Shown here piece after piece: positions 1-64,000 of a stretch of DNA of 64,000 nt. This stretch comes from Chelatococcus albus. Lineage in GTDB: Bacteria > Pseudomonadota > Alphaproteobacteria > Rhizobiales > Beijerinckiaceae. The notes below the pieces were generated by a model. That model was not told where the DNA came from. It did not search any database and saw nothing but the letters and a program-made list of their open reading frames with translations. A program made the position numbers and the translations under genes. The stretch lies in NCBI RefSeq assembly GCF_030067675.1, contig NZ_JASJEV010000004.1, positions 124,001-188,000 of the forward strand. The letters are read 5' to 3'. Every line of letters begins with the position of its first letter. The first letter of the stretch is position 1.

Positions 1-220
1 GGGCGCCCGCGCGCGGGAAGGTGTTGATCGCCACGAGCACCCTGGCGCCGCGCTGATGGGCATAGGCGATGCCCGCCGCCATCTCCTCGCGGCTGAAGTT
101 GAGGCCGGGGAAGTTGCGCGCGTTCGTCTCGTCGCGGAAGCCGCAATAGACGGCGTCCGCGCCGGCATCGACGGCGACCTCGAGCGCGGCCGGCGTACCG
201 GCGGGGCAGACGAGTTCCAT
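1..220 (-). CDS. ubiU: UbiU, U32-family protein of O2-independent ubiquinone synthesis (partial, N-terminus only)
   Basis: The first 73 codons are present and the rest runs off the left edge. The start ATG is at 220, 5 bases after the ubiT stop, so the two genes form an operon. The N-terminus begins MELVCPAGTPAALEVAVDAG and continues with ADAVYCG, TNARNFPGLNFS and VAINTF, the usual opening of UbiU/YhbU (peptidase U32 family). In the family, UbiU and UbiV form a [4Fe-4S] heterodimer that hydroxylates ubiquinone intermediates without oxygen, with prephenate as oxygen donor. UbiV is not visible and would be expected further left. The identification rests on the N-terminus and the ubiT neighbour; the iron-sulfur cysteines lie outside the window. 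Confidence 0.85.
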   Translation of the reverse strand, partial: MELVCPAGTPAALEVAVDAGADAVYCGFRDETNARNFPGLNFSREEMAAGIAYAHQRGARVLVAINTFPRAGA

Positions 221-225
221 GGCCC

Positions 226-765
226 TCACCCGTCGCGCCGCGCCACGCGGTCGTCCGTGCGCACGGCGCGCAGCGCGCCGCGCAGCACGGGCTCTGCGAA
301 AGCGCCGAACGGCCCGAGCGCCGCGGCGGCGAGGCGCGCCACGTCGATCTGCGCGTCGTCGAGGGCGTTGCGCAGGGCGAGCACCGCCTCCATGTCGCCC
401 TCCACCACGATGTCGCGCGAGAAGAACAGGGCGTCGCCGTCATAGGAGCCGTCGAGCTGACCGACGAGGCCGGCGAGCGGCCCGGCAATGCGCGCATCGA
501 GCCCCGCCGGCAGCTCCCTCACCGCAACGGCGCGCGGACAGGCGGGATCGGGCGCGAGCACGAAGGCCAGGGGCAGATCCGTCGGATCGAGGCCGAAGCG
601 CTTGCCGGCATGGGGGCCGAGGCGCTCGAAGATGCGCGGGTGGCGGCGCGTGACCGCTGCCATGAAGCCGGCGAGCAGCGGCTGCAGCGGCCCCAGCGGC
701 AGGGGCCGCACGGCGAGCGAGACGAGGAAGGGCACGGTCGGCACGGCCGCAGCGGAAATCGGCAT
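226..765 (-). CDS. ubiT: UbiT, SCP2-domain accessory factor for anaerobic ubiquinone biosynthesis
   Basis: This 179-residue protein has an SCP2 sterol-carrier-like fold, with the UbiT/YhbT signature DGDALFFSRDIVVEGD around residues 110-125 and a C-terminal helix ending in a basic tail. It matches the usual family length of about 170 residues. UbiT is an accessory lipid-binding factor required for oxygen-independent ubiquinone synthesis, probably presenting hydrophobic intermediates to UbiU-UbiV. It is the first gene of a minus-strand unit and is followed by ubiU after 5 bases. It is transcribed divergently from ubiD-ubiX, and the 114-base gap between them carries a possible FNR/FixK box. The ATG at 765 fits the family N-terminus. 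Confidence 0.85.
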   Translation of the reverse strand: MPISAAAVPTVPFLVSLAVRPLPLGPLQPLLAGFMAAVTRRHPRIFERLGPHAGKRFGLDPTDLPLAFVLAPDPACPRAVAVRELPAGLDARIAGPLAGLVGQLDGSYDGDALFFSRDIVVEGDMEAVLALRNALDDAQIDVARLAAAALGPFGAFAEPVLRGALRAVRTDDRVARRDG

Positions 766-812
766 GCGATCACCTCCGCCCGTGTGTCTAGCCCGGCCGG
801 GCGACGCGATTG

Positions 813-826
813 TTGCGCCACGTCAA
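813..826. promoter_or_regulatory. Possible FNR/FixK-type box in the ubiT/ubiD divergent promoter
   Basis: The 14-base element TTGCGCCACGTCAA has the TTG-N8-CAA spacing of FNR/FixK sites (consensus TTGAT-N4-ATCAA), with imperfect inner bases. It lies 48 bases upstream of the ubiT ATG and 54 bases upstream of the ubiD GTG. Oxygen control would suit genes for oxygen-independent ubiquinone synthesis. In this GC-rich genome such a short match could be chance. Confidence 0.35.
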
Positions 827-879
827 GGACGCGGGCGGAAGGGCGGTGCGATGGTGCCGGCCTCCGGGAGCCGCCCATC

Positions 880-2418
880 GTGCACCGCCATCTGCCGCCC
901 TTTCGCCAGCTTCGCGACTTCCTCGCCCATCTCGACGCCGCAGGTCAGCTCCTGCGCATCCGCGAACCCGTCTCCGTCGTGCACGAGATGACTGAGATCC
1001 ACCGCCGCGTGCTCAAGGCCGGCGGACCGGCCCTCCTCTTCGAGCGGCCGGTGAAGGCGGACGGCACGCCCTGCGACCTGCCGGTGCTCGTCAATCTGTT
1101 CGGAACCGTCGAGCGCGTCGCCTGGGGCTTCGGCGTCGCGCCCGAGGCGCTTCCCGCCCTGGGCGAGGCGCTCGCCGAGCTGCGCGAGCCGCGCCCGCCG
1201 CGGAACCTGAAGGACGCCTGGCACAAGCTGCCGCTCGCCCGCGCCGCCCTCGCCATGCGGCCGAGCGAAGCGCGCGGCGCGCCCGTTCAGGAGGTCGTGC
1301 TCACGGGCGATGCGGTCGACCTCGGCCGGCTGCCCGTCCAGCTTCCCTGGCCGGGGGAGCCCGCGCCGCTCATCACCTGGCCGCTCGTCGTCACGCGCCC
1401 GCCCGGGGGCAGGCCGCTCGACGACGACAACGTCGGCGTCTACCGCATGCAGGTCATGGGGCGCGACCGCGCCATCGTCCGCTGGCTCGCGCACCGGGGC
1501 GGGGCGCGCCACCATCACGCCTGGCGGGCGCTCGGGCGCGACATGCCGGTCGCGGTCGTGATCGGCGCCGACCCGGCGACGATCCTCGCCGCCGTCCTGC
1601 CCCTGCCGGAGACGCTGTCGGAGCTGAAGTTCTCCGGGCTCCTGCGCGGCGAGCGCCCGCGCCTCACGCCCTGCATCACCGTGCCGCTCATGGTGCCGGC
1701 GGAGGCGGAGATCGTCATCGAGGGCCTCGTCTCGGCCGAGGAGACCGCACCCGAGGGGCCCTACGGCGACCACACCGGCTACTACAATGCCGTCGAGCCC
1801 TTTCCGGTGATGCGCGTGAGCGCCGTCACGATGCGGCGCCAGCCGATCTACCTCTCCACCTTCACGGGCCGCCCGCCGGACGAGCCTTCCCGCATCGGCG
1901 AGGCCTTGAACGCCCTCTTCCTGCCACTCGCCCGCCGGCAATTCCCGGAGATCGTCGACCTGTGGCTGCCGCCGGAGGCCTGCTCCTACCGCATCGCGGT
2001 CGTGTCCATCGCCAAGCGCTACCCGGGCCAGGCGCGGCGGCTCATGCTCGGCCTGTGGTCGATGCTGCCGCAGCTCACCTATACGAAGATGCTCGTCGTC
2101 GTGGATGCCGACATCGACGTGCGGGACTGGGCGGATGTGATGTGGGCGATCTCGACGCGTTCCGACCCCTCGCGCGACCTCGTCACGCTCGCGGACACGC
2201 CCATCGACTATCTCGACTTCGCCTCGCCGAAACCCGGGCTCGGCGGCAAGCTCGGCATCGACGCCACCAACAAGATCGGTCCGGAGACGGAACGCGCCTG
2301 GGGCGAGGTGCTCGGCATGGATGCGGCCGTCGTCGCGCGCGTCGACGCGCTCTGGCCGAAGCTCGGCCTGTCGCCGCTCGCCGGCGGCGGAGAGACAGCC
2401 GCACGGAGAAGAGCATGA
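880..2418 (+). CDS. ubiD: UbiD, prenylated-FMN-dependent 3-polyprenyl-4-hydroxybenzoate decarboxylase
   Basis: The predicted protein has 512 residues with full-length UbiD similarity. Visible motifs are DDDNVGVYRMQ, EGPYGDHTGYYN, STFTGRPPDEPS, LPPEACSYR, DPSRDLV and DYLDFASP...GLGGKLGIDATNK, the conserved prFMN, metal and active-site segments. It removes the ring carboxylate during ubiquinone synthesis using the prenylated flavin made by UbiX. I chose the GTG at 880 because the protein then opens with HRHLPPFRQLRDFL, as in homologues, and GGGAG lies 9 bases upstream; a much longer in-frame extension upstream lacks similarity and crosses ubiT. Its stop overlaps the ubiX start as ATGA, indicating translational coupling. 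Confidence 0.95.
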   Translation: MHRHLPPFRQLRDFLAHLDAAGQLLRIREPVSVVHEMTEIHRRVLKAGGPALLFERPVKADGTPCDLPVLVNLFGTVERVAWGFGVAPEALPALGEALAELREPRPPRNLKDAWHKLPLARAALAMRPSEARGAPVQEVVLTGDAVDLGRLPVQLPWPGEPAPLITWPLVVTRPPGGRPLDDDNVGVYRMQVMGRDRAIVRWLAHRGGARHHHAWRALGRDMPVAVVIGADPATILAAVLPLPETLSELKFSGLLRGERPRLTPCITVPLMVPAEAEIVIEGLVSAEETAPEGPYGDHTGYYNAVEPFPVMRVSAVTMRRQPIYLSTFTGRPPDEPSRIGEALNALFLPLARRQFPEIVDLWLPPEACSYRIAVVSIAKRYPGQARRLMLGLWSMLPQLTYTKMLVVVDADIDVRDWADVMWAISTRSDPSRDLVTLADTPIDYLDFASPKPGLGGKLGIDATNKIGPETERAWGEVLGMDAAVVARVDALWPKLGLSPLAGGGETAARRRA

Positions 2419-3038
2419 CGCAGGCAAGGGGCACGGGCGCGCGGCGCGTCGTCGTCGGCATCAGCGGCGCCTCGGGCGCGGCCATCGGCCTGCGCGTCGT
2501 GGAACTCCTCGCCGCCACCGGCGCCGAGGTGCATGCCGTCGTCTCGGAGGCAGGCGAGCGCACGCTCGCGCATGAGGTCGGCACGAGCGCGCTGGCGCGC
2601 GTCGACAGGCTCGCGGCGCGGCGCCACCCGGTCGCCGACATCGGCGCGAGCATCGCCAGCGGCTCCTTCCGCACCGCGGGGATGATCGTGGCGCCCTGCT
2701 CGATCCGTACGCTTGCGGCCATCGCCGCGAGCGCGGCCGACAACCTCCTGACGCGCGCCGCCGACGTGCATCTGAAGGAGCGGCGTCCCCTCGTGCTCGT
2801 GGTGCGCGAGAGCCCGTTGCACCTCGGCCATATCCGCGCCATGGCGGCTGTCACCGAGATCGGCGCCATCGTCGCGCCCCCGGTACCGGCCTTTTACCTG
2901 AAGCCCGCCACTGTCGCCGACGTGGTGGACGAGGTGGCGCGGCGGGCGCTGGCCCTCATCGGCCCGGATCTCGGCCTGGCGGCGAGCGAGTGGCGAGGAG
3001 ACCCGATGGCCGGCCCATGCGCGTCGACGAGGGCATAG
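2415..3038 (+). CDS. ubiX: UbiX, flavin prenyltransferase
   Basis: This 207-residue protein joins dimethylallyl phosphate to FMN to make the prFMN cofactor of UbiD. Visible signatures are GISGASGA near the N-terminus, VAPCSIRTLAAIA, ADNLLTRAADVHLKERRPL and VVRESPLHLGHI, all typical of the UbiX/PAD1 flavoprotein family. The start overlaps the ubiD stop by 4 bases. The C-terminus is odd: after the family end (WRGDP) a tail of about 10 residues follows, and the stop codon TAG at 3036-3038 shares its last base with the first base of the first CRISPR repeat. The array may therefore have been joined directly to the gene, altering its original end. Function is expected to be intact, since the conserved core is complete. 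Confidence 0.93.
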   Translation: MTQARGTGARRVVVGISGASGAAIGLRVVELLAATGAEVHAVVSEAGERTLAHEVGTSALARVDRLAARRHPVADIGASIASGSFRTAGMIVAPCSIRTLAAIAASAADNLLTRAADVHLKERRPLVLVVRESPLHLGHIRAMAAVTEIGAIVAPPVPAFYLKPATVADVVDEVARRALALIGPDLGLAASEWRGDPMAGPCASTRA

Positions 3039-5400
3039 TTTCGATCCGCGCTCCCGCACGGGGAGCGACTTGACGGTGTGCTTGCCATTTGGGCGGCTGC
3101 GGAGTTTCGATCCGCGCTCCCGCACGGGGAGCGACGGTTCGCGAGCGCGTCTTCGTTCAGGCGCCGGAAGGTTTCGATCCGCGCTCCCGCACGGGGAGCG
3201 ACCCCCACTGGTCGGCCATGGCCTCGGCGATGCCGGGGTTTCGATCCGCGCTCCCGCACGGGGAGCGACTCGGCGTGCCGGATCGAGGCCTCGCGGATGC
3301 GCTTGTTTCGATCCGCGCTCCCGCACGGGGAGCGACCAGCGTCTCGGTGTCGGGACAGATCATCATCACGGTTTCGATCCGCGCTCCCGCACGGGGAGCG
3401 ACCAAGGGGTGATCGTCGGGGGCGCGGCGATCGGTGTTTCGATCCGCGCTCCCGCACGGGGAGCGACCGCGGTCGTCAACGATGAAGAACTGGCTTTTGA
3501 CGTTTCGATCCGCGCTCCCGCACGGGGAGCGACGAAGGCCGCCGCCTTCAGCGGCAGGTTGCGGGTGTTTCGATCCGCGCTCCCGCACGGGGAGCGACCC
3601 CCGGAGTAACGCGCGTCTTCGTCGAGCGGCGCTGGTTTCGATCCGCGCTCCCGCACGGGGAGCGACGGCTCTCGACGCGGGCGATGGCTTCGGTTGTGAC
3701 CTTTCGATCCGCGCTCCCGCACGGGGAGCGACTTCGGGAGGATCGTAGGCACATTCTCCGTCCCATAGTTTCGATCCGCGCTCCCGCACGGGGAGCGACT
3801 TGGCCCTTATCGCGCCCGTAAGGCGACGATCAGGTTTCGATCCGCGCTCCCGCACGGGGAGCGACCGTCCTCCTTCGCCTTGACCTCAACCTTGGTTTGG
3901 TTTCGATCCGCGCTCCCGCACGGGGAGCGACTATCCTCCCGCTGGCACTGCACGAGATCGGCCGGGTTTCGATCCGCGCTCCCGCACGGGGAGCGACACC
4001 CGGCATCGGCCAGTGCATTGACCTTGTCGACGTTTCGATCCGCGCTCCCGCACGGGGAGCGACTTGAGGCTGAGGCGAGCAAGCGGCTTAAGGCACTGTT
4101 TCGATCCGCGCTCCCGCACGGGGAGCGACATGCTGACCTACGAAGAGGCCAAGAAGCACCCCCTGTGGACGTTTCGATCCGCGCTCCCGCACGGGGAGCG
4201 ACACCCATCTGGCGGTCATGATCTCGGAGGCACTCGTTTCGATCCGCGCTCCCGCACGGGGAGCGACGTCCTCGGCGAGGAGATTGGCGGCGCGCAGCAC
4301 GAGGTTTCGATCCGCGCTCCCGCACGGGGAGCGACCGTCAGCGGCCGCCCGTCGGGCTCGCCCTGGACGCGTTTCGATCCGCGCTCCCGCACGGGGAGCG
4401 ACTGCCGGCTGTCGCAGCCCGCAACTTGCCAATGCGGTTTCGATCCGCGCTCCCGCACGGGGAGCGACTTCGCAATCCTCATCGACACCGGCTTCCGTCC
4501 ATCGGTTTCGATCCGCGCTCCCGCACGGGGAGCGACCCGATGGACAGGAGGTAGTCGATCAGGAGGTCCCGTTTCGATCCGCGCTCCCGCACGGGGAGCG
4601 ACAGCCGGCCCCTGAGTCGGACAAGGAGGGGATGGCGTTTCGATCCGCGCTCCCGCACGGGGAGCGACGGGAGGAGCACGGCATTGACGAGGTGGACATG
4701 GCGTTTCGATCCGCGCTCCCGCACGGGGAGCGACAGGGGTGGATGCGCTACCCTTGGGACCGCGCCCGGTTTCGATCCGCGCTCCCGCACGGGGAGCGAC
4801 CGCTCTCCAAGCCGCTGCGGATCGTCAAGACGCGGTTTCGATCCGCGCTCCCGCACGGGGAGCGACCCGTCGATCGAACTAGCCACAACCACATCTACCT
4901 GTTTCGATCCGCGCTCCCGCACGGGGAGCGACCTTGAGACTGTCGAGGCGGCCACCCCGAAGGACATGTTTCGATCCGCGCTCCCGCACGGGGAGCGACG
5001 CGGACAGGCGCCGTCGCCACCCCGCGGTCAAGCCGTTTCGATCCGCGCTCCCGCACGGGGAGCGACGACGGTCATTGGCGTATGCGCCGACGGCGCGCTG
5101 TGTTTCGATCCGCGCTCCCGCACGGGGAGCGACGGGGAGGCGGAGGGCTTGACGATGACGATGGCCCGTTTCGATCCGCGCTCCCGCACGGGGAGCGACC
5201 GCCACTTCGGCGGCATCAAGGTTGGGTTGGGTAGCGTTTCGATCCGCGCTCCCGCACGGGGAGCGACCGTTGACGGCGAAGGCGATCCGATCGCGCTCGC
5301 GGTTTCGATCCGCGCTCCCGCACGGGGAGCGACGCTACCATTGCGAACATTGCGAACGCCCGATCGCCGTTTCGATCCGCGCTCCCGCACGGGGAGCGAC
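3038..5400 (-). CRISPR. Type I-C CRISPR array, 36 repeats and 35 spacers
   Basis: There are 36 copies of a 32-base repeat (plus strand: GTTTCGATCCGCGCTCCCGC, then ACGGGGAGCGAC). On the minus strand it starts GTCGCTCCCC and ends GGATCGAAAC, the form of type I-C repeats, with a hairpin GTCGCTCCCCGTGCGGGAGC. Spacers are 33-36 bases except one of 41 (4130-4170). All repeats read as identical except number 11 (3701-3732), where the outer G is C. The cas genes and leader lie on the right, so transcription is on the minus strand and new spacers enter at 5400. The oldest repeat (3038-3069) is perfect, not degenerate, and overlaps the ubiX stop codon by one base. Long open frames through the array are artefacts of the repeat. 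Confidence 0.99.
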
Positions 5401-5615
5401 TCCGCAGTTGTTATCCGATTGCGGCGACGGCCAAAAGCGGGCCCACGCGGCGGACCGCGTTCTGCTTCGGGCGAGCCGGCCGCAGGGTATTCACCTGCGA
5501 CAGAGATAGCTCAACGATGTCAAAGAATTGGCCCGGGCGCGAACAGGGCGGGATTTGCCGACACGCTTTGGGTTCGCACCTTGGCCACGCAGCCGGCGCA
5601 AGAGCAGGTTCTCAC
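5401..5615 (-). promoter_or_regulatory. CRISPR leader region
   Basis: This 215-base non-coding stretch lies between the leader-end repeat (5369-5400) and the cas2 stop. In type I-C loci the array promoter and the adaptation signals recognised by Cas1-Cas2 lie here. I see no gene in it and cannot point to a convincing -35/-10 pair. Assignment is by position and repeat orientation. Confidence 0.7.
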
Positions 5616-5906
5616 CTAGACAATCAAGGTGCCGTCAAGGTCGGCCACCGGCCTGGCCCCCACGTGCTCAACGCGCCGCCGCCAGTTGGCGCCAAGATAG
5701 TAGTACCGCAGGCTGTCGCGCTCGGGCTCAATGAGCTTTTCGAGGCGTGCCTTCAGCAGCGTCCATTGCGCCGGATCGACGTCAATCTCGAAGACGGAGT
5801 ACTGCACGCGTTGACCGAAATCGCGACAGGCGCGCGCCACACGCCTGAGCCGCCCTGCCCCGCCCGCCTCCGACGTGTTCACGTCATAGGTCACCAGCAC
5901 CATCAT
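5616..5906 (-). CDS. cas2: Cas2, spacer-acquisition protein (type I-C)
   Basis: This 96-residue protein begins MMVLVTYDVNTS, the ferredoxin-like first strand with the conserved Asp of Cas2, and includes QYSVFEIDVDPAQW and RYYYLGANW, typical of type I-C Cas2. It bridges two Cas1 dimers in the integration complex that inserts new spacers at the leader end of the array. It is the last gene of the minus-strand cas operon, 9 bases after cas1, and is followed directly by the leader and array. The length fits the family and I see no damage. The TAG stop is at 5616-5618. Confidence 0.97.
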   Translation of the reverse strand: MMVLVTYDVNTSEAGGAGRLRRVARACRDFGQRVQYSVFEIDVDPAQWTLLKARLEKLIEPERDSLRYYYLGANWRRRVEHVGARPVADLDGTLIV

Positions 5907-5915
5907 GGACGCACC

Positions 5916-6950
5916 TCACTTCCACAGCCACGGCGGATAGGCGTCGAGGTCGCCCCGCAAATGCCGGGCCAGAAGCTGTGCCTGCAGATAGGGCACCAGG
6001 CCGAGCGGGGCGGCTTCTTCCAGGAAGGGATGGCGCCGCTCCTCCTTCTTGCGCTCCTGCCAGGCGGCAAGCACGGTCTTGCGTCCTTCTTCGGTCAACC
6101 ACACCGCGCCGCCGTCCCGGGTCTCGAAATCCCGCGCACGCACCTGCCGCCGGTTGACGAGCGACAATGCCAACCGGTCGACGAGGACGGGACGCAGCTC
6201 CTCCATGAGATCGAGGGCGAGACTCGGCCGGCCGGGCCGGTCGCGATGCAGGAAGCCGACGGCAGGATCAAGCCCCACCGCCTCCGCCGCGCTGCGGCAG
6301 TCGTGGGTGAGAAGCGTATAGAGTAAGGACAGGAGCGCATTGATTGGATCAAGTGGCGGGCGCCGCGACCGGCCGCGGAAGCGCATCTCCGCGTCGGGCG
6401 AGCGGATGAGGAGATCGAAGACGCTGAAGTAGAGGCCCGCCGCCTCACCCTCGGCCCCGCGCAGCGCCTCGGCCTCAAGACCGGCTCGGTTGACCCTGCG
6501 CAGGACATGGGCAAGGCGCTCGACCACGGTCACGATGCGCTCGCTCTCCGCGGGGGCGAAATCGCCACCATAGTCGCGCAGGCCACGCATCAGCACGGAG
6601 CGCTGGTTGGCGACCTTGCCGAGCACGAGGCTGCGGACGATCTCCGCCGGCGCGTCCGAAACCCGGTATTGGGTCCGCCGCAGCAGCACATTGCCGGCGA
6701 CAGGCCCCTCGATGCGCGCCTGGAAGCGGCCGCTGCGCTCCAAGAGGACGATGGTGATGCCCGCCGCAGCGCAAGCGCCGATCAACGCGGGCGAGAGATA
6801 GACGGCGCCGAAGACGACGACGGAAGCCAGCATGTGCAGCGGCACGCGGACGCGCTCACTGCCCTCGACTTCCGCCACGAGGTTCTCGCCATCCTTCTTG
6901 AGGCTCGCCCCCTCCGTCGTCACGTAGAGCGTATTGAGCAGCTTCTTCAA
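5916..6950 (-). CDS. cas1: Cas1, CRISPR integrase (type I-C)
   Basis: This 344-residue protein is the metal-dependent nuclease/integrase of spacer acquisition. The N-terminal beta domain (MKKLLNTLYVTTEGASLKKD) and the helical catalytic domain are complete. The latter carries the expected acidic and histidine residues in GAEGEAAGLYFSVF, LLTHDCRSAAEAVGLDP and GFLHRDRPGRPSLALDLME. The length is usual for Cas1 of type I-C. Its start overlaps the cas4 stop by 4 bases (ATGA) and cas2 follows after 9 bases, so cas4-cas1-cas2 form a coupled adaptation module. With the clean array this suggests a locus competent for acquisition, which the sequence cannot prove. Confidence 0.98.
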   Translation of the reverse strand: MKKLLNTLYVTTEGASLKKDGENLVAEVEGSERVRVPLHMLASVVVFGAVYLSPALIGACAAAGITIVLLERSGRFQARIEGPVAGNVLLRRTQYRVSDAPAEIVRSLVLGKVANQRSVLMRGLRDYGGDFAPAESERIVTVVERLAHVLRRVNRAGLEAEALRGAEGEAAGLYFSVFDLLIRSPDAEMRFRGRSRRPPLDPINALLSLLYTLLTHDCRSAAEAVGLDPAVGFLHRDRPGRPSLALDLMEELRPVLVDRLALSLVNRRQVRARDFETRDGGAVWLTEEGRKTVLAAWQERKKEERRHPFLEEAAPLGLVPYLQAQLLARHLRGDLDAYPPWLWK

Positions 6951-7624
6951 GCGGCGCTCCCTTGCTCATCGAGGAGCGACGCCAGCATGCCGTCGCGCCA
7001 GGCGCGGACGGATCGGGACGACAGCTTCGGACGGCACAGATCCAGGAGCGAACAGGCGCGGCAGCGTTCGGCCCTCCAGACGGCCTTGGGGGTCTCGCGG
7101 CTGGCGAAGATCTGCCGCAATTGAGCGATGGTCTCCTCCGTCAGCCTGCGCAGCTCCGCATCGAAGGGCACGGGAAGACGCCGCTTCGTCTCGCCGTAGA
7201 ACAGCGCCCCTTCCGGCACCGGCCGGCCGGTCATCTCCTCAAGGCACAGGCCCTGCGCGCAGAGCTGCACCTCGTCGGCGCGGTGCAGCTTGGGCTTGCC
7301 CCGCTTGAACTCGACGGGATAGGGCACCTCGCCGTCAGGACCTGGATGGAACTCGACGAGATCGGCGATGCCGGCAATGCCGAGCCGGCGCGAGGCGATG
7401 ACAAGCGCCGTCTCGCGCCGCACGCCGCGCGCCTTGCGGCCACCGGGCTTGTCAGAGGCGATATGCATGACATGGCCCTCCGCCGTAAAGCGGTTCTCCG
7501 CCCACAGGCGCTCCAGATGGATGAGGGCCGCCTGTCTGAGACAATAGACGGCATGCTGGAGCGATGAGAGCGGAATGGGCTCAGCGTCCAGCTCGTCCGG
7601 CTGCGGCAGGCCGTCTCCAGGCAT
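6947..7624 (-). CDS. cas4: Cas4, PAM-selecting exonuclease (type I-C)
   Basis: This 225-residue protein has a RecB-like nuclease core with YPVEFKRGKPK (the Glu-x-Lys active-site strand) and an upstream Asp in GIAGIADLVEFHP. It also has an N-terminal Cys in AVYCLRQ and a C-terminal ERCRACSLLDLCRPK cluster, which together give the four cysteines of the family [4Fe-4S] site. Cas4 trims prespacers and selects the PAM-proximal end before Cas1-Cas2 integration. It lies 6 bases after cas7 and overlaps cas1 by 4 bases. All catalytic positions I can recognise are present. Confidence 0.96.
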   Translation of the reverse strand: MPGDGLPQPDELDAEPIPLSSLQHAVYCLRQAALIHLERLWAENRFTAEGHVMHIASDKPGGRKARGVRRETALVIASRRLGIAGIADLVEFHPGPDGEVPYPVEFKRGKPKLHRADEVQLCAQGLCLEEMTGRPVPEGALFYGETKRRLPVPFDAELRRLTEETIAQLRQIFASRETPKAVWRAERCRACSLLDLCRPKLSSRSVRAWRDGMLASLLDEQGSAA

Positions 7625-7630
7625 CCCGGC

Positions 7631-8584
7631 TCACAGCCATTCGATGATCTCCACCCCCTCGGGCAGGCTGTTGCGGTTGATGCGCACGACATAGTCGGAG
7701 AAGGCCCGTGCCGGGGGATGGTTGTCGAGCTGCCGGTCGATCCTGCGGAACTCGCCATCGATATTGCGGCCAATCTCGATGCGCTCGAACAGCGCATGTG
7801 CCGGCGCATTGCCGAGCGCGCTCGCATGTTTGAAGGCAATGACCTTGCGCGAGGCCATCTCTCCGCGTGCGGCCGAACGGTCGTGCTCGAACATGGAGAC
7901 GAGCGCCTCGCGCAGGAGGTCGAGGTCCGCCTCGCCGAAACCCGTGCGCTCGGCAAGCTTGGCGGAAACGAAGCCGTGGGCGCGATAGAGGCCATAGGGC
8001 ACGATGTGCTTGCGGCCCATGGTGCGGTTGTCGGTGCGACCGTTGTCCTCCTCGCTGCCTTCCGCGCGCAGCTTCTTCTCCGCCTCGTTGGTGGCGGCCA
8101 TGCGGGTGATGGAGATTTCCTGCGGCACGATGGGCTCGACGGATTGGGCGAAGGTCATCTGCACCGGCCCGCGCACCTGGCCGCAATTGATGCCGGTGGA
8201 CATCACGGCGCCGAAGGTGCGCACGTCGAAGAAGTTCCTGCACATGAAATCGCGCAGGCGCTGTGCCTCCTCGTCGCCCTTCGGGTTGAGCTTGCCATCC
8301 TTCTTCGCCTTCTCGTCATCGGGGCGCAGGGCGACATAGGCCTTGCGGTGCTGCTCGTTGAGAATGGCGCCTTCCTGCACGTAGATGTTGCAGCCGGGCT
8401 CACCCTCGCGCGCGATTTCGACGTAGTTGCGGATCTTGCGCTTCAGGCTCACGTCCGAGACAAGGCCATGGTTCGTCTCCGGGTCGAGACGCGGCAGGTT
8501 TCCGGCGTCGGGATCGCCGTTGGGGTTGCCCTTCGCGACATCGAACAACAGGACGAAATCGTAGCGGTTGACGAGCGCGGTCAT
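7631..8584 (-). CDS. cas7: Cas7c (Csd2), Cascade backbone subunit
   Basis: This 317-residue Csd2/Csh2-family protein opens with NRYDFVLLFDVAKGNPNGDPD, the diagnostic type I-C Cas7 start, followed by LVSDVSLKRKIRNYV, FFDVRTFGAVMSTG and GPVQMTFAQSVEPI. Several copies coat the crRNA spacer in the type I-C surveillance complex. The start codon overlaps the cas8c stop (ATGA at 8581-8584), so translation is coupled to the large subunit and to the internal Cas11c start. The length is usual for the family and no frame damage is visible. cas4 follows after 6 bases. Confidence 0.97.
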   Translation of the reverse strand: MTALVNRYDFVLLFDVAKGNPNGDPDAGNLPRLDPETNHGLVSDVSLKRKIRNYVEIAREGEPGCNIYVQEGAILNEQHRKAYVALRPDDEKAKKDGKLNPKGDEEAQRLRDFMCRNFFDVRTFGAVMSTGINCGQVRGPVQMTFAQSVEPIVPQEISITRMAATNEAEKKLRAEGSEEDNGRTDNRTMGRKHIVPYGLYRAHGFVSAKLAERTGFGEADLDLLREALVSMFEHDRSAARGEMASRKVIAFKHASALGNAPAHALFERIEIGRNIDGEFRRIDRQLDNHPPARAFSDYVVRINRNSLPEGVEIIEWL

Positions 8585-8979
8585 TGGGCGGCCTCCTCGG
8601 TGAGGGTTTCGGGCTTACGGAAGAATTCGTTGCGCTGGTGGTAGTAGCCGAGGCCGAACAGCGCCTGCTCGGCGGCCGGAAGCGAGGCGGGGAAGGGATC
8701 GTCGGACGGGTCCATGGCCTCCAGGATGCTCCCTATGATGCGCTCCAGATGGAAACGCTGCCCCGGTCGCTGCTTGCCGATCTTGGAGAGATGATTGGCC
8801 GAGCCCTTCTCCAGAAGTGCGAAGACCTTTCGCGGCTGGGCAGAGGCTGCCCCGTAGAACTTGTCCTTGATCGTGGCGTTGACAGTGCGGCCGAGCGCGG
8901 CCAGCTGTGCCTGCTCGTAGGCGGCGAAGAGCCGCCCGAGCAGATAACCCTTGCTCCTGTTGTTCGGGTCGAGCGACAC
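8581..8979 (-). CDS. cas11c: Cas11c, small Cascade subunit from an internal start within cas8c
   Basis: Type I-C systems are known to make their small subunit by internal initiation inside cas8c. Here the minus strand has a perfect AAGGAGG, 5 bases, then an in-frame GTG at 8979, which would yield a 132-residue helical C-terminal product beginning (M)SLDPNNRSKGYLLGRLF. The position and size agree with characterised Cas11c proteins (about 120-130 residues). A full-strength ribosome site inside a coding region is unlikely to be chance. Copies of this subunit would line the inner face of the complex. The product itself is inferred, not shown. Confidence 0.75.
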   Translation of the reverse strand: MSLDPNNRSKGYLLGRLFAAYEQAQLAALGRTVNATIKDKFYGAASAQPRKVFALLEKGSANHLSKIGKQRPGQRFHLERIIGSILEAMDPSDDPFPASLPAAEQALFGLGYYHQRNEFFRKPETLTEEAAQ

Positions 8980-10356
8980 GGGTGCCTCCTTCGCCTTGTC
9001 CAATGTCCCAGTCCGCGCGGGATCCATGCCGAAATTGCGCACGAGGACCGCGCGCAGCATGCCAGCTCTCAGCGCATTGATTTCCCCGTCCGCCCGGATG
9101 CGCATCAGCACGGTGGCGAGCAGCGTCAGCGGATAGGGCGTGCCGGTGAGAATGGCGCGCATCCATTCCCCGGCGAGATTGGGCGGCACGTTCTCGCGCT
9201 TGCCGAGCACCGCCGTCTCGGCCAGATAACGCCAGAGCGGGGGATAGCCATCGCGCGGCGGCGGCTCGATCGCCATGTCCGAGACGAAGCGCGCATAGTT
9301 GGCGGCGAGCCGGCCGAAATCGTCCTCCAGCCAGAAGCGGATGGAAATGCGCGCCGCATTGGGGGCGAGGCCGAGGACGTAGAAGCGAACCCCCTCGGCC
9401 AGCTTGGGCTCAATGTCTCTGAGCGGAATGCCGCGGCGCATGCGTCCGAGAGCCTCGCCGACCATGCCGGCCTCGATCCCCTCGTCCGGCTGCGGATCAA
9501 ACCAGGCATTGAAGAAGCTTTCCGCCACCTCCGCGACATGCGCGTCCGCGGCATCCGCCCAGAAGACGGTGGAGGCGTCGCCGATCTGGATGCGGTGCCT
9601 GTCGTCGGCGAGAAAGGTGTTGAGCGCCGTCGTATATTTGAAGGCGGCTGCCTCGGAGACCGGAGCGTTCTCCCCCTGCTCGTGACCGTAGGACGTGAAG
9701 GCGTCGAGATTGAAGGACACGATGGAGGCGCCGGACGACTGCGCCCCCCAGACGCCCTTGATGGCCGGATGCAGCCGCGCGATAGGTCCCGCCGCGCCAG
9801 TGACCAGACAGACGGCTGCGGCCTCACCGTTGCCCGCAGAAATGTCTGCCCACAGGGCCCGAGCTGCCGGCCGGTCGTGCAGGTAGACGTCCTGTCGCCG
9901 CTCGCTCTCGAGCGCGAAAATGACGTTCTGATCCTTCATCTCCTCCGGCCAAAACGGCGGGGCGAATTGCTCGGGTGACCAGTTGTCGAGAAAGTGCAGG
10001 AGAGCCAGGAGCCCGGAGTCCGCGGTCCCCAAGAGAGTGTCCCGATGCCTCTGGATGAAAGCGGCGTGCTCCTCGGCCGTCCGCTTGCCTTCGCCGGCGG
10101 TGACGCCGAGCACATAGGAGGTCTTGTCCCACAGGAAGTTCGGCGCGATGGCGACCGTGCGCTTCACGGGCTGCGGCACCTGCATCAGTCGCGGCGCTCT
10201 CTTCCTGCCCGTGCCGTCGCGCAGATCGGTCACGGAGGCGACGCTGCCATCCTCGTTCAGCGAGATGACGAAGCCGATCTTCTCGGTCGAGAAACCGAGG
10301 GGCGGCACGCTCGGAAGCCGGTCGTAGGCCTTGGCGAGGGATGCCAGAATGCTCAT
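8581..10356 (-). CDS. cas8c: Cas8c (Csd1), Cascade large subunit
   Basis: This 591-residue Csd1-family protein is the large subunit that recognises the PAM and starts DNA unwinding in type I-C interference. The N-terminus ILASLAKAYDRL and the segments FLWDKTSYVLGV and LNTFLADDRHRIQIGDAST are typical of the family. I chose the ATG at 10356 because it gives the family N-terminus and has AAGG upstream; the frame stays open 36 bases further. The C-terminal 132 codons are probably also translated separately as Cas11c from an internal ribosome site (see that entry). The stop overlaps cas7 by 4 bases; cas5 lies 58 bases upstream. Confidence 0.95.
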   Translation of the reverse strand: MSILASLAKAYDRLPSVPPLGFSTEKIGFVISLNEDGSVASVTDLRDGTGRKRAPRLMQVPQPVKRTVAIAPNFLWDKTSYVLGVTAGEGKRTAEEHAAFIQRHRDTLLGTADSGLLALLHFLDNWSPEQFAPPFWPEEMKDQNVIFALESERRQDVYLHDRPAARALWADISAGNGEAAAVCLVTGAAGPIARLHPAIKGVWGAQSSGASIVSFNLDAFTSYGHEQGENAPVSEAAAFKYTTALNTFLADDRHRIQIGDASTVFWADAADAHVAEVAESFFNAWFDPQPDEGIEAGMVGEALGRMRRGIPLRDIEPKLAEGVRFYVLGLAPNAARISIRFWLEDDFGRLAANYARFVSDMAIEPPPRDGYPPLWRYLAETAVLGKRENVPPNLAGEWMRAILTGTPYPLTLLATVLMRIRADGEINALRAGMLRAVLVRNFGMDPARTGTLDKAKEAPVSLDPNNRSKGYLLGRLFAAYEQAQLAALGRTVNATIKDKFYGAASAQPRKVFALLEKGSANHLSKIGKQRPGQRFHLERIIGSILEAMDPSDDPFPASLPAAEQALFGLGYYHQRNEFFRKPETLTEEAAQ

Positions 10357-10414
10357 GGGGACCTTCGCAGTGCTTTGCGCCCATGCCCGCAACGGGCGGC
10401 GGGCAACGAAAGGT

Positions 10415-11131
10415 TCAGCGCAGAATGTCCGGCGAGCCGGGCCGGGGCACGCGCATCACGCCGCTGTCGAGCCGGGCGCGGAAGAACAGCGAGGGCCGCC
10501 CCTCGGCCTGATGGTCGATGTCCCACAGCATGAAGCCGAGGTCGCGCGCTCGGCCGAAGCCAAGATCGGCCGCCCTGTGTTCCGGTCGCGGTTCGGGCAT
10601 GGGTGCACCGGGTGCGACGAGCGAGAACCGGGCGGCGAACTCCCGGGTGCCCAGGCAGGGCTGGTGGAAGCACTGGCCGCGCGCGGCGCGGCGGTTGAAG
10701 ATGTCGAGGTGCTTGCCCTCGTTCTCCTCCGCATCCGCCCTGTCCGTCAGCTCGAAATGGGCTTCGATGACATAGGCGACATCGACGAGCACGGTGGCGG
10801 CGCGCTGTTGGCGCTTGTCTTCCACCTTGAGGGCAAGCCCCTCCAGGCTGCCGCGGTTCATCGCCGTCCGGACCGTGCCGGCGAGAATCTTGCTGCTCAC
10901 CTCGTTGCGGCGGATGGACTGAAAGCGGATCGGCTTCAGCACGTGGATGGCGTCGATGACCCAGCGGATCGCCGGCTTCCAGTGGATCGCTTCCAGAATG
11001 CCGCGCGCCGCCGACGGGGTCATCACATCGTAGGAGACCCGCTCGACCTTCATCTCCGGGCGCGTAAAGCAAGCGTAATCGCCCGCGACGTGCAGCCGAA
11101 TTCCGTAAGACACGATTGCCCCCAACCCCAT
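10415..11131 (-). CDS. cas5: Cas5c (Cas5d), crRNA-processing endoribonuclease
   Basis: This 238-residue protein shows SYGIRLHVAGDYACFTRPEMK near the N-terminus, VERVSYDVMTPSAARGILEAIHWKP, and a C-terminal GFMLWDID. In type I-C, which lacks Cas6, Cas5 itself cuts the pre-crRNA within the repeat hairpin; candidate catalytic residues are the Tyr in VSYDVMTP and the Lys-His in EGKHLDIFNRR. The first ATG is at 11131, but a GTG at 11113 with GGGGG 6 bases upstream gives the usual family start (M/V)SYGIRLH and may be the true start. A low-GC insertion separates this gene from cas3, which normally precedes it directly. Confidence 0.94.
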   Translation of the reverse strand: MGLGAIVSYGIRLHVAGDYACFTRPEMKVERVSYDVMTPSAARGILEAIHWKPAIRWVIDAIHVLKPIRFQSIRRNEVSSKILAGTVRTAMNRGSLEGLALKVEDKRQQRAATVLVDVAYVIEAHFELTDRADAEENEGKHLDIFNRRAARGQCFHQPCLGTREFAARFSLVAPGAPMPEPRPEHRAADLGFGRARDLGFMLWDIDHQAEGRPSLFFRARLDSGVMRVPRPGSPDILR

Positions 11132-11165
11132 AATGACCTGTCACAGCTTACATAAAGCCGCGCAG

Positions 11166-11983
<818 letters not shown>

Positions 11984-14320
11984 TCACACCATCCACTGCT
12001 CCAGCCCGAGATAATCTGCATCCTCCCACAAGAGGCCGACGTCGGGCCGATAGAGGCTTTCCCTCACCAGCACGGCGAACTGGTCGCCGCGGAACGTCTC
12101 TGCGCGAAAAACGACGTGACCGGCCGCCATGAGCTTTGCCCGCGACTGCGGCGGCACCTGCACGATGTAGGATTGCAGCTTCCGCGCCAGCACCCCGGAG
12201 GGGATGGCTTCGATGCCGAGCTTGTCCACGATCTCCTTCGCGTCTGGCGTATTCGCCACAATCACCGGCTCCATGCCGCTCTCGATCATGCGGAACTTTT
12301 CGGCAGCGCTCCGATAGGCGAAGTTCGTCTCGATGCCGTGCGCGCCCGGCCCCATGTGGAAGTCGGCAAGGATCGCCTCCCTGTCGACGCCCTCCGGCCC
12401 GACGCGCCAGTAGACCTCTCCGAAAAAGTCCGTCATCGCTGCGGGCGATAGAAGATCATCATTCCTGTGCTTGTGCGCAATGCGGCCGAAGTCACCGCTG
12501 AGGCTCTTGACTTCGGGCGGCGGCGGATGATCGGGCGCGATAAAGACGGTAACGACGCTCTCCTCCACCGGCCGCCGGCCCTCGCGGTTGCAGCGGCCCG
12601 CTGCCTGCGCCACCTGGTCCAGCCCTGCCTCGGCCCGCCACACTCTCGGGAAATCGAGATCAACACCGGCCTCCACCAGCGACGTCGCGATGACCCGGCA
12701 GGCGCGCCCGTCCTTCAGTCGCTGCCTGACTTCGGCAAGGGTCGCCCGCCGGTCGGCGGCATGCTGCCGGGTGGAAAGATGCACGAGCCCGTCGAGCCCG
12801 GCCTCCTGCGCCGCTCGATAGAGCGCGAGCGCGTGCTTGCGGCTGTTGACGATGACAAGCCCTTGCCGTTCCTCCGCCAAGGCGGCCACCAGCGCGGCAT
12901 CGTCCATGTTGCCGGGGAACCGGAGCGTCACGCGCTTGAGCCGGCTCGCCAGCCTCTGCGGCTCGGGTGCCAGTTCGCGGCCGGCGAGCGGCAGGCCGGC
13001 GGGATGGCCCGCGGGAAAGTTGCCGGCGTCGAGCGCCGGCTGCGTCGCCGTGCACAGCACGATGCTGCACCCGTAGTTCGCGGCGAGTTCCCTGAGTGCT
13101 GCAACGGCCGGCGCCAGCAAGGGGCGCGGCAGCGTCTGCGCCTCGTCGAGAATGATGATGCTGCCGGCGATGTTGTGCAGCTTGCGGCAGCGTGCCGGGC
13201 GGGCGGCAAACAGGCTCTCGAACAATTGCACATTGGTGGTGACGACGACGGGGGCGGCCCAGTCCTCCATGGCGAGCTTCAGCTTGTCCCGGCCCGCCGC
13301 TTCGCCGTCCGCCGCGCAGGGCTCTCGGCGCCCTGCCCGCCCTTCGTCGATGGCCGAGTGATGCTCAAGCACGACCTCATCGCCCAGTATGTCGCGGAAG
13401 ATCGCAGCCGTCTGGTCGATGATGGACGTGAAGGGAATGGCGTAGATGATGCGCCGGTGGCCGTGGGCCCTGGCATGGTCGAGCGCGAAGCCGAGCGAAG
13501 CGAGCGTCTTGCCGCCGCCGGTCGGTACGGTGAGCGTGAACAGGCCGGGCGCCTCGCCGGCCCGCTCCCGCACATGGTCCAGCACGGTGCTGCGCAAGCT
13601 GTTGACAGGCGTATCGCCATTGCGCAACGCGCCCATGCGCCGCTCGTAGGCAGCCAGCAGATCCGGAAGAACGGTCTGCAGTGCCGGCCAATGGCGGTCG
13701 ACCTCTCGCCCCTCGATGCGGCTGTAGAACGCCTCGGTATCCTTGAAATCGGCATCGACGAGGCAGGAGAAGAGCATGCGGCCGAGAAAGGCGAACTGGA
13801 AGGCGAGCCGCGCCCGCGCCGCCTTCTGCGCAGCCGGCGTCGCCCCGGTGGGTGGCGGCGGCTCCCAGAGGAAGGCCGGCAGGAGCCCGTTCGCATCAGG
13901 CATGATCTCCTCGCGCCAGACCGGATCGAGAGCGGTGGAGGAGACATTCTTCAGCCGGTCGGAAAGCGTGGCGAAGCTCTCTTTCTGTTTGCTCCGCCTG
14001 TCGGGCAGGCCTGCATGGTGCCCTGCTATGGCGTAGGCGATGAGCTCGGCGATGACCCTGTCCGCGCCATTGGCCATTTCAAGAACCAGAGCAGCCCCTG
14101 CCGTCGAGTGGTCGACCCGCTCCCTGCCGCCGGCGAGCCGTGCCAGGAAGTCGGGCGTGTACTTGCCGATGTCATGAAGAAGACCGGCGAGCCGTGCAGC
14201 TTTGTCCGCTCCGAAAGCTGCGCCGTTGGCTGCTGCGCGCCTGGCTGTCTCTTCCAGATGCTCGCGCAGGGGCTGCCAATTGCAGCGGCGCCCGTCTTTT
14301 GTTGAATGTGCGTAATACAT
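11984..14320 (-). CDS. cas3: Cas3, HD nuclease-helicase (type I-C)
   Basis: This 778-residue protein degrades target DNA after Cascade binding. The N-terminal HD nuclease shows LLHDIGKY (HD at residues 49-50) and AGHHAGLPD (about 99-106). The helicase part shows Walker A PTGGGKT (266-272), IPFTSIIDQ, DEAQ in SIIILDEAQTLP (392-395), CTATQPA, and motif VI-like QAAGRCNREG. I chose the ATG at 14320, giving MYYAHSTKDGRRCNWQPL, as in other Cas3 proteins; an upstream in-frame extension has no similarity. It is the first cas gene of the locus but is separated from cas5 by about 850 bases of foreign-looking sequence, so it may need its own promoter or rely on read-through. Confidence 0.96.
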   Translation of the reverse strand: MYYAHSTKDGRRCNWQPLREHLEETARRAAANGAAFGADKAARLAGLLHDIGKYTPDFLARLAGGRERVDHSTAGAALVLEMANGADRVIAELIAYAIAGHHAGLPDRRSKQKESFATLSDRLKNVSSTALDPVWREEIMPDANGLLPAFLWEPPPPTGATPAAQKAARARLAFQFAFLGRMLFSCLVDADFKDTEAFYSRIEGREVDRHWPALQTVLPDLLAAYERRMGALRNGDTPVNSLRSTVLDHVRERAGEAPGLFTLTVPTGGGKTLASLGFALDHARAHGHRRIIYAIPFTSIIDQTAAIFRDILGDEVVLEHHSAIDEGRAGRREPCAADGEAAGRDKLKLAMEDWAAPVVVTTNVQLFESLFAARPARCRKLHNIAGSIIILDEAQTLPRPLLAPAVAALRELAANYGCSIVLCTATQPALDAGNFPAGHPAGLPLAGRELAPEPQRLASRLKRVTLRFPGNMDDAALVAALAEERQGLVIVNSRKHALALYRAAQEAGLDGLVHLSTRQHAADRRATLAEVRQRLKDGRACRVIATSLVEAGVDLDFPRVWRAEAGLDQVAQAAGRCNREGRRPVEESVVTVFIAPDHPPPPEVKSLSGDFGRIAHKHRNDDLLSPAAMTDFFGEVYWRVGPEGVDREAILADFHMGPGAHGIETNFAYRSAAEKFRMIESGMEPVIVANTPDAKEIVDKLGIEAIPSGVLARKLQSYIVQVPPQSRAKLMAAGHVVFRAETFRGDQFAVLVRESLYRPDVGLLWEDADYLGLEQWMV

Positions 14321-14520
14321 TTCGTCCCTCGGCAGTTCCTGATACGCTACCGGAGCCCATTGTGTGCATACTGGAATGACACCCGCAGCTCTGAATCGAA
14401 AGCAGCCTTCTGCCCGGGCCGAGGGAAAATGTGTGGCCTGTGGTGACCAATCTGCACATGACGGCGGTGGCACGGGGCTGTGACGGTCAGCGCACTGCAC
14501 AGTCCCAATGACGTGCTCCC

Positions 14521-14757
14521 TTGGAATCGGGCGAGCACTACAAAGTCGGTCGAAGCGATGACCTTGAGCGCCGCGTGAAGGAAGTCCGTATCGCGCTGCC
14601 CGAAGCCGTGACCCTTGTTCATGCGATACGCACGGACGACCCGGCCGGGATCGAGGCATATTGGCATCGGCGGTTCGCCGACCGGCGCGCGAACGGCGAA
14701 TGGTTCAAGCTCGCCCCGTCCGATGTGGCGGTCTTCAAGCGCCGGAAATTTCAGTAG
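14521..14757 (+). pseudogene. Truncated GIY-YIG family protein (C-terminal part)
   Basis: A TTG-started frame of 78 codons reads [20 protein letters not shown], then [28 protein letters not shown] and NGEWFKL...VAVFKRRKF. This is the C-terminal half of a GIY-YIG/MUG113-type protein. Family members normally have an upstream region including the first strand and often 100 or more further residues, absent here. No ATG or ribosome site is seen. It is therefore probably a 5'-truncated remnant. It lies upstream of cas3 on the opposite strand and is a different GIY-YIG subtype from the remnant on the other side of cas3. Confidence 0.6.
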
Positions 14758-15058
14758 GAACGAGAAGAGAACAAGCGGCCCCGACAACGGTCGAGAAGGA
14801 TTGTCCAAGTCCGAAGTTACGAGCACGAGCGCCCTTCGACCGCGTGATCAAGCGCGTCGTCGAGGTTGATCCAAAGGCAAGAGCCCACGTCGCGGCCCGT
14901 TTTCATGCACGAGAAGCCGTCTCGACTCGGCCGGGTATCAGGCAAGCCGTATTCGCGAAAACCCGGCAGGCGCCCGCCTTAACCCCGTTAGCGATCAGGT
15001 CGGCGCGCACGGTCGAGTCGGGCGCCCGCTTGATCTGAACGGCCGTCGGGAGGTGGGC
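14758..15058. other. About 300 bases without a recognisable gene
   Basis: Only short overlapping frames are present, none with a known domain or ribosome site. A fragment reading VVEVDPKARAHVAARFHARE exists on the plus strand, but I cannot assign it. The stretch lies between the truncated GIY-YIG gene and the tRNA-Glu and is probably decayed accessory DNA. Confidence 0.4.
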
Positions 15059-15142
15059 TCACGCGACGGCGCCGGGCGAGCCGGCAAAGGCGGGCGAGGT
15101 CATGAGAACCGCAAGAGCGGCGATCGATGGAACGCGGCGCAT
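15059..15142 (-). CDS. Very short peptide resembling a secretion signal (possible gene remnant)
   Basis: A 27-codon frame reads MRRVPSIAALAVLMTSPAFA, then GSPGAVA and a stop. It has a basic N-terminus, a hydrophobic core and an AFA cleavage-like site, as in signal peptides. GGGGGG lies a few bases upstream of the ATG and could serve as ribosome site. The mature part would be only about 7 residues, so this is more likely the 5' remnant of a secreted protein gene cut off by rearrangement than a functional peptide. Confidence 0.3.
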   Translation of the reverse strand: MRRVPSIAALAVLMTSPAFAGSPGAVA

Positions 15143-15293
15143 GTAGACCCCCCGAGTCTTGGGGAATGCTAACCCGCAAGAACTTGACTTGGCAATTCAC
15201 GAGCCAAACGGGCCGACGGCAACGCTTATTGCGTCACCATTGCGCCAATTCACATCATTAGCCGGAAAATGAGGCCGAAAGCCTTGCTGCGCT

Positions 15294-15369
15294 TGGCGCT
15301 CCCTAGGGGACTCGAACCCCTGTTTTCGCCGTGAGAGGGCGACGTCCTAGACCGCTAGACGAAGGGAGC
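15294..15369 (-). tRNA. tRNA-Glu (anticodon CTC)
   Basis: On the minus strand the gene starts GCTCCCTTCGTCTAGCGGTC and ends CCCCTAGGGAGCGCCA. The acceptor stem GCTCCCT pairs with AGGGAGC, the discriminator base is G and CCA is encoded. The anticodon stem TCGCC/GGCGA encloses the loop CTCTCAC with anticodon CTC (15333-15335), reading GAG. The T arm has GGTTCGAGTCC. The 3' end faces the cas locus, as expected if the tRNA had served as an integration site, though no direct repeat was found. Confidence 0.96.
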
Positions 15370-15575
15370 GTCTGCGCGTGAGCCGCTCCTATATAGGGAG
15401 GTCGGCGGCCGTTCAAGCCTTCTTGCCACCGGTCCCGCACAAATTCACAGGCGGGATGCGCGAGGAGTGGTCGGCGGGCATCGGCTGTGGGCGCACTTCG
15501 TGCTAACGCTGCGGGTTGCGGAACAGCAGATGTGGCGGCTCGGGCGGCGCGAGACGAGGAAAGGTGCGGGGGGCG

Positions 15576-16607
15576 ATGGACGCGACGAACGCGGCAGGAA
15601 GCGGGGGCACGCTGCGCCGCTTCGTGGTGGCAGCCGATCAGGCGGGGCGGCTCGACCGCATGCTCGCCGCCGCCGCGGCCGAGCTGTCGCGCAGCCGCCT
15701 GCAGCAGCTCATCAAGGCCGGCCACGTCACGCTCGACGGGCAAACGGTGACCAACGCCAAGCATAAGGTGACGGCCGGCATGCAGGTCGCGCTCACCCTG
15801 CCCGAGGCCGTGCCTCCGGAACCCGCGCCCGAGGCCATCCCGCTCACCATCATCTATGAGGACGAGGATCTCGTCGTCATCGACAAGCCAGCCGGCCTCG
15901 TCGTGCACCCTGCCCCCGGCAATGAGACGGGCACGCTCGTCAACGCCCTCATCGCCCATTGCGGAGACACACTCTCCGGCATCGGCGGCGTGAAGCGGCC
16001 GGGCATCGTGCATCGGCTCGACAAGGACACCTCCGGACTGATGGTGGTGGCAAAGACCGACCGCGCCCATCAGGCGCTCTCCGCCCAGTTCGCCGACCAC
16101 GGCCGCACCGGCCCTCTGGAGCGCGCCTATCTCGCCGTCGTCTGGGGCGTTCCGGCGCCCCAGCGCGGCAGCGTCGTCGCCCCGATCGACCGCTCGCCGC
16201 GCAACCGCGAGAAGATGGCCGTGGTGCCGGAGGGGCGCGGCCGCACGGCGATCACCCACTACGCCGTCGAGCAGGTTTTCGCCGCCGCCACGGGGCAGGA
16301 ACCGGTCGCGAGCCTCGTGCGTTGTCACCTCGAGACGGGCCGCACCCACCAGATCCGCGTGCACATGGCGCATATCGGCCATCCCCTCCTGGGCGATGCC
16401 CTGTATGGCAGCGGCTTCCGCACCAAGGCGAACCGCCTTGACGATGCGGCTCGCGAGCGCCTCGCCGCCCTCGCGCGGCAAGCGTTGCACGCGACGCTCC
16501 TCGGCTTCGCCCATCCCGCAACGGGCGAGCCGCTGCATTTCGAGAGCGAGCCGCCCGCGGATCTCGCGGCGCTCATCGCCGCCCTGAGCGGCAACCGTCA
16601 CGATTGA
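15576..16607 (+). CDS. rluD: RluA/RluD-family 23S rRNA pseudouridine synthase
   Basis: This 343-residue protein has an S4 RNA-binding domain at the N-terminus (RLDRMLAAAAAELSRSRLQQ, then LIKAGHVTLDGQ) and a pseudouridine synthase domain with the catalytic motif HRLDKDTSGLMV, plus DKPAGLVVHP and GRTHQIRVHMAHIGHPLLGD. RluD-type enzymes modify U1911, U1915 and U1917 in helix 69 of 23S rRNA; the S4 domain and length favour RluD over RluA or RluC, but the exact target is inferred. I chose the ATG at 15576, preceded by a G-rich ribosome site. The gene precedes rpoH in the same direction, a neighbourhood common in alphaproteobacteria. Confidence 0.92.
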   Translation: MDATNAAGSGGTLRRFVVAADQAGRLDRMLAAAAAELSRSRLQQLIKAGHVTLDGQTVTNAKHKVTAGMQVALTLPEAVPPEPAPEAIPLTIIYEDEDLVVIDKPAGLVVHPAPGNETGTLVNALIAHCGDTLSGIGGVKRPGIVHRLDKDTSGLMVVAKTDRAHQALSAQFADHGRTGPLERAYLAVVWGVPAPQRGSVVAPIDRSPRNREKMAVVPEGRGRTAITHYAVEQVFAAATGQEPVASLVRCHLETGRTHQIRVHMAHIGHPLLGDALYGSGFRTKANRLDDAARERLAALARQALHATLLGFAHPATGEPLHFESEPPADLAALIAALSGNRHD

Positions 16608-16702
16608 GACCGATCGGCCCGACGCAGCCGTGTGCGCCAGCGCACATGGCGGACGGGGGCGAGGGGGCAGACTGCTGATTGAAACGACCGGATCAGGGCC
16701 CT

Positions 16703-16731
16703 TTTTCGGCCATGGTCCGCACGACTATAAT
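16703..16731 (+). promoter_or_regulatory. Possible promoter of rpoH
   Basis: A perfect TATAAT lies at 16726-16731, 73 bases before the rpoH ATG. The hexamer at the expected -35 distance (17 bases upstream, around 16703) is TTTTCG, a poor match, so the site would depend on an activator or be weak. In this GC-rich context the perfect -10 is notable. Confidence 0.35.
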
Positions 16732-16804
16732 GACCAGGACGAACGGTCGGCCATCTGGCGGCCGTTCGTGACCCGCCTCAGAAGGGGGTCGACAGGAGGT
16801 TTCG

Positions 16805-17704
16805 ATGGCCACTTCCGCACTGCCGGTTCTCGCCAACGAGGGCGGCCTTACCCGCTACCTCGAGGAGATCCGCCGGTTCCCCATGCTGGAACCGTCCGAG
16901 GAGTACATGCTCGCCAAGCGCTGGCGCGAGCACGGCGACCGCGAGGCGGCGCACAGGCTCGTCACCTCTCATTTGCGCCTCGTGGCAAAGATCGCCATGG
17001 GCTACCGTGGCTATGGCCTGCCCATCGCCGAGGTCGTATCGGAGGGCAACGTCGGCCTCATGCAGGCCGTGAAGCGCTTCGAGCCCGACAAGGGCTTCCG
17101 CCTCGCCACCTACGCCATGTGGTGGATCAAGGCCGCCATTCAAGAGTACATCCTGCGCTCGTGGTCCCTCGTGAAGATGGGGACGACCGCGAACCAGAAG
17201 AAATTGTTCTTCAACCTGCGCAAGGCCAAGGGCCGCATCTCCGCCTATGACGAAGGCGACATGCGCCCCGAGCAGGTCAAGAGCATCGCCACCCGCCTCG
17301 GGGTGCCCGAGCAGGACGTGGTCGAGATGAACCGCCGCCTCGGCGGCGATGCCTCGCTCAACGCGCCGCTCCGGCAGGACGGCGACGGCGAGTGGCAGGA
17401 CTGGCTTGTCGACGACAGCGCCGACCAGGAGGCGATCCTCGTCCAGGAGGAGGAGGGGCAGAACCGCCTCGCCGCCCTGCGCGAGGCCCTCGGCGTGCTC
17501 AACGAGCGCGAGCGCCGCATCTTCGAGGCGCGCCGCCTGCAGGACGAACCCATCACGCTCGAGGAGCTGTCGACGGAATTCGGCGTCTCGCGCGAACGCG
17601 TGCGGCAGATCGAGGTTCGCGCCTTCGAAAAGGTGCAGGAAGCGGTGAAGCGGAATCTCGCCAAGCGCGAGATCCCGCATGCGGCGCTCGCCGCATCGGC
17701 CTGA
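16805..17704 (+). CDS. rpoH: RpoH, heat-shock sigma factor (sigma 32)
   Basis: This 299-residue sigma factor directs RNA polymerase to heat-shock promoters. Region 2 is visible as EYMLAKRWREHGDREAAHRL, then VTSHLRLVAKIAMGYRGYG, and FEPDKGFRLATYAMWWIKAAI. The RpoH box QKKLFFNLRKAKG, diagnostic of sigma 32 and absent from RpoD, follows. Region 4 has EPITLEELSTEFGVSRERVR, a helix-turn-helix. The ribosome site GGAGG precedes the ATG at 16805. A strong hairpin terminator follows the stop. Alphaproteobacteria often carry two or more rpoH copies; from this window I cannot say whether this is RpoH1 or RpoH2. Confidence 0.95.
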   Translation: MATSALPVLANEGGLTRYLEEIRRFPMLEPSEEYMLAKRWREHGDREAAHRLVTSHLRLVAKIAMGYRGYGLPIAEVVSEGNVGLMQAVKRFEPDKGFRLATYAMWWIKAAIQEYILRSWSLVKMGTTANQKKLFFNLRKAKGRISAYDEGDMRPEQVKSIATRLGVPEQDVVEMNRRLGGDASLNAPLRQDGDGEWQDWLVDDSADQEAILVQEEEGQNRLAALREALGVLNERERRIFEARRLQDEPITLEELSTEFGVSRERVRQIEVRAFEKVQEAVKRNLAKREIPHAALAASA

Positions 17705-17733
17705 CCGCCGGAAGGCCACGACCGTCACGAGAC

Positions 17734-17757
17734 AACGCGGCGCCACGGCGCCGCGTT
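17734..17757 (+). terminator. Rho-independent terminator after rpoH
   Basis: AACGCGGCGCC and GGCGCCGCGTT form an 11-bp inverted repeat with a minimal 2-base centre, followed by TTGTCTTTG. It lies 30 bases after the rpoH stop. Confidence 0.75.
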
Positions 17758-17856
17758 TGTCTTTGTGGCTTCGTCAGGGCGCGATGCTCCTGCGGGGGCT
17801 CCCTTTCACCCGCGCCGCCGCCGCTCCACGGCGACCGCGTCAATGGCAGCCGCGCC

Positions 17857-19161
17857 TCAGTTCCACTGGCGGAACGCCTCTGCGATGGCCTGGTCTCCCG
17901 ACAGCCCCTTCTCGAAGGCGAGTACGGCGCGCCGCCCACTGCCGAAGCGGATCGGAATGTCGATCCAGCTCCGGCTCCTGAGCAGCTCGGTGTTGCGGTC
18001 GATATCGGCCTTGAGGTTCGACAGCCCGACCAGGAAGAGGTTCTCCGTCACGGGAACGGGCAGGCCCGACAGGGGCGCGCCACGCGCCGCCTCGTCCGTC
18101 TTGAGCTGTGGGACGCCCACGTCGCGCACCACGCGGTCGGCCGCCCCTGTATTGCGGAATGACATGTCGAGGGTATGCGACGCAGGCAGCGTCGCATCCG
18201 TATTGCGCCGGATGGTCAGCGACAGGGAAAGCCCGAGCTCTGGTATCTCCACGTCGGCGCGGACCACCGTCTCGAGCGGCTGACCCTGCCCCGGATTGAT
18301 GGCATCGAGGCGCCAGACGACACGCCCGCCCGTAGCCTTGGGCGCCTGCGCACCATCCATTTCTTCGTAGAGGATGGCCCGCTGCGAGACGGGAATGTCG
18401 GCCCGCGGGCCGACCGCGGGGGCACCGGGCGCCTGGCCGCCGGCAGCCGGCCTTGCCGATGCGGTCCTCTCCGCGGGCTGTGCCGGCGGCTCGCCGCCGA
18501 CCCGGTCGCTGAACTTGCGCTCGGCGTCGGGCCGCGCTTCTTCACTGGCCGTCACGGAGGTCTCGCGCCGGAACTCCGTCGGATCGTCGCGCAAGAGCCA
18601 CGCGGCGCCAGCGATCGCCACAACGACGATGCCGAGCACGCTGGCGACGATCACGCGGCGGCGTCGATGCGCGTTGTCGGCTCCCGGCCGCAGCGGGTCG
18701 AGACGAGGGCGCTCGCGCAGGGGCGCGTCGGCGTCGACAGGTACGGCCTCGGTTTCCGCTTGCGACCGAGGCGAGGAACCCTCCGTCTCGGCGCCCTTGC
18801 GGGCTTTGCCGGCGTCATCCTGCTGCCGGAAGACGGCCGGGTCGTGCGGATCATTGGCGAAATCCGGCTCGGGCATCGGTTCCGCCGCCGGCACCGGGCG
18901 TGGGGGCGACGGCTCCAGACGCGCGGCCGCGGGCGACGCCGGCACTGGCGGGCGCGCCTGCTCGGCCTCGATGCGGCGGATCACCTCGTCGAGCGCCAGG
19001 CGCTCGCGCGCGATCTCGGCCTCCGAGAGCGGCGGATCGAGCGAGCGAAGCTGCGCCGTGAGCGCCTCGCGCGCCCGATCGAAGATCATGCGCCGCGCTT
19101 CGGGCGTGTTCTCGGGCAGGCCGGACACCGCCCGGGACAGCAAGGGATAGTAGTCAGCCAT
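17857..19161 (-). CDS. Conserved single-pass membrane protein of unknown function
   Basis: I do not recognise a named function. The 434-residue protein has a cytoplasmic N-terminal part beginning MADYYPLLSRAVSGLPENTP, then EARRMIFDRAREALTAQLRS, a proline-rich linker (about residues 95-110), a basic HRRRRV stop-transfer, and one membrane helix (VIVASVLGIVVVAIAGAAWL, about 194-213). A periplasmic domain of about 220 residues ends in FEKGLSGDQAIAEAFRQWN. The N-terminal helix pair is conserved in Hyphomicrobiales proteins found beside purA. The ATG at 19161 was chosen because homologues start MADYYPLL. It lies 32 bases upstream of purA's end and on the same strand, so it is transcribed after purA. 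Confidence 0.8.
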   Translation of the reverse strand: MADYYPLLSRAVSGLPENTPEARRMIFDRAREALTAQLRSLDPPLSEAEIARERLALDEVIRRIEAEQARPPVPASPAAARLEPSPPRPVPAAEPMPEPDFANDPHDPAVFRQQDDAGKARKGAETEGSSPRSQAETEAVPVDADAPLRERPRLDPLRPGADNAHRRRRVIVASVLGIVVVAIAGAAWLLRDDPTEFRRETSVTASEEARPDAERKFSDRVGGEPPAQPAERTASARPAAGGQAPGAPAVGPRADIPVSQRAILYEEMDGAQAPKATGGRVVWRLDAINPGQGQPLETVVRADVEIPELGLSLSLTIRRNTDATLPASHTLDMSFRNTGAADRVVRDVGVPQLKTDEAARGAPLSGLPVPVTENLFLVGLSNLKADIDRNTELLRSRSWIDIPIRFGSGRRAVLAFEKGLSGDQAIAEAFRQWN

Positions 19162-19193
19162 CAGCGTACGACTCTCCCAGGTCTTCTCCCCCG

Positions 19194-20486
<1,293 letters not shown>

Positions 20487-20555
20487 ATTCGTCCCAGGAT
20501 CTTCCTCGGCAGCCGGCTGTCGCGAGATGCCGGCCGACCGGCCCCTGACATGACA

Positions 20556-20578
20556 AACCCCGGCGCAAGGCCGGGGTT
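20556..20578 (-). terminator. Terminator after the MuiA-like gene
   Basis: AACCCCGGC - 5-base loop - GCCGGGGTT is a 9-bp perfect stem. In minus orientation it is followed by a short T-rich stretch. It sits between the end of the gene at 20656 and the purA start. Confidence 0.75.
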
Positions 20579-20655
20579 CCTTGCAGCCTCTCATCGGCCA
20601 TCGGGCGCGTCAGGTCAAGCGGCGACGCCGCCGCAGCCCCGAGAAGATGGCAGCT

Positions 20656-22356
20656 TCAGCGCGCCGGCTGCGGGGGCGCGACAGGGCGCGGCTCCATCAG
20701 GAGTTCCCGGTCCGCCGGCCACTTCAGGCGATAGGCGAGCCGGATCTCACGCTGCTCGCCCGCGGCGTAGTCATAGGTCCAGACCATGACGCCGCGCCGG
20801 TCGCCCACGGACTTCTCGGTCGGCGGCGTGCCCTGCGGCAGCGCCTCGACGGTGATGGCGGCATTCTCGGAATAAGGCATGCGGTCGAGAATCGTGATGC
20901 GCATCGGGAAGGCGTGCAGATTCCTGACCGTGGTCTTGAATTCGCGCTGGTCACTGCGCGTCGAGCCGAGGAAGCCCGGCTCGTTCTCCCGCCGGCGCTC
21001 GGCGACGCGCGTCACCTTGACCTTGTCGTCGGCCCCGAAGCCGAGCTCCACCTTGTCGCCCGGGGCGACGAGCGGCAGGGTTCCCCGTCCGACGAAGACG
21101 CCGTCGCGGTGCAGCGCAACCTCTCCGGGCAGCAGGGGCATGTCGTCCTCATTGACGAATGAGGCCTGGAGGTAGGCCGTCTCGTCGAGGACCGGAACCG
21201 CCTTGACGGAGAGCGCCGGCGCAAGCGTCCGGCTCGCCACGCGGAAGGATCTGGTCGCGCCCTCGCGCGGGACGTCGACGCGCCCGGGCAGCACGAAGGA
21301 GGCCTGGAAAACGCCGACGTCGGCGATGGCCTCCCGCTCCGCAGCGGCGACCGCCTGATCGGCTGTTTCGCCCGCAGGCGCCGGCCCGGACGTCATTGGC
21401 GGGTGGGGCAACGACTCGGCGCGCCGGAGGGCGCCGGGCGGAGCAGCGCCGCGCTCGTAGGCCACGGGCGGCTCGTAGAAGGCGACGAGGGCCGGTGGCA
21501 GGTCGGGCGCGGCCGTGCCGCGTGCGACGCGGACGGTCGAGACCGTCAGGGCGACGTCCGCCCAGTCCTCGCCGGTGCGCTGGATGACCTGGGCGCGGCG
21601 GACGAGCTCGAGCGCGGGCTTGGTCGTTCCGCCGCCAGTGTCGAGCCGCACGTCGTAGAGCGGGCGCCAGCTCACCCCGCCGACGCGATAGGTGAGGCTG
21701 AGCGTGCCCTTGACGGGCGCCGCAGCCTCCAGCGACACGATCACGTCCAGACGCGGCGCGCCGGCATCGGCGGCCCGTGGCCGCGCCCGCTCCAGCGCCT
21801 CGATCTCGGCGGCGATGTCGCGCGCCCGGCCCCTGAGGCCGCGCAGGTCCTCGTTGACCTGGGCAAGGGCGGTGCCGATGGCGTCCCAGGCTGCCGGCCA
21901 CTGGGCCACCTCGAGCGGCTTCGACTCCGGCGAGAGCTTTTCCGGGCCCGCCTGCGCATAGCGCGTGATCGCGGCCTTCTTGCCCTCGGCCGCCTCGATC
22001 TTGCCGGCGAGGCCCTCGTGCGCGTCCCTGAGCGTCCTGAGCCGCGCCGCGATCGTCGGGTCGAGCCCGCCCTTCGGGTCACCCGCCACGGCCCGCGTTT
22101 CCACGGCGCCGATGGAGAAGCGCCCCGTCCCCTCCCCTGCGACGCGAATGGAGGCGGGGTCGATCGCCCCGGGCAGAGCCTTCAGCACAAGCGTGGTCGC
22201 CCCCGCGGGCAGATCGATGGTGGCGATGCGCGTCACGCTCGCACCATCGGGGTGAACGGTGACGCGATCGATGCGGGCTGTCGTTTCGATGTCGGCGGCG
22301 TGTGCAGGCAAGGCGATCAGGATGAAAAGGCCAATCGGGGAAGCGGAGCGCATCAA
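20656..22356 (-). CDS. MuiA-family secreted protein (DUF4140/DUF4139)
   Basis: This 566-residue protein has a signal peptide (MRSASPIGLFILIALPAHA), an N-terminal DUF4140-type segment (RVTVHPDGASVTRIATIDLP) and a C-terminal DUF4139 beta-rich domain with YRVGGVSWRPLYDVRLD and GEDWADVALTVSTVRV. It ends in FKTTVRNLHAFPMRITILDRM and YDYAAGEQREIRLAYRLKWP. Proteins of this architecture are called mucoidy inhibitor MuiA-like; their biochemical role is unknown, probably periplasmic or cell-surface. A helical coiled segment (about residues 100-180) lies between the domains. The gene is monocistronic by its flanking gaps and 3' terminator. Two adjacent ATGs at the start make the first residue uncertain by one. 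Confidence 0.85.
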   Translation of the reverse strand: MMRSASPIGLFILIALPAHAADIETTARIDRVTVHPDGASVTRIATIDLPAGATTLVLKALPGAIDPASIRVAGEGTGRFSIGAVETRAVAGDPKGGLDPTIAARLRTLRDAHEGLAGKIEAAEGKKAAITRYAQAGPEKLSPESKPLEVAQWPAAWDAIGTALAQVNEDLRGLRGRARDIAAEIEALERARPRAADAGAPRLDVIVSLEAAAPVKGTLSLTYRVGGVSWRPLYDVRLDTGGGTTKPALELVRRAQVIQRTGEDWADVALTVSTVRVARGTAAPDLPPALVAFYEPPVAYERGAAPPGALRRAESLPHPPMTSGPAPAGETADQAVAAAEREAIADVGVFQASFVLPGRVDVPREGATRSFRVASRTLAPALSVKAVPVLDETAYLQASFVNEDDMPLLPGEVALHRDGVFVGRGTLPLVAPGDKVELGFGADDKVKVTRVAERRRENEPGFLGSTRSDQREFKTTVRNLHAFPMRITILDRMPYSENAAITVEALPQGTPPTEKSVGDRRGVMVWTYDYAAGEQREIRLAYRLKWPADRELLMEPRPVAPPQPAR

Positions 22357-22450
22357 GACCTCCGAGCGGAATAACAGCCCCTTAATTCACTCGCTCGATT
22401 TGAGGTTTCTTTGCGACGCTTCCACAGGCGCGCCGGCCCCGCCGGACGGC

Positions 22451-23311
22451 TCAGGCCCGGCCGCGCTCGCTCTTTGCGGGCAGGACGCGGTGGCGCACGA
22501 AATTGCGGATCTCCGTCGTGCGCAGCAGGGGATCGAGCACCTGGGCGTCGAGGCCGTGACGCCACGCAAGATCGCCGCGGGTGGGCTCGCGGTCGAGCGC
22601 AAGGAGGTCGGCCACATAGGAGCGCACATCGTCCTCGCTGCGGCAGAAGCCCTCGGCCACGAGCGGCCCGGTCATGCGGCCGAGGATGGCGGCAAGCTCG
22701 GCAAGGGAGAACTCGGGGTGGTACTGCACGCCCCAGAAGAGGCCGCCGTCGTGGCGGATCTCGGCGGCCTGGATGCCGACGTCGTTCTTCGCGACGATGA
22801 TCGCCCCTTCCGGCACCGCGGCGACCGCGTCGAGATGGACAGCCGGCGCATCGAAGGCCTCCGGCCGACCGGCGAGCAGCGCATGGCCCTGCCCGTCCGC
22901 CGTGCGGACGATGCGGCGGGCAATGCCGACCTCGCGCCCCTGCGGATTGACGGCGACCGTGCCATAGGCCGCGACCGTCGCCACCTGCAGCCCCCAGCAG
23001 GAGCCGAAGGATGGCGTGCCCGAGGCGTAGACGGCGCGCATCAGCTCGATCTGGCGCGCGACCGCCGGTTCAGGATCATAGGCATGCAGCGCCGAGCCCG
23101 TGACGACGATGCCGTCGTAGGATGCGAGGCCCTCGCCCGTGGGCAGGTTGGCGCCCTCGTCGGCGGGAAAGCACAGGTCGCACACCGCGTCCGGCATGAT
23201 GGCCTGCAGGGTGGCGGCGTAGGATTCGGAATAGGTGGCGCCGAAACTCGCCTTGTGGGCGGCGCGCCCGTCGCGCGTATTGCCTTCGACGACGAGGAAG
23301 CGCAGAGCCAT
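22451..23311 (-). CDS. Class I glutamine amidotransferase-like protein
   Basis: This 286-residue protein has the GATase1 triad: Cys in SFGSCWGLQVATV, and His and Glu in GVQYHPEFS. The N-terminal part (FLVVEGNTRDGRAAH, DGIVVTGSALHAYDP) matches the GuaA-like amidotransferases that stand alone in proteobacteria. It would release ammonia from glutamine for an unknown partner or act on gamma-glutamyl compounds; no synthetase gene is adjacent. A C-terminal extension of about 70 residues (DVRSYVADLLALDREPTRGD) is longer than in minimal GATases. I chose the ATG at 23311, which has GGAGGG 5 bases upstream; an in-frame ATG 30 bases earlier lacks this. Confidence 0.85.
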   Translation of the reverse strand: MALRFLVVEGNTRDGRAAHKASFGATYSESYAATLQAIMPDAVCDLCFPADEGANLPTGEGLASYDGIVVTGSALHAYDPEPAVARQIELMRAVYASGTPSFGSCWGLQVATVAAYGTVAVNPQGREVGIARRIVRTADGQGHALLAGRPEAFDAPAVHLDAVAAVPEGAIIVAKNDVGIQAAEIRHDGGLFWGVQYHPEFSLAELAAILGRMTGPLVAEGFCRSEDDVRSYVADLLALDREPTRGDLAWRHGLDAQVLDPLLRTTEIRNFVRHRVLPAKSERGRA

Positions 23312-23536
23312 CAAACCCTCCGAAAGCCGCATTCCGCCCATGCGTCTACGGGGCTAACGCGCGGGCGGCAAGCAGCTTAGATCACCCATATGCCTGTAGC
23401 GCGCACCAGCCCGGAGCCGCAGGCATGATCGACATTCGACGAGGCGTGGCAGGATAGGGGCAGCGTGGCGGTCCGTGCATTGCCCCCTCCCGCTTCCGTG
23501 CCGCCGCTCCCCTGCCGTCCACTGCGGATATTGCGC

Positions 23537-24457
23537 GTGACCACGATTTTTCGCCGCCTCGGCCGTGGGCTCTATGGCCAGGCCTATCTGCTGCTCGCGC
23601 TGACCACGCTGATGTGGGCAGGCAATTCCATCGCCGGCAAGCTTGCGGTCGGCGAGATCTCGCCCATGGCCATGACCTGCCTGCGCTGGGTGATCGTCTG
23701 CGCGGTCCTGGCCGTCGCTGCCGGCGGGCAGATCCGTGCCGAATGGCGGGCGCTCCTGCCGGCCTGGCGCTCCATCCTGCTCATGGGCACCTTCGGCTTT
23801 ACCGGCTTCAACGCCCTGTTCTACGCCGCGGCCCACTATACGACCGCGATCAACATCTCGATCATCCAGGGGGCGATCCCCATCGTCGTGCTCGTCGGCG
23901 CCCTCATCTTCTTCGGCACGCGCATCCTGTGGCTGCAGATGGTGGGCGTCGTCGCCACGCTCATCGGCGTGGCGATCACTGCAACGCACGGCGAGCTCGC
24001 CATGCTCGCGAGCCTCGGTCTCAACGCCGGCGACCTGTCGATGCTGCTCGCGAGCGTTTTCTATGCCGGCTACACGCTTGCCCTGCGCAATCGTCCCAAG
24101 GTATCCGGTCTCGTCTTCTTTGCGGCCTTGGCGGGCGTCGCCTGCCTGACCTCCATCCCCCTGCTCGTCGCCGAGATCGTGACCGACCGGATCGCGTGGC
24201 CGACGGGCGAGGGTCTCGCCATCCTCGCCTATGTCGCCTTCTTTCCCTCGCTCCTGTCGCAACTCCTCTACATGCGCGGCGTCGAATTGATCGGCCCGGG
24301 GCGCGCCGGCCTCTTCATCAATCTCCTGCCGATCTTCGGCGCCCTGCTCGCCGTCCTCATCCTCGGCGAGCCCCTGCGGCCCTATCACGCGGCCGGCCTT
24401 GCCCTCGTCCTCGGTGGCATCTGGGTGGCGGAGCGGGCCGGCAAGACGGGCTGCTGA
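23537..24457 (+). CDS. EamA-family DMT-superfamily transporter
   Basis: This protein of about 306 residues has ten predicted membrane helices in two EamA repeats, for example AYLLLALTTLMWAGNSIAGK at the first helix and GLFINLLPIFGALLAVLILG followed by EPL near the ninth. These drug/metabolite transporters export amino acids, metabolites or toxic compounds; the substrate cannot be read from the sequence. The start is uncertain: GTG at 23537 places the first helix close to the N-terminus as in relatives, while the frame stays open to a GTG at 23465. It converges with serA across a bidirectional terminator. Confidence 0.88.
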   Translation: MTTIFRRLGRGLYGQAYLLLALTTLMWAGNSIAGKLAVGEISPMAMTCLRWVIVCAVLAVAAGGQIRAEWRALLPAWRSILLMGTFGFTGFNALFYAAAHYTTAINISIIQGAIPIVVLVGALIFFGTRILWLQMVGVVATLIGVAITATHGELAMLASLGLNAGDLSMLLASVFYAGYTLALRNRPKVSGLVFFAALAGVACLTSIPLLVAEIVTDRIAWPTGEGLAILAYVAFFPSLLSQLLYMRGVELIGPGRAGLFINLLPIFGALLAVLILGEPLRPYHAAGLALVLGGIWVAERAGKTGC

Positions 24458-24486
24458 GGGCCGGGACGCCCCCATCCCGACCGACG

Positions 24487-24516
24487 AAAAATCCCCGGCG
24501 CACGCGCCGGGGATTT
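24487..24516. terminator. Bidirectional terminator between the DMT transporter and serA
   Basis: AATCCCCGGCGC and GCGCCGGGGATT form a 12-bp inverted repeat, with AAAAA before and TTT after, so it can stop transcripts from both convergent genes. Confidence 0.85.
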
Positions 24517-24542
24517 CCTAAGACCCGCCTGGCCCCAAGGGA

Positions 24543-26129
24543 TCAGAAGGCAAGCGCCTTGGCCTGCTTCACCCCCGGGATCGTCTGGATCTTGTCGAGC
24601 ACCGCGCCGGGCACGGCGCCGTCCACCTCGACGAGCGCGATGGCCGAGCCGCCAGGCGCATCGCGGCCGAGCGCGAAGGTGGCGATATTGATGCCGGCAT
24701 CGCCCAGCAGGCCCGCGAAGCGGCCGATGAAGCCGGGCTTGTCCTCGTTCGTCACATAGATCATCGAGGGCGCGAACTCGGCGTCGACCGTGATGCCCTT
24801 GATGTTGACGATGCGCGGGCGGCCATTGGCGAAGACCGTGCCGGCGACCGAGCGCTCCTGCCGCTCGGTGACGACGGTCAGCGTGATGAGCGCGTCATAG
24901 TCGTGCTCGGCCTCGCGAATCGTCTCCTCGACGACGATGCCGCGCTCCTTGGCGACAACGGGCGCGGACACCACGTTCACGTCCTGCAGCATCGGCCGCA
25001 GGAGGCCGGCGATGGCGGCCGAGGTCAGCGCCTTCGTCTTCAGGTGCGCCACGGAGCCCTCGTAGGTGATGTGGACGCTCTTGATGCCGCTCTCGGTGAG
25101 CTGCCCGGCGAAGGAGCCGAGTTTCTCCGCTAGCGCGATGAAGGGCTTCAGCTTGGGCGCCTCCTCCGCCGTGATCGAGGGGAAGTTCACGGCGTTCGAG
25201 ATGGCGCCACGCAGGAGATAGTCCGACATCTGCTCGGCAATCTGCAGGGCGACGTTCTCCTGCGCCTCGGTGGTGGCGGCGCCGAGGTGGGGCGTGCAGA
25301 CAACGTTCGGGTGGCCGAAGAGGGGGTTCTCCGTCGCCGGCTCCACCGAGAACACGTCGAAGGCCGCCCCCGCCACATGGCCCTCGTCGAGCGCCTTGCG
25401 CAGCGCCGCCTCGTCGACGAGCCCGCCGCGGGCGCAGTTGACGATGCGTACGCCCTTCTTCGTCTTGGCGAGATTCTCGGCGGAGAGGATGTTCCGCGTC
25501 TTCTCGGTGAGCGGCGTGTGCAGGGTGATGATGTCGGCGCGGGCGAGGAGATCGTCGAGCTCGACCTTCTCGACGCCAAGGTCCAGCGCGCGCTCCGGCG
25601 AGAGGAAGGGATCGTAGGCAACGACCTTCATACGCAGGCCAATGGCGCGCTCGGCAACGATGGAGCCGATATTGCCGCAGCCGATGATGCCGAGCGTCTT
25701 GCCGGTGATCTCGACGCCCATGAAGCGGTTCTTCTCCCACTTGCCGGCCTGGGTGGAGACGTCGGCTGCGGGGATCTCGCGTGCGAGCGCGAACATCATG
25801 GCGATGGCGTGTTCGGCCGTGGTGATGGAATTGCCGAAGGGCGTGTTCATCACGATGATGCCCTTCGCCGTCGCCGCGGGAATGTCGACATTGTCGACGC
25901 CGATGCCGGCGCGGCCGATCACCTTCAGATTCCTGGCCGTCTCCAGAATCTTCGGCGAGACCTTGGTGGCCGAGCGGATGGCGAGGCCGTCGTAGTTGCC
26001 GATGATCTCGGCGAGCTTGTCCTTGTCCTTGCCGAGGTTGGGCTGGAAGTCGACCTCGATGCCGCGGTCCTTGAAGATCTGCACGGCGGCGGGCGACAGG
26101 GCGTCGGAAATGAGAACCTTGGGAGCCAT
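24543..26129 (-). CDS. serA: SerA, D-3-phosphoglycerate dehydrogenase
   Basis: This 528-residue long-form enzyme oxidises 3-phosphoglycerate, the first step of serine synthesis. It has the substrate domain (PKVLISDALSPAAVQIF), Rossmann GxGxxG in LGIIGCGNIGSIVAERA, catalytic Arg in NCARGGLVDE, the Glu in FSVEPATENPL and His in TPHLGAATTEAQ. An intervening domain follows and a C-terminal ACT domain (DKPGFIGRFAGLLGDAGINI) that usually binds serine as feedback inhibitor. The ATG at 26129 has GGAGAGC-type purines upstream and gives the family start. It lies 143 bases after serC on the same strand, the usual serC-serA order of alphaproteobacteria. Confidence 0.97.
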   Translation of the reverse strand: MAPKVLISDALSPAAVQIFKDRGIEVDFQPNLGKDKDKLAEIIGNYDGLAIRSATKVSPKILETARNLKVIGRAGIGVDNVDIPAATAKGIIVMNTPFGNSITTAEHAIAMMFALAREIPAADVSTQAGKWEKNRFMGVEITGKTLGIIGCGNIGSIVAERAIGLRMKVVAYDPFLSPERALDLGVEKVELDDLLARADIITLHTPLTEKTRNILSAENLAKTKKGVRIVNCARGGLVDEAALRKALDEGHVAGAAFDVFSVEPATENPLFGHPNVVCTPHLGAATTEAQENVALQIAEQMSDYLLRGAISNAVNFPSITAEEAPKLKPFIALAEKLGSFAGQLTESGIKSVHITYEGSVAHLKTKALTSAAIAGLLRPMLQDVNVVSAPVVAKERGIVVEETIREAEHDYDALITLTVVTERQERSVAGTVFANGRPRIVNIKGITVDAEFAPSMIYVTNEDKPGFIGRFAGLLGDAGINIATFALGRDAPGGSAIALVEVDGAVPGAVLDKIQTIPGVKQAKALAF

Positions 26130-26272
26130 GGGAGAGCCCTTGAAACGATGCGCGTGCTGCACCTCGCTCCTTGCCGTCATCGGGCCTCGCCCGGTGATCG
26201 CGGCAGGAATGGGCAGCGTCGGGATGGGGCATGGCCGGGCCGCGCCCGGCCATGGAGTCGGGTCGTGACGCG

Positions 26273-27448
26273 TCAGGCCGCGGCGGCGAGCTTCGCCTTC
26301 TCGGCGGCGAAGGCCCAGTCGAGCCAGGCCGTCAGGGCCTCGAGGTCGGCCGCCTCCACGGTCGCGCCGCACCAGATGCGCAGGCCAGGCGGGGCGTCGC
26401 GATAGGCGCCAATGTCATAGGCCACGCCCTCCTTGTCGAGCGCCGAGACGATGCCCTTGGCGACCGCGGCCACGGCCTCCGGTCCCTTGGCCACGACGTC
26501 GGGATCGACGATGGAGAGGCAGACAGAGGTGTTGGAGCGCGTCGCCGGGTCCCTGGCGAGGTTCGCCACCCACGGCGTCTTCTCGACCCAGTCGAAGAGG
26601 ACGCGGGCATTGGCATCCGCCTTGGCGCGCAGCGCGGGCAGGCCGCCGAGGTCGCGCGCCCAGACGAGGGCGTCGATATAGTCCTCGACGCAGAGCATCG
26701 ACGGCGTGTTGATGGTCTCGCCCTCGAAGATGCCCTCGATGAGCTTGCCGCCCTTCGTCATGCGGAAGATCTTGGGCAGCGGCCAGGCGGGCGTGTAGGT
26801 CTCGAGGCGCCCGACAGCACGCGGGGACAGAATCAGCATGCCGTGCGCCGCCTCGCCGCCGAGGACCTTCTGCCAGGAGAAGGTGACGACGTCGAGCTTC
26901 GCCCAGTCGAGATCCTGGGCGAAGGCGGCGGAGGTCGCGTCGCAGATGACGACGCCCTCGCGGTCGGCCGCGATCCAGTCGGCATTCGGCACGCGCACGC
27001 CCGAGGTCGTGCCGTTCCAGGTGAAGACGACGTCGCGCGTCCTGGTGTCGACCCCGCCGAGGTCCGGCAGTTCGCCGTAGGGAGCCTTGATGACGCGGGC
27101 GTCCGTGAGCTTGAGCTGCTTGACGACGTCGGTGACCCAACCCTCACCGAACGACTCCCACGCCAGCATGTCGACACCGCGCGCGCCCAGCATCGACCAC
27201 AGCACCATCTCCACGGCGCCGGTGTCGGACGCCGGCACGATGCCGATGCGGTAATCCGCCGGCACGCGCAGGACCTCGCGCGTGAGATCGATGGCCTCTT
27301 TCAGCTTGGCCTTGCCGATCTTGGCGCGGTGGGAGCGCCCGAGCGGCGCATCGTCGAGAGCCTGGAGGTTCCAGCCGGGGCGCTTGGCGCAGGGGCCGGA
27401 CGAAAAATGCGCGCACTGAGGGCGCGCGGCGGGCAGAGTCTTCGCCAT
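26273..27448 (-). CDS. serC: SerC, phosphoserine aminotransferase
   Basis: This 391-residue PLP enzyme converts 3-phosphohydroxypyruvate to phosphoserine. It is the alphaproteobacterial/archaeal-like subtype, with [15 protein letters not shown] at the N-terminus, [40 protein letters not shown] and the PLP lysine in [14 protein letters not shown]. The length agrees with this subtype. serA follows on the same strand, so both enzymes are probably co-transcribed. The 5' leader shows small hairpins close to the ribosome site AAGGATGG and may carry the serC-type RNA motif known from alphaproteobacteria (see the separate entry). Confidence 0.97.
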
Positions 27449-27540
27449 GTCGTTCCATCCTTGCAGATGGGCGCTTCCCGTTGGGGGGAAGTGTCCCGCC
27501 GCCGGGGATAGGCGACGTGGGCCTCGGCGTCAATCGGCAT
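27449..27540 (-). promoter_or_regulatory. Possible structured serC leader RNA
   Basis: The minus-strand leader directly upstream of serC contains CTTCCC-CCCAAC-GGGAAG and CCATC-TGCAAG-GATGG hairpins, the second of which covers the ribosome site AAGGATGG. A conserved serC RNA motif with two hairpins near the start codon has been described in alphaproteobacteria. I recognise the position and the hairpins, but I cannot confirm the consensus sequence. Confidence 0.35.
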
Positions 27541-27575
27541 TTTTGGCGACCATGGACGCTGCACTGAAAATGACG

Positions 27576-27597
27576 ATGGCGGGCTGAGGCCCGCCAT
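27576..27597 (-). terminator. Terminator after the outer-membrane protein gene at 27638
   Basis: ATGGCGGG - 6-base loop - CCCGCCAT, followed in minus orientation by CGTCATTTTC. It lies about 40 bases after the stop of the upstream gene. Confidence 0.7.
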
Positions 27598-27637
27598 CCG
27601 CTCCCGCCCGCGGTGCAGGGCCGTGTTGCGGGCCCGA

Positions 27638-28381
27638 TCAGCCGTCGATCAGGTAGCGCAGGCCGAAGCGAATCTCGTGCTGCTGCAGGTCCTTGAGACG
27701 GACGATGCCGCCCGCCGCGTCCGACAGGGTGCGCGCCTCGCCGAGGTTCATGTAGCGATAACCGATGTCGAGCTTCAGCTCGCTCGTCACGTCGATGGCG
27801 GTGCCGGCCATGAGCGCCCAGGCAAAATTGTAACGCCGGTCGTTGCCATAGAGCGTCGTTACCGCCAGGGCGCCACCGCTCGTGTAGACGTCGACCGCGG
27901 CCTTCTTGAGCTCGTTCCCGGCGATGCCGATGCCGGCGCCCACATAGGGCGTAAAGCCCGACCAGTTGCCGAGGTCGACATAGCCGTTGGCCATCACCGC
28001 CCACGACTGCAGGTCGCCGCGATCGTTCCAGGTGCCGCCTCCGGCGACCGGCGTGACCGCCCGGAAGTCACGCGACCAGTAGTAGTCGCCGGTCACGTCG
28101 GCGCGGAGCCAGTTCGTGAACTTGTAGCCGAAGCCGCCGCCGACGGAGCCGCTCTTGTCGAGCTTCTCGCCGGCGAGCGGGATCCCCGCATAGGAAGCCT
28201 TGGGGGCTACCGGAATGGCGTAGCCGACGTCGCCGCGCAGGTACCAGCCGGAGCCGATCTCGACGAAATCGGGCCGACCCGCCGGCTCCAGCACGGGCGG
28301 CGGCGGCAAGTCCGCGGCCTGCGCGGCCCCTGCTGCGAGCGAGACGAGGCCCGCGGCCACGGCGATCTTCATGCTACCCAT
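27638..28381 (-). CDS. Porin-family outer-membrane beta-barrel protein (copy 1)
   Basis: This 247-residue protein starts MGSMKIAVAAGLVSLAAGAA and has a signal peptide ending in AAQA, followed by a proline-rich segment and an 8-strand barrel pattern: GSGWYLRGDVGYAIP, FTNWLRADVTGDYYW, GFTPYVGAGIGIAGN, YNFAWALMAGTAIDV and LKLDIGYRYMNLGEA. The last strand RFGLRYLIDG is typical of Hyphomicrobiales Omp25/Omp31-like porin-family proteins. Its exact role (structural, perhaps adhesion) is unknown. The next gene upstream is a paralogue. The ATG at 28381 has GAAGGA at suitable distance; ATG at 28372 is an alternative. A TTAA-N7-TTAAC CtrA box lies about 80 bases upstream. Confidence 0.88.
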   Translation of the reverse strand: MGSMKIAVAAGLVSLAAGAAQAADLPPPPVLEPAGRPDFVEIGSGWYLRGDVGYAIPVAPKASYAGIPLAGEKLDKSGSVGGGFGYKFTNWLRADVTGDYYWSRDFRAVTPVAGGGTWNDRGDLQSWAVMANGYVDLGNWSGFTPYVGAGIGIAGNELKKAAVDVYTSGGALAVTTLYGNDRRYNFAWALMAGTAIDVTSELKLDIGYRYMNLGEARTLSDAAGGIVRLKDLQQHEIRFGLRYLIDG

Positions 28382-28459
28382 GAAGCAAGTCCTTCGTTGC
28401 GCCGAGCAGGCCGCGCGGCCCGCCGAGATGTTCCACGGCATGACGATGCACGGGACTGG

Positions 28460-28475
28460 TTAAGACCCACTTAAC
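28460..28475. promoter_or_regulatory. CtrA-type box upstream of the first outer-membrane protein gene
   Basis: TTAAGACCCACTTAAC is a full TTAA-N7-TTAAC site, the binding sequence of the cell-cycle regulator CtrA. It lies 79-94 bases before the ATG of the minus-strand gene at 28381. A further TTAAC half-site follows at once (28477-28481). Confidence 0.65.
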
Positions 28476-28550
28476 CTTAACGGGCGATTGCGGCAGGCGC
28501 GGCGGGTCCAGGCCCCTGGTGCGACCTCGCGGCGCCATGAAACGAAGGAC

Positions 28551-28572
28551 GGCGCGGGCCATCACCCGCGCC
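28551..28572 (-). terminator. Terminator after the second outer-membrane protein gene
   Basis: GGCGCGGG - 6-base loop - CCCGCGCC, an 8-bp stem just after the stop of the gene at 28597; the T tract in minus orientation is weak (GTCCTTCGTTT). Confidence 0.5.
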
Positions 28573-28596
28573 GTGCCGCAGCGTTCGGAGTGCCGA

Positions 28597-29433
28597 TCAG
28601 TATTTCGCGACCACAGGCGGCAGTGCGGCCGGGATCGCCGGCGCCCCGAGCATCCAGCGCAGGCCTACCTTGAAGTCGTGCGAGGACAGGTCCTTGAACT
28701 GCATCGGATTGTAGACCTGGTTCACGCCGTCGAAGCGGATGATGTCGCCGCTCTTGCCATCGCCGAGATGCAGGTAGCGGTAGCCGAAGTCGAGCGCGAC
28801 GCTCGGCGTGAGCTGGTAGGCGAGACCCGCATAGAGCGCCCAGGCGAAGTTCCATTCCGACCCGTCACGACCGGCATAGCCGCCGCCCCGCGTCTCGGGA
28901 TTGACGTCGCGGAAGTCGTGAATCGTGTTGTAGGCGCCGCCGATGCCGGCCCCGACGTAAGGTGTCAGTCCAGACCAGGTGCCGAGGTCGATATAGGCGT
29001 TGGCGAGAACCACCCACTCGGTCTTGCTGCCCGTGTAGATGTCGCTGGCGGAAGGCTCGTTGGGATTGAACGGCCTGTAGACGTCGCGGCCCTTGAAGGC
29101 TGACCGCCCGCGGTATTCGCCCGTGAGGTCGGCACGGAACCAGCTGTTCACCTGATAGCCGGCGCCGAGAACGAAGAAGGGGGCCGCATCGAAACTCTTG
29201 TCGGTCGTGGTGACCGACGCCGCGGTGTCGTAGAGCACGTTGTAGAGCTTGTCGACACGCTGGTTGCTGACGCCGATATCGCCGCGCAGATACCAGCCGC
29301 CTCCGATCTCGACGGGCGCTGCCACCGGCGCCGGGTCGGGGACGTAGATCGGCATGTCGGCGGCGATCGCCGTCGTGCTCACACCCGCCGTCACGGCACC
29401 GGCGAGGACAAGGGTGGACTTGAGGCCGCCCAT
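28597..29433 (-). CDS. Porin-family outer-membrane beta-barrel protein (copy 2)
   Basis: This 278-residue paralogue of the neighbouring gene has a signal peptide (MGGLKSTLVLAGAVTAGVST, then TAIA), a proline-rich stretch, and barrel strands EIGGGWYLRGDIGVSN, VNSWFRADLTGEYRG, GLTPYVGAGIGGAYN, WNFAWALYAGLAYQL and VALDFGYRYLHLGDG. It ends FKVGLRWML before a short tail. The shared WYLRGD, SGxTPYVGAGIG and FAWAL...GYRY segments show that the two arose by duplication. The aromatic terminal residue (Tyr) suits an outer-membrane protein. A TTAA-N7-TTAAC CtrA box lies about 84 bases before the ATG. The function is unknown beyond envelope structure. Confidence 0.88.
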   Translation of the reverse strand: MGGLKSTLVLAGAVTAGVSTTAIAADMPIYVPDPAPVAAPVEIGGGWYLRGDIGVSNQRVDKLYNVLYDTAASVTTTDKSFDAAPFFVLGAGYQVNSWFRADLTGEYRGRSAFKGRDVYRPFNPNEPSASDIYTGSKTEWVVLANAYIDLGTWSGLTPYVGAGIGGAYNTIHDFRDVNPETRGGGYAGRDGSEWNFAWALYAGLAYQLTPSVALDFGYRYLHLGDGKSGDIIRFDGVNQVYNPMQFKDLSSHDFKVGLRWMLGAPAIPAALPPVVAKY

Positions 29434-29516
29434 CGAGATTTTCCCTTCGCATGGGCGTGAGACGCGCGACGGGCCCCACGCAAACTGGTAACGCCGCGGA
29501 CATTCTCAGAAGAACC

Positions 29517-29532
29517 TTAAGAGCGACTTAAC
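29517..29532. promoter_or_regulatory. CtrA-type box upstream of the second outer-membrane protein gene
   Basis: TTAAGAGCGACTTAAC is a full TTAA-N7-TTAAC site, 84-99 bases before the ATG at 29433, nearly the same distance as in the paralogue. A further TTAAC lies at 29541-29545. Confidence 0.65.
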
Positions 29533-29584
29533 CCTAACACTTAACCGCGTTTGTTTACGTTGCGTCGGCCAAGCAGAGCGCATG

Positions 29585-29617
29585 AAAAAGCCGGTGCGCT
29601 CTTCATGGCGCACCGGC
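29585..29617 (-). terminator. Terminator after glmM
   Basis: A 10-bp perfect stem (GCCGGTGCGC / GCGCACCGGC) with an 8-base loop and five Ts on the minus strand, 43 bases after the glmM stop. Confidence 0.85.
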
Positions 29618-29659
29618 CCATCGACATGCCCGGCCATCTGCCGGACCGCCGGCCGCCGT

Positions 29660-31003
29660 TCAGGCGGCAGCGTGCATCAGGGCGTCGACGACGTCGTCGA
29701 CAACGCGCTCGACGAGATCGCGGTCGTCACCTTCCGCCATCACACGGATCACGGGCTCCGTGCCCGACGGCCGTATCACGAGCCGGCCCTGCGCACCCAG
29801 GCGCAGACGCGCCGCCTCAATTGCAGAGGACACGGATTCGGCGTCCAGCGGCCGCCCCTGCTTGTAGCGCACGTTCTTGAGGATCTGCGGCAGGGGTTCG
29901 AAGCAGTGGCAAACCTCGCTCACCGGCTTCTGCTGGCGCCTGACGACGGCGAGGAGCTGGAGCGCGGCCACGAGGCCGTCTCCCGTCGTCGTATAGTCGG
30001 AGAGGATGATGTGGCCGGATTGCTCCCCGCCCAGATTGTAGCCGTGGGTGCGCATGTGCTCGAGCACGTAGCGGTCGCCGACCGCCGTGCGCGCGAGGTC
30101 GAGGCCGAGATCACCGAGGTACCGCTCGAGGCCGAGGTTCGACATGACCGTGGCAACGATGCCGGGTTTCGACAGGAGCCCGGCATCCCGCCAGCTCTTG
30201 GCGACCACCGCCATGAGCTGATCGCCGTCCACGAGCTGGCCCTTCTCGTCCACCACGAGCACCCGGTCGGCATCGCCGTCGAGGGCGATGCCGATGTCGG
30301 CCCGCGTCTCGCGCACCTTGCGCACAAGCGCCTCCGGCGCGGTGGACCCCACCTCGTGGTTGATGTTGAAACCGTCCGGCTCCACGCCGATGGCGATCAC
30401 CTCGGCGCCAAGCTCCCAGAGGGCCTCGGGCGCCACCTTGTAGGCGGCGCCGTTGGCACAGTCGACGACGATGCGCATGCCGTCGAGGTCGATCTGGCGC
30501 GGCAGGGTGCGCTTGGCATATTCGATGTAGCGCGCCTGCACACTCTCGATGCGCTTGGCCCTGCCGAGGTTCTGCGACTTGGCAAGCCGGGCGCCGAGAT
30601 CGGAATCCATCAGCGCCTCGATCTCGGCCTCCACCTCGTCCGACAGCTTGTAGCCGTCCGGGCCGAAGAGCTTGATTCCGTTGTCCTCATAGGGATTGTG
30701 CGAGGCGGAGATCATGACGCCGAGGTCGGCCCGCATGGAGCGGGTCAGCATGGCGATGGCGGGCGTCGGCACCGGTCCGAGCAGGAGCACGTCCATGCCG
30801 ACCGAGGTGAACCCCGCCTGCAGGGCCGACTCGATCATGTAGCCGGACAGGCGCGTGTCCTTGCCGATGACGACGCGATGGCGATGATCGCCGCGCTGGA
30901 AGAGCAGTCCGGCGGCCTGGCCGACCTTGAGCGCCAGTTCCGGTGTGATCTTGCCGTTGGCGCGCCCGCGAATGCCGTCCGTTCCGAAATATTGGTGAGC
31001 CAT
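29660..31003 (-). CDS. glmM: GlmM, phosphoglucosamine mutase
   Basis: This 447-residue enzyme interconverts glucosamine-6-phosphate and glucosamine-1-phosphate on the way to UDP-GlcNAc for peptidoglycan and lipopolysaccharide. Visible motifs are [23 protein letters not shown], the phosphoserine loop [15 protein letters not shown], metal-binding ALDGDADRV, and the sugar-phosphate loop [15 protein letters not shown]. The ATG at 31003 gives the family start [13 protein letters not shown]; an upstream in-frame extension is not conserved. It follows ftsH on the same strand, the usual ftsH-glmM order, with a 254-base gap. It ends at a strong terminator. Confidence 0.97.
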
Positions 31004-31207
31004 CGTCTTCGTAGTTCGATCGTGAAAGGTCGGACCGCAATCGCACCGCGCCGCCCGAGTTTCGGGCTTATAGCATCGCGCGCCGACGAGTGTGGCTCGA
31101 GACCCGTTCAAAAAATATGAGCGGTTCTTACAGCCGTTGAACGCCGCGGCACGGCCGGACGCCGGGTGGCCTTCCCCCCGCGCCCCGCGACGAAGCGGCA
31201 GAACGCG

Positions 31208-31231
31208 GAACGCCCGCGCGAGCGGGCGTTC
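31208..31231 (-). terminator. Hairpin after ftsH, possible terminator
   Basis: A 10-bp stem GAACGCCCGC / GCGGGCGTTC with a 4-base loop, 27 bases after the ftsH stop. No clear T tract follows, so it may pause or attenuate rather than fully separate ftsH from glmM. Confidence 0.45.
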
Positions 31232-31257
31232 CTCAAGCCTTGTCCCGGGTTCGGCCG

Positions 31258-33177
<1,920 letters not shown>

Positions 33178-33320
33178 CGTCTGTCTGTCGTCCTGATCGA
33201 GAAGGGCAGGTCACTGCGTAAGGGGCGCCGACTTTCGGCCTCGTTAATTTAGGGGCGCCCGAAAGGCTCCACAAGGGAAGCGGACGCCGCAGGCCTTTGT
33301 ATGGCAGCCGGATCAAATTC

Positions 33321-34343
33321 TCAGGAGCCCCTGCCGCGCCGTCGCGGCCTTTCTACTGATACGAGCAACGACCCATCCGATGCAAGCGACACGATTGTGC
33401 CAGCGAGGCTGCGGGTGAGCGTGCGCCGCTCCCTGCGGGCTTCGCCGAGCGCCGCCGCCAGCGCCTCGAGCCGCTCGAGGCGCAAGGGCACGACAGACGG
33501 CGCAGTGGCCTCGATCGTCCGGCGCATGACGCGCAACTGGATCTCCGCCGGCTCGTCGAAGAGGGCCGCGGCGATCAGCGCCCTGCCCTCCTCGCGTCGA
33601 ACGAGAGCCCTGTGGCGGGTGGCGGCGACCACCTCGAGAGCCGCTTCCGCTCGCGCCGCGCGCTCGGCGAGACGGGCGAGACGTTCATCCGTCAGGCCGA
33701 GGGAGGTGCGCGCCGCCTGCCGGGCACGCAGGGCGGCACGGGCGAAACGCAGGTCGCGGTTCGAGGCATCCTCCGCGGCAATGAGACCAGCCTCGGCCAC
33801 CGTCGCGACGAGCCGCGCCTTGGGCAGGGTCAGGAACGGCCGCAGGAGCACGAGCCCGGGGGCGATCTCGGTCGCGGGCCGCATGGCGGCGAGCCCGCCG
33901 ACACCGCTGCCGCGGGCGAGCCGCATGAGCACCGTCTCGGCCTGGTCGTCCCGGTGATGGGCGGTGACGATGCGGTCAGCCCCGATCGCCCGGGCGTGAT
34001 CGGCGAGCAGGCGATAGCGCGCTTCGCGCGCCGCCTCCTGCAGGCCATGGGCAGGCTTCCCGCCCTCCCAGACGAGCACGGCATGCGGCAGGTCGAGGCG
34101 CCGGCAGTGGGCGGCCACGGCCGCGGCTTCGGCGGCGGCCTCCGAGCGGAGCCGGTGATCGACGGTGGCGACGGCCACGGGCGGCGCCCCTGGCGTCACC
34201 CTCAGCCAGCGATGCACGATCAGGAGGAGCGCAAGCGAATCCGGGCCGCCCGAGACGGCGAGCAGGATCTTGCTCGCGCCGAGGAACGGAGCGCACAGAT
34301 CAGCGATTTCGCCGGGGGAAAGGGGGGAAGCGACCTGCGTCAC
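33321..34343 (-). CDS. tilS: TilS, tRNA(Ile)-lysidine synthase
   Basis: This 340-residue enzyme attaches lysine to C34 of tRNA-Ile(CAU), changing its decoding from AUG to AUA. The N-terminal PP-loop ATPase shows LLAVSGGPDSLALLL and the conserved VDHRLR, ARYRLL and TAHHRDDQAETVLMRL. The C-terminal part is shorter than in E. coli TilS, as is usual for alphaproteobacteria. It lies 143 bases upstream of ftsH and 18 bases after cpoB, with all three on the minus strand. No damage is seen; the essential lysine-adenylate motifs are complete. Confidence 0.95.
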   Translation of the reverse strand: MTQVASPLSPGEIADLCAPFLGASKILLAVSGGPDSLALLLIVHRWLRVTPGAPPVAVATVDHRLRSEAAAEAAAVAAHCRRLDLPHAVLVWEGGKPAHGLQEAAREARYRLLADHARAIGADRIVTAHHRDDQAETVLMRLARGSGVGGLAAMRPATEIAPGLVLLRPFLTLPKARLVATVAEAGLIAAEDASNRDLRFARAALRARQAARTSLGLTDERLARLAERAARAEAALEVVAATRHRALVRREEGRALIAAALFDEPAEIQLRVMRRTIEATAPSVVPLRLERLEALAAALGEARRERRTLTRSLAGTIVSLASDGSLLVSVERPRRRGRGS

Positions 34344-34361
34344 GGCGACGGGCCGCGAGCG

Positions 34362-35282
34362 TCAGCACTTGGCGCGGCGCTGCTCGCGCTCGACGCTCGC
34401 CTTCAGGCCGGCGGCGGCCTGGGGATATTTGCGGGCGATCTCGCCATAGGTGGCGCAGGCCTGTTCGCGCGCGCCGATGGCATTGAGCGACATGCCGAGC
34501 TTCAGGAGGCTCTCCGGCGCCCGGCCGGCCTTGGGATGGTCGGTGGTAACCTTGAGGAACTGCTCGGCCGCCTCGCGATGGCGCCCGCGCGCGGCATAGC
34601 TCTCGCCGAGCCAGTAGGTCGCCTCCGGCACGAGCTTGTCGCGCGGATGCGACTGCAGGAACTGGCGGAAGCTCATCTCCGCCTGTTCGTACTGCTTCTG
34701 CTGCAGGAGGCCCATGGCGACGTCGTAGTCCTGCCGGGGGTCGGCGGACCCGGTGGCGGCGATGCTCGGCCCGCTGCGCGGTCCGGGCGGCGCAGCGACC
34801 TCGCGCGCCAGCGTGCCGATGTCGCGGGGCGCCGATCGGGGGAGCGGCGGGGCGAGTTCCCCCTCCCCCTCATCCATGACGGCGACGCCGCCGGTGGACG
34901 CGGCACCGGGCGTCGCCGAGGCGGCGCGCGTCGAGCCGAGCGGCTGCGGAGCCCCGGGCGCGCCCGGGGCTCCGGAGGGGTCGAAGGCGTCGCCGCGCCG
35001 CTGGTTGCGGGGCTGGGCCGGGGGCGCGCCCGAGGAGCCGGCCCGTTCCTGGAAACGGAACTCGACATCCTCCTGGAAGCGCTTGAGCTGCTCCTGCAGG
35101 CGGCGGTTCTCGTACTGGAGCTGCTCCATGCGGCCCGACATCTCGCGCATCTGGCCTTCCAGGCGGTTCAGGCGCACGAAGAGTTCGGCCGCATCCTGCG
35201 CGGAGGTGGGCCCGGAGGCCAAGGCGCCGGCGAGCAGCAGCGCCGCGGCGACGGCAAACAGGGACAATCGGCGGGCAAACAT
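34362..35282 (-). CDS. cpoB: CpoB (YbgF), Tol-Pal system coordinator
   Basis: This 306-residue periplasmic protein has a signal peptide (MFARRLSLFAVAAALLLAGA), an N-terminal coiled coil (LFVRLNRLEGQMREMSGRME, then QLQYENRRLQEQLK) and a long Pro/Gly/Ala linker (about 85-165). A C-terminal TPR domain follows (DYDVAMGLLQQKQYEQAEMS, ATYWLGESYAARGRHREAAE). CpoB links the Tol-Pal envelope machine to peptidoglycan synthesis at division. I chose the ATG at 35282 as it starts the signal peptide; the frame is open further but without similarity. It follows pal by 128 bases and precedes tilS. Confidence 0.93.
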   Translation of the reverse strand: MFARRLSLFAVAAALLLAGALASGPTSAQDAAELFVRLNRLEGQMREMSGRMEQLQYENRRLQEQLKRFQEDVEFRFQERAGSSGAPPAQPRNQRRGDAFDPSGAPGAPGAPQPLGSTRAASATPGAASTGGVAVMDEGEGELAPPLPRSAPRDIGTLAREVAAPPGPRSGPSIAATGSADPRQDYDVAMGLLQQKQYEQAEMSFRQFLQSHPRDKLVPEATYWLGESYAARGRHREAAEQFLKVTTDHPKAGRAPESLLKLGMSLNAIGAREQACATYGEIARKYPQAAAGLKASVEREQRRAKC

Positions 35283-35410
35283 CTCAACGTCTCGAAGCCG
35301 GGGCGACCGCTCCGGTCGCCGCACGTTAGGACAACCGGGCGGTCGCGGCCAAAATATGGCTTCCACGCGGGCGCGGTGGCCGGCTGTGCCTTGCGGCGTC
35401 GCCGCCGGCT

Positions 35411-35917
35411 TCAGAAGCCGGCGCCGGCGTCGAGCACCGTCACCACGCGCCGGTTCTGCGACCAGCAGGAGATGTCGTTGCACACGGCCACCGGCCGTTC
35501 CTTGCCGTAGGAGACGGTGCGCATGCGCGAGGCCTGGATGCCGCGCGAGGCGAGATAGTCGCGCACGGTCTGGGCGCGGCGGGCACCGAGCGAGAAGTTG
35601 TACTCGCGCGTGCCGCGCTCGTCGGCGTGGCCTTCGACGACGAAGGTGTACTTTGGATACTGGCTCAGCCACTGCGCCTGCTTGTCGAGCGTGGCGATGG
35701 CGGTCGGCGTCAGATCGGTCGAGTCCGTCTCGAAGAAGACGCGGTCGCCGACGTTGACGACGAAGTCCTGCGCCGAACCCGGCGTGGCCGCACCGCCCGC
35801 ACCCAGTCCGCCGGCCATACCGGCCTGATCCTTGTTCGACGAGCAGGCCGCCAGCGTCAGCGCGGCGACGAATGCCGCTGCGATCCTGACGCTGCGCGGC
35901 GCGAAAACCGAAGACAT
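35411..35917 (-). CDS. pal: Pal, peptidoglycan-associated lipoprotein
   Basis: This protein of about 168 residues has a lipoprotein signal with lipobox LAAC (AFVAALTLAAC), a short flexible linker, and an OmpA-like peptidoglycan-binding domain: VFFETDSTDLTPTAIATLDK, VEGHADERGTREYNFSLGAR, then RAQTVRDYL and the conserved SYGKERPV. Pal anchors the outer membrane to the cell wall and partners TolB. Three consecutive ATGs occur (35923, 35920, 35917); GGGAG 8 bases before the last one favours 35917. It is separated from tolB by a 204-base gap with an inverted repeat, so it may have its own promoter. Confidence 0.95.
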   Translation of the reverse strand: MSSVFAPRSVRIAAAFVAALTLAACSSNKDQAGMAGGLGAGGAATPGSAQDFVVNVGDRVFFETDSTDLTPTAIATLDKQAQWLSQYPKYTFVVEGHADERGTREYNFSLGARRAQTVRDYLASRGIQASRMRTVSYGKERPVAVCNDISCWSQNRRVVTVLDAGAGF

Positions 35918-35998
35918 CATCATCACTCCCTTGACGGCCTCGCTCCCGACGGGACGCGAGCCGTTCTGCCCAACGCGATCGACATCAACGAATGGTCC

Positions 35999-36021
35999 GT
36001 CAACCTTGACGAGTGGTTGAC
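35999..36021. promoter_or_regulatory. Inverted repeat in the tolB-pal intergenic region
   Basis: GTCAACC - 9 bases - GGTTGAC, about 80 bases before the pal start. It could be a protein-binding site or an RNA stem in the tolB-pal transcript; nothing links it to a known regulator. Confidence 0.3.
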
Positions 36022-36127
36022 GCCGCCGCTCGAAACGCAACACACGCGGGAAAGCTGTTAGTGAGGTTAATCGGGCGTAAATCGGACGACAGGGCGGCAA
36101 GACCGTGCCCGCGCCCCACCCGTGTCC

Positions 36128-37456
36128 TCAGCGCAACTCGGTGAGCAGCGGCGACCAGGCCGGGTCGGAGGCAAAGGACGTCGTCGGCACCGGCGCCTCG
36201 ACACGGCCGGTGATGTCCACCATGTAGAGCTTGCCGCCGCTCTGGCCGCCCGGATCGCGGTAGAACATGATGAACTGGCCGTTCGGGGCCCAGGCCGGCG
36301 ACTCGTTGTGGAAGCCTTCCGTGAGAATGCGTTCGCCCGAGCCGTCCGGTTTCATGATGCCGATGGCGAAGCCGCCCGCCTTGCGCTTGGTGAAGGCGAT
36401 GTAGTCGCCGCGCGGCGACCAGACCGGCTGGGCGTAGGAGCCGTCCCCGAAGGACACGCGCCGCGCCTCGCCCCCGGCCGCGCTCATGACGTAGATCTGC
36501 TGGGCGCCGCCACGGTCGGACTCGAAGACGATCTGCGAGCCGTCCGGCGAGAAGGACGGCGAGGTGTCGATGGCGTTCGAGGAGGTCAGCCGCGTCGTGG
36601 TGCGCGAGCGCAGGTCCATCATGTAGATGTTGGCGTTGCCGCCCTGCTGCAGGCTCATGACCACGCGCTGGCCGTCCGGCGAGAAGCGCGGGCTCGACGT
36701 CATGTCCGGGAAGTTGCCCACGATCTCGCGCTGGCCCGTCTCGATATTGAGCAGATTGACGTGCGGCTGCGCGCCGGTCTTCTGCGACATGTAGGTGATT
36801 TCCTGCGCCACCGGCGAGAAGCGCGGCGTCACCACAAGGTCCTCGCCGCGCGTCAGGTAGCGCAGGTTGGCGCCGTCCTGATCCATGATGGCGAGGCGCT
36901 TGCGGCGGTTCTCCTTCGGGCCCGACTCGTCGACGAAGACGATCTTGGTGTCGAAGAAGCCCTTGAGGCCGGTGATGCGCTGGAAGATCGCATCCGAGAT
37001 GATGTGGGCGATGCGGCGCCAGTTGTTCGGATCGGTGAAGTACTGCTGGCCCGTGAGCTGCTGGCCGCTGAACGTGTCCCACAGCCGGAACTCGGCCTTG
37101 AGGCGCCCGGAGTTGTCCCGCGTGATGCGCCCGGTGACGAGCGCCTGCGCGTTGATCGCCTTCCACGACTCGAACTGCGGCGCGGCATCGAAATTCGCGG
37201 CCCGATCGATGAAGGCGTTCCGATCGATCGGCGCGAAATAGCCGCAACGCTTCAGATTGGCGCTGATCACACCGGCGATCTTCTGGCCGAGATCCGCCTC
37301 GCCGCCGAAATCCGTGATTGCGATCGGCAGGGGCTGGAAATTGGCGCGGTCGAGCGTGATCGAGATCTCGGCACTGGCGGGGGCGGCGGCGAGCGGGCCG
37401 AGTGTCAGCGCAGCGAAGAGCGGCAGCGCGAAGCGCGCGACGAAGGTCGATGTCAT
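36128..37456 (-). CDS. tolB: TolB, periplasmic beta-propeller of the Tol-Pal system
   Basis: This 442-residue protein has a cleavable signal ([20 protein letters not shown], ending ASA), an N-terminal domain ([20 protein letters not shown], then [15 protein letters not shown]), and six WD40-like propeller blades with repeated SPDG motifs ([58 protein letters not shown]). TolB binds Pal and is released by energised TolA during outer-membrane constriction. The last blade ends in [13 protein letters not shown]. The gene lies 91 bases after tolA in the tolQRAB-pal run on the minus strand. Confidence 0.97.
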
Positions 37457-37547
37457 GATCGGTTCTGTCGGTGGGCCGTATCGGAGTGCGGGAAGGTGTT
37501 GTCGGGAATTGTGACGGGTTCAGACGGCAAAAGCGTGTCGCCCGCGA

Positions 37548-38630
37548 TCAGCCTAGGAACTCCTTCGGGTCAAACGTGACGTTCCAGTCGCGCCAGTCGG
37601 CGTAGTACGGCATGTATTGCGGCGGGATGCGGAAGGGCGCGCAGCGGCGCACGGCGCGCAGCGCGCTGTCCGCCAGCGTGCGGAAGGCCGGATCGCCCGA
37701 CGAATTGGCGACAACCGGCTCGGCCATCAAGGAGCCGTCCTGGTTGAGCTTCATGCGCACCTGCGGCTTGGCATTGGCGTTGGCAGCACCCATCGGGGGC
37801 GACCAGCAGCTCGCGAGCTGTTCCTTGAGCAGGTTGCCGAGGGCATCGCGCTGCGACAGGGACAGCTTCGGCGCGTTGCCCGTCGGCGTGCCGAGAGAGG
37901 CCGTGCGGTTGACCTCCCGCCCGGTCGAGCCGGTGCTCTGCGCCTTGTCCTTGCTCTCGAGGAGCTTGGCGATGTCGGCCGGGTTGAACTTGCGCTCCGG
38001 CTCCACGGGCTTCGCGGCGGCCTTCTTGGCCTCCTCCTGCTTCTCGCGCTCCAAGAGCTTGGCGATGTCCTCGCGCTTCGGTTCGGGCCTGGGTTCCGGC
38101 TTCGGCTCGGCCTTTCTCGGCTCGGGCTTTTCCTCGGGCTTGGGCGGCTCGGGACGCTTCGGCGGCTCGGGCTTGGCCTCGGCCTCCTTCGGCGGGTCCG
38201 GCCTGGGCGGCTCGGGCTTCGGCTCGGCCTTCGCCTCCTGCTTCGGTGGCTCCGGGCGCTGCGGCGGCTGGGGCGGGGCGGCCTGCTTGTCCTCCTGGGG
38301 CGCCTGCACCTCCCGGCGCGCCGGCGGAGTGGGGACGTCGCGCTTGGAATCGGCCGGCGCCGGCTTCTCCTCGGCAACCTCGGCCAGCTTGTCGGCGCGC
38401 GGCTTCGGCTCGGGCTTCACCTCCTTGGCCGTGCGCTCGCCCTTGGTCATGGCGCGCAGGTCGCTCTCGCTCACGACGTCGACCGCCACCGCCTCCTCGT
38501 GGTCCTGGAAGGGCGGCGCGGAGGCGAAGGCGACGAGCCCCGCGACCAGGATCGCCGCGTGGCCGATGCCGGACACCACGAGCCCCGGTTCCTGCCTGGA
38601 GAAGCGGATGGGCAGGCGCAAGGCGGTCAC
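37548..38630 (-). CDS. tolA: TolA, inner-membrane linker of the Tol-Pal system
   Basis: This 360-residue protein has one N-terminal membrane helix (about residues 18-38, GLVVSGIGHAAILVAGLVAF) and a long Pro/Lys/Glu/Ala-rich domain II (about 65-225, with repeated PEPPK/PEPKP units). The C-terminal domain has LKEQLASCWSPP...VRMKLNQDGSL and CAPFRIPPQYMPYYADWRDW, with the cysteine pair expected in TolA domain III. TolA transmits proton-motive force from TolQ-TolR across the periplasm. The stop of tolR and the start of tolA are 1 base apart, so they are co-translated. Domain II here is polyproline-like rather than the Ala/Lys helix of enterobacteria. Confidence 0.94.
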   Translation of the reverse strand: MTALRLPIRFSRQEPGLVVSGIGHAAILVAGLVAFASAPPFQDHEEAVAVDVVSESDLRAMTKGERTAKEVKPEPKPRADKLAEVAEEKPAPADSKRDVPTPPARREVQAPQEDKQAAPPQPPQRPEPPKQEAKAEPKPEPPRPDPPKEAEAKPEPPKRPEPPKPEEKPEPRKAEPKPEPRPEPKREDIAKLLEREKQEEAKKAAAKPVEPERKFNPADIAKLLESKDKAQSTGSTGREVNRTASLGTPTGNAPKLSLSQRDALGNLLKEQLASCWSPPMGAANANAKPQVRMKLNQDGSLMAEPVVANSSGDPAFRTLADSALRAVRRCAPFRIPPQYMPYYADWRDWNVTFDPKEFLG

Positions 38631-38631
38631 C

Positions 38632-39084
38632 TCAGCCCTTCTGGTCCTGTTCGGTGACGAGCGCCACCTTCTTGAACCCGGCCGACGTGATGAGGGCCAT
38701 GACCTGGGCGACGCGGCCGTAGTTCACGGCCTTGGCGCCGCGCACGTAGATGCGCTCCTCGGCGCCGGCCTTGGCGACGGCCTGGAGCTTCGGCACGATC
38801 TCCTCGTCCTTCAGCGCAGTCTCCATGAGGAAGACCTGCCCCTTGTCGTCGACGGAAAGGGTCAGCGGCTTCTGGTCGATGTTGAGGGGCTTGGCCTGCG
38901 TCTGCGGCAGGTCGAGCGGCACGCCGACGGTGAGCATCGGCGCAGCGACCATGAAGATGATGAGGAGCACGAGCATGACGTCGATGAACGGCGTCATGTT
39001 GATCTCGGCCATGGCGGAATGCCGGCGGCCGCGCCGCCTGCGCCCGCCTGCCGCCCTGGCTCCTGCTCCGAGGGACATGCCCAT
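38632..39084 (-). CDS. tolR: TolR, Tol-Pal inner-membrane subunit
   Basis: This 150-residue ExbD/TolR-family protein has a Gly/Arg-rich cytoplasmic N-terminus, then AEINMTPFIDVMLVLLIIFM with the conserved Asp of the proton channel, followed by a periplasmic domain (VPLDLPQTQAKP, SVDDKGQVFLM, ERIYVRGAKAVNYGRVAQVM). It forms the stator-like channel with TolQ. It lies 27 bases after tolQ and directly before tolA. The length fits the family. Confidence 0.96.
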   Translation of the reverse strand: MGMSLGAGARAAGGRRRRGRRHSAMAEINMTPFIDVMLVLLIIFMVAAPMLTVGVPLDLPQTQAKPLNIDQKPLTLSVDDKGQVFLMETALKDEEIVPKLQAVAKAGAEERIYVRGAKAVNYGRVAQVMALITSAGFKKVALVTEQDQKG

Positions 39085-39111
39085 CGTCCGTGCCTCCGGT
39101 GAGCAGCCGCC

Positions 39112-39831
39112 TCAGGCGGCGATGCGCTCGTCGATCTGGCGCGAGAGGATCGCCGAGAACTCGTCGGCGAAGCCCTCGAGGCGCGCCTGCTGCTTGGCGG
39201 CATCCGCCTGGAGCTTGTTGTAGGCGATGACCGCGGGAATGGCGGCGAAGAGGCCAATGGCGGTGGCGAAGAGCGCCTCGGCAATGCCGGGGGCGACGAC
39301 GGCGAGGCTCGTGTTCTTCGACGCCGCGATCGAGCGGAAGGAGGTCATGATGCCCCACACCGTGCCGAAGAGGCCGATGAAGGGCGAGGAGGCGCCGATG
39401 GTGGCGAGCACGAGGAGCTTCGATTCCAGCCGCTCGACCTCGCGCTGGATGGTGACGTCGAGCACCTTGTCGATGCGCTGCGAGAGGCTCGCGACGGAGC
39501 GCCCCGCTCCCTCGAAGGAACGTTTCCACTCGCGCATGGCCGCGACGAAGACGGCCGCCATGCCCGACGCCGGGCGGTTGGCGAGCGAGCGGTAGAGCTC
39601 CTCCAGCGACTGGCCGGACCAGAAGACCTCCTCGAAGCGGTCCATGGCGCGGCGCGAGCGGGAAAAGAGCAGCGTCTTGTCGATAATGATGGCCCAGCAC
39701 CACACCGAGGCGCCTATCAACCCGAGCATGACGAGCTTCACGACGAGATGAGCCTGCCAGAACATCCCCCAGAGGGAGATCTCCGAGCCCACGGCCGGAA
39801 GGGCGGATTGCGCTACGTCAGCCGGATTCAT
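39112..39831 (-). CDS. tolQ: TolQ, Tol-Pal proton-channel subunit
   Basis: This 239-residue MotA/TolQ/ExbB-family protein has three membrane helices: WQAHLVVKLVMLGLIGASVW near the N-terminus, and two further on in LVLATIGASSPFIGLFGTVW, GIMTSF and GIAEALFATAIGLFAAIPAV. The conserved Thr and polar residues of the channel are in place. It is the first gene of the tolQRAB-pal run. The usual preceding gene, ybgC, is separated here by about 1.6 kb carrying a DUF2852 gene and a TetR gene, so tolQ must have its own promoter in the gap before it. Confidence 0.96.
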   Translation of the reverse strand: MNPADVAQSALPAVGSEISLWGMFWQAHLVVKLVMLGLIGASVWCWAIIIDKTLLFSRSRRAMDRFEEVFWSGQSLEELYRSLANRPASGMAAVFVAAMREWKRSFEGAGRSVASLSQRIDKVLDVTIQREVERLESKLLVLATIGASSPFIGLFGTVWGIMTSFRSIAASKNTSLAVVAPGIAEALFATAIGLFAAIPAVIAYNKLQADAAKQQARLEGFADEFSAILSRQIDERIAA

Positions 39832-40218
39832 CGAAAGTCCTTTCCCAAACGGACGCGCGACCCGTCGCCGCGAAGAACCCGCAAAACGATGACGAACAGG
39901 CGCCGGCAGGGGCCATGGCGGCAGAGGTCGATTGCCGGATGTGTCGCGCAGGGCCCGTCAGTCGCCCGCGAATCTGTCGAAATGAGGGCGTCCGGCGGTG
40001 GCGCACGGCACAACAGGCCAGCAATTCCGCTCGAGCCAGTTAAGCGCCCGTCAGGGTTAACGCGAGGTTAGCGAGGCCCGCGGCCGCGCCTCGCGGCGCC
40101 GGCATGAGAATCGGTTTCACGCCATATCGGCGGCGATCTCGTCGCGCAGGATGCGCACAAGGAAAGGCGCCCGCCTTGCGGGCGGGCGCCGGGATGGGTG
40201 GTCACGGAGGCGGTCGGT
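39832..40218. other. 387-base non-coding stretch upstream of tolQ
   Basis: It should hold the tolQ promoter. A CtrA-like element TTAACGCGAGGTTAGC with one mismatch lies around 40057-40072, about 230 bases before the tolQ ATG, too far to be sure of a role. The left part (39840-39980) is GC-rich without features, and the right end carries the terminator of the DUF2852 gene (40163-40190). No gene with a known domain was found. Confidence 0.5.
40163..40190 (-). terminator. Terminator after the DUF2852 gene
   Basis: GGCGCCCGCC - 5-base loop - GGCGGGCGCC with TTT on the minus strand, 28 bases after the stop. Confidence 0.8.
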
Positions 40219-40686
40219 TCAGGCGGAGGGCGGCGCCTCGGGCCCCTGCGAGCGGTTGCGGCGCTCGGCCATGAACTGGTCGAACTCGGTCTTGTCCTTG
40301 GCGAAGCGCAGGCGCTCCAGGAACTCCTGGAACTCCCGCTGCTCCTCCTCGAGGCGGCGCAGCGTTTCGGCGCGATACTCGTCGAAGGCGCGGTTGCCGC
40401 TTGAAGGCGTGCCGCCCCAGGAGCAGTTGCCCCACCGGCCGCCCCAGGGCCCGCCGCCCCAGCGGCCACCCCTGCCCTCCATGCGGCTGCGCAGCCGATC
40501 CATCCTGGATTGCATGCGCGCCATCTTCTGTTCGTAACGCTCGTATCCGCCGCAGGCCATCCGTCCGCTCCCGATTGCATAGGCGAGGACCGCCAGCCCC
40601 AGGGGCCAGAAGGCAATGAATCCCAGGATCGTGAGGGCGATCCACGCGCCCTTCCCGTACTCGTCCAGTTTCTCGGCAATGGGCAT
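40219..40686 (-). CDS. DUF2852 membrane protein
   Basis: This 155-residue protein has a membrane segment (GAWIALTILGFIAFWPLGLA, then VLAYAIG), matching the DUF2852 pattern GFIxFWPLGLAxLAY. A Gly/Trp/Arg-rich linker follows (about 70-95), then a charged C-terminal helix with FDEYRAETLRRLEEEQREFQ and FLERLRFAKDKTEFDQFMAE. The family is common in Hyphomicrobiales and its function is unknown; the layout suggests an inner-membrane anchor with a cytoplasmic coiled coil. A palindromic element at 40704-40722, identical in its arms to one at the TetR gene start, lies 18-36 bases upstream, so it is probably repressed by that TetR protein. Confidence 0.85.
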   Translation of the reverse strand: MPIAEKLDEYGKGAWIALTILGFIAFWPLGLAVLAYAIGSGRMACGGYERYEQKMARMQSRMDRLRSRMEGRGGRWGGGPWGGRWGNCSWGGTPSSGNRAFDEYRAETLRRLEEEQREFQEFLERLRFAKDKTEFDQFMAERRNRSQGPEAPPSA

Positions 40687-40703
40687 GGCAGCCTCACCGG
40701 TGA

Positions 40704-40722
40704 ATGTTAATTACATTTACAT
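40704..40722. promoter_or_regulatory. Operator-like palindrome upstream of the DUF2852 gene
   Basis: ATGTTAA - TTACA - TTTACAT. The same 7-base arms and 5-base spacing recur at 41428-41446 at the start of the TetR gene. This low-GC element stands out in a 70% GC region and is likely the TetR binding site. Confidence 0.7.
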
Positions 40723-40757
40723 GGATAGACCCGCCTCCGCCCCCTGTCAAGCAGATC

Positions 40758-41429
40758 TCAAGGTGGCGAAGCACCCGGCCGCGCCGCGTCCTGCTCCTCG
40801 CCGAAGCCGAGGCCCCTGAGGTAGATGAGCACGCCGGCCTCCAGAAGCTCCTCGGCCGGCATCGGAAGGGCCCGGCGTGCCGCGTCGCCGCGGCCGAAGA
40901 GCGAGGCGATGCCGTGCGACAGGGCCCAGACGTGCAGCGCCATCATCAGCGCCGGCGGGCGGCCCTTTGCCGGCAGGGTGGCGATGAGGGCTTCGGAAGC
41001 CTCGCGCAGCACGGCGAAGGCGCGGTCCCCTGCCGCCTTCAGCGCCGGCACGGCATCGAGCGAGATACCGGCCTCGAACATGGCGGAATAATAGGCCTGC
41101 TCGTCGCGGGCGAAGGCAAGATACGCCTTGCCCATGCGCTCGAAGGCGGTGGAGGGGTCCGGCCGCCCGTCGTTCCAGGCGCGCCTCAGCGCCGCCTCGA
41201 AGTGCTCGAAGCCGCGCAGCGCCACGTCGGCCAGAAGCTCGTCGCGATCGCGGAAATGACGGTATGGCGCGGCCGGGCTGACGCCCGCCCAGCGCGCAGC
41301 CTCGGCGAAGGTGAAGCCGGACGGCCCCTTCTCGGCGATCAGCTCCAGCGCCGCCCGCACCAGGGCTTCCCGCAGGTTGCCGTGGTGATAGCCGCGCGAA
41401 CCGTCACGTCCACTGCCTTTCCAGCTCAT
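40758..41429 (-). CDS. TetR/AcrR-family transcriptional regulator
   Basis: This 223-residue protein has an N-terminal TetR helix-turn-helix: YHHGNLREALVRAALELIAE, then FTFAEAARWAGVSPAAPYRH and FRDRDELLADVALRGF. The C-terminal ligand and dimer domain contains FARDEQAYYSAMFEAGISLD and LHVWALSHGIASLFGRGDA, the WHG-type domain (TetR_C_33-like). The ligand is unknown. The start codon lies inside an operator-like palindrome (41428-41446) whose arms match the one before the adjacent DUF2852 gene, suggesting autoregulation plus control of that gene. No ribosome site is visible; the mRNA may be leaderless or translated after ybgC, whose stop is 16 bases upstream. Confidence 0.92.
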   Translation of the reverse strand: MSWKGSGRDGSRGYHHGNLREALVRAALELIAEKGPSGFTFAEAARWAGVSPAAPYRHFRDRDELLADVALRGFEHFEAALRRAWNDGRPDPSTAFERMGKAYLAFARDEQAYYSAMFEAGISLDAVPALKAAGDRAFAVLREASEALIATLPAKGRPPALMMALHVWALSHGIASLFGRGDAARRALPMPAEELLEAGVLIYLRGLGFGEEQDAARPGASPP

Positions 41430-41446
41430 GTTAAGGAGATTTACAT
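41428..41446. promoter_or_regulatory. Operator-like palindrome at the start of the TetR gene
   Basis: ATGTTAA - GGAGA - TTTACAT, with the same arms and spacing as 40704-40722. It covers the TetR start codon (41427-41429) and touches the ybgC stop (41446-41448), so binding would block initiation or elongation. Confidence 0.7.
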
Positions 41447-41919
41447 CACTCTCCGGCAGCCGTCGATGCTGCTTGCGCCGGCGGGCGCAGCATCGCCCGC
41501 AGGCGGTCCGGAATGCGGACCGGCCGCCCGCCGGTGATGGCCGCGACGCGCACGTCCGCGGTGACGAGCACGTCCTCGCCGCGGCGGATGCGCTGGGCGA
41601 TGACGAGGGAAGCGCCGCGCAGCTCGGCGGTGCGCGTCTCCACCTCCAGCACGTCGTCCATGCGCGCCGGCGAGAGAAAGTCGATGGTCATGCGCCGCAC
41701 CGCGAAGATCATCCCTTCGCCGTCGGCGTGCAGGTCCGACTGCGCGACACCCGCAAGGCGCAGGAAGTCGGTGCGCCCGCGCTCGAGAAAGCGCAGGTAG
41801 TTTGCGTGGTAGACGACGCCGGAGAAATCCGTGTCCTCGTAATAGACACGCACGGGCAGGACGTGCGTGTCGCCCTCCAGGCGGCCGGAGAGATGGGGCC
41901 AATGCGGCGCCTCACGCAT
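41446..41919 (-). CDS. ybgC: YbgC, Tol-Pal-associated acyl-CoA thioesterase
   Basis: This 157-residue hotdog-fold protein shows [21 protein letters not shown] with the catalytic Asp of the 4-hydroxybenzoyl-CoA thioesterase type, ERGRTDFLR and [20 protein letters not shown]. YbgC hydrolyses short acyl-CoA or acyl-ACP and interacts with phospholipid-synthesis enzymes; it is normally the first gene of the tol-pal operon. Here its start overlaps the ruvB stop by 8 bases (41912-41919) and it is separated from tolQ by two inserted genes. It is probably transcribed with ruvC-ruvA-ruvB. Confidence 0.93.
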
Positions 41920-42964
41920 CCTCGTCTCCTTCCTGCGCGGCGAAGAGGCCGAACTGGACGCTCTCGCGCGCCGGCTCGGAGAGGCCGAGATGGCGGAAGG
42001 CGTGCGGCGTCAGCACGCGCCCGCGCGGCGTCCTCTGCACGAAGCCCTTCTGGATGAGGAAGGGCTCGATGATCTCCTCGATGGCGTCGCGCGGCTCGGA
42101 GAGCGCCGCCGCGATCGTCTCGATGCCGACCGGCCCGCCACCGAAGGACAGCGCGACGGTCGACAGGTAGCGGCGATCCATGAGGTCGAGGCCGGCAGCG
42201 TCCACCTCGAGAAGTCTCAGCGCCTTGTCGGCGATCGCGCGTGTCACGGTGTCGGCGCCTTCGACCACGGCGAAGTCGCGCACGCGGCGCAGGAGGCGAC
42301 CGGCGATGCGCGGCGTGCCACGGGCGCGCCGGGCGATCTCATTGGCGCCGTCCTCGCTCATGCCGATGCCGATGACGCGCGCGCCGCGCTTCACGATGAG
42401 TTCCAGCTCTTCCACCGTGTAGAACTGCAGGCGGATCGGGATGCCAAAGCGGTCGCGCAGCGGCGTCGTCAGGAGGCCCTGGCGGGTCGTGGCGCCGACG
42501 AGGGTGAACTTCGGCAGGTCGATCTTGACCGAGCGCGCCGCCGGCCCCTCGCCGATGATGAGGTCGAGCTGGTAGTCCTCCATCGCCGGATAGAGAATCT
42601 CCTCCACCGCCGGATTGAGGCGGTGGATCTCGTCGATGAAGAGCACGTCGCGCTCTTCCAGATTGGTGAGCTGGGCGGCGAGGTCGCCGGCCTTGGCGAT
42701 GACCGGTCCCGAGGTCGAGCGGAAATTGACGCCGAGTTCGCGCGCCACGATCTGGGCGAGCGTCGTCTTGCCGAGGCCGGGCGGACCGACGAAGAGCACA
42801 TGGTCGAGCGCGTCGCCGCGCGTCTTCGCCGCCTCGATGAAGACGGAGAGATTGGCGCGCGCCTGCGCCTGGCCGATGAACTCGCCGAGAGCGAGCGGGC
42901 GCAAGGAGCCGTCGGCGTCGTCCTCGCGCTTCTCGGGCGTCACGAGGCGGCGGGGGGGCGTCAC
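41912..42964 (-). CDS. ruvB: RuvB, Holliday-junction branch-migration ATPase
   Basis: This 350-residue AAA+ motor shows Walker [16 protein letters not shown], Walker [14 protein letters not shown], the sensor region [20 protein letters not shown] and the arginine finger nearby. The C-terminal winged helix has [14 protein letters not shown]. Two RuvB hexamers pump DNA through the RuvA-bound junction. The gene follows ruvA by 142 bases on the same strand and overlaps ybgC at its end. The family length is about 340-350. Confidence 0.98.
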
Positions 42965-43106
42965 TGGGTTCGCTCCAGCTGGTCTACGTCATGAACGGCG
43001 ATCCCGTTCCTCCCCGCACGCGGCTCGTTCGGCCTGTGGCGGTGCGCGCTGTCGGGCCCCGCGCCCTCTCTTCCCCTGACGCGGTCGCAGGACATCATGA
43101 TGGCCA

Positions 43107-43724
43107 TCACCGGGCGAGCTCCCTGAGACCGAGCCGGATCAGCGTCGGCGCCGGCGCCTCGTCACCCGCGTGCTTCAGCGCGGCGGCAATCGCGGCGGAG
43201 GCCTGGGGCTGGGCGTAGCCGAGGTTGACCAGGGCGGAGACGGCATCCGCCACGGGCTGCGGCGCGTTCCTGTCCGCGACGGCATCCGAGAGGCGGATCA
43301 CCGCCGGATCGACGGTCCCGAAGACCGGCGCCTTGTCCCTGAGCTCGGCGACGAGGCGGGCGGCGAGCTTCGGCCCCACGCCGGGGGCGCGCGCGATCGC
43401 CGCCTTGTCGCCCATGCCGACGGCCGAGGCAAGCTCGGCCGGCTCGAGCGCCGAGAGGATGCCGAGCGCGACCTTCGCGCCGACGCCCTGGACGGTCTGC
43501 AGCAGGCGGAACCACTCACGCTCCGCGTCGGAGCGGAAGCCGTAGAGGCGGATCATGTCCTCGCGCACATGCGTGTCGATCGACAGGACAGCCGCCTCCC
43601 CCACCGCCGGCAGGCGCTGCAGGGTGCGGGCCGAGCAGTGCACGACATAGCCCACGCCGTGCACGTCGAGGATCACGCTGTCCTCGCCGTAGCTGTCGAT
43701 GACGCCCTTGAGCTTGCCGATCAT
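43107..43724 (-). CDS. ruvA: RuvA, Holliday-junction DNA-binding subunit
   Basis: This 205-residue protein has the N-terminal OB fold ([20 protein letters not shown], then [15 protein letters not shown]), helix-hairpin-helix motifs ([18 protein letters not shown] and [21 protein letters not shown]) and a C-terminal domain III that contacts RuvB ([20 protein letters not shown]). Tetramers hold the four-way junction flat. ruvC lies 18 bases upstream on the same strand. The length and motifs are normal. Confidence 0.97.
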
Positions 43725-43742
43725 GGTGCCGCCCGCCCCCTC

Positions 43743-44261
43743 TCACGCCCGCATCATGGCCGCCGCACGCAGCGCCCGCGCCTGCCGGTGCTGGGCGTGG
43801 GTGATGGCGACGGCGAGCGCGTCCGCCGCATCCGCCGTCTCCGGCGCGGCCTTGGGGAGAAGCACGCGCACCATGGCGAGGACCTGTGCCTTCTCCGCGT
43901 GGCCGATGCCGACCACCGTCTTCTTCACGAGATTGGCCGCATATTCGGCGACCGGCAATCCGGCGAGCGCCGGCACGAGCAGCGCCACGGCGCGGGCGTG
44001 GCCGAGCTTCAGGGTCGCCTGCGCGTCCTTGTTGACGAAGGTCTCCTCCACCGCCACCTCATCCGGCCCGTGCTCGCACACGATGGCCGAAAGCCCGTCG
44101 TGCAGCTCCCGCAGGCGCTCGGCGAGCGGCAGCTTGTCGCTCGACGTCACGCAGCCGCAGGCGACGAAGGCAAGCCGTGTGCCCTCGCAAACCACCACAC
44201 CCCAGCCCGTCTTGCGCAGGCCGGGGTCGATACCGAGGATGCGAATCGCGGGCTTCGTCAT
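43743..44261 (-). CDS. ruvC: RuvC, Holliday-junction resolvase
   Basis: This 172-residue endonuclease cuts Holliday junctions symmetrically. The four acidic residues are visible: Asp in [14 protein letters not shown], Glu in [11 protein letters not shown], and the two Asp in [17 protein letters not shown]. It is the first gene of ruvC-ruvA-ruvB and lies 83 bases after yebC, a common order. The ATG at 44261 gives [14 protein letters not shown], the usual start. Confidence 0.97.
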
Positions 44262-44302
44262 GCCACCGGTCTACCCGAACAAAGGGCGAACGACCAGTGC
44301 AT

Positions 44303-44334
44303 CGCCCCGGCGCCGGCGGTGCCTCGCCGGGGCG
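44303..44334 (-). terminator. GC-rich hairpin after yebC, weak terminator candidate
   Basis: A 10-bp stem CGCCCCGGCG / CGCCGGGGCG with a 12-base loop just after the yebC stop; no T tract follows on the minus strand, so read-through into ruvC is likely. Confidence 0.3.
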
Positions 44335-44344
44335 TCGGCGCCCA

Positions 44345-45091
44345 TCAGGCGCTCATCTTGGCCATCAGGGCGTCGGAGATCTCGAAATTGGCGTAGACGT
44401 TCTGTACGTCGTCGTGCTCCTCGAGCGTCTCCATGAGGCGCAGGAGCTTCTCGCCCGTCTCGTCGTCGACCGAGACGGTGTTCTGCGGCTTCCACACGAG
44501 CCTGGCCTTGCGCGGCTCGCCGAACCTCGCCTCCAGCGCCTTCGCCACCTCGTTGAGGGAACCCTGGTCGCAATAGACCTCGTGGCCGTCCTCGCTCGAT
44601 GCGACATCGTCGGCGCCGGCTTCGATCGCGGCCTCCAGCATGTCGTCGGCCGAGGCAACCTTGGCGTCGAACTCGACGAGGCCGACGCGGTCGAACATGA
44701 AGGAGACGGCGCCCGTCTCGGCGAGATTGCCGCCGCTCTTGGTGAAGTAGGAGCGCACGTCGGAAGCGGTGCGGTTGCGATTGTCGGTCATCGCCTCGAC
44801 GATGACGGCGACGCCGCCCGGCCCGTAGCCCTCGTAGCGGATCTCGTCGTAGTTCTCACCCTCGCCGCCGACCGCCTTCCTGATGGCGCGCTCGATGTTG
44901 TCCTTGGGCATGTTCTCGGCCCGGGCGGCGAAGACCGCCGCGCGCAGCCGCGGGTTCATGTTCGGATCGGGCAGGCCGAGCTTCGCCGCGACGGTGATTT
45001 CTCGGGCGAGCTTGGAGAAGAGCTTGGAGCGCACCGCGTCCTGCTTCCCCTTGCGGTGCATGATGTTCTTGAACTGCGAATGTCCGGCCAT
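44345..45091 (-). CDS. yebC: YebC/PmpR-family protein (TACO1-like)
   Basis: This 248-residue protein opens [20 protein letters not shown], the diagnostic YebC start, followed by [35 protein letters not shown] and [13 protein letters not shown]. The family acts as transcription factor in some bacteria; more recent work on relatives shows a role in translating proline-rich stretches. Here tolA and other proline-rich proteins in the window would be candidate clients, which is only an inference. It precedes ruvC on the same strand, as widely conserved. The length is typical. Confidence 0.95.
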
Positions 45092-45245
45092 GGGATCCTC
45101 GTATGGGCCGGGGAGCGGTGCCCGAGAGGCCCGCCATCGTCACTCCACCCGGCTCGAAGAAGTGCGGCCTTATAATGCCGCCGGGGTCGAAAATCCAGAA
45201 AGGCGCGATGTGGCGCCGCAAGATGCGCGGCGACCGTGCCGCCGA

Positions 45246-46070
45246 TCAGCTCTCGAAGAATGCCGGCAGCGAGGGCGTCAGATGCGGGCCGATGCGCACG
45301 GCGGCGACCTTCAGCGCGAGCCCGGTGCGGTCGTCGGTCTCGACGGCGACGCCCGAGAGGGTGCCCTCGCCGGTGGCCGCCTCGAGGCGCGAGCCGGGCG
45401 TCTTCTGCACGAAGCGGCGCACCGCCTCCTCGTGCTGCATGCCGAGGATGGAATCGTAGTCGCCGCACATGCCTGCGTCCGACATGAAGGCCGTGCCGCC
45501 GGGCAGGATGCGCTCATCGGCCGTCGGTGCGTGAGTGTGCGTGCCGACGACAAGGCTTGCCCGCCCGTCTACGAAATGGGCGAGCGCCTGCTTCTCGCTG
45601 GTCGCCTCGGCGTGGATGTCGATGACCGCGGCGTCGCACATCTCGCGCAGGGGGCACTGGGCAAGTTCGCGGTCGACGAGGGCGAAGGGATCATCGAGCG
45701 GATCCATGAACAGCCGCCCCATGACGTTGACGACAAGAACCCGTGCGCCGTTGCGCGCCTCGACGAGGGTGATGCCCCGCCCAGGCGTGCCGGCCGGATA
45801 GTTCGCGGGCCTCAGGAGCCGCGGCTGGCGCTCGATGAAGACGAGTGCCTCGCGCTGGTCGAAGGAATGGTTGCCGAGCGTCACCACGTCGGCGCCGGCG
45901 GCGAGGAGATCGTCGCAGATCGCCTCGGTGATACCGAAGCCGCCTGCCGCATTCTCGCCGTTGACGATGACGAGATCGAGCGCCCAGCGCTCGCGCAGGC
46001 GCGGCAGGTGATCCGCGACGGCGTTGCGGCCCGGGCGGCCGACGACGTCGCCGAGAAAGAGAAGACGCAT
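45246..46070 (-). CDS. YmdB-family metallophosphoesterase (TIGR00282)
   Basis: This 274-residue protein has the dimetal phosphoesterase motifs MRLLFLGDVVGRPGRNAV, VNGENAAGGFGIT, TLGNHSFDQ, DIHAEATSEK and VGTHTHAPTADERIL. Family members such as B. subtilis YmdB hydrolyse 2',3'-cAMP and influence RNA turnover and biofilm decisions. The gene lies 27 bases after fthC on the same strand, forming a likely operon with it; this pairing is common in alphaproteobacteria. All metal ligands I know of are present. The biological role in this group is not established. Confidence 0.9.
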   Translation of the reverse strand: MRLLFLGDVVGRPGRNAVADHLPRLRERWALDLVIVNGENAAGGFGITEAICDDLLAAGADVVTLGNHSFDQREALVFIERQPRLLRPANYPAGTPGRGITLVEARNGARVLVVNVMGRLFMDPLDDPFALVDRELAQCPLREMCDAAVIDIHAEATSEKQALAHFVDGRASLVVGTHTHAPTADERILPGGTAFMSDAGMCGDYDSILGMQHEEAVRRFVQKTPGSRLEAATGEGTLSGVAVETDDRTGLALKVAAVRIGPHLTPSLPAFFES

Positions 46071-46097
46071 GGAGACCTCGTGCGGACCCGGCGGCCT

Positions 46098-46688
46098 TCA
46101 GGCCGCCGGCCGGATCACTTCGCGTTCCGTGACGATCACGTCAAGCCGCCGGTCGTGATCCTCGAGCGGCACCGTCGCGACTTCCTGCGCCGCATAGGCG
46201 ATGCCGACGGCAAGAAGCGGGCCCGTGGCCGCGAGGCGCGCGATGGCCCGGTCGTAGAAGCCCTTGCCGTAGCCGAGGCGATGGCAGGCACGGTCGAAGG
46301 CGGCCACCGGCACGAGGAGAACGCGCGGCACAACCTCCGGCGCCGACGGCAGGGGGCCGAGCGTGCCGAAACCGACCGGCCCGACGGGCTCCCACGGCGT
46401 CCAGGCGCGGAACACGAGCTCGCCTGCGTCGATCGCTGGCAGGGCCGTGGGCACGCCGCGGCGGGAGAGCGCCTCCAGCACGGGGCGCGGATCCATCTCG
46501 CCGCGGATCGGCCAGTAACCGGCCACCGGCCCCTCGCCCGCGAGATCCGGCAGCGCCAAGGCGCGCTCGGTGAGCGCCTCGACGGCTTCCAGGACCGCGT
46601 CGACGTCGAGCGCCAATGCGTCGCGTCGCGCCAGCGCGGCGCGGCGCACATGAGCCTTCTTCGAGGGGGAAGCCGCGGACAGTGCCAA
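46098..46688 (-). CDS. fthC: 5-formyltetrahydrofolate cyclo-ligase
   Basis: This 196-residue enzyme converts 5-formyl-THF to 5,10-methenyl-THF with ATP. Visible motifs are KAHVRRAALARRDAL near the N-terminus, AGYWPIRGEMDPRPV and the ATP/folate loop RLGYGKGFYDRAIARL. It lies directly downstream of the 6S RNA gene, the conserved zapA-6S RNA-fthC arrangement of proteobacteria. The likely transcript is shared with 6S RNA read-through. The ATG at 46688 fits the start of homologues; the metallophosphoesterase gene follows after 27 bases. Confidence 0.93.
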   Translation of the reverse strand: MALSAASPSKKAHVRRAALARRDALALDVDAVLEAVEALTERALALPDLAGEGPVAGYWPIRGEMDPRPVLEALSRRGVPTALPAIDAGELVFRAWTPWEPVGPVGFGTLGPLPSAPEVVPRVLLVPVAAFDRACHRLGYGKGFYDRAIARLAATGPLLAVGIAYAAQEVATVPLEDHDRRLDVIVTEREVIRPAA

Positions 46689-46734
46689 GGAGCGCTTTCG
46701 GCTGGCGACGGAGGGGACAGCTGCGGAGCCACAA

Positions 46735-46900
46735 AAGCCGTCGGAGGGTCGATCCCGGGAAACCTACAGCGTAGGTGGGCGCCGTTTGTCCGAGTCCACG
46801 GACCCGGTCAGGAACAGCTCCCGTTAGGATCGATAAGGCCCGGGGATAAGTTCTCCTGACGCACCCCGCAGCCCCGCAGCATCAAGTTAGGCCACGGCCC
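46735..46900 (-). ncRNA. ssrS: 6S RNA
   Basis: The locus lies between zapA and fthC, the conserved 6S RNA position. On the minus strand the 5' end GCCGTGGCC pairs with the 3' end ACGGC, and a run of Ts (46733-46736) follows. The long imperfect hairpin with a central bulge contains CACCTACGCTGTAGGTTTCC, a segment I recognise from alphaproteobacterial 6S RNAs, and CTTATCCCCGGGCCTTATCG in the central region. 6S RNA binds the housekeeping RNA polymerase holoenzyme and dampens transcription in stationary phase. The ends are approximate. Confidence 0.85.
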
Positions 46901-46955
46901 GGCGGATTGCTAGAGGAAACCGCGGCCCTCCCCTGCGTCATGCGGCCCGGCCGGC

Positions 46956-47327
46956 TCAGCCGGTGACGGGTGCGGGGTTGAGGCTCTTCGCGATCCGCTC
47001 GATGCGCTCGGCCGCCGCGACGACGGCGGCCACCACCTGCGCCTCGACCTCGCCCATGCGTTCGTCCCCGGCGCCGACGGCGCTCTTGAGCGCCGCGATC
47101 TCCGCCTCGAGGCGGCCGATGCCGTTGCGCGCCTCCGACAGTTCGTCGGCGATGGTCAGCGCCGCCATGACGTGCAGGCGCATGTCGCCGATCTCGCCGA
47201 AGGCCTGGCGCAGCTCGCCGATGCGGCCGTCGAGCATGCCGGCGAGGCCCTCGATATGCACCTCCTCGCCCTCGCCGCAGGCCATGCGGTACTGACGCCC
47301 GGCGATGGTCACGGTGACCTGGGGCAT
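46956..47327 (-). CDS. zapA: ZapA, cell-division protein
   Basis: This 123-residue protein begins [20 protein letters not shown], the ZapA beta hairpin, and continues with [20 protein letters not shown] and a long C-terminal helix ([20 protein letters not shown], then [11 protein letters not shown]). ZapA cross-links FtsZ filaments at the division ring. It is extended at the C-terminus by an Ala-rich helix relative to E. coli ZapA, as often in Hyphomicrobiales. The ATG at 47327 was chosen on similarity and its purine-rich upstream (AAGGACCC). The upstream neighbour is a DUF4164 protein and downstream is 6S RNA. Confidence 0.92.
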
Positions 47328-47458
47328 GTTGGGTCCTTTCCCGTTCCGAGTGGATCGACGGCCGGCGGGCGTCACCCTTCCGCCGCGTCGGCAACGACGT
47401 CAATCAACCTCGCCCGGCCGCCTGCCGAGCCCCGCGTCCGGAGCCGTCGCGGCGGCGT

Positions 47459-47737
47459 TCAGCCGGCCGCCTGACCGGCGCGCGCCAGAATGCCGCGCAC
47501 CGCCCCCATGGCACGCTCCACCCGCTGGCCGACGTCGTCGGCCGCGGCCTCGAGACGGCCGAGCCGCGCGAGCGTACCGTCGAGCTCGACGGCGAGCCGC
47601 GAACGGTCGTCCTGCATCAGGGCGAGCTCCGTCTCGAGATCGCCGCGCCGGCGCTCGACCTCGAGCCTTCGGTTCGCGGCCCTCTCGAGCGAGCCGATGG
47701 CGGCGTCGAGCCGCTTCAGCGCATCCTCGAGCGTCAT
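47459..47737 (-). CDS. DUF4164 coiled-coil protein
   Basis: This 92-residue, highly charged helical protein ([20 protein letters not shown], then [20 protein letters not shown]) is predicted to be a coiled coil throughout. It matches the DUF4164 family, found next to zapA in Hyphomicrobiales. Its location suggests a link with division, but no function has been shown. It lies 131 bases upstream of zapA on the same strand and is divergent from tkt. Confidence 0.8.
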
Positions 47738-47816
47738 GTCGCGTCCTCACGCATCCCGTCGGCCCCGTTGCCCCGCACAGTGCTGCGGCCGGAATCGCCC
47801 GTCAATTCTCGTCGCA

Positions 47817-47844
47817 TTGACTCGCAAAGCCTAGCTGCTATCAA
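47817..47844 (+). promoter_or_regulatory. Candidate sigma-70-type promoter of tkt
   Basis: TTGACT - 16 bases - TATCAA, about 100 bases upstream of the tkt start, in a gap of 204 bases between divergent genes. Both hexamers match the consensus at 4 to 5 of 6 positions. Confidence 0.45.
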
Positions 47845-47941
47845 GCCCGCGCCCTTCGCGACCGCGGGACCGGCGGCCTTGTCCACCGGCGACGCGCGTC
47901 CGGGGACGGCCTCCCGGTTACGAGCGTTCGGAACAATCTCA

Positions 47942-49930
47942 GTGATCCCTCCCGTCGAGCACGACCGTCTTGCCAATGCCCTGCGCGCCCTCGCCATGGA
48001 CGCTGTGGAAGAGGCCAAGTCGGGACATCCCGGCCTGCCCATGGGCGCGGCAGACATCGCGACCGTCCTCTTCTCGCGCTTCCTGAAGTTCGACGCCGCC
48101 GAACCGCGCTGGCCTGACCGCGACCGCTTCGTACTCTCGGCCGGGCACGGCTCGATGCTGATCTATGCCCTGCTGCACCTGACGGGCAACGCCGAGATGA
48201 CGCTCGACGAGCTGAAGCGCTTCCGCCAGCTCGGCTCGAAGACCCCCGGCCATCCGGAGAACTTCGTCACCGCAGGGATCGAGACGACGACCGGGCCGCT
48301 CGGCCAGGGCATTGCCAACGCGGTGGGCATGGCGCTCGCCGAGCGCATGCTCAATGCCGAGTTCGGCGACGATCTCGTGGACCATTACACCTACGTGCTC
48401 GCCTCGGACGGCGACCTCATGGAGGGCGTCAGCCAGGAGGCGATCGCGCTCGCCGGGCACCTCAAGCTCGGCCGCCTCATCGTCCTCTTCGACGACAACG
48501 GCATCTCCATCGACGGGCCGCTGTCGCTCGCCGACTCGGTCGACCAGCTCAAGCGCTTCGAGGCGGCTGGCTGGCGGGCGGTGCGCGTCGACGGCCATGA
48601 TCCCGAGGCGATCGCCGGCGCCATCGCCGAGGCGCGCAAGGCCGACCGGCCGACGCTCATCGCCTGCCGCACCACCATCGGCTTCGGCGCGCCGAAGAAG
48701 GCGGGCACCTCCAAGGCCCACGGCGAGCCGCTCGGCGCCGAGGAACTCGCCGGCGCCAAGGCCGCACTCGGCTGGCCGCACGGCCCCTTCGAGGTGCCGG
48801 AGGACATTCGCGCCGCCTGGGCCGCCATCGGCAAGCGCAACCGCGGCCTGCGCGAGGCCTGGGAGCGCCGCCTCGCGGCCGCGCCCGCAGACCGCGCCGC
48901 CGAGTTCGCGCGGCGCCACGCAGGCCTGCGCCCCGCCGGGCTCGGCGAGGCCATGGCACGACTGAAGGAGAGGCTCGCCGCCGAGGCGCCGACGGTCGCC
49001 ACGCGCAAGGCGAGCGAGATGGCGCTTGAAGTCATCACCGAAGCGGTGCCCGAACTCGTCCTCGGCTCGGCGGACCTCACGCCGTCGAACAACACGCGCA
49101 CCAAGAACCTGAAGGCGATCGCCCCCGGTGACTTCACAGGCCGTTACATCCACTACGGCATCCGCGAGCATGGCATGGCCGCAGCCATGAACGGCCTGTC
49201 ACTGCACGGCGGCTACGTGCCGGCCGGCGGCACCTTCCTCGTCTTCACCGATTACGCCCGCCCGTCGATGCGGCTCGCTGCCCTCATGGGGGCACAGGCG
49301 ATCTACGTGATGACGCACGATTCGATCGGCCTCGGCGAGGACGGGCCCACGCACCAGCCGGTGGAACATCTGGCGGCGCTGCGCGCCATCCCCAACATGC
49401 GCGTCTTCCGCCCGGCGGACGCCGTGGAGACCGCGGAGTGCTGGCAGCTCGCGCTCGAACGTAAGGACGGGCCAACCGTGCTTGCCCTCACGCGCCAGAA
49501 CCTGCCGACGGTGCGCCGGGAGGCCGGCGCTCGGAACCGCTGCGCCGTCGGCGCCTATGAGCTCTCGCCGGCCAACAGCGAGGCCATGGCAAGCATCTTC
49601 GCCTCCGGTTCGGAGGTGGAGATCGCGCTCGCCGCCCAGGCGCTGCTCAAGGAGCGCGGCGTACCGGCACGCGTCGTCTCGGTGCCTTCCCTCGAGCTTT
49701 TCCTCGAACAGCCCGACGACCTGCGCAGCGCCGTCATCGGCAAGGCGCCGATCAAGGTCGCGGTCGAGGCCGCGGTGCGCTTCGGTTGGGATGCGGTGAT
49801 CGGCGAGGAGGGCCTCTTCGTCGGCATGACGGGCTTCGGCGCCTCGGCGCCCTACAAGGACCTCTACACCTATTTCGGCATCACGGCGGAAGCGGTGGCC
49901 GACAAGGTTCTCGCGAGGCACAACGCCTGA
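47942..49930 (+). CDS. tkt: Transketolase
   Basis: This TPP enzyme of about 662 residues transfers two-carbon units in the pentose-phosphate pathway and Calvin cycle. Visible are [51 protein letters not shown], the TPP segment [40 protein letters not shown], and [20 protein letters not shown]. The GTG at 47942 gives the usual N-terminus ([18 protein letters not shown]); the frame stays open upstream but without similarity. It heads a cluster tkt-gap-(small membrane protein)-pgk-fba, all on the plus strand, which is common in alphaproteobacteria. Confidence 0.96.
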
Positions 49931-50006
49931 GCGGCGGGGCGCCTCGCCTCAGTTTCGCCGAAAGCGCCGTGTCATCGCGGCGCATCGTTCGAGGGAGTGG
50001 ACAACC

Positions 50007-51014
<1,008 letters not shown>

Positions 51015-51019
51015 AGCGG

Positions 51020-51056
51020 AACGGGCGCGGACGGTTCCCCGTCCGCGCCCGTTTCG
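51020..51056 (+). terminator. Strong terminator after gap
   Basis: A 15-bp perfect stem (left arm AACGGGCGCGGACGG, loop TTCC) followed by TTTC. It lies directly after the gap stop, so pgk expression needs read-through or a promoter in the following 35 bases. Confidence 0.85.
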
Positions 51057-51090
51057 CATCGTTCGGACCGGAGAGCGGCGAGGCAGGACC

Positions 51091-51546
51091 ATGAGCGACG
51101 CCACGACGAACACCCGCATCGAGCCGGTGATCGAACCCGCCCCGGCCGCCGATCCGAAGGTCGTCGCGACGGCAGCAGCCCCGCCGCCCCCACCTCCCGC
51201 ATCCACCCCTGCGCCGAAGCCGGCGACCGCCACCGAGCGCGCGGGGCTCGACCAGCTCTTCCGCATCGAGGAGAAGACGGCGCGCATCGAGGAGAAGTTC
51301 GCCCGGTCCGAGACGCTGCTGAAGCGCGTCGAGGACGTGGTCGAAGCCTCGATGAGCAAGTCGGGCGAGTTCGCCAAGCAGGCGGAGCTCACGGCGCTGC
51401 GCCAGGAAGTGGCCTATGTGTCGCAGCAGGTGCGCCGCAAGCCCGGCTTCGCCGCGCTGATCGCGACCGCCGTCCTCGCAGCCGTACTCTCCTCGACCTT
51501 CACCATCGCGCTTCTCAGCCTGCTGCCCGGAGTGATCGCCCGATGA
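51091..51546 (+). CDS. Small membrane-anchored coiled-coil protein between gap and pgk, function unknown
   Basis: This 151-residue protein has a Pro/Ala-rich N-terminus (a run of eight prolines/alanines near residues 31-45), a charged helical middle ([20 protein letters not shown], then [20 protein letters not shown]) and one C-terminal membrane helix ([20 protein letters not shown], then ALLSLL). It is therefore a tail-anchored cytoplasmic coiled-coil protein. I do not recognise a family. Its stop overlaps the pgk start (ATGA at 51543-51546), implying translational coupling to a glycolytic gene. It could be a membrane-localisation or regulatory partner, which is speculation. Confidence 0.8.
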
Positions 51547-52736
51547 CCTTCCGCACGCTCGACGACGCCGACCTCAGGGGCAAGCGCGTCCTCGTCCGCG
51601 TCGACCTCAACGCGCCGATGGAGAACGGCCGCGTCACGGACGCCACGCGCATCGAGCGCGTGCTGCCGACGATCCGCGAGATCGCGGACAAGGGCGGCAA
51701 GGTCATCCTCCTTGCCCATTTCGGCCGGCCGAAGGGCAAGCGCGTGGCCGAGGACAGCCTGAAGCCCGTGGCTGCTGCAGTTGCCGAGCATCTCGGCCGG
51801 CCGGTCGCCTTCGCGGACGACTGCATCGGCGAGGCCGCGGCCGCGGCGGTCGCGGGGCTTGCGGACGGCGCGGTGCTGCTCCTCGAGAACACGCGCTTCC
51901 ATGCCGGGGAAGAGGCGAACGATCCGGCCTTCGTGCGCGCGCTCGCCGCCAACGGCGACGTTTATGTCAACGACGCCTTCTCCGCCGCCCACCGCGCCCA
52001 TGCCTCGACGGAAGGGCTCGCCCACCTGCTGCCCGCCTTCGCCGGGCGCACGATGCAGGCCGAGCTCGAGGCCCTCGGCAAGGCGCTGGAGCAGCCCAGG
52101 CGGCCGGTGGTTGCCGTGGTCGGCGGGGCGAAGGTATCGACCAAGATCGAGCTTCTCGAGAATGTCGTCGGCAAGGTGAACGCGCTCGTCATCGGCGGCG
52201 GCATGGCGAACACATTCCTGCACGCGCAGGGCGTCGGCATCGGCAAGTCGCTCGCCGAGAAGGACCTCGCCGACACGGCACGGCGCATCCTCGACCGGGC
52301 GCGGGAGACGAACTGCGCCATCATCCTGCCGGTCGACGCCGTGGTGGCGGAGAAGTTCGAGGCGAATGCGCCCAACCGCGCCTGCGGCCTCGACGCCGTG
52401 CCGGAGACGGGCATGATCCTCGACGTCGGGCCGCAGTCGGCGGAGCGTGTGCGCGCGGCCATCGACGATGCCGCCACGCTCGTGTGGAACGGCCCGCTCG
52501 GCGCCTTCGAGCTCCAGCCCTTCGACCGCGGTACGGTGGACGCCGCGCGGCACGCGGCTCAGCGTACGCGCGAGGGCAAGCTCCTCTCGGTCGCCGGCGG
52601 CGGCGACACGGTGGCGGCACTGAACCATGCCGGCGTCGCCGACGACTTCAGCTACGTCTCGACCGCGGGCGGCGCCTTCCTCGAATGGCTCGAGGGCAAG
52701 GCCCTGCCGGGAGTCGAGGCCCTGCGCAACCGGTAA
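51543..52736 (+). CDS. pgk: Phosphoglycerate kinase
   Basis: This 397-residue enzyme moves phosphate between 1,3-bisphosphoglycerate and ADP. It shows [20 protein letters not shown] and [12 protein letters not shown] in the N-domain, [36 protein letters not shown], and C-domain [15 protein letters not shown] and [16 protein letters not shown]. The start codon overlaps the stop of the preceding small membrane protein by 4 bases. fba follows after about 60 bases. The length is that of usual monomeric bacterial enzymes. Confidence 0.98.
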
Positions 52737-52797
52737 ATCCAGCTCGAGACGGCGGCCGCCAGGGGGCGACCGCCGCCAGTCCCCGCGGAGAACCAAC

Positions 52798-53862
52798 GTG
52801 GCTCGCATCACCCTTCGTCAACTGCTCGACCACGCCGCCGAGCACGGCTATGGCGTCCCGGCCTTCAACATCAACAATATGGAGCAGGGCCTCGCCATCA
52901 TGGCAGCGGCCGACGCCGCCGATGCGCCGGTGATCATCCAGGCGAGCCGTGGCGCGCGGCAGTACGCCAACGACGTGGTGCTGGCGAAGCTCATCGACGC
53001 CCTCGTCGAGATCTACCCGCATATCCCGGTGTGCATGCATCTCGACCACGGCAACAACGAAGCCACCTGCATGACCGCCATCCAGCACGGCTTCACCTCC
53101 GTGATGATGGACGGCTCGCTGAAGGAGGACGGCAAGACGCCGGCCGACTGGGACTACAACGTCAGTATCACCAGGAAGGTCGTCGACATGGCCCATTGGG
53201 GCGGTGTGTCGGTGGAGGGCGAGCTCGGCGTGCTCGGCTCGCTCGAGACCGGCATGGGCGACAAGGAGGACGGCCACGGCGCCGAGGGCAAGCTGAGCCA
53301 CGACCAGCTCCTCACGAACCCGGACGAGGCGGTCAAGTTCGTCAAGGAGACGAAGGTCGACGCGCTCGCCATCGCCATGGGCACGTCGCACGGCGCCTAC
53401 AAGTTCACGCGCAAGCCGGACGGCGCCATCCTCGCCATGCACGTCATCGAGGAGATCCACCGTCGCCTGCCCGGCACGCATCTCGTCATGCACGGCTCCT
53501 CCTCCGTGCCGCAGGACTTGCAGGACATCATCAACAAGTACGGCGGCAAGATGCCCCAGACCTGGGGCGTGCCGGTCGAGGAGATCCAGCGCGGCATCAA
53601 GCACGGCGTGCGCAAGATCAACATCGACACGGACAACCGCATGGCGATGACCGGACAGATCCGCCGGATCCTGCAGGAGCACCCGGGCGAGTTCGATCCG
53701 CGCAAGTATCTCAAGCCCGCCATGGAGGCGATGACGAAGCTGTGCAAGCAGCGCTTCGAGGAGTTCGGCACCGCAGGCCAAGCCGGCAAGATCAAGCCGA
53801 TCGCGCTCGCCGACATGGCGAAACGCTACCGTGACGGCGCGCTCGACCCCAAGATCAACTGA
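52798..53862 (+). CDS. fba: Fructose-bisphosphate aldolase, class II (Calvin-cycle subtype)
   Basis: This 354-residue zinc enzyme condenses dihydroxyacetone phosphate and glyceraldehyde-3-phosphate. Visible are [13 protein letters not shown], the zinc ligand region [62 protein letters not shown] and [11 protein letters not shown], then NIDTDNRMA. It belongs to the class II CbbA-like subtype (TIGR01521 type). The GTG at 52798 gives the family start (M)[20 protein letters not shown]; the ribosome site is GCGGAG. No RuBisCO is in the window. A strong terminator follows. Confidence 0.96.
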
Positions 53863-53887
53863 GCGCGCATCGTCGCGCCAGACGCGC

Positions 53888-53915
53888 AAGGGGGCCTTTC
53901 GGGGCCCCCTTTTTC
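53888..53915 (+). terminator. Terminator after fba
   Basis: AAGGGGGCC - 6 bases - GGCCCCCTT followed by TTTTC, 26 bases after the fba stop. Confidence 0.9.
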
Positions 53916-54054
53916 TTTGCCCGGCGCGGCCCGCGCCACGCTCTCGACCCGATCGTCATCCATGAGCGCCTTGCGCTGCCGGCCGAGGTGCGAGATTGGA
54001 GCGGGGGCGCGATTCTGCCGCCGCCCGTTGCGAGCCGCTGCCCCGAGACCGACC

Positions 54055-54696
54055 ATGACCGAGCCCACCTGCCGCCTCTATCTCGTGACGCCCCCGATCG
54101 CCGATGCGGAGGCCTTCACGGCCGCGCTCGCCGAGGCCTGTGGCGCTGGCGACGTGGCGGCTGTGCTCCTCAGGCTCGCCGCGGCCGACGAGCGTGCGCA
54201 GATCAAGCGCGTCAAGGCGCTGGCGCCGGTGGCTCAGGACAAGGGCACGGCCGTCATCGTCGAGGCCGGGCCGGTCGTCGCCATCCGGGGCGGGGCGGAT
54301 GGCGTGCACGTTTCCGGCGGGCCAGACGCCCTGCGCGCTGCCCTTGAGGCGGCGAAGCCCGAGCGCATCGTCGGCGCCGGCGGGCTGAAGTCGAAGCACG
54401 ATGCGATGCTCGCCGGGGAGACGGAAGCCGACTACCTCATGTTCGGCGAGCCGCGCCCGGACGGCTGGATGCCACCTCTCGCCGAGGTAGCCGAGCGGGC
54501 GCGGTGGTGGGCGGAGATCTTCGCGGTGCCTTGCGTCGCCTTCGCACCGACGCTGGACGCGGTGGCGGATTTGGCCGCCACGGGCGCCGAGTTCGTGGCC
54601 CTTGGCGATGCCGTCTGGGCGCATCCCGAGGGCCCCGCGGCGGCAGTGAGCCAAGCGCTCGCCGCCATCGGCAAGGTGGAGGTTCCGGCCCGATGA
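54055..54696 (+). CDS. ThiE-like TIM-barrel protein, divergent thiamine phosphate synthase family
   Basis: This 213-residue protein aligns with ThiE (RLYLVTPPIAD at the start, GTAVIVEAGPVVAIRGGADG, ADYLMFGE). Key positions differ: the usual HLGQxD becomes HVSGGPD, the usual GPVFPTxTK loop reads EPRPDGW, and the final VAIGGI reads VAFAPTLD. It may have lost thiamine phosphate synthase activity or changed substrate. The start at 54055 was chosen on similarity; the ribosome site is weak. The next gene, a Sel1-repeat protein, overlaps its stop by 4 bases (ATGA). No thiamine genes and no TPP riboswitch are visible nearby. Confidence 0.75.
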   Translation: MTEPTCRLYLVTPPIADAEAFTAALAEACGAGDVAAVLLRLAAADERAQIKRVKALAPVAQDKGTAVIVEAGPVVAIRGGADGVHVSGGPDALRAALEAAKPERIVGAGGLKSKHDAMLAGETEADYLMFGEPRPDGWMPPLAEVAERARWWAEIFAVPCVAFAPTLDAVADLAATGAEFVALGDAVWAHPEGPAAAVSQALAAIGKVEVPAR

Positions 54697-55736
54697 GACG
54701 GCTGCGACGGAGCTTACCGGGCATCGCGATGGTGCTGGTGCTCGGTCTGGCGCCCGCTCACGCACAAGCGCCGGCAGCCGAACCGCCGACGGCCCAGCTG
54801 CGGCTGCTGCCGGGCGCCGAAGCCCCGCCCGCGGCCGGCGGCCCCGCAATCGCGCCGGCCGTCGACATCCCGACACTGCCCGACCCCAAAGCCGACCTCG
54901 CGTACGGCGCCTACCAGCGCGGGCTCTACGTCACGGCGCTGCGCGAGGCAACGGCGCGCCTCGGCGGCAATCCCGACGACGCGGTGGCCATGACGCTCCT
55001 TGGCGAGCTCTACGCCCAGGGCCTCGGCGTGGCGCAGGATCCCGGCAAGGCGGCGGATTGGTACCGCCTGGCGCATGCCAAGGGCAATGCCGACGCCACC
55101 TTCGCCCTCGCCATGCTGACGCTGCAGGGCCGCGGCGCAACGAAGGACGAGAAGGCGGGCCTCGCGCTCCTCGAGGAGGCGGCCGGCAAGGGCCACCCGC
55201 TCGCCTCCTACAATCTCGCCGTCGTGCTCATCGGCCGCGGCAAGCCCGAGGACATGAAGCGCGCGGCGACGCTCGTCACCCGCGCCGCCGAGATGGAGGT
55301 GGCGGACGCGCAATATGCGCTCGCCGTCCTGATGCGCGAGGGCCGCGGAGTGAACAAGGACCCGGTGGAGGCGGCCATCTGGATGAGCCGGGCTGCCGGC
55401 AACGGCCACATCGCCGCGCAGGTCGAATACGCCATCATGCTCTTCAACGGCGAGGGCACGACGCGCGACGAGACGGCGGCGGCGCGCCTCTTCGCCAGCG
55501 CCGCGGCACGCGGCAACGCCATCGCGCAGAACCGGCTCGCCCGCATCCTCGCTGCCGGGCGCGGGCTGCCCCGCAACCTCGTCGAGGCTGCCTCCTGGCA
55601 CATCCTCGCCGCCGGCCAGGGGCTCGCCGACACCTGGCTCGACGACGCACTCAAAGGCCTGACCCCGGCCGAGCGCCAGAAGGCGGAGGACCTCGCCCGC
55701 CGCCGGTCCAATGATCTTGCCCTCATCGGCAACTGA
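54693..55736 (+). CDS. Secreted Sel1-repeat (SLR/TPR) protein
   Basis: This 347-residue protein has a signal peptide (MRRLRRSLPGIAMVLVLGLA, ending AHA), a Pro/Ala linker, and at least five Sel1-like repeats such as AMTLLGELYAQGLGVAQDPG, FALAMLTLQGRGATKDEKAG, YALAVLMREGRGVNKDPVEA and EYAIMLFNGEGTTRDETAAA. Such periplasmic solenoids act as protein-interaction scaffolds, for example in exopolysaccharide or beta-lactam responses; the partner here is unknown. The start overlaps the stop of the ThiE-like gene, so they are coupled. A gap of 139 bases follows before efp. Confidence 0.88.
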   Translation: MRRLRRSLPGIAMVLVLGLAPAHAQAPAAEPPTAQLRLLPGAEAPPAAGGPAIAPAVDIPTLPDPKADLAYGAYQRGLYVTALREATARLGGNPDDAVAMTLLGELYAQGLGVAQDPGKAADWYRLAHAKGNADATFALAMLTLQGRGATKDEKAGLALLEEAAGKGHPLASYNLAVVLIGRGKPEDMKRAATLVTRAAEMEVADAQYALAVLMREGRGVNKDPVEAAIWMSRAAGNGHIAAQVEYAIMLFNGEGTTRDETAAARLFASAAARGNAIAQNRLARILAAGRGLPRNLVEAASWHILAAGQGLADTWLDDALKGLTPAERQKAEDLARRRSNDLALIGN

Positions 55737-55875
55737 CCCGTCGGACCGGAGGCATCGCGAACCCGATGCGCACGAGCGCCTCGCCGGCGAGCCTTGACGG
55801 GCGCCGCCCCACCGGGCACATCACGGAGCAATCCCAGAAGCCCGCGGCCGACAGGCCGCGAGAAGGTTCTTTCCC

Positions 55876-56442
55876 ATGGCCAAGATCAACGGCAACGAGA
55901 TCCGGCCGGGCATGGTCATCGAGCACGAGGGCGGCCTGTGGGCCGCCGTCAAGACGGTGTCCGTCAAGCCCGGCAAGGGACCGGCCTACAACCAGGTCGA
56001 GCTGAAGAACCTCGTCGACGGCCGCAAGCTCAACAATCGCTTCGGCTCCGACGAGCGCGTCGAGCAGATCGAGCTCGAATACCGCGACTTCCAGTACCTC
56101 TACAAGGAAGGTACGCAGCTCGTCTTCATGAACGATGAGACCTACGAGCAGATCGAGCTTGCCGAGGACTTCGTCGGCGAGCGCGCCGCCTTCCTCCAGG
56201 ACGGCATGAAGGTCACGCTGCAGATGCACGGCGACCGCCCGATCGGCATCCGCCTGCCCGACCAGGTGACGCTCGCCATCATCGAGGCCGATCCCGTCCT
56301 CAAGGGGCAGACGGCCGCCTCCTCCTACAAGCCCGCCAGGCTCGAGAACGGCCTGCGCATCCTCGTGCCGCCCTTCATCACGGCGGGCGAGCGTGTCGTC
56401 GTCGACACCAACGAAATCACCTACGTCCGGCGCGCCGACTGA
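55876..56442 (+). CDS. efp: Elongation factor P
   Basis: This 188-residue protein relieves ribosome stalling at polyproline. It has the KOW-like N-domain with Lys34 in [17 protein letters not shown], which is the position modified by EpmA/EpmB in some bacteria, then [20 protein letters not shown], and two OB domains ending in [18 protein letters not shown]. The many polyproline stretches encoded in this window (TolA, CpoB, the protein at 51091) are likely clients. No epmA or epmB is visible here. AGAAGG is the ribosome site, and suhB follows after 47 bases. Confidence 0.97.
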
Positions 56443-56489
56443 GCGCGCCCTCTCCCGCCCGCGGGAGCACCAGAGGCCGAAAGACCGAC

Positions 56490-57287
56490 ATGATCCGTTC
56501 CCCCCTCATCACCGTCATGACGGACGCCGTCATGAAGGCCGCCCGCACGCTCAAGCGCGACTTCGGCGAGGTGTCGGCGCTGCAGGTGGCCGTCAAGGGC
56601 CCCGGCGACTTCGTCTCCGCCGCCGACCGCAAGGCCGAAGCCGCCCTGCGCGAGGCGCTGGAGAAGGCCCGCCCCGGCTACGGCTTCGTCATGGAGGAGA
56701 GCGGCAACGTCGATGGCACCGACACGACACACCGCTGGCATATCGACCCGCTCGACGGCACCACGAATTTCCTGCACGGCATCCCGCACTTCGCCATCTC
56801 GGTCGGCCTCGAGCGCGACGGGCAGTTCGTCGCCGGTATCGTCTACGACCCGATCAAGGACGAGCTCTTCGCCGCCGAGAAGGGCAAGGGCGCCTATCTC
56901 AACAACCGTCGCATCCGCGTCGCCGCCCGGCGCTCCCTGCACGAGGCGGTGATCGGCTGCGGCATTCCGCATCTCGGCAAGCCCGGCCATCCGCGCTTCA
57001 TCCGCGAGCTCGCGGCGATGTCCGTGCGCACCGCCGGGGTGCGGCGCATGGGCGCGGCGGCGCTCGACCTCGCCTATGTCGCTTGCGGGCGCCTCGACGG
57101 CTTCTGGGAGCGCGACCTGAACTCCTGGGACGTGGGTGCGGGCATCGTGCTCATCCGCGAGGCCGGCGGCTTCATCTCGGATGCCGACGGCGGCGCCGAC
57201 GCGGTCGGCAAGGGCACCATCGCCTGCGGCAACGAGGCGATCCACCGCGATCTCCTTGCCGTGCTGAAGTCAGCAAATCAGGCGTAA
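56490..57287 (+). CDS. suhB: SuhB, inositol-1-monophosphatase family
   Basis: This 265-residue metal-dependent phosphatase shows GDFVSAADRKAEAALREAL, the Glu motif MEESGN, WHIDPLDGTTNFLHGIPHFA (the DPLDGT metal site) and WDVGAGIVLIREAGGFISD. SuhB hydrolyses inositol-1-phosphate and in some bacteria joins the ribosomal RNA antitermination complex. It lies directly after efp on the same strand, an order seen in many alphaproteobacteria. The length is normal and catalytic residues are complete. Confidence 0.94.
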   Translation: MIRSPLITVMTDAVMKAARTLKRDFGEVSALQVAVKGPGDFVSAADRKAEAALREALEKARPGYGFVMEESGNVDGTDTTHRWHIDPLDGTTNFLHGIPHFAISVGLERDGQFVAGIVYDPIKDELFAAEKGKGAYLNNRRIRVAARRSLHEAVIGCGIPHLGKPGHPRFIRELAAMSVRTAGVRRMGAAALDLAYVACGRLDGFWERDLNSWDVGAGIVLIREAGGFISDADGGADAVGKGTIACGNEAIHRDLLAVLKSANQA

Positions 57288-57508
57288 TTCGTCACGAACC
57301 CGCCACCAAGCTGTGTTCCACGCTTGATCGCCGCCCCAGCCGCGGCGAACATGAGTTTGCGCGACCAGAGCATTCTCCGCCGAAGTGGACGCCGGTTCGG
57401 CGCAGAACCGACGGTCCGCATGAGCGGAGATGCCCTGATGCGTCAAGATTGGACGCGCCTTCCGGTCACATCGGATCGGAATGCGCTTTCAGGGCGTGAC
57501 GGACCACC

Positions 57509-58495
57509 ATGGCGGCCGACGACACGATGAAACTCTCCTCGCCGCGGATCTACCTCGTCCGCATGGCGGTGTTTCTGATCCTCGTCGGCTTCCTTGCCTT
57601 GGTGCTCTACCGGCAGATCTGGGCGGCCTTCCTTGCCAATCCGGGCCTCAACGGCCTCATCCTCGGCGTGATGCTCATCGGCATCGTGCTCGCCGTGCGC
57701 CAGGTGGTGCGGCTCTTCCGCGAGGTCCGCTGGGTCAATAGCGCACGGCGGGCGGACGACGGCATCGCCGTCACGTCCACGCCGATCCTGCTCGCCCCCA
57801 TGGCTGCCCTGCTCGGCCACCGCCTGGGGCGCACGGTCGTGTCCACCGTCACCCTGCGCTCGATCCTCGATTCCATCGCCGCCCGCCTCGACGAGGGGCG
57901 CGACATCGTGCGCTACCTCGCCGGGCTCCTCGTCTTCCTCGGCCTCCTCGGCACCTTCTGGGGCCTCATCGACACGGTGGGCTCGGTCGGCAAGGTCATC
58001 CAGTCGATGCGCACGGGCGCGGAGGCGGGCGTGCTCTTCGACGAGCTGAAGAGCGGCCTTGCGGCGCCGCTCGGCGGCATGGGCCTGTCGTTCTCGGCCT
58101 CGCTCTTCGGCCTCGCCGGCTCGCTCGTCCTCGGCTTCATGGACCTGCAGGCCGGCCAGGCGCAGAACCGCTTCTATACCGAGCTCGAGGACTGGCTCGC
58201 CACGACGGTGGCCGATGTTGCGCTCGACGCGCCGTCGGCGCTGCGGGGGGCTGTCGCCGGCCCGGACATCTCCGCTGCCCTCGAGCGGCTCGCCAGCGCG
58301 CTCAACGAGGGCCAGAGCGGCCGCGCCGCGACGCACGCCATGGCCAATCTCGCCGAGGGCATCCAGGGCCTCGTGCAGCACATGCGCAGCGAACAGCAGC
58401 TCATCCGCGACTGGGTGGAGGCGCAGGCCGGCCAGCAGCGCGAAATCAAGCGCCTGCTCGAGCGGCTCGCCGCCGAGCGCGAGCGCATCGACTGA
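57509..58495 (+). CDS. MotA/TolQ/ExbB-type proton-channel protein
   Basis: This 328-residue protein has two N-terminal membrane helices (RIYLVRMAVFLILVGFLALV; NGLILGVMLIGIVLAVRQVV), a cytoplasmic loop with SILDSIAARLDEGRDIVRYL, and two further helices (LAGLLVFLGLLGTFWGLIDT; GLSFSASLFGLAGSLVLGFM). It ends in a long charged cytoplasmic helix (about 250-328). LGTFWGLI is the MotA/ExbB motif. It is immediately followed by an OmpA-domain partner, so the pair resembles a stator (MotA-MotB like) that couples ion flow to the cell wall. No flagellar gene or Zorya defence gene is near, so it is probably a Hyphomicrobiales chromosomal pair of unknown role. Confidence 0.85.
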   Translation: MAADDTMKLSSPRIYLVRMAVFLILVGFLALVLYRQIWAAFLANPGLNGLILGVMLIGIVLAVRQVVRLFREVRWVNSARRADDGIAVTSTPILLAPMAALLGHRLGRTVVSTVTLRSILDSIAARLDEGRDIVRYLAGLLVFLGLLGTFWGLIDTVGSVGKVIQSMRTGAEAGVLFDELKSGLAAPLGGMGLSFSASLFGLAGSLVLGFMDLQAGQAQNRFYTELEDWLATTVADVALDAPSALRGAVAGPDISAALERLASALNEGQSGRAATHAMANLAEGIQGLVQHMRSEQQLIRDWVEAQAGQQREIKRLLERLAAERERID

Positions 58496-58510
58496 GCCGG
58501 AGTGGCTTTC

Positions 58511-59542
58511 ATGGCGCTCGGCCGCGTCCAACGCTCGCACCGCCGGGTCGATTACTGGCCGGGCTTCGTCGACGCCCTGTCGACCCTGCTGCTCGCCATC
58601 GTCTTCCTGCTCTCTGTCTTCATGATGGCGCAGTTCTTCCTGGCCCAGGAGATCACCGGCAAGGAGACGGCGCTGCAGAGACTCAACCGCCAGATCGCCG
58701 AGCTCACCGACCTTCTCGCCCTCGAGAAGTCGAGCAAGCGGCAGCTCGAGGAGAACCTTGCCCTCCTGCAGTCGTCCCTGCAGAGCAGCGAGGCGGAGAA
58801 GAACCGCCTGCAGGGCCTCCTCGACACCGGCACCTCCGCCGGCGCCGCCGCGACTGCACGCGCGGGCGAGCTCGCCACCCGGCTTGACGCCGAGAAGCAG
58901 GTGTCGGCGCGCGCGCTGGCGCAGGTGGAACTCCTCAATCAGCAGCTTGCCGCCCTGCGCCGCCAGCTCGCGGCCCTCGAAGACGCCCTGGCCGCGTCCG
59001 AGGCACGCGACCGGGAATCGCAGGCGCGCATTGCCGATCTCGGCAGCCGGCTCAATGTCGCGCTCGCCCAGCGCGTGCAGGAGCTCGCGCGCTACCGCTC
59101 GGACTTCTTCGGGCGGCTCAGGCAGATCCTCGGCGCGCGCCCCGACATTCGCGTCGTCGGCGACCGCTTCGTCTTCCAGTCGGAGGTCTTCTTCGACACG
59201 GGCTCGGCCGTGCTTCGGCCGGAGGGACAGGCGGAGCTCGACAAGCTCGCGACAGCGCTCCTCGACCTCTCGCGCGAGATCCCTCCCGACATTCCCTGGG
59301 TGCTGCGCGTCGACGGTCACACCGACAAACGCCCGCTGTCGGGGGCGGGCGAGTTCAAGTCGAACTGGGCGCTCTCGGCCGCGCGCGCCATCTCGGTGGT
59401 GCTGTATCTCGCCGGCAAGGGCGTCGCCCCGCAGCGCCTGCTCGCGGCGGGCTTCGGCGAGTTCCAGCCGCTCGACGTCGGCGAGGGCGAGGATGCCTAT
59501 CGCCGCAACCGGCGCATCGAGCTGAAGCTCACCGAGCGGTGA
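58511..59542 (+). CDS. OmpA/MotB-domain peptidoglycan-binding membrane protein
   Basis: This 343-residue protein has one N-terminal membrane helix (GFVDALSTLLLAIVFLLSVF, with the MotB-like Asp), a long periplasmic coiled coil (about 50-185, LQRLNRQIAELTDLLALEKS and similar heptads), and a C-terminal OmpA domain with FFDTGSAVLRPEGQAELDKL, VDGHTDKRPL and YRRNRRIELKL. It is the partner of the preceding channel protein. I chose the ATG at 58511 because GGAG lies 8 bases upstream; a GTG 9 bases earlier is in frame but overlaps that ribosome site. The layout is that of a stator-like, cell-wall-bound subunit. Confidence 0.88.
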   Translation: MALGRVQRSHRRVDYWPGFVDALSTLLLAIVFLLSVFMMAQFFLAQEITGKETALQRLNRQIAELTDLLALEKSSKRQLEENLALLQSSLQSSEAEKNRLQGLLDTGTSAGAAATARAGELATRLDAEKQVSARALAQVELLNQQLAALRRQLAALEDALAASEARDRESQARIADLGSRLNVALAQRVQELARYRSDFFGRLRQILGARPDIRVVGDRFVFQSEVFFDTGSAVLRPEGQAELDKLATALLDLSREIPPDIPWVLRVDGHTDKRPLSGAGEFKSNWALSAARAISVVLYLAGKGVAPQRLLAAGFGEFQPLDVGEGEDAYRRNRRIELKLTER

Positions 59543-59549
59543 GGCCGCC

Positions 59550-61364
<1,815 letters not shown>

Positions 61365-61571
61365 GTCGGTCCTTCCTCGCTGTCCGTCGGCCGACGCCAC
61401 GGCCTCCCTCCCCCGGGGAGCTGCGAGCGCCGGATCGCCGCCCTTTCTGTCGCGCCGGGGCCGGCTTGTATCCCCCTCGGTGCTGCGCTATAGGGTCGCG
61501 ACCTCAGGAACACAGCTGAACGTCAGTGGTGCCACCGGCGCAAGCGGGGCGGCCCAGACAAGGACAGTGCC

Positions 61572-61802
61572 ATGAAGCCCGATACGCACCCCGACTACCA
61601 CTTCATCAAGGTCGTGATGACCGACGGGACGGAATACGTCACGCGCTCGACCTACGGCAAGGACGGCGACACGCTGAACCTCGACATCGACCCGAAGACG
61701 CATCCGGCCTGGACGGGCGGTTCGCAGCAGATCCTTGACCGCGGCGGCCGCGTGTCGCGCTTCAACAGCAAGTTCGCCGGGCTGAGCTTCGGCAAGAAGT
61801 AA
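61572..61802 (+). CDS. rpmE: Ribosomal protein L31 (zinc-free type)
   Basis: This 76-residue protein reads [20 protein letters not shown] and [20 protein letters not shown], typical of L31. No cysteine is present, so it is the zinc-independent (C-minus) form usual in alphaproteobacteria. It bridges the two ribosomal subunits at intersubunit bridge B1b. It is divergent from the ABC exporter. A strong terminator follows at 61859-61889. Confidence 0.96.
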
Positions 61803-61858
61803 GAGCGACGGCGCACTGCCGGGGCGGCGGATCGTCGCGATCCGGCCCGATACGAACG

Positions 61859-61889
61859 AAACCCCGGTCTCGGCCGGGGTTTCCTCGTT
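61859..61889 (+). terminator. Terminator after rpmE
   Basis: GAAACCCCGG - 6-base loop - CCGGGGTTTC followed by CTCGTTTT, 57 bases after the stop. Confidence 0.85.
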
Positions 61890-61993
61890 TTGGGGCGGGT
61901 CCGCGGGGAGGCTCGCCGACCCGCAGGCCTCGATCGCCCGGCCCCTCCCCGCGCCGCCTGGAACGGGGCGGAGCCGCCTTGGCAGCGCGGCGC

Positions 61994-62524
61994 TCAGCGG
62001 CCGAAGGCCGAGCGCAGGAGCCCGAGCTGCTGGGCGACCGGGCTGTCGCCGGGTTCCTCCACGGGCGCGGCGGCGCCGGCGATCAGCGCATCGAGATGCA
62101 TGATGCGCGTCTGCAGACGCAGCGAATGCCCGATGAGATCCTGCAGCTTGACGGGAAGAAGGGCGAACAGCTCCGGCGCCGACGTCTGATCCTGCCAGGT
62201 GAGCTTCACCTTGTTCTGCTCCTGCCGGGCCTGTTCGGGGGTCATCTCCCCTTCCGCCACGGCGCGTTGCACGAGGAGCCACGAGGCGATCTGCATCAGG
62301 CGCGTGGTGAGTCGCATGCTCTCGGTGGCGTAGGCGAGCGAGCCCTGCCGCACGAGGCCGCGCGAATCGTCGCGCCCCTGGCCGTCGAGATAGGCGGCCG
62401 TCTCCTCGATGAGACCCATGCCCTCGCGGAAGAGGAGGCGGAAGGATTCGGACGAGACGAAGCTCTGGCCGAAGGAAATGGGCGTCACTCTCTGGGCCGC
62501 CGGCAACATGGTCGGTTCAGTCAT
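61994..62524 (-). CDS. rcdA: DUF1465 protein, RcdA-like (regulator of CtrA degradation)
   Basis: This 176-residue helical protein shows FVSSESFRLLFREGMGLIEE, TAAYLDGQGRDDSRGL, YATESMRLTTRLMQIASWLL and EGEMTPEQARQEQNKVKLTW, the DUF1465 profile. Caulobacter RcdA belongs to this family and is an adaptor that, with CpdR and PopA, helps ClpXP degrade the cell-cycle regulator CtrA. Whether the Hyphomicrobiales protein acts the same way is inferred from family and length (RcdA is about 175 residues). A CtrA-like element lies 111-124 bases upstream of the ATG at 62524, and a candidate CtrA-linked sRNA lies further upstream. Confidence 0.85.
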   Translation of the reverse strand: MTEPTMLPAAQRVTPISFGQSFVSSESFRLLFREGMGLIEETAAYLDGQGRDDSRGLVRQGSLAYATESMRLTTRLMQIASWLLVQRAVAEGEMTPEQARQEQNKVKLTWQDQTSAPELFALLPVKLQDLIGHSLRLQTRIMHLDALIAGAAAPVEEPGDSPVAQQLGLLRSAFGR

Positions 62525-62634
62525 ATTCGTCTCGCCTCCCGTCGTCGAACGGCGGCCTGTCCCGTCCCGGGACGAGGCACCCCGCTTCGGAGGCGACCTC
62601 GCAAATCTAGCGCCGGGGCCTCGCACACGCCCGG

Positions 62635-62648
62635 TAACCTATCGTTAA
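62635..62648 (-). promoter_or_regulatory. CtrA-like element upstream of rcdA
   Basis: On the minus strand TTAACGATAGGTTA reads TTAA-N7-TTA followed by C, one base short of the full CtrA box. It lies 111-124 bases before the rcdA ATG, and TTAAGGTTAAC overlaps it (62645-62655). The Caulobacter rcdA promoter is under CtrA control, so a match here is plausible. Confidence 0.45.
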
Positions 62649-62735
62649 GGTTAACGTCGATAGGAGTCTGTGGACAGAGGCTCGACTAGTCCGGACGGAG
62701 GCGGCGCGGACCCGCCCCGCACGCAGGTCTGCCGG

Positions 62736-62761
62736 AAAAAAGAGCCGCCCGAAGGCGGCTC
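62736..62761 (-). terminator. Strong rho-independent terminator of the candidate sRNA
   Basis: An 8-bp GC stem with a UUCG tetraloop and six Us on the minus strand. The nearest gene upstream on this strand would be beyond the plus-strand GNAT gene, so an independent short transcript is implied. Confidence 0.85.
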
Positions 62762-62830
62762 GAAGTCATAACAGGGAGGCGTCAAACAGAGTGGACAGGA
62801 GCCACTCGACATCCAGAAGACTGGACGGTT
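62736..62830 (-). ncRNA. Candidate trans-acting small RNA with anti-Shine-Dalgarno motifs
   Basis: Read on the minus strand, a transcript starting near 62830 and ending at a canonical terminator would be about 95 nt. It has three stems: TCCAG-TCTT-CTGGA (62812-62825), GAGTGG-CTCCTGT-CCACTC (62789-62807) and the terminator GAGCCGCC-TTCG-GGCGGCTC with six Ts (62736-62761). The loop of stem 2 carries CTCCT, and the linker to the terminator carries GCCTCCC; both are complementary to Shine-Dalgarno sequences, as in known alphaproteobacterial sRNAs. A full CtrA box (62852-62866) centred about 30 bases upstream, plus ATTATTA as a possible -10, suggests a CtrA-controlled promoter. No upstream minus-strand gene exists for this terminator to serve. 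Confidence 0.6.
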
Positions 62831-62851
62831 TCCTGTAATAATCGAGAAAGC

Positions 62852-62867
62852 TTAAGAGACCGTTAAC
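62852..62867. promoter_or_regulatory. CtrA-type box between the candidate sRNA and the GNAT gene
   Basis: TTAAGAGACCGTTAAC is a full TTAA-N7-TTAAC. It lies about 25-35 bases upstream of the inferred sRNA start on the minus strand and 119-134 bases before the plus-strand GNAT ATG, so the sRNA is the closer target. Confidence 0.6.
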
Positions 62868-62985
62868 GGCCACGGCCGGGTTGCCCGGAGATGTCCCGAT
62901 TTGAGCCGGCTCGGTCGGGCGGCAAGCAATGTCGCGGAAATCGCCCGGGACCCACCTTCATCCCGGCTCGACGGCGGAGTTCACC

Positions 62986-63444
62986 ATGCCACCCGAGCTT
63001 GTCGTCAGACCCTTCGTTCCCGGCGACGATGCCGCCTGCCGGGCCCTCGCGAGCCGTGCCGCCATGTCCTCCTACGGCGAGCGGCTGCCTGACGCCCGCG
63101 CCGCCCTCGCCGATCCGGCGACGCCGCTCGAGGCGGTTGCGCTGCGGCTCGTGGCGCTGGCAGACGACGCGATCGTCGGGTTCGTCGACGTCGAGGGCCA
63201 CCATGTCGCCAATCTCTTCGTCGATCCGGCCGTGCAGGGCCGGCAGATCGGCGCGGCGCTCCTCTCGGAAGCGGAGGCGCGGATCGCCGGCGACGTGACG
63301 CTCAACGTCTTCATCGTCAATCCGCGTGCCCGCGCCTTCTACGAGCGGCACGGCTACGTCTGCACCGGCACCCGGCGCACCATCTTCTTCGGCGCGGAAG
63401 CCAAGATGTGGTCGATGGTCAAGCGACGGGGCGGCGGCGACTGA
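62986..63444 (+). CDS. GNAT-family N-acetyltransferase
   Basis: This 152-residue protein has the GNAT fold: VGFVDVEGHHVANLFVDPAV, the acetyl-CoA loop QGRQIGAALLSEAE (matching Q/RxxGxG/A) and VFIVNPRARAFYERHGYV near the C-terminus. The substrate is unknown. The ATG at 62986 has GCGGAG upstream at good distance. It converges with the DUF1192 gene, 14 bases between stops. Confidence 0.88.
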   Translation: MPPELVVRPFVPGDDAACRALASRAAMSSYGERLPDARAALADPATPLEAVALRLVALADDAIVGFVDVEGHHVANLFVDPAVQGRQIGAALLSEAEARIAGDVTLNVFIVNPRARAFYERHGYVCTGTRRTIFFGAEAKMWSMVKRRGGGD

Positions 63445-63458
63445 CCTGAGCGCCCCGC

Positions 63459-63653
63459 TCAACGCTTGAAGAAGGCGTTCGCCGCCTCGCGGGAAGCCGC
63501 CTTGGCGGCGCGCGCCGCCTCCAGCCGTTCGATCTCTCCCTTCAGCAGCGCGATCCGCTCGTCGAGCTCGCCGACCGACAGGAGAGACAGATCCTGCCCG
63601 ATCTCGTGCACCGGTTTGGGACGCGGCTTCTCGTCCGCGAAGGGATCGCTCAT
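63459..63653 (-). CDS. DUF1192 protein
   Basis: This 64-residue protein has an N-terminal PKPVHEIGQDLSLLSVGELD followed by a charged helix ERIALLKGEIERLEAARAAK, the DUF1192 profile. The family is restricted to alphaproteobacteria, and its function is unknown; the helix suggests a coiled-coil dimer. The ATG at 63653 gives MSDPFADEKPRPKP, the usual start. It is divergent from the oxidoreductase gene, with a gap of 127 bases. Confidence 0.85.
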   Translation of the reverse strand: MSDPFADEKPRPKPVHEIGQDLSLLSVGELDERIALLKGEIERLEAARAAKAASREAANAFFKR

Positions 63654-63780
63654 GGCTCGCTCCTCCCCATCTTCCGTCCGCCGGGTCGGGGAGCATAATC
63701 GGGCTCGCCCGTGGTTGTCACGGCGCGCGCCATCTGCGATGCCGGACGTTATCGCACGACCAGCAAGAGGGGACCGAGCC

Positions 63781-64000
63781 ATGACGGACGCTCTGCCAGC
63801 CACGATGCGCGCCATCGGCATCGCCGAGCCGGGCGGTCCCGACGTGCTGCGCGTCGAGGAGCGCCCGGTGCCGCGGCCCGGACCGGGGGAGGTGCTGGTG
63901 CGGGTCGTGGCGGCGGGCGTCAACCGCCCGGACGTGGCCCAGCGCCAGGGCCACTATCCGCCGCCACCCGGCGCCCCCGACATCCCCGGGCTCGAGATCG
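63781..64000 (+). CDS. NAD(P)H quinone oxidoreductase, MDR family (partial, N-terminus only)
   Basis: The first 73 codons are present: MRAIGIAEPGGPDVLRVEER, then PVPRPGPGEVLVRVVAAGVN, RPDVAQRQGHYPPPPGAPDI and PGLEI. This is the N-terminal GroES-like domain of a zinc-free medium-chain dehydrogenase, closest in pattern to the PIG3/Qor quinone oxidoreductases (NRPDxxQRxGxYPPPPG). The Rossmann domain lies beyond the right edge. The pairing with a divergent DUF1192 gene is common in alphaproteobacteria. Confidence 0.9.
   Translation, partial: MTDALPATMRAIGIAEPGGPDVLRVEERPVPRPGPGEVLVRVVAAGVNRPDVAQRQGHYPPPPGAPDIPGLEI

Follow-up and report, generated by a model that had tools for sequence, protein, structure and literature searches.

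A BjrC1505-family small RNA with a conserved CtrA-type promoter box, mostly sited upstream of rcdA, in Chelatococcus albus and its relatives

On balance we favour the reading that the minus strand of the Chelatococcus albus window (the whole stretch of DNA that was analysed, 64,000 nt) encodes a stand-alone, trans-encoded small RNA (sRNA) of about 98 nt, a member of the BjrC1505 family, that would be controlled by CtrA and would pair with mRNAs through anti-Shine-Dalgarno loops. The sRNA identity of 62735-62832 is near certain. In the proposed mechanism, CtrA would bind a box overlapping the -35 region of the sRNA promoter and would control the transcription of the gene, most likely activating it, while CtrA is active in the cell cycle. 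RNA synthesis would stop at the sRNA's own terminator, ahead of rcdA, and an exposed CCUCCC, joined in many species by CUCC, may then pair with the Shine-Dalgarno regions of mRNAs and lower their translation. The new part looks to be the near-constant CtrA box and the mostly rcdA-adjacent siting of a known sRNA family; our search of the open-licence literature, outside which most subscription journals lie, returned no published link of BjrC1505 or SmelC671 to CtrA or RcdA, which is weak evidence of novelty.

Identity and distribution of the sRNA

On the minus strand, an exact CtrA-type box is followed by an AT-rich possible -10 element; hairpins 1 and 2 come next, then the C-rich core and finally a strong terminator (Table 1). 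The terminator stem, GAGCCGCC/GGCGGCTC, occupies 62761-62742 with its TTCG loop and is followed by six T at 62741-62736; it was the single site returned by a terminator scan of 62500-63100, against a mean of 0.3 in shuffled sequences. The 98-nt RNA folds at -39.5 kcal/mol (z -5.06), a stability equalled by none of 200 shuffles, and the CTCCT motif lies at 62801-62797. Its 5' end was placed from the possible -10 element and from the length of the 100-nt S. meliloti transcript SmelC671.

Table 1. Coordinates of the sRNA locus and its neighbour in the window
Feature	Coordinates	Strand	Basis
CtrA-type box TTAA-N7-TTAA, exact	62852..62866	minus	motif scan; kept in relatives
Possible -10 element GATTAT	62838..62843	minus	read by eye
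sRNA gene, BjrC1505/RF02356 family, about 98 nt	62735..62832	minus	RF02356 and R1 matches
Hairpin 1, CGUCCAG-UCUU-CUGGAUG	62810..62827	minus	fold; both-side changes in 4/4 counted pairs
Hairpin 2, CUCCU in loop, anti-Shine-Dalgarno-like	62789..62807	minus	fold; both-side changes in 5/5 counted pairs
Conserved core GACGCCTCCCTGTT, predicted small hairpin exposing CCUCCC	62770..62783	minus	conservation; accessibility prediction
Intrinsic terminator, 8-bp stem, UUCG, six U	62736..62761	minus	terminator scan; both-side changes in 6/8 pairs
Weak sigma54-like site CGGCGCTAGATTTGC, 2 mismatches, between sRNA terminator and rcdA	62601..62615	minus	motif scan
rcdA (DUF1465), downstream of sRNA	61994..62524	minus	DUF1465 profile; 3ctw match

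The Rfam model RF02356 (BjrC1505) matches 62735-62869 over positions 1-140 of its 140, scoring 100.3 bits where 50 is the cut-off (E 1.4e-19). This is the only copy in the genome, and RF02356 is the sole Rfam family above its cut-off at this place. The matched span includes the promoter; the model starts upstream of the CtrA box, so that what is catalogued under RF02356 is RNA and promoter combined. An RNA-only model, R1, built from 68 copies, matches 62735-62833 with 99.7 bits, the Chelatococcus albus copy itself being part of the training set. Across the order Hyphomicrobiales, RF02356 was found in 128 of 150 sampled genomes (E up to 0.001, strict filters), 108 of them above cut-off. A class sample yielded it in 23 of 192 genomes; two of these 23 (G000 and G076) belong to the order, and one match (L051) is falsely made to a tRNA. 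None of 14 control genomes, Caulobacter vibrioides among them, was matched by RF02356. R1 reached 56 of the 192 class genomes at E up to 0.001, weak matches not being counted as members.

For the alignment, 42 of the 131 order copies were dropped as redundant, as having more than one mismatch in the core or as lying too close to a contig end, and 68 of the 89 kept were aligned. Three helices covary in these relatives, both-side changes occurring in 15 of the 17 pairs. The number of cells changed on both sides was 76, compared with a mean of 15.9 after shuffling and 11-19 when the helices were slid, and 95.0% of cells were paired, compared with 34.6-52.8% when slid. The preliminary description had drawn from this strand a strong terminator, two further stems, one with a CTCCT loop, and an sRNA gene. 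All of these are borne out. Its term "unannotated", taken to mean an unknown RNA, has to be given up, since the family is catalogued. Madhugiri and colleagues are said to have confirmed BjrC1505 by Northern blot in 2012 and to have found it lower in nodules.

SmelC671/Sm84 of S. meliloti and ReC71 of R. etli are among the closest known RNAs. In S. meliloti Ak57 (L489) the homologous RNA is matched by R1 with 41.6 bits (E 3.7e-9) and by RF02356 with 27.2 bits, below cut-off. The terminator is present, and the order, with the boxes read by eye, is DUF1192, exact box, sRNA, second exact box, rcdA; the core is shortened to CTCCCTGTTTT, unlike that of Chelatococcus albus. Published reports describe SmelC671/Sm84 as a 100-nt plus-strand transcript between two forward genes (PMC2573895, PMC2873474), with a distribution that includes Bradyrhizobiaceae and Methylobacteriaceae (PMC3927594). 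It is probably the orthologue, as judged from these accounts by position, strand, length, gene orientation and distribution rather than by the published sequence. BjrC1505 and SmelC671, two catalogued RNAs, are probably one family, the Rfam model of which is shown here to contain promoter DNA.

Other known sRNAs are less close. CcnA of Caulobacter resembles the present sRNA in having a C-rich loop and a promoter with a predicted CtrA box, but lies at the replication origin (PMC8959179), and RF02356 matched no control genome, that of Caulobacter vibrioides included. EcpR1 (SmelC291) and GspR (SmelC775) are alike in kind, being rhizobial cell-cycle sRNAs. EcpR1 is placed beside divK-pleD and rpmG, unlike the present locus with its neighbours GNAT, DUF1192, rcdA and L31; membership was rejected on these neighbours and on RF02356 alone passing here. 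GspR is reported solely in Sinorhizobium and from a different locus. The mmgR/suhB family (RF00519) likewise has a GC-rich terminator preceded by a C-rich linker; membership was rejected because the locus scores 23.6 bits, short of the cut-off at 41, the genome having a separate match. This separate mmgR/suhB sRNA lies at G000:C32:222725-222801, about 35 kb past the window end.

Two sRNA copies occur in each of five genomes, G150 (L036, L054), G325 (L044, L053), G015 (L233, L262), G022 (L010, L243) and G088 (L019, L237); a CtrA box with at most one mismatch is kept in nine of these ten copies and lost in L237. Outside the order, four copies (L033, L034, L036, L043) precede a gene whose product, judged by eye, resembles a homocysteine/homoserine sulfhydrylase.

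The CtrA-type box and the sRNA promoter

The box lies at about -34 to -20 relative to the predicted sRNA start, the promoter position given to it in the preliminary description, and is one of three exact TTAA-N7-TTAA boxes in the window, where 0.00 were expected. The stretch that follows it is weakly conserved among copies, and a simple sigma70 scan of 62500-63100 found no promoter. Upstream sequence sufficed for a box search in 129 of the 131 order copies. Within an upstream window of 80 nt, the best-fitting box had at most one mismatch in 123 of these and was exact in 54; six control windows at these loci gave 0-12 of 128-131, and shuffles 6.7%. This count is biased, since the RF02356 model contains the box. 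The unbiased one comes from 118 named loci (119 matches) picked solely by core and terminator: among the matches listed, a box with at most one mismatch stood upstream in 113 of the 114 copies with room for it, 78 of them exact, while six control windows gave 0-14 of 108-118. The class copies outside the order had a box in a 100-nt window in 22 of 22 cases, L051 being left out. All these copies are related by descent, so that the box counts are not independent.

CtrA boxes that overlap a -35 region usually serve activation, and the Chelatococcus albus genome has a ctrA gene (C32:41166-41837). We consider it likely that the sRNA is under CtrA control; both the binding and its direction are predicted from the box, a conserved promoter box of the kind by which members of the CtrA regulon are recognised.

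It is unlikely, yet deserves some weight, that the sRNA is real and its box is unused by CtrA, or that CtrA represses the sRNA instead of activating it. What was seen is the motif, and in S. meliloti CtrA depletion left rcdA unaffected, although a CtrA ChIP peak is reported for the rcdA promoter region (PMC4433202). However, TTAA-N7-TTAA is the described CtrA motif (PMC12403871), and the peak falls in the region that holds the sRNA in L489. A CtrA-driven sRNA there would explain a peak that comes with no depletion response, although the second exact box, nearer to rcdA, leaves an alternative. Agrobacterial rcdA is described as having several start sites, and its CtrA site is placed "further upstream" than that of the Caulobacter gene (PMC10469942); these findings would fit the reading of a CtrA-driven sRNA. 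The sRNA is a possible reason for both sets of published observations. With the box in 113 of 114 copies among the matches listed, CtrA control of the sRNA can be tested across the Hyphomicrobiales.

The C-rich core and its possible targets

Of the 131 order copies, 110 carry the core GACGCCTCCCTG unchanged and 120 keep CCTCCC, and the six bases of CCUCCC have a mean predicted unpaired probability of 0.87-0.96 over 113 copies. The two C-rich motifs had been put forward as complementary to ribosome sites. Conservation in relatives is high for CCTCCC and only moderate for the CTCCT type, CTCC being found within the 27-nt hairpin-2 stretch in 64 of 113 copies. GCCTCCC is present as described, but its assignment to a linker gives way to a predicted third small hairpin exposing CCUCCC; this helix, GACG/UGUU, hardly varies, so that covariation neither supports nor refutes it. 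An exposed, conserved C-rich loop, as modelled here, would place the sRNA among those of the anti-Shine-Dalgarno type, and base-pairing by its C-rich loops is plausible.

The preliminary description went on to suggest a cell-cycle loop in which the CtrA-driven sRNA silences cell-cycle mRNAs. This part is not supported for ctrA, gcrA or rcdA. In a whole-duplex test that ignored accessibility, mean z was 0.05 for rcdA leaders (n=108), 0.20 for ctrA (n=24) and 0.20 for gcrA (n=18), against 0.12 for DUF1192 (n=67) and 0.11 for L31 (n=66) as controls; 29 ctrA and 25 gcrA leaders had been extracted, of which the 24 and 18 were paired with the sRNA of the same genome. The longest exact match to the core averaged 4.92 nt for rcdA, 4.46 for ctrA and 4.56 for gcrA, against 5.18 for DUF1192 and 4.48 for L31. 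These three candidates were rejected, their leaders pairing no better than the controls in either test.

In a further test, 15 genomes were scanned for the seed CAGGGAGGC immediately ahead of an ATG. The seed matched 191 times and the reversed control pattern 22 times, a surplus that may be common to any Shine-Dalgarno-like string. The matches were examined in part (110 loci with sequence, one site twice; 71 open frames kept), and in these 71 frames no convincing target was found. The gene thiG, which recurs in three genomes, was rejected, its site being, by our own reading, the Gln-Gly-Gly codons at the C-terminus of ThiS; three unlike ABC-transporter ATPases, with mutual identities of 24-34%, were taken as paralogy and rejected as a shared target. 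The target tests are shallow, and no mRNA is excluded by the duplex, core-match or seed tests.

The sRNA might instead work through binding of its conserved core to a protein such as an RNA chaperone or a ribonuclease, in place of mRNA pairing. This seems improbable to us. Conservation is higher in the core than in hairpin 1 or hairpin 2, which is partly a product of selection, the aligned copies having at most one core mismatch; in the unselected order copies it is still exact at the frequency given above, and no conserved mRNA target emerged from the duplex, core-match or partial seed tests. Against it stand the shallowness of that target search and the resemblance of CCUCCC to the anti-Shine-Dalgarno loops CCUCCUCCC of SmelA075 and SmelA099 (PMC3927594).

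The rcdA neighbour

The open reading frame downstream of the sRNA (61994-62626, probable start 62524) matches DUF1465 (E 3.4e-55), and its product matches by sequence the solved structure 3ctw (E 1.1e-36), which is that of Caulobacter RcdA. The rcdA gene serves the breakdown of CtrA. An rcdA relative on the same strand was found downstream by tblastn in 121 of 131 order copies and 9 of 23 class copies, as well as in 105 of the 118 named loci among the matches listed; a profile search adds one class copy with a divergent rcdA (L044). The RcdA-like neighbour of the preliminary description is thereby confirmed, and the adjacency of sRNA and rcdA is real and widespread.

By tblastn and profile together, 20 sRNA copies have no detectable rcdA downstream, a count that excludes L044 and two copies near contig ends (L042 and L053). 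The CtrA box is kept in 19 of these 20; the one that lacks it, L237, has a damaged core and is the second copy of the sRNA in that genome. In seven of the 20 (L221, L226, L229, L233, L236, L267 and L050) the sRNA occupies its usual place next to ribosomal L31. At these seven loci, rcdA has apparently been lost, moved or diverged extremely, and the sRNA and its box persist there.

The gap between terminator and rcdA has a median of 169 nt over 121 loci. A sigma54-like site with at most one mismatch stands in 37 of the 121 gaps, L004 and L007-L010 among them, compared with 1 of 117 control windows and none of 121 reverse strands; at the named loci the figures are 20 of 104 gaps and 0 of 95 controls, among the matches listed. 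No such site with at most one mismatch was found in the remaining 84 gaps, that of Chelatococcus albus included. A second CtrA box (at most one mismatch) occurs in 31 of the 121 gaps, a count made without a matched control.

That the sRNA is a prematurely terminated 5' leader of rcdA, an attenuator with the box belonging to the rcdA promoter, is mostly rejected and very improbable: the shared strand, the median gap of 169 nt, the position upstream of rcdA in 121 of 131 order copies and the 84 gaps with no close sigma54 site speak for it, but the sigma54-like promoters within the gap at many loci and the second CtrA box there at some (exact in S. meliloti) argue against it, as do the box-bearing copies that have no detectable rcdA.

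Under the favoured reading of a separate sRNA gene, it may be hypothesised, tentatively, that a CtrA-driven sRNA extends the CtrA regulon, throughout the order, to the post-transcriptional level, and that it stays next to rcdA because the production of the sRNA and the degradation of CtrA are coupled. If so, the S. meliloti rcdA ChIP peak would at least partly be that of the sRNA. A sigma54-like promoter of rcdA in many Hyphomicrobiales would, for its part, tie the breakdown of CtrA to RpoN; our literature search saw no report of such a promoter.

Other features of the window

The sRNA locus lies between rcdA and a GNAT acetyltransferase gene (62983-63444, plus strand), the latter lying between DUF1192 and the sRNA. 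A GNAT relative is found at 4 of 131 order loci, that of Chelatococcus albus included, and DUF1192 lies upstream at 74 of 131. The two other exact TTAA-N7-TTAA boxes of the window are at 28460-28474, the 3' end of the open reading frame 27623-28474, and at 29517-29531, before the open reading frame 29582-31120. The other Rfam families that pass in the window, all on the minus strand, are 6S RNA (46722-46877), a serC leader (27450-27501) and a tRNA (15297-15369).
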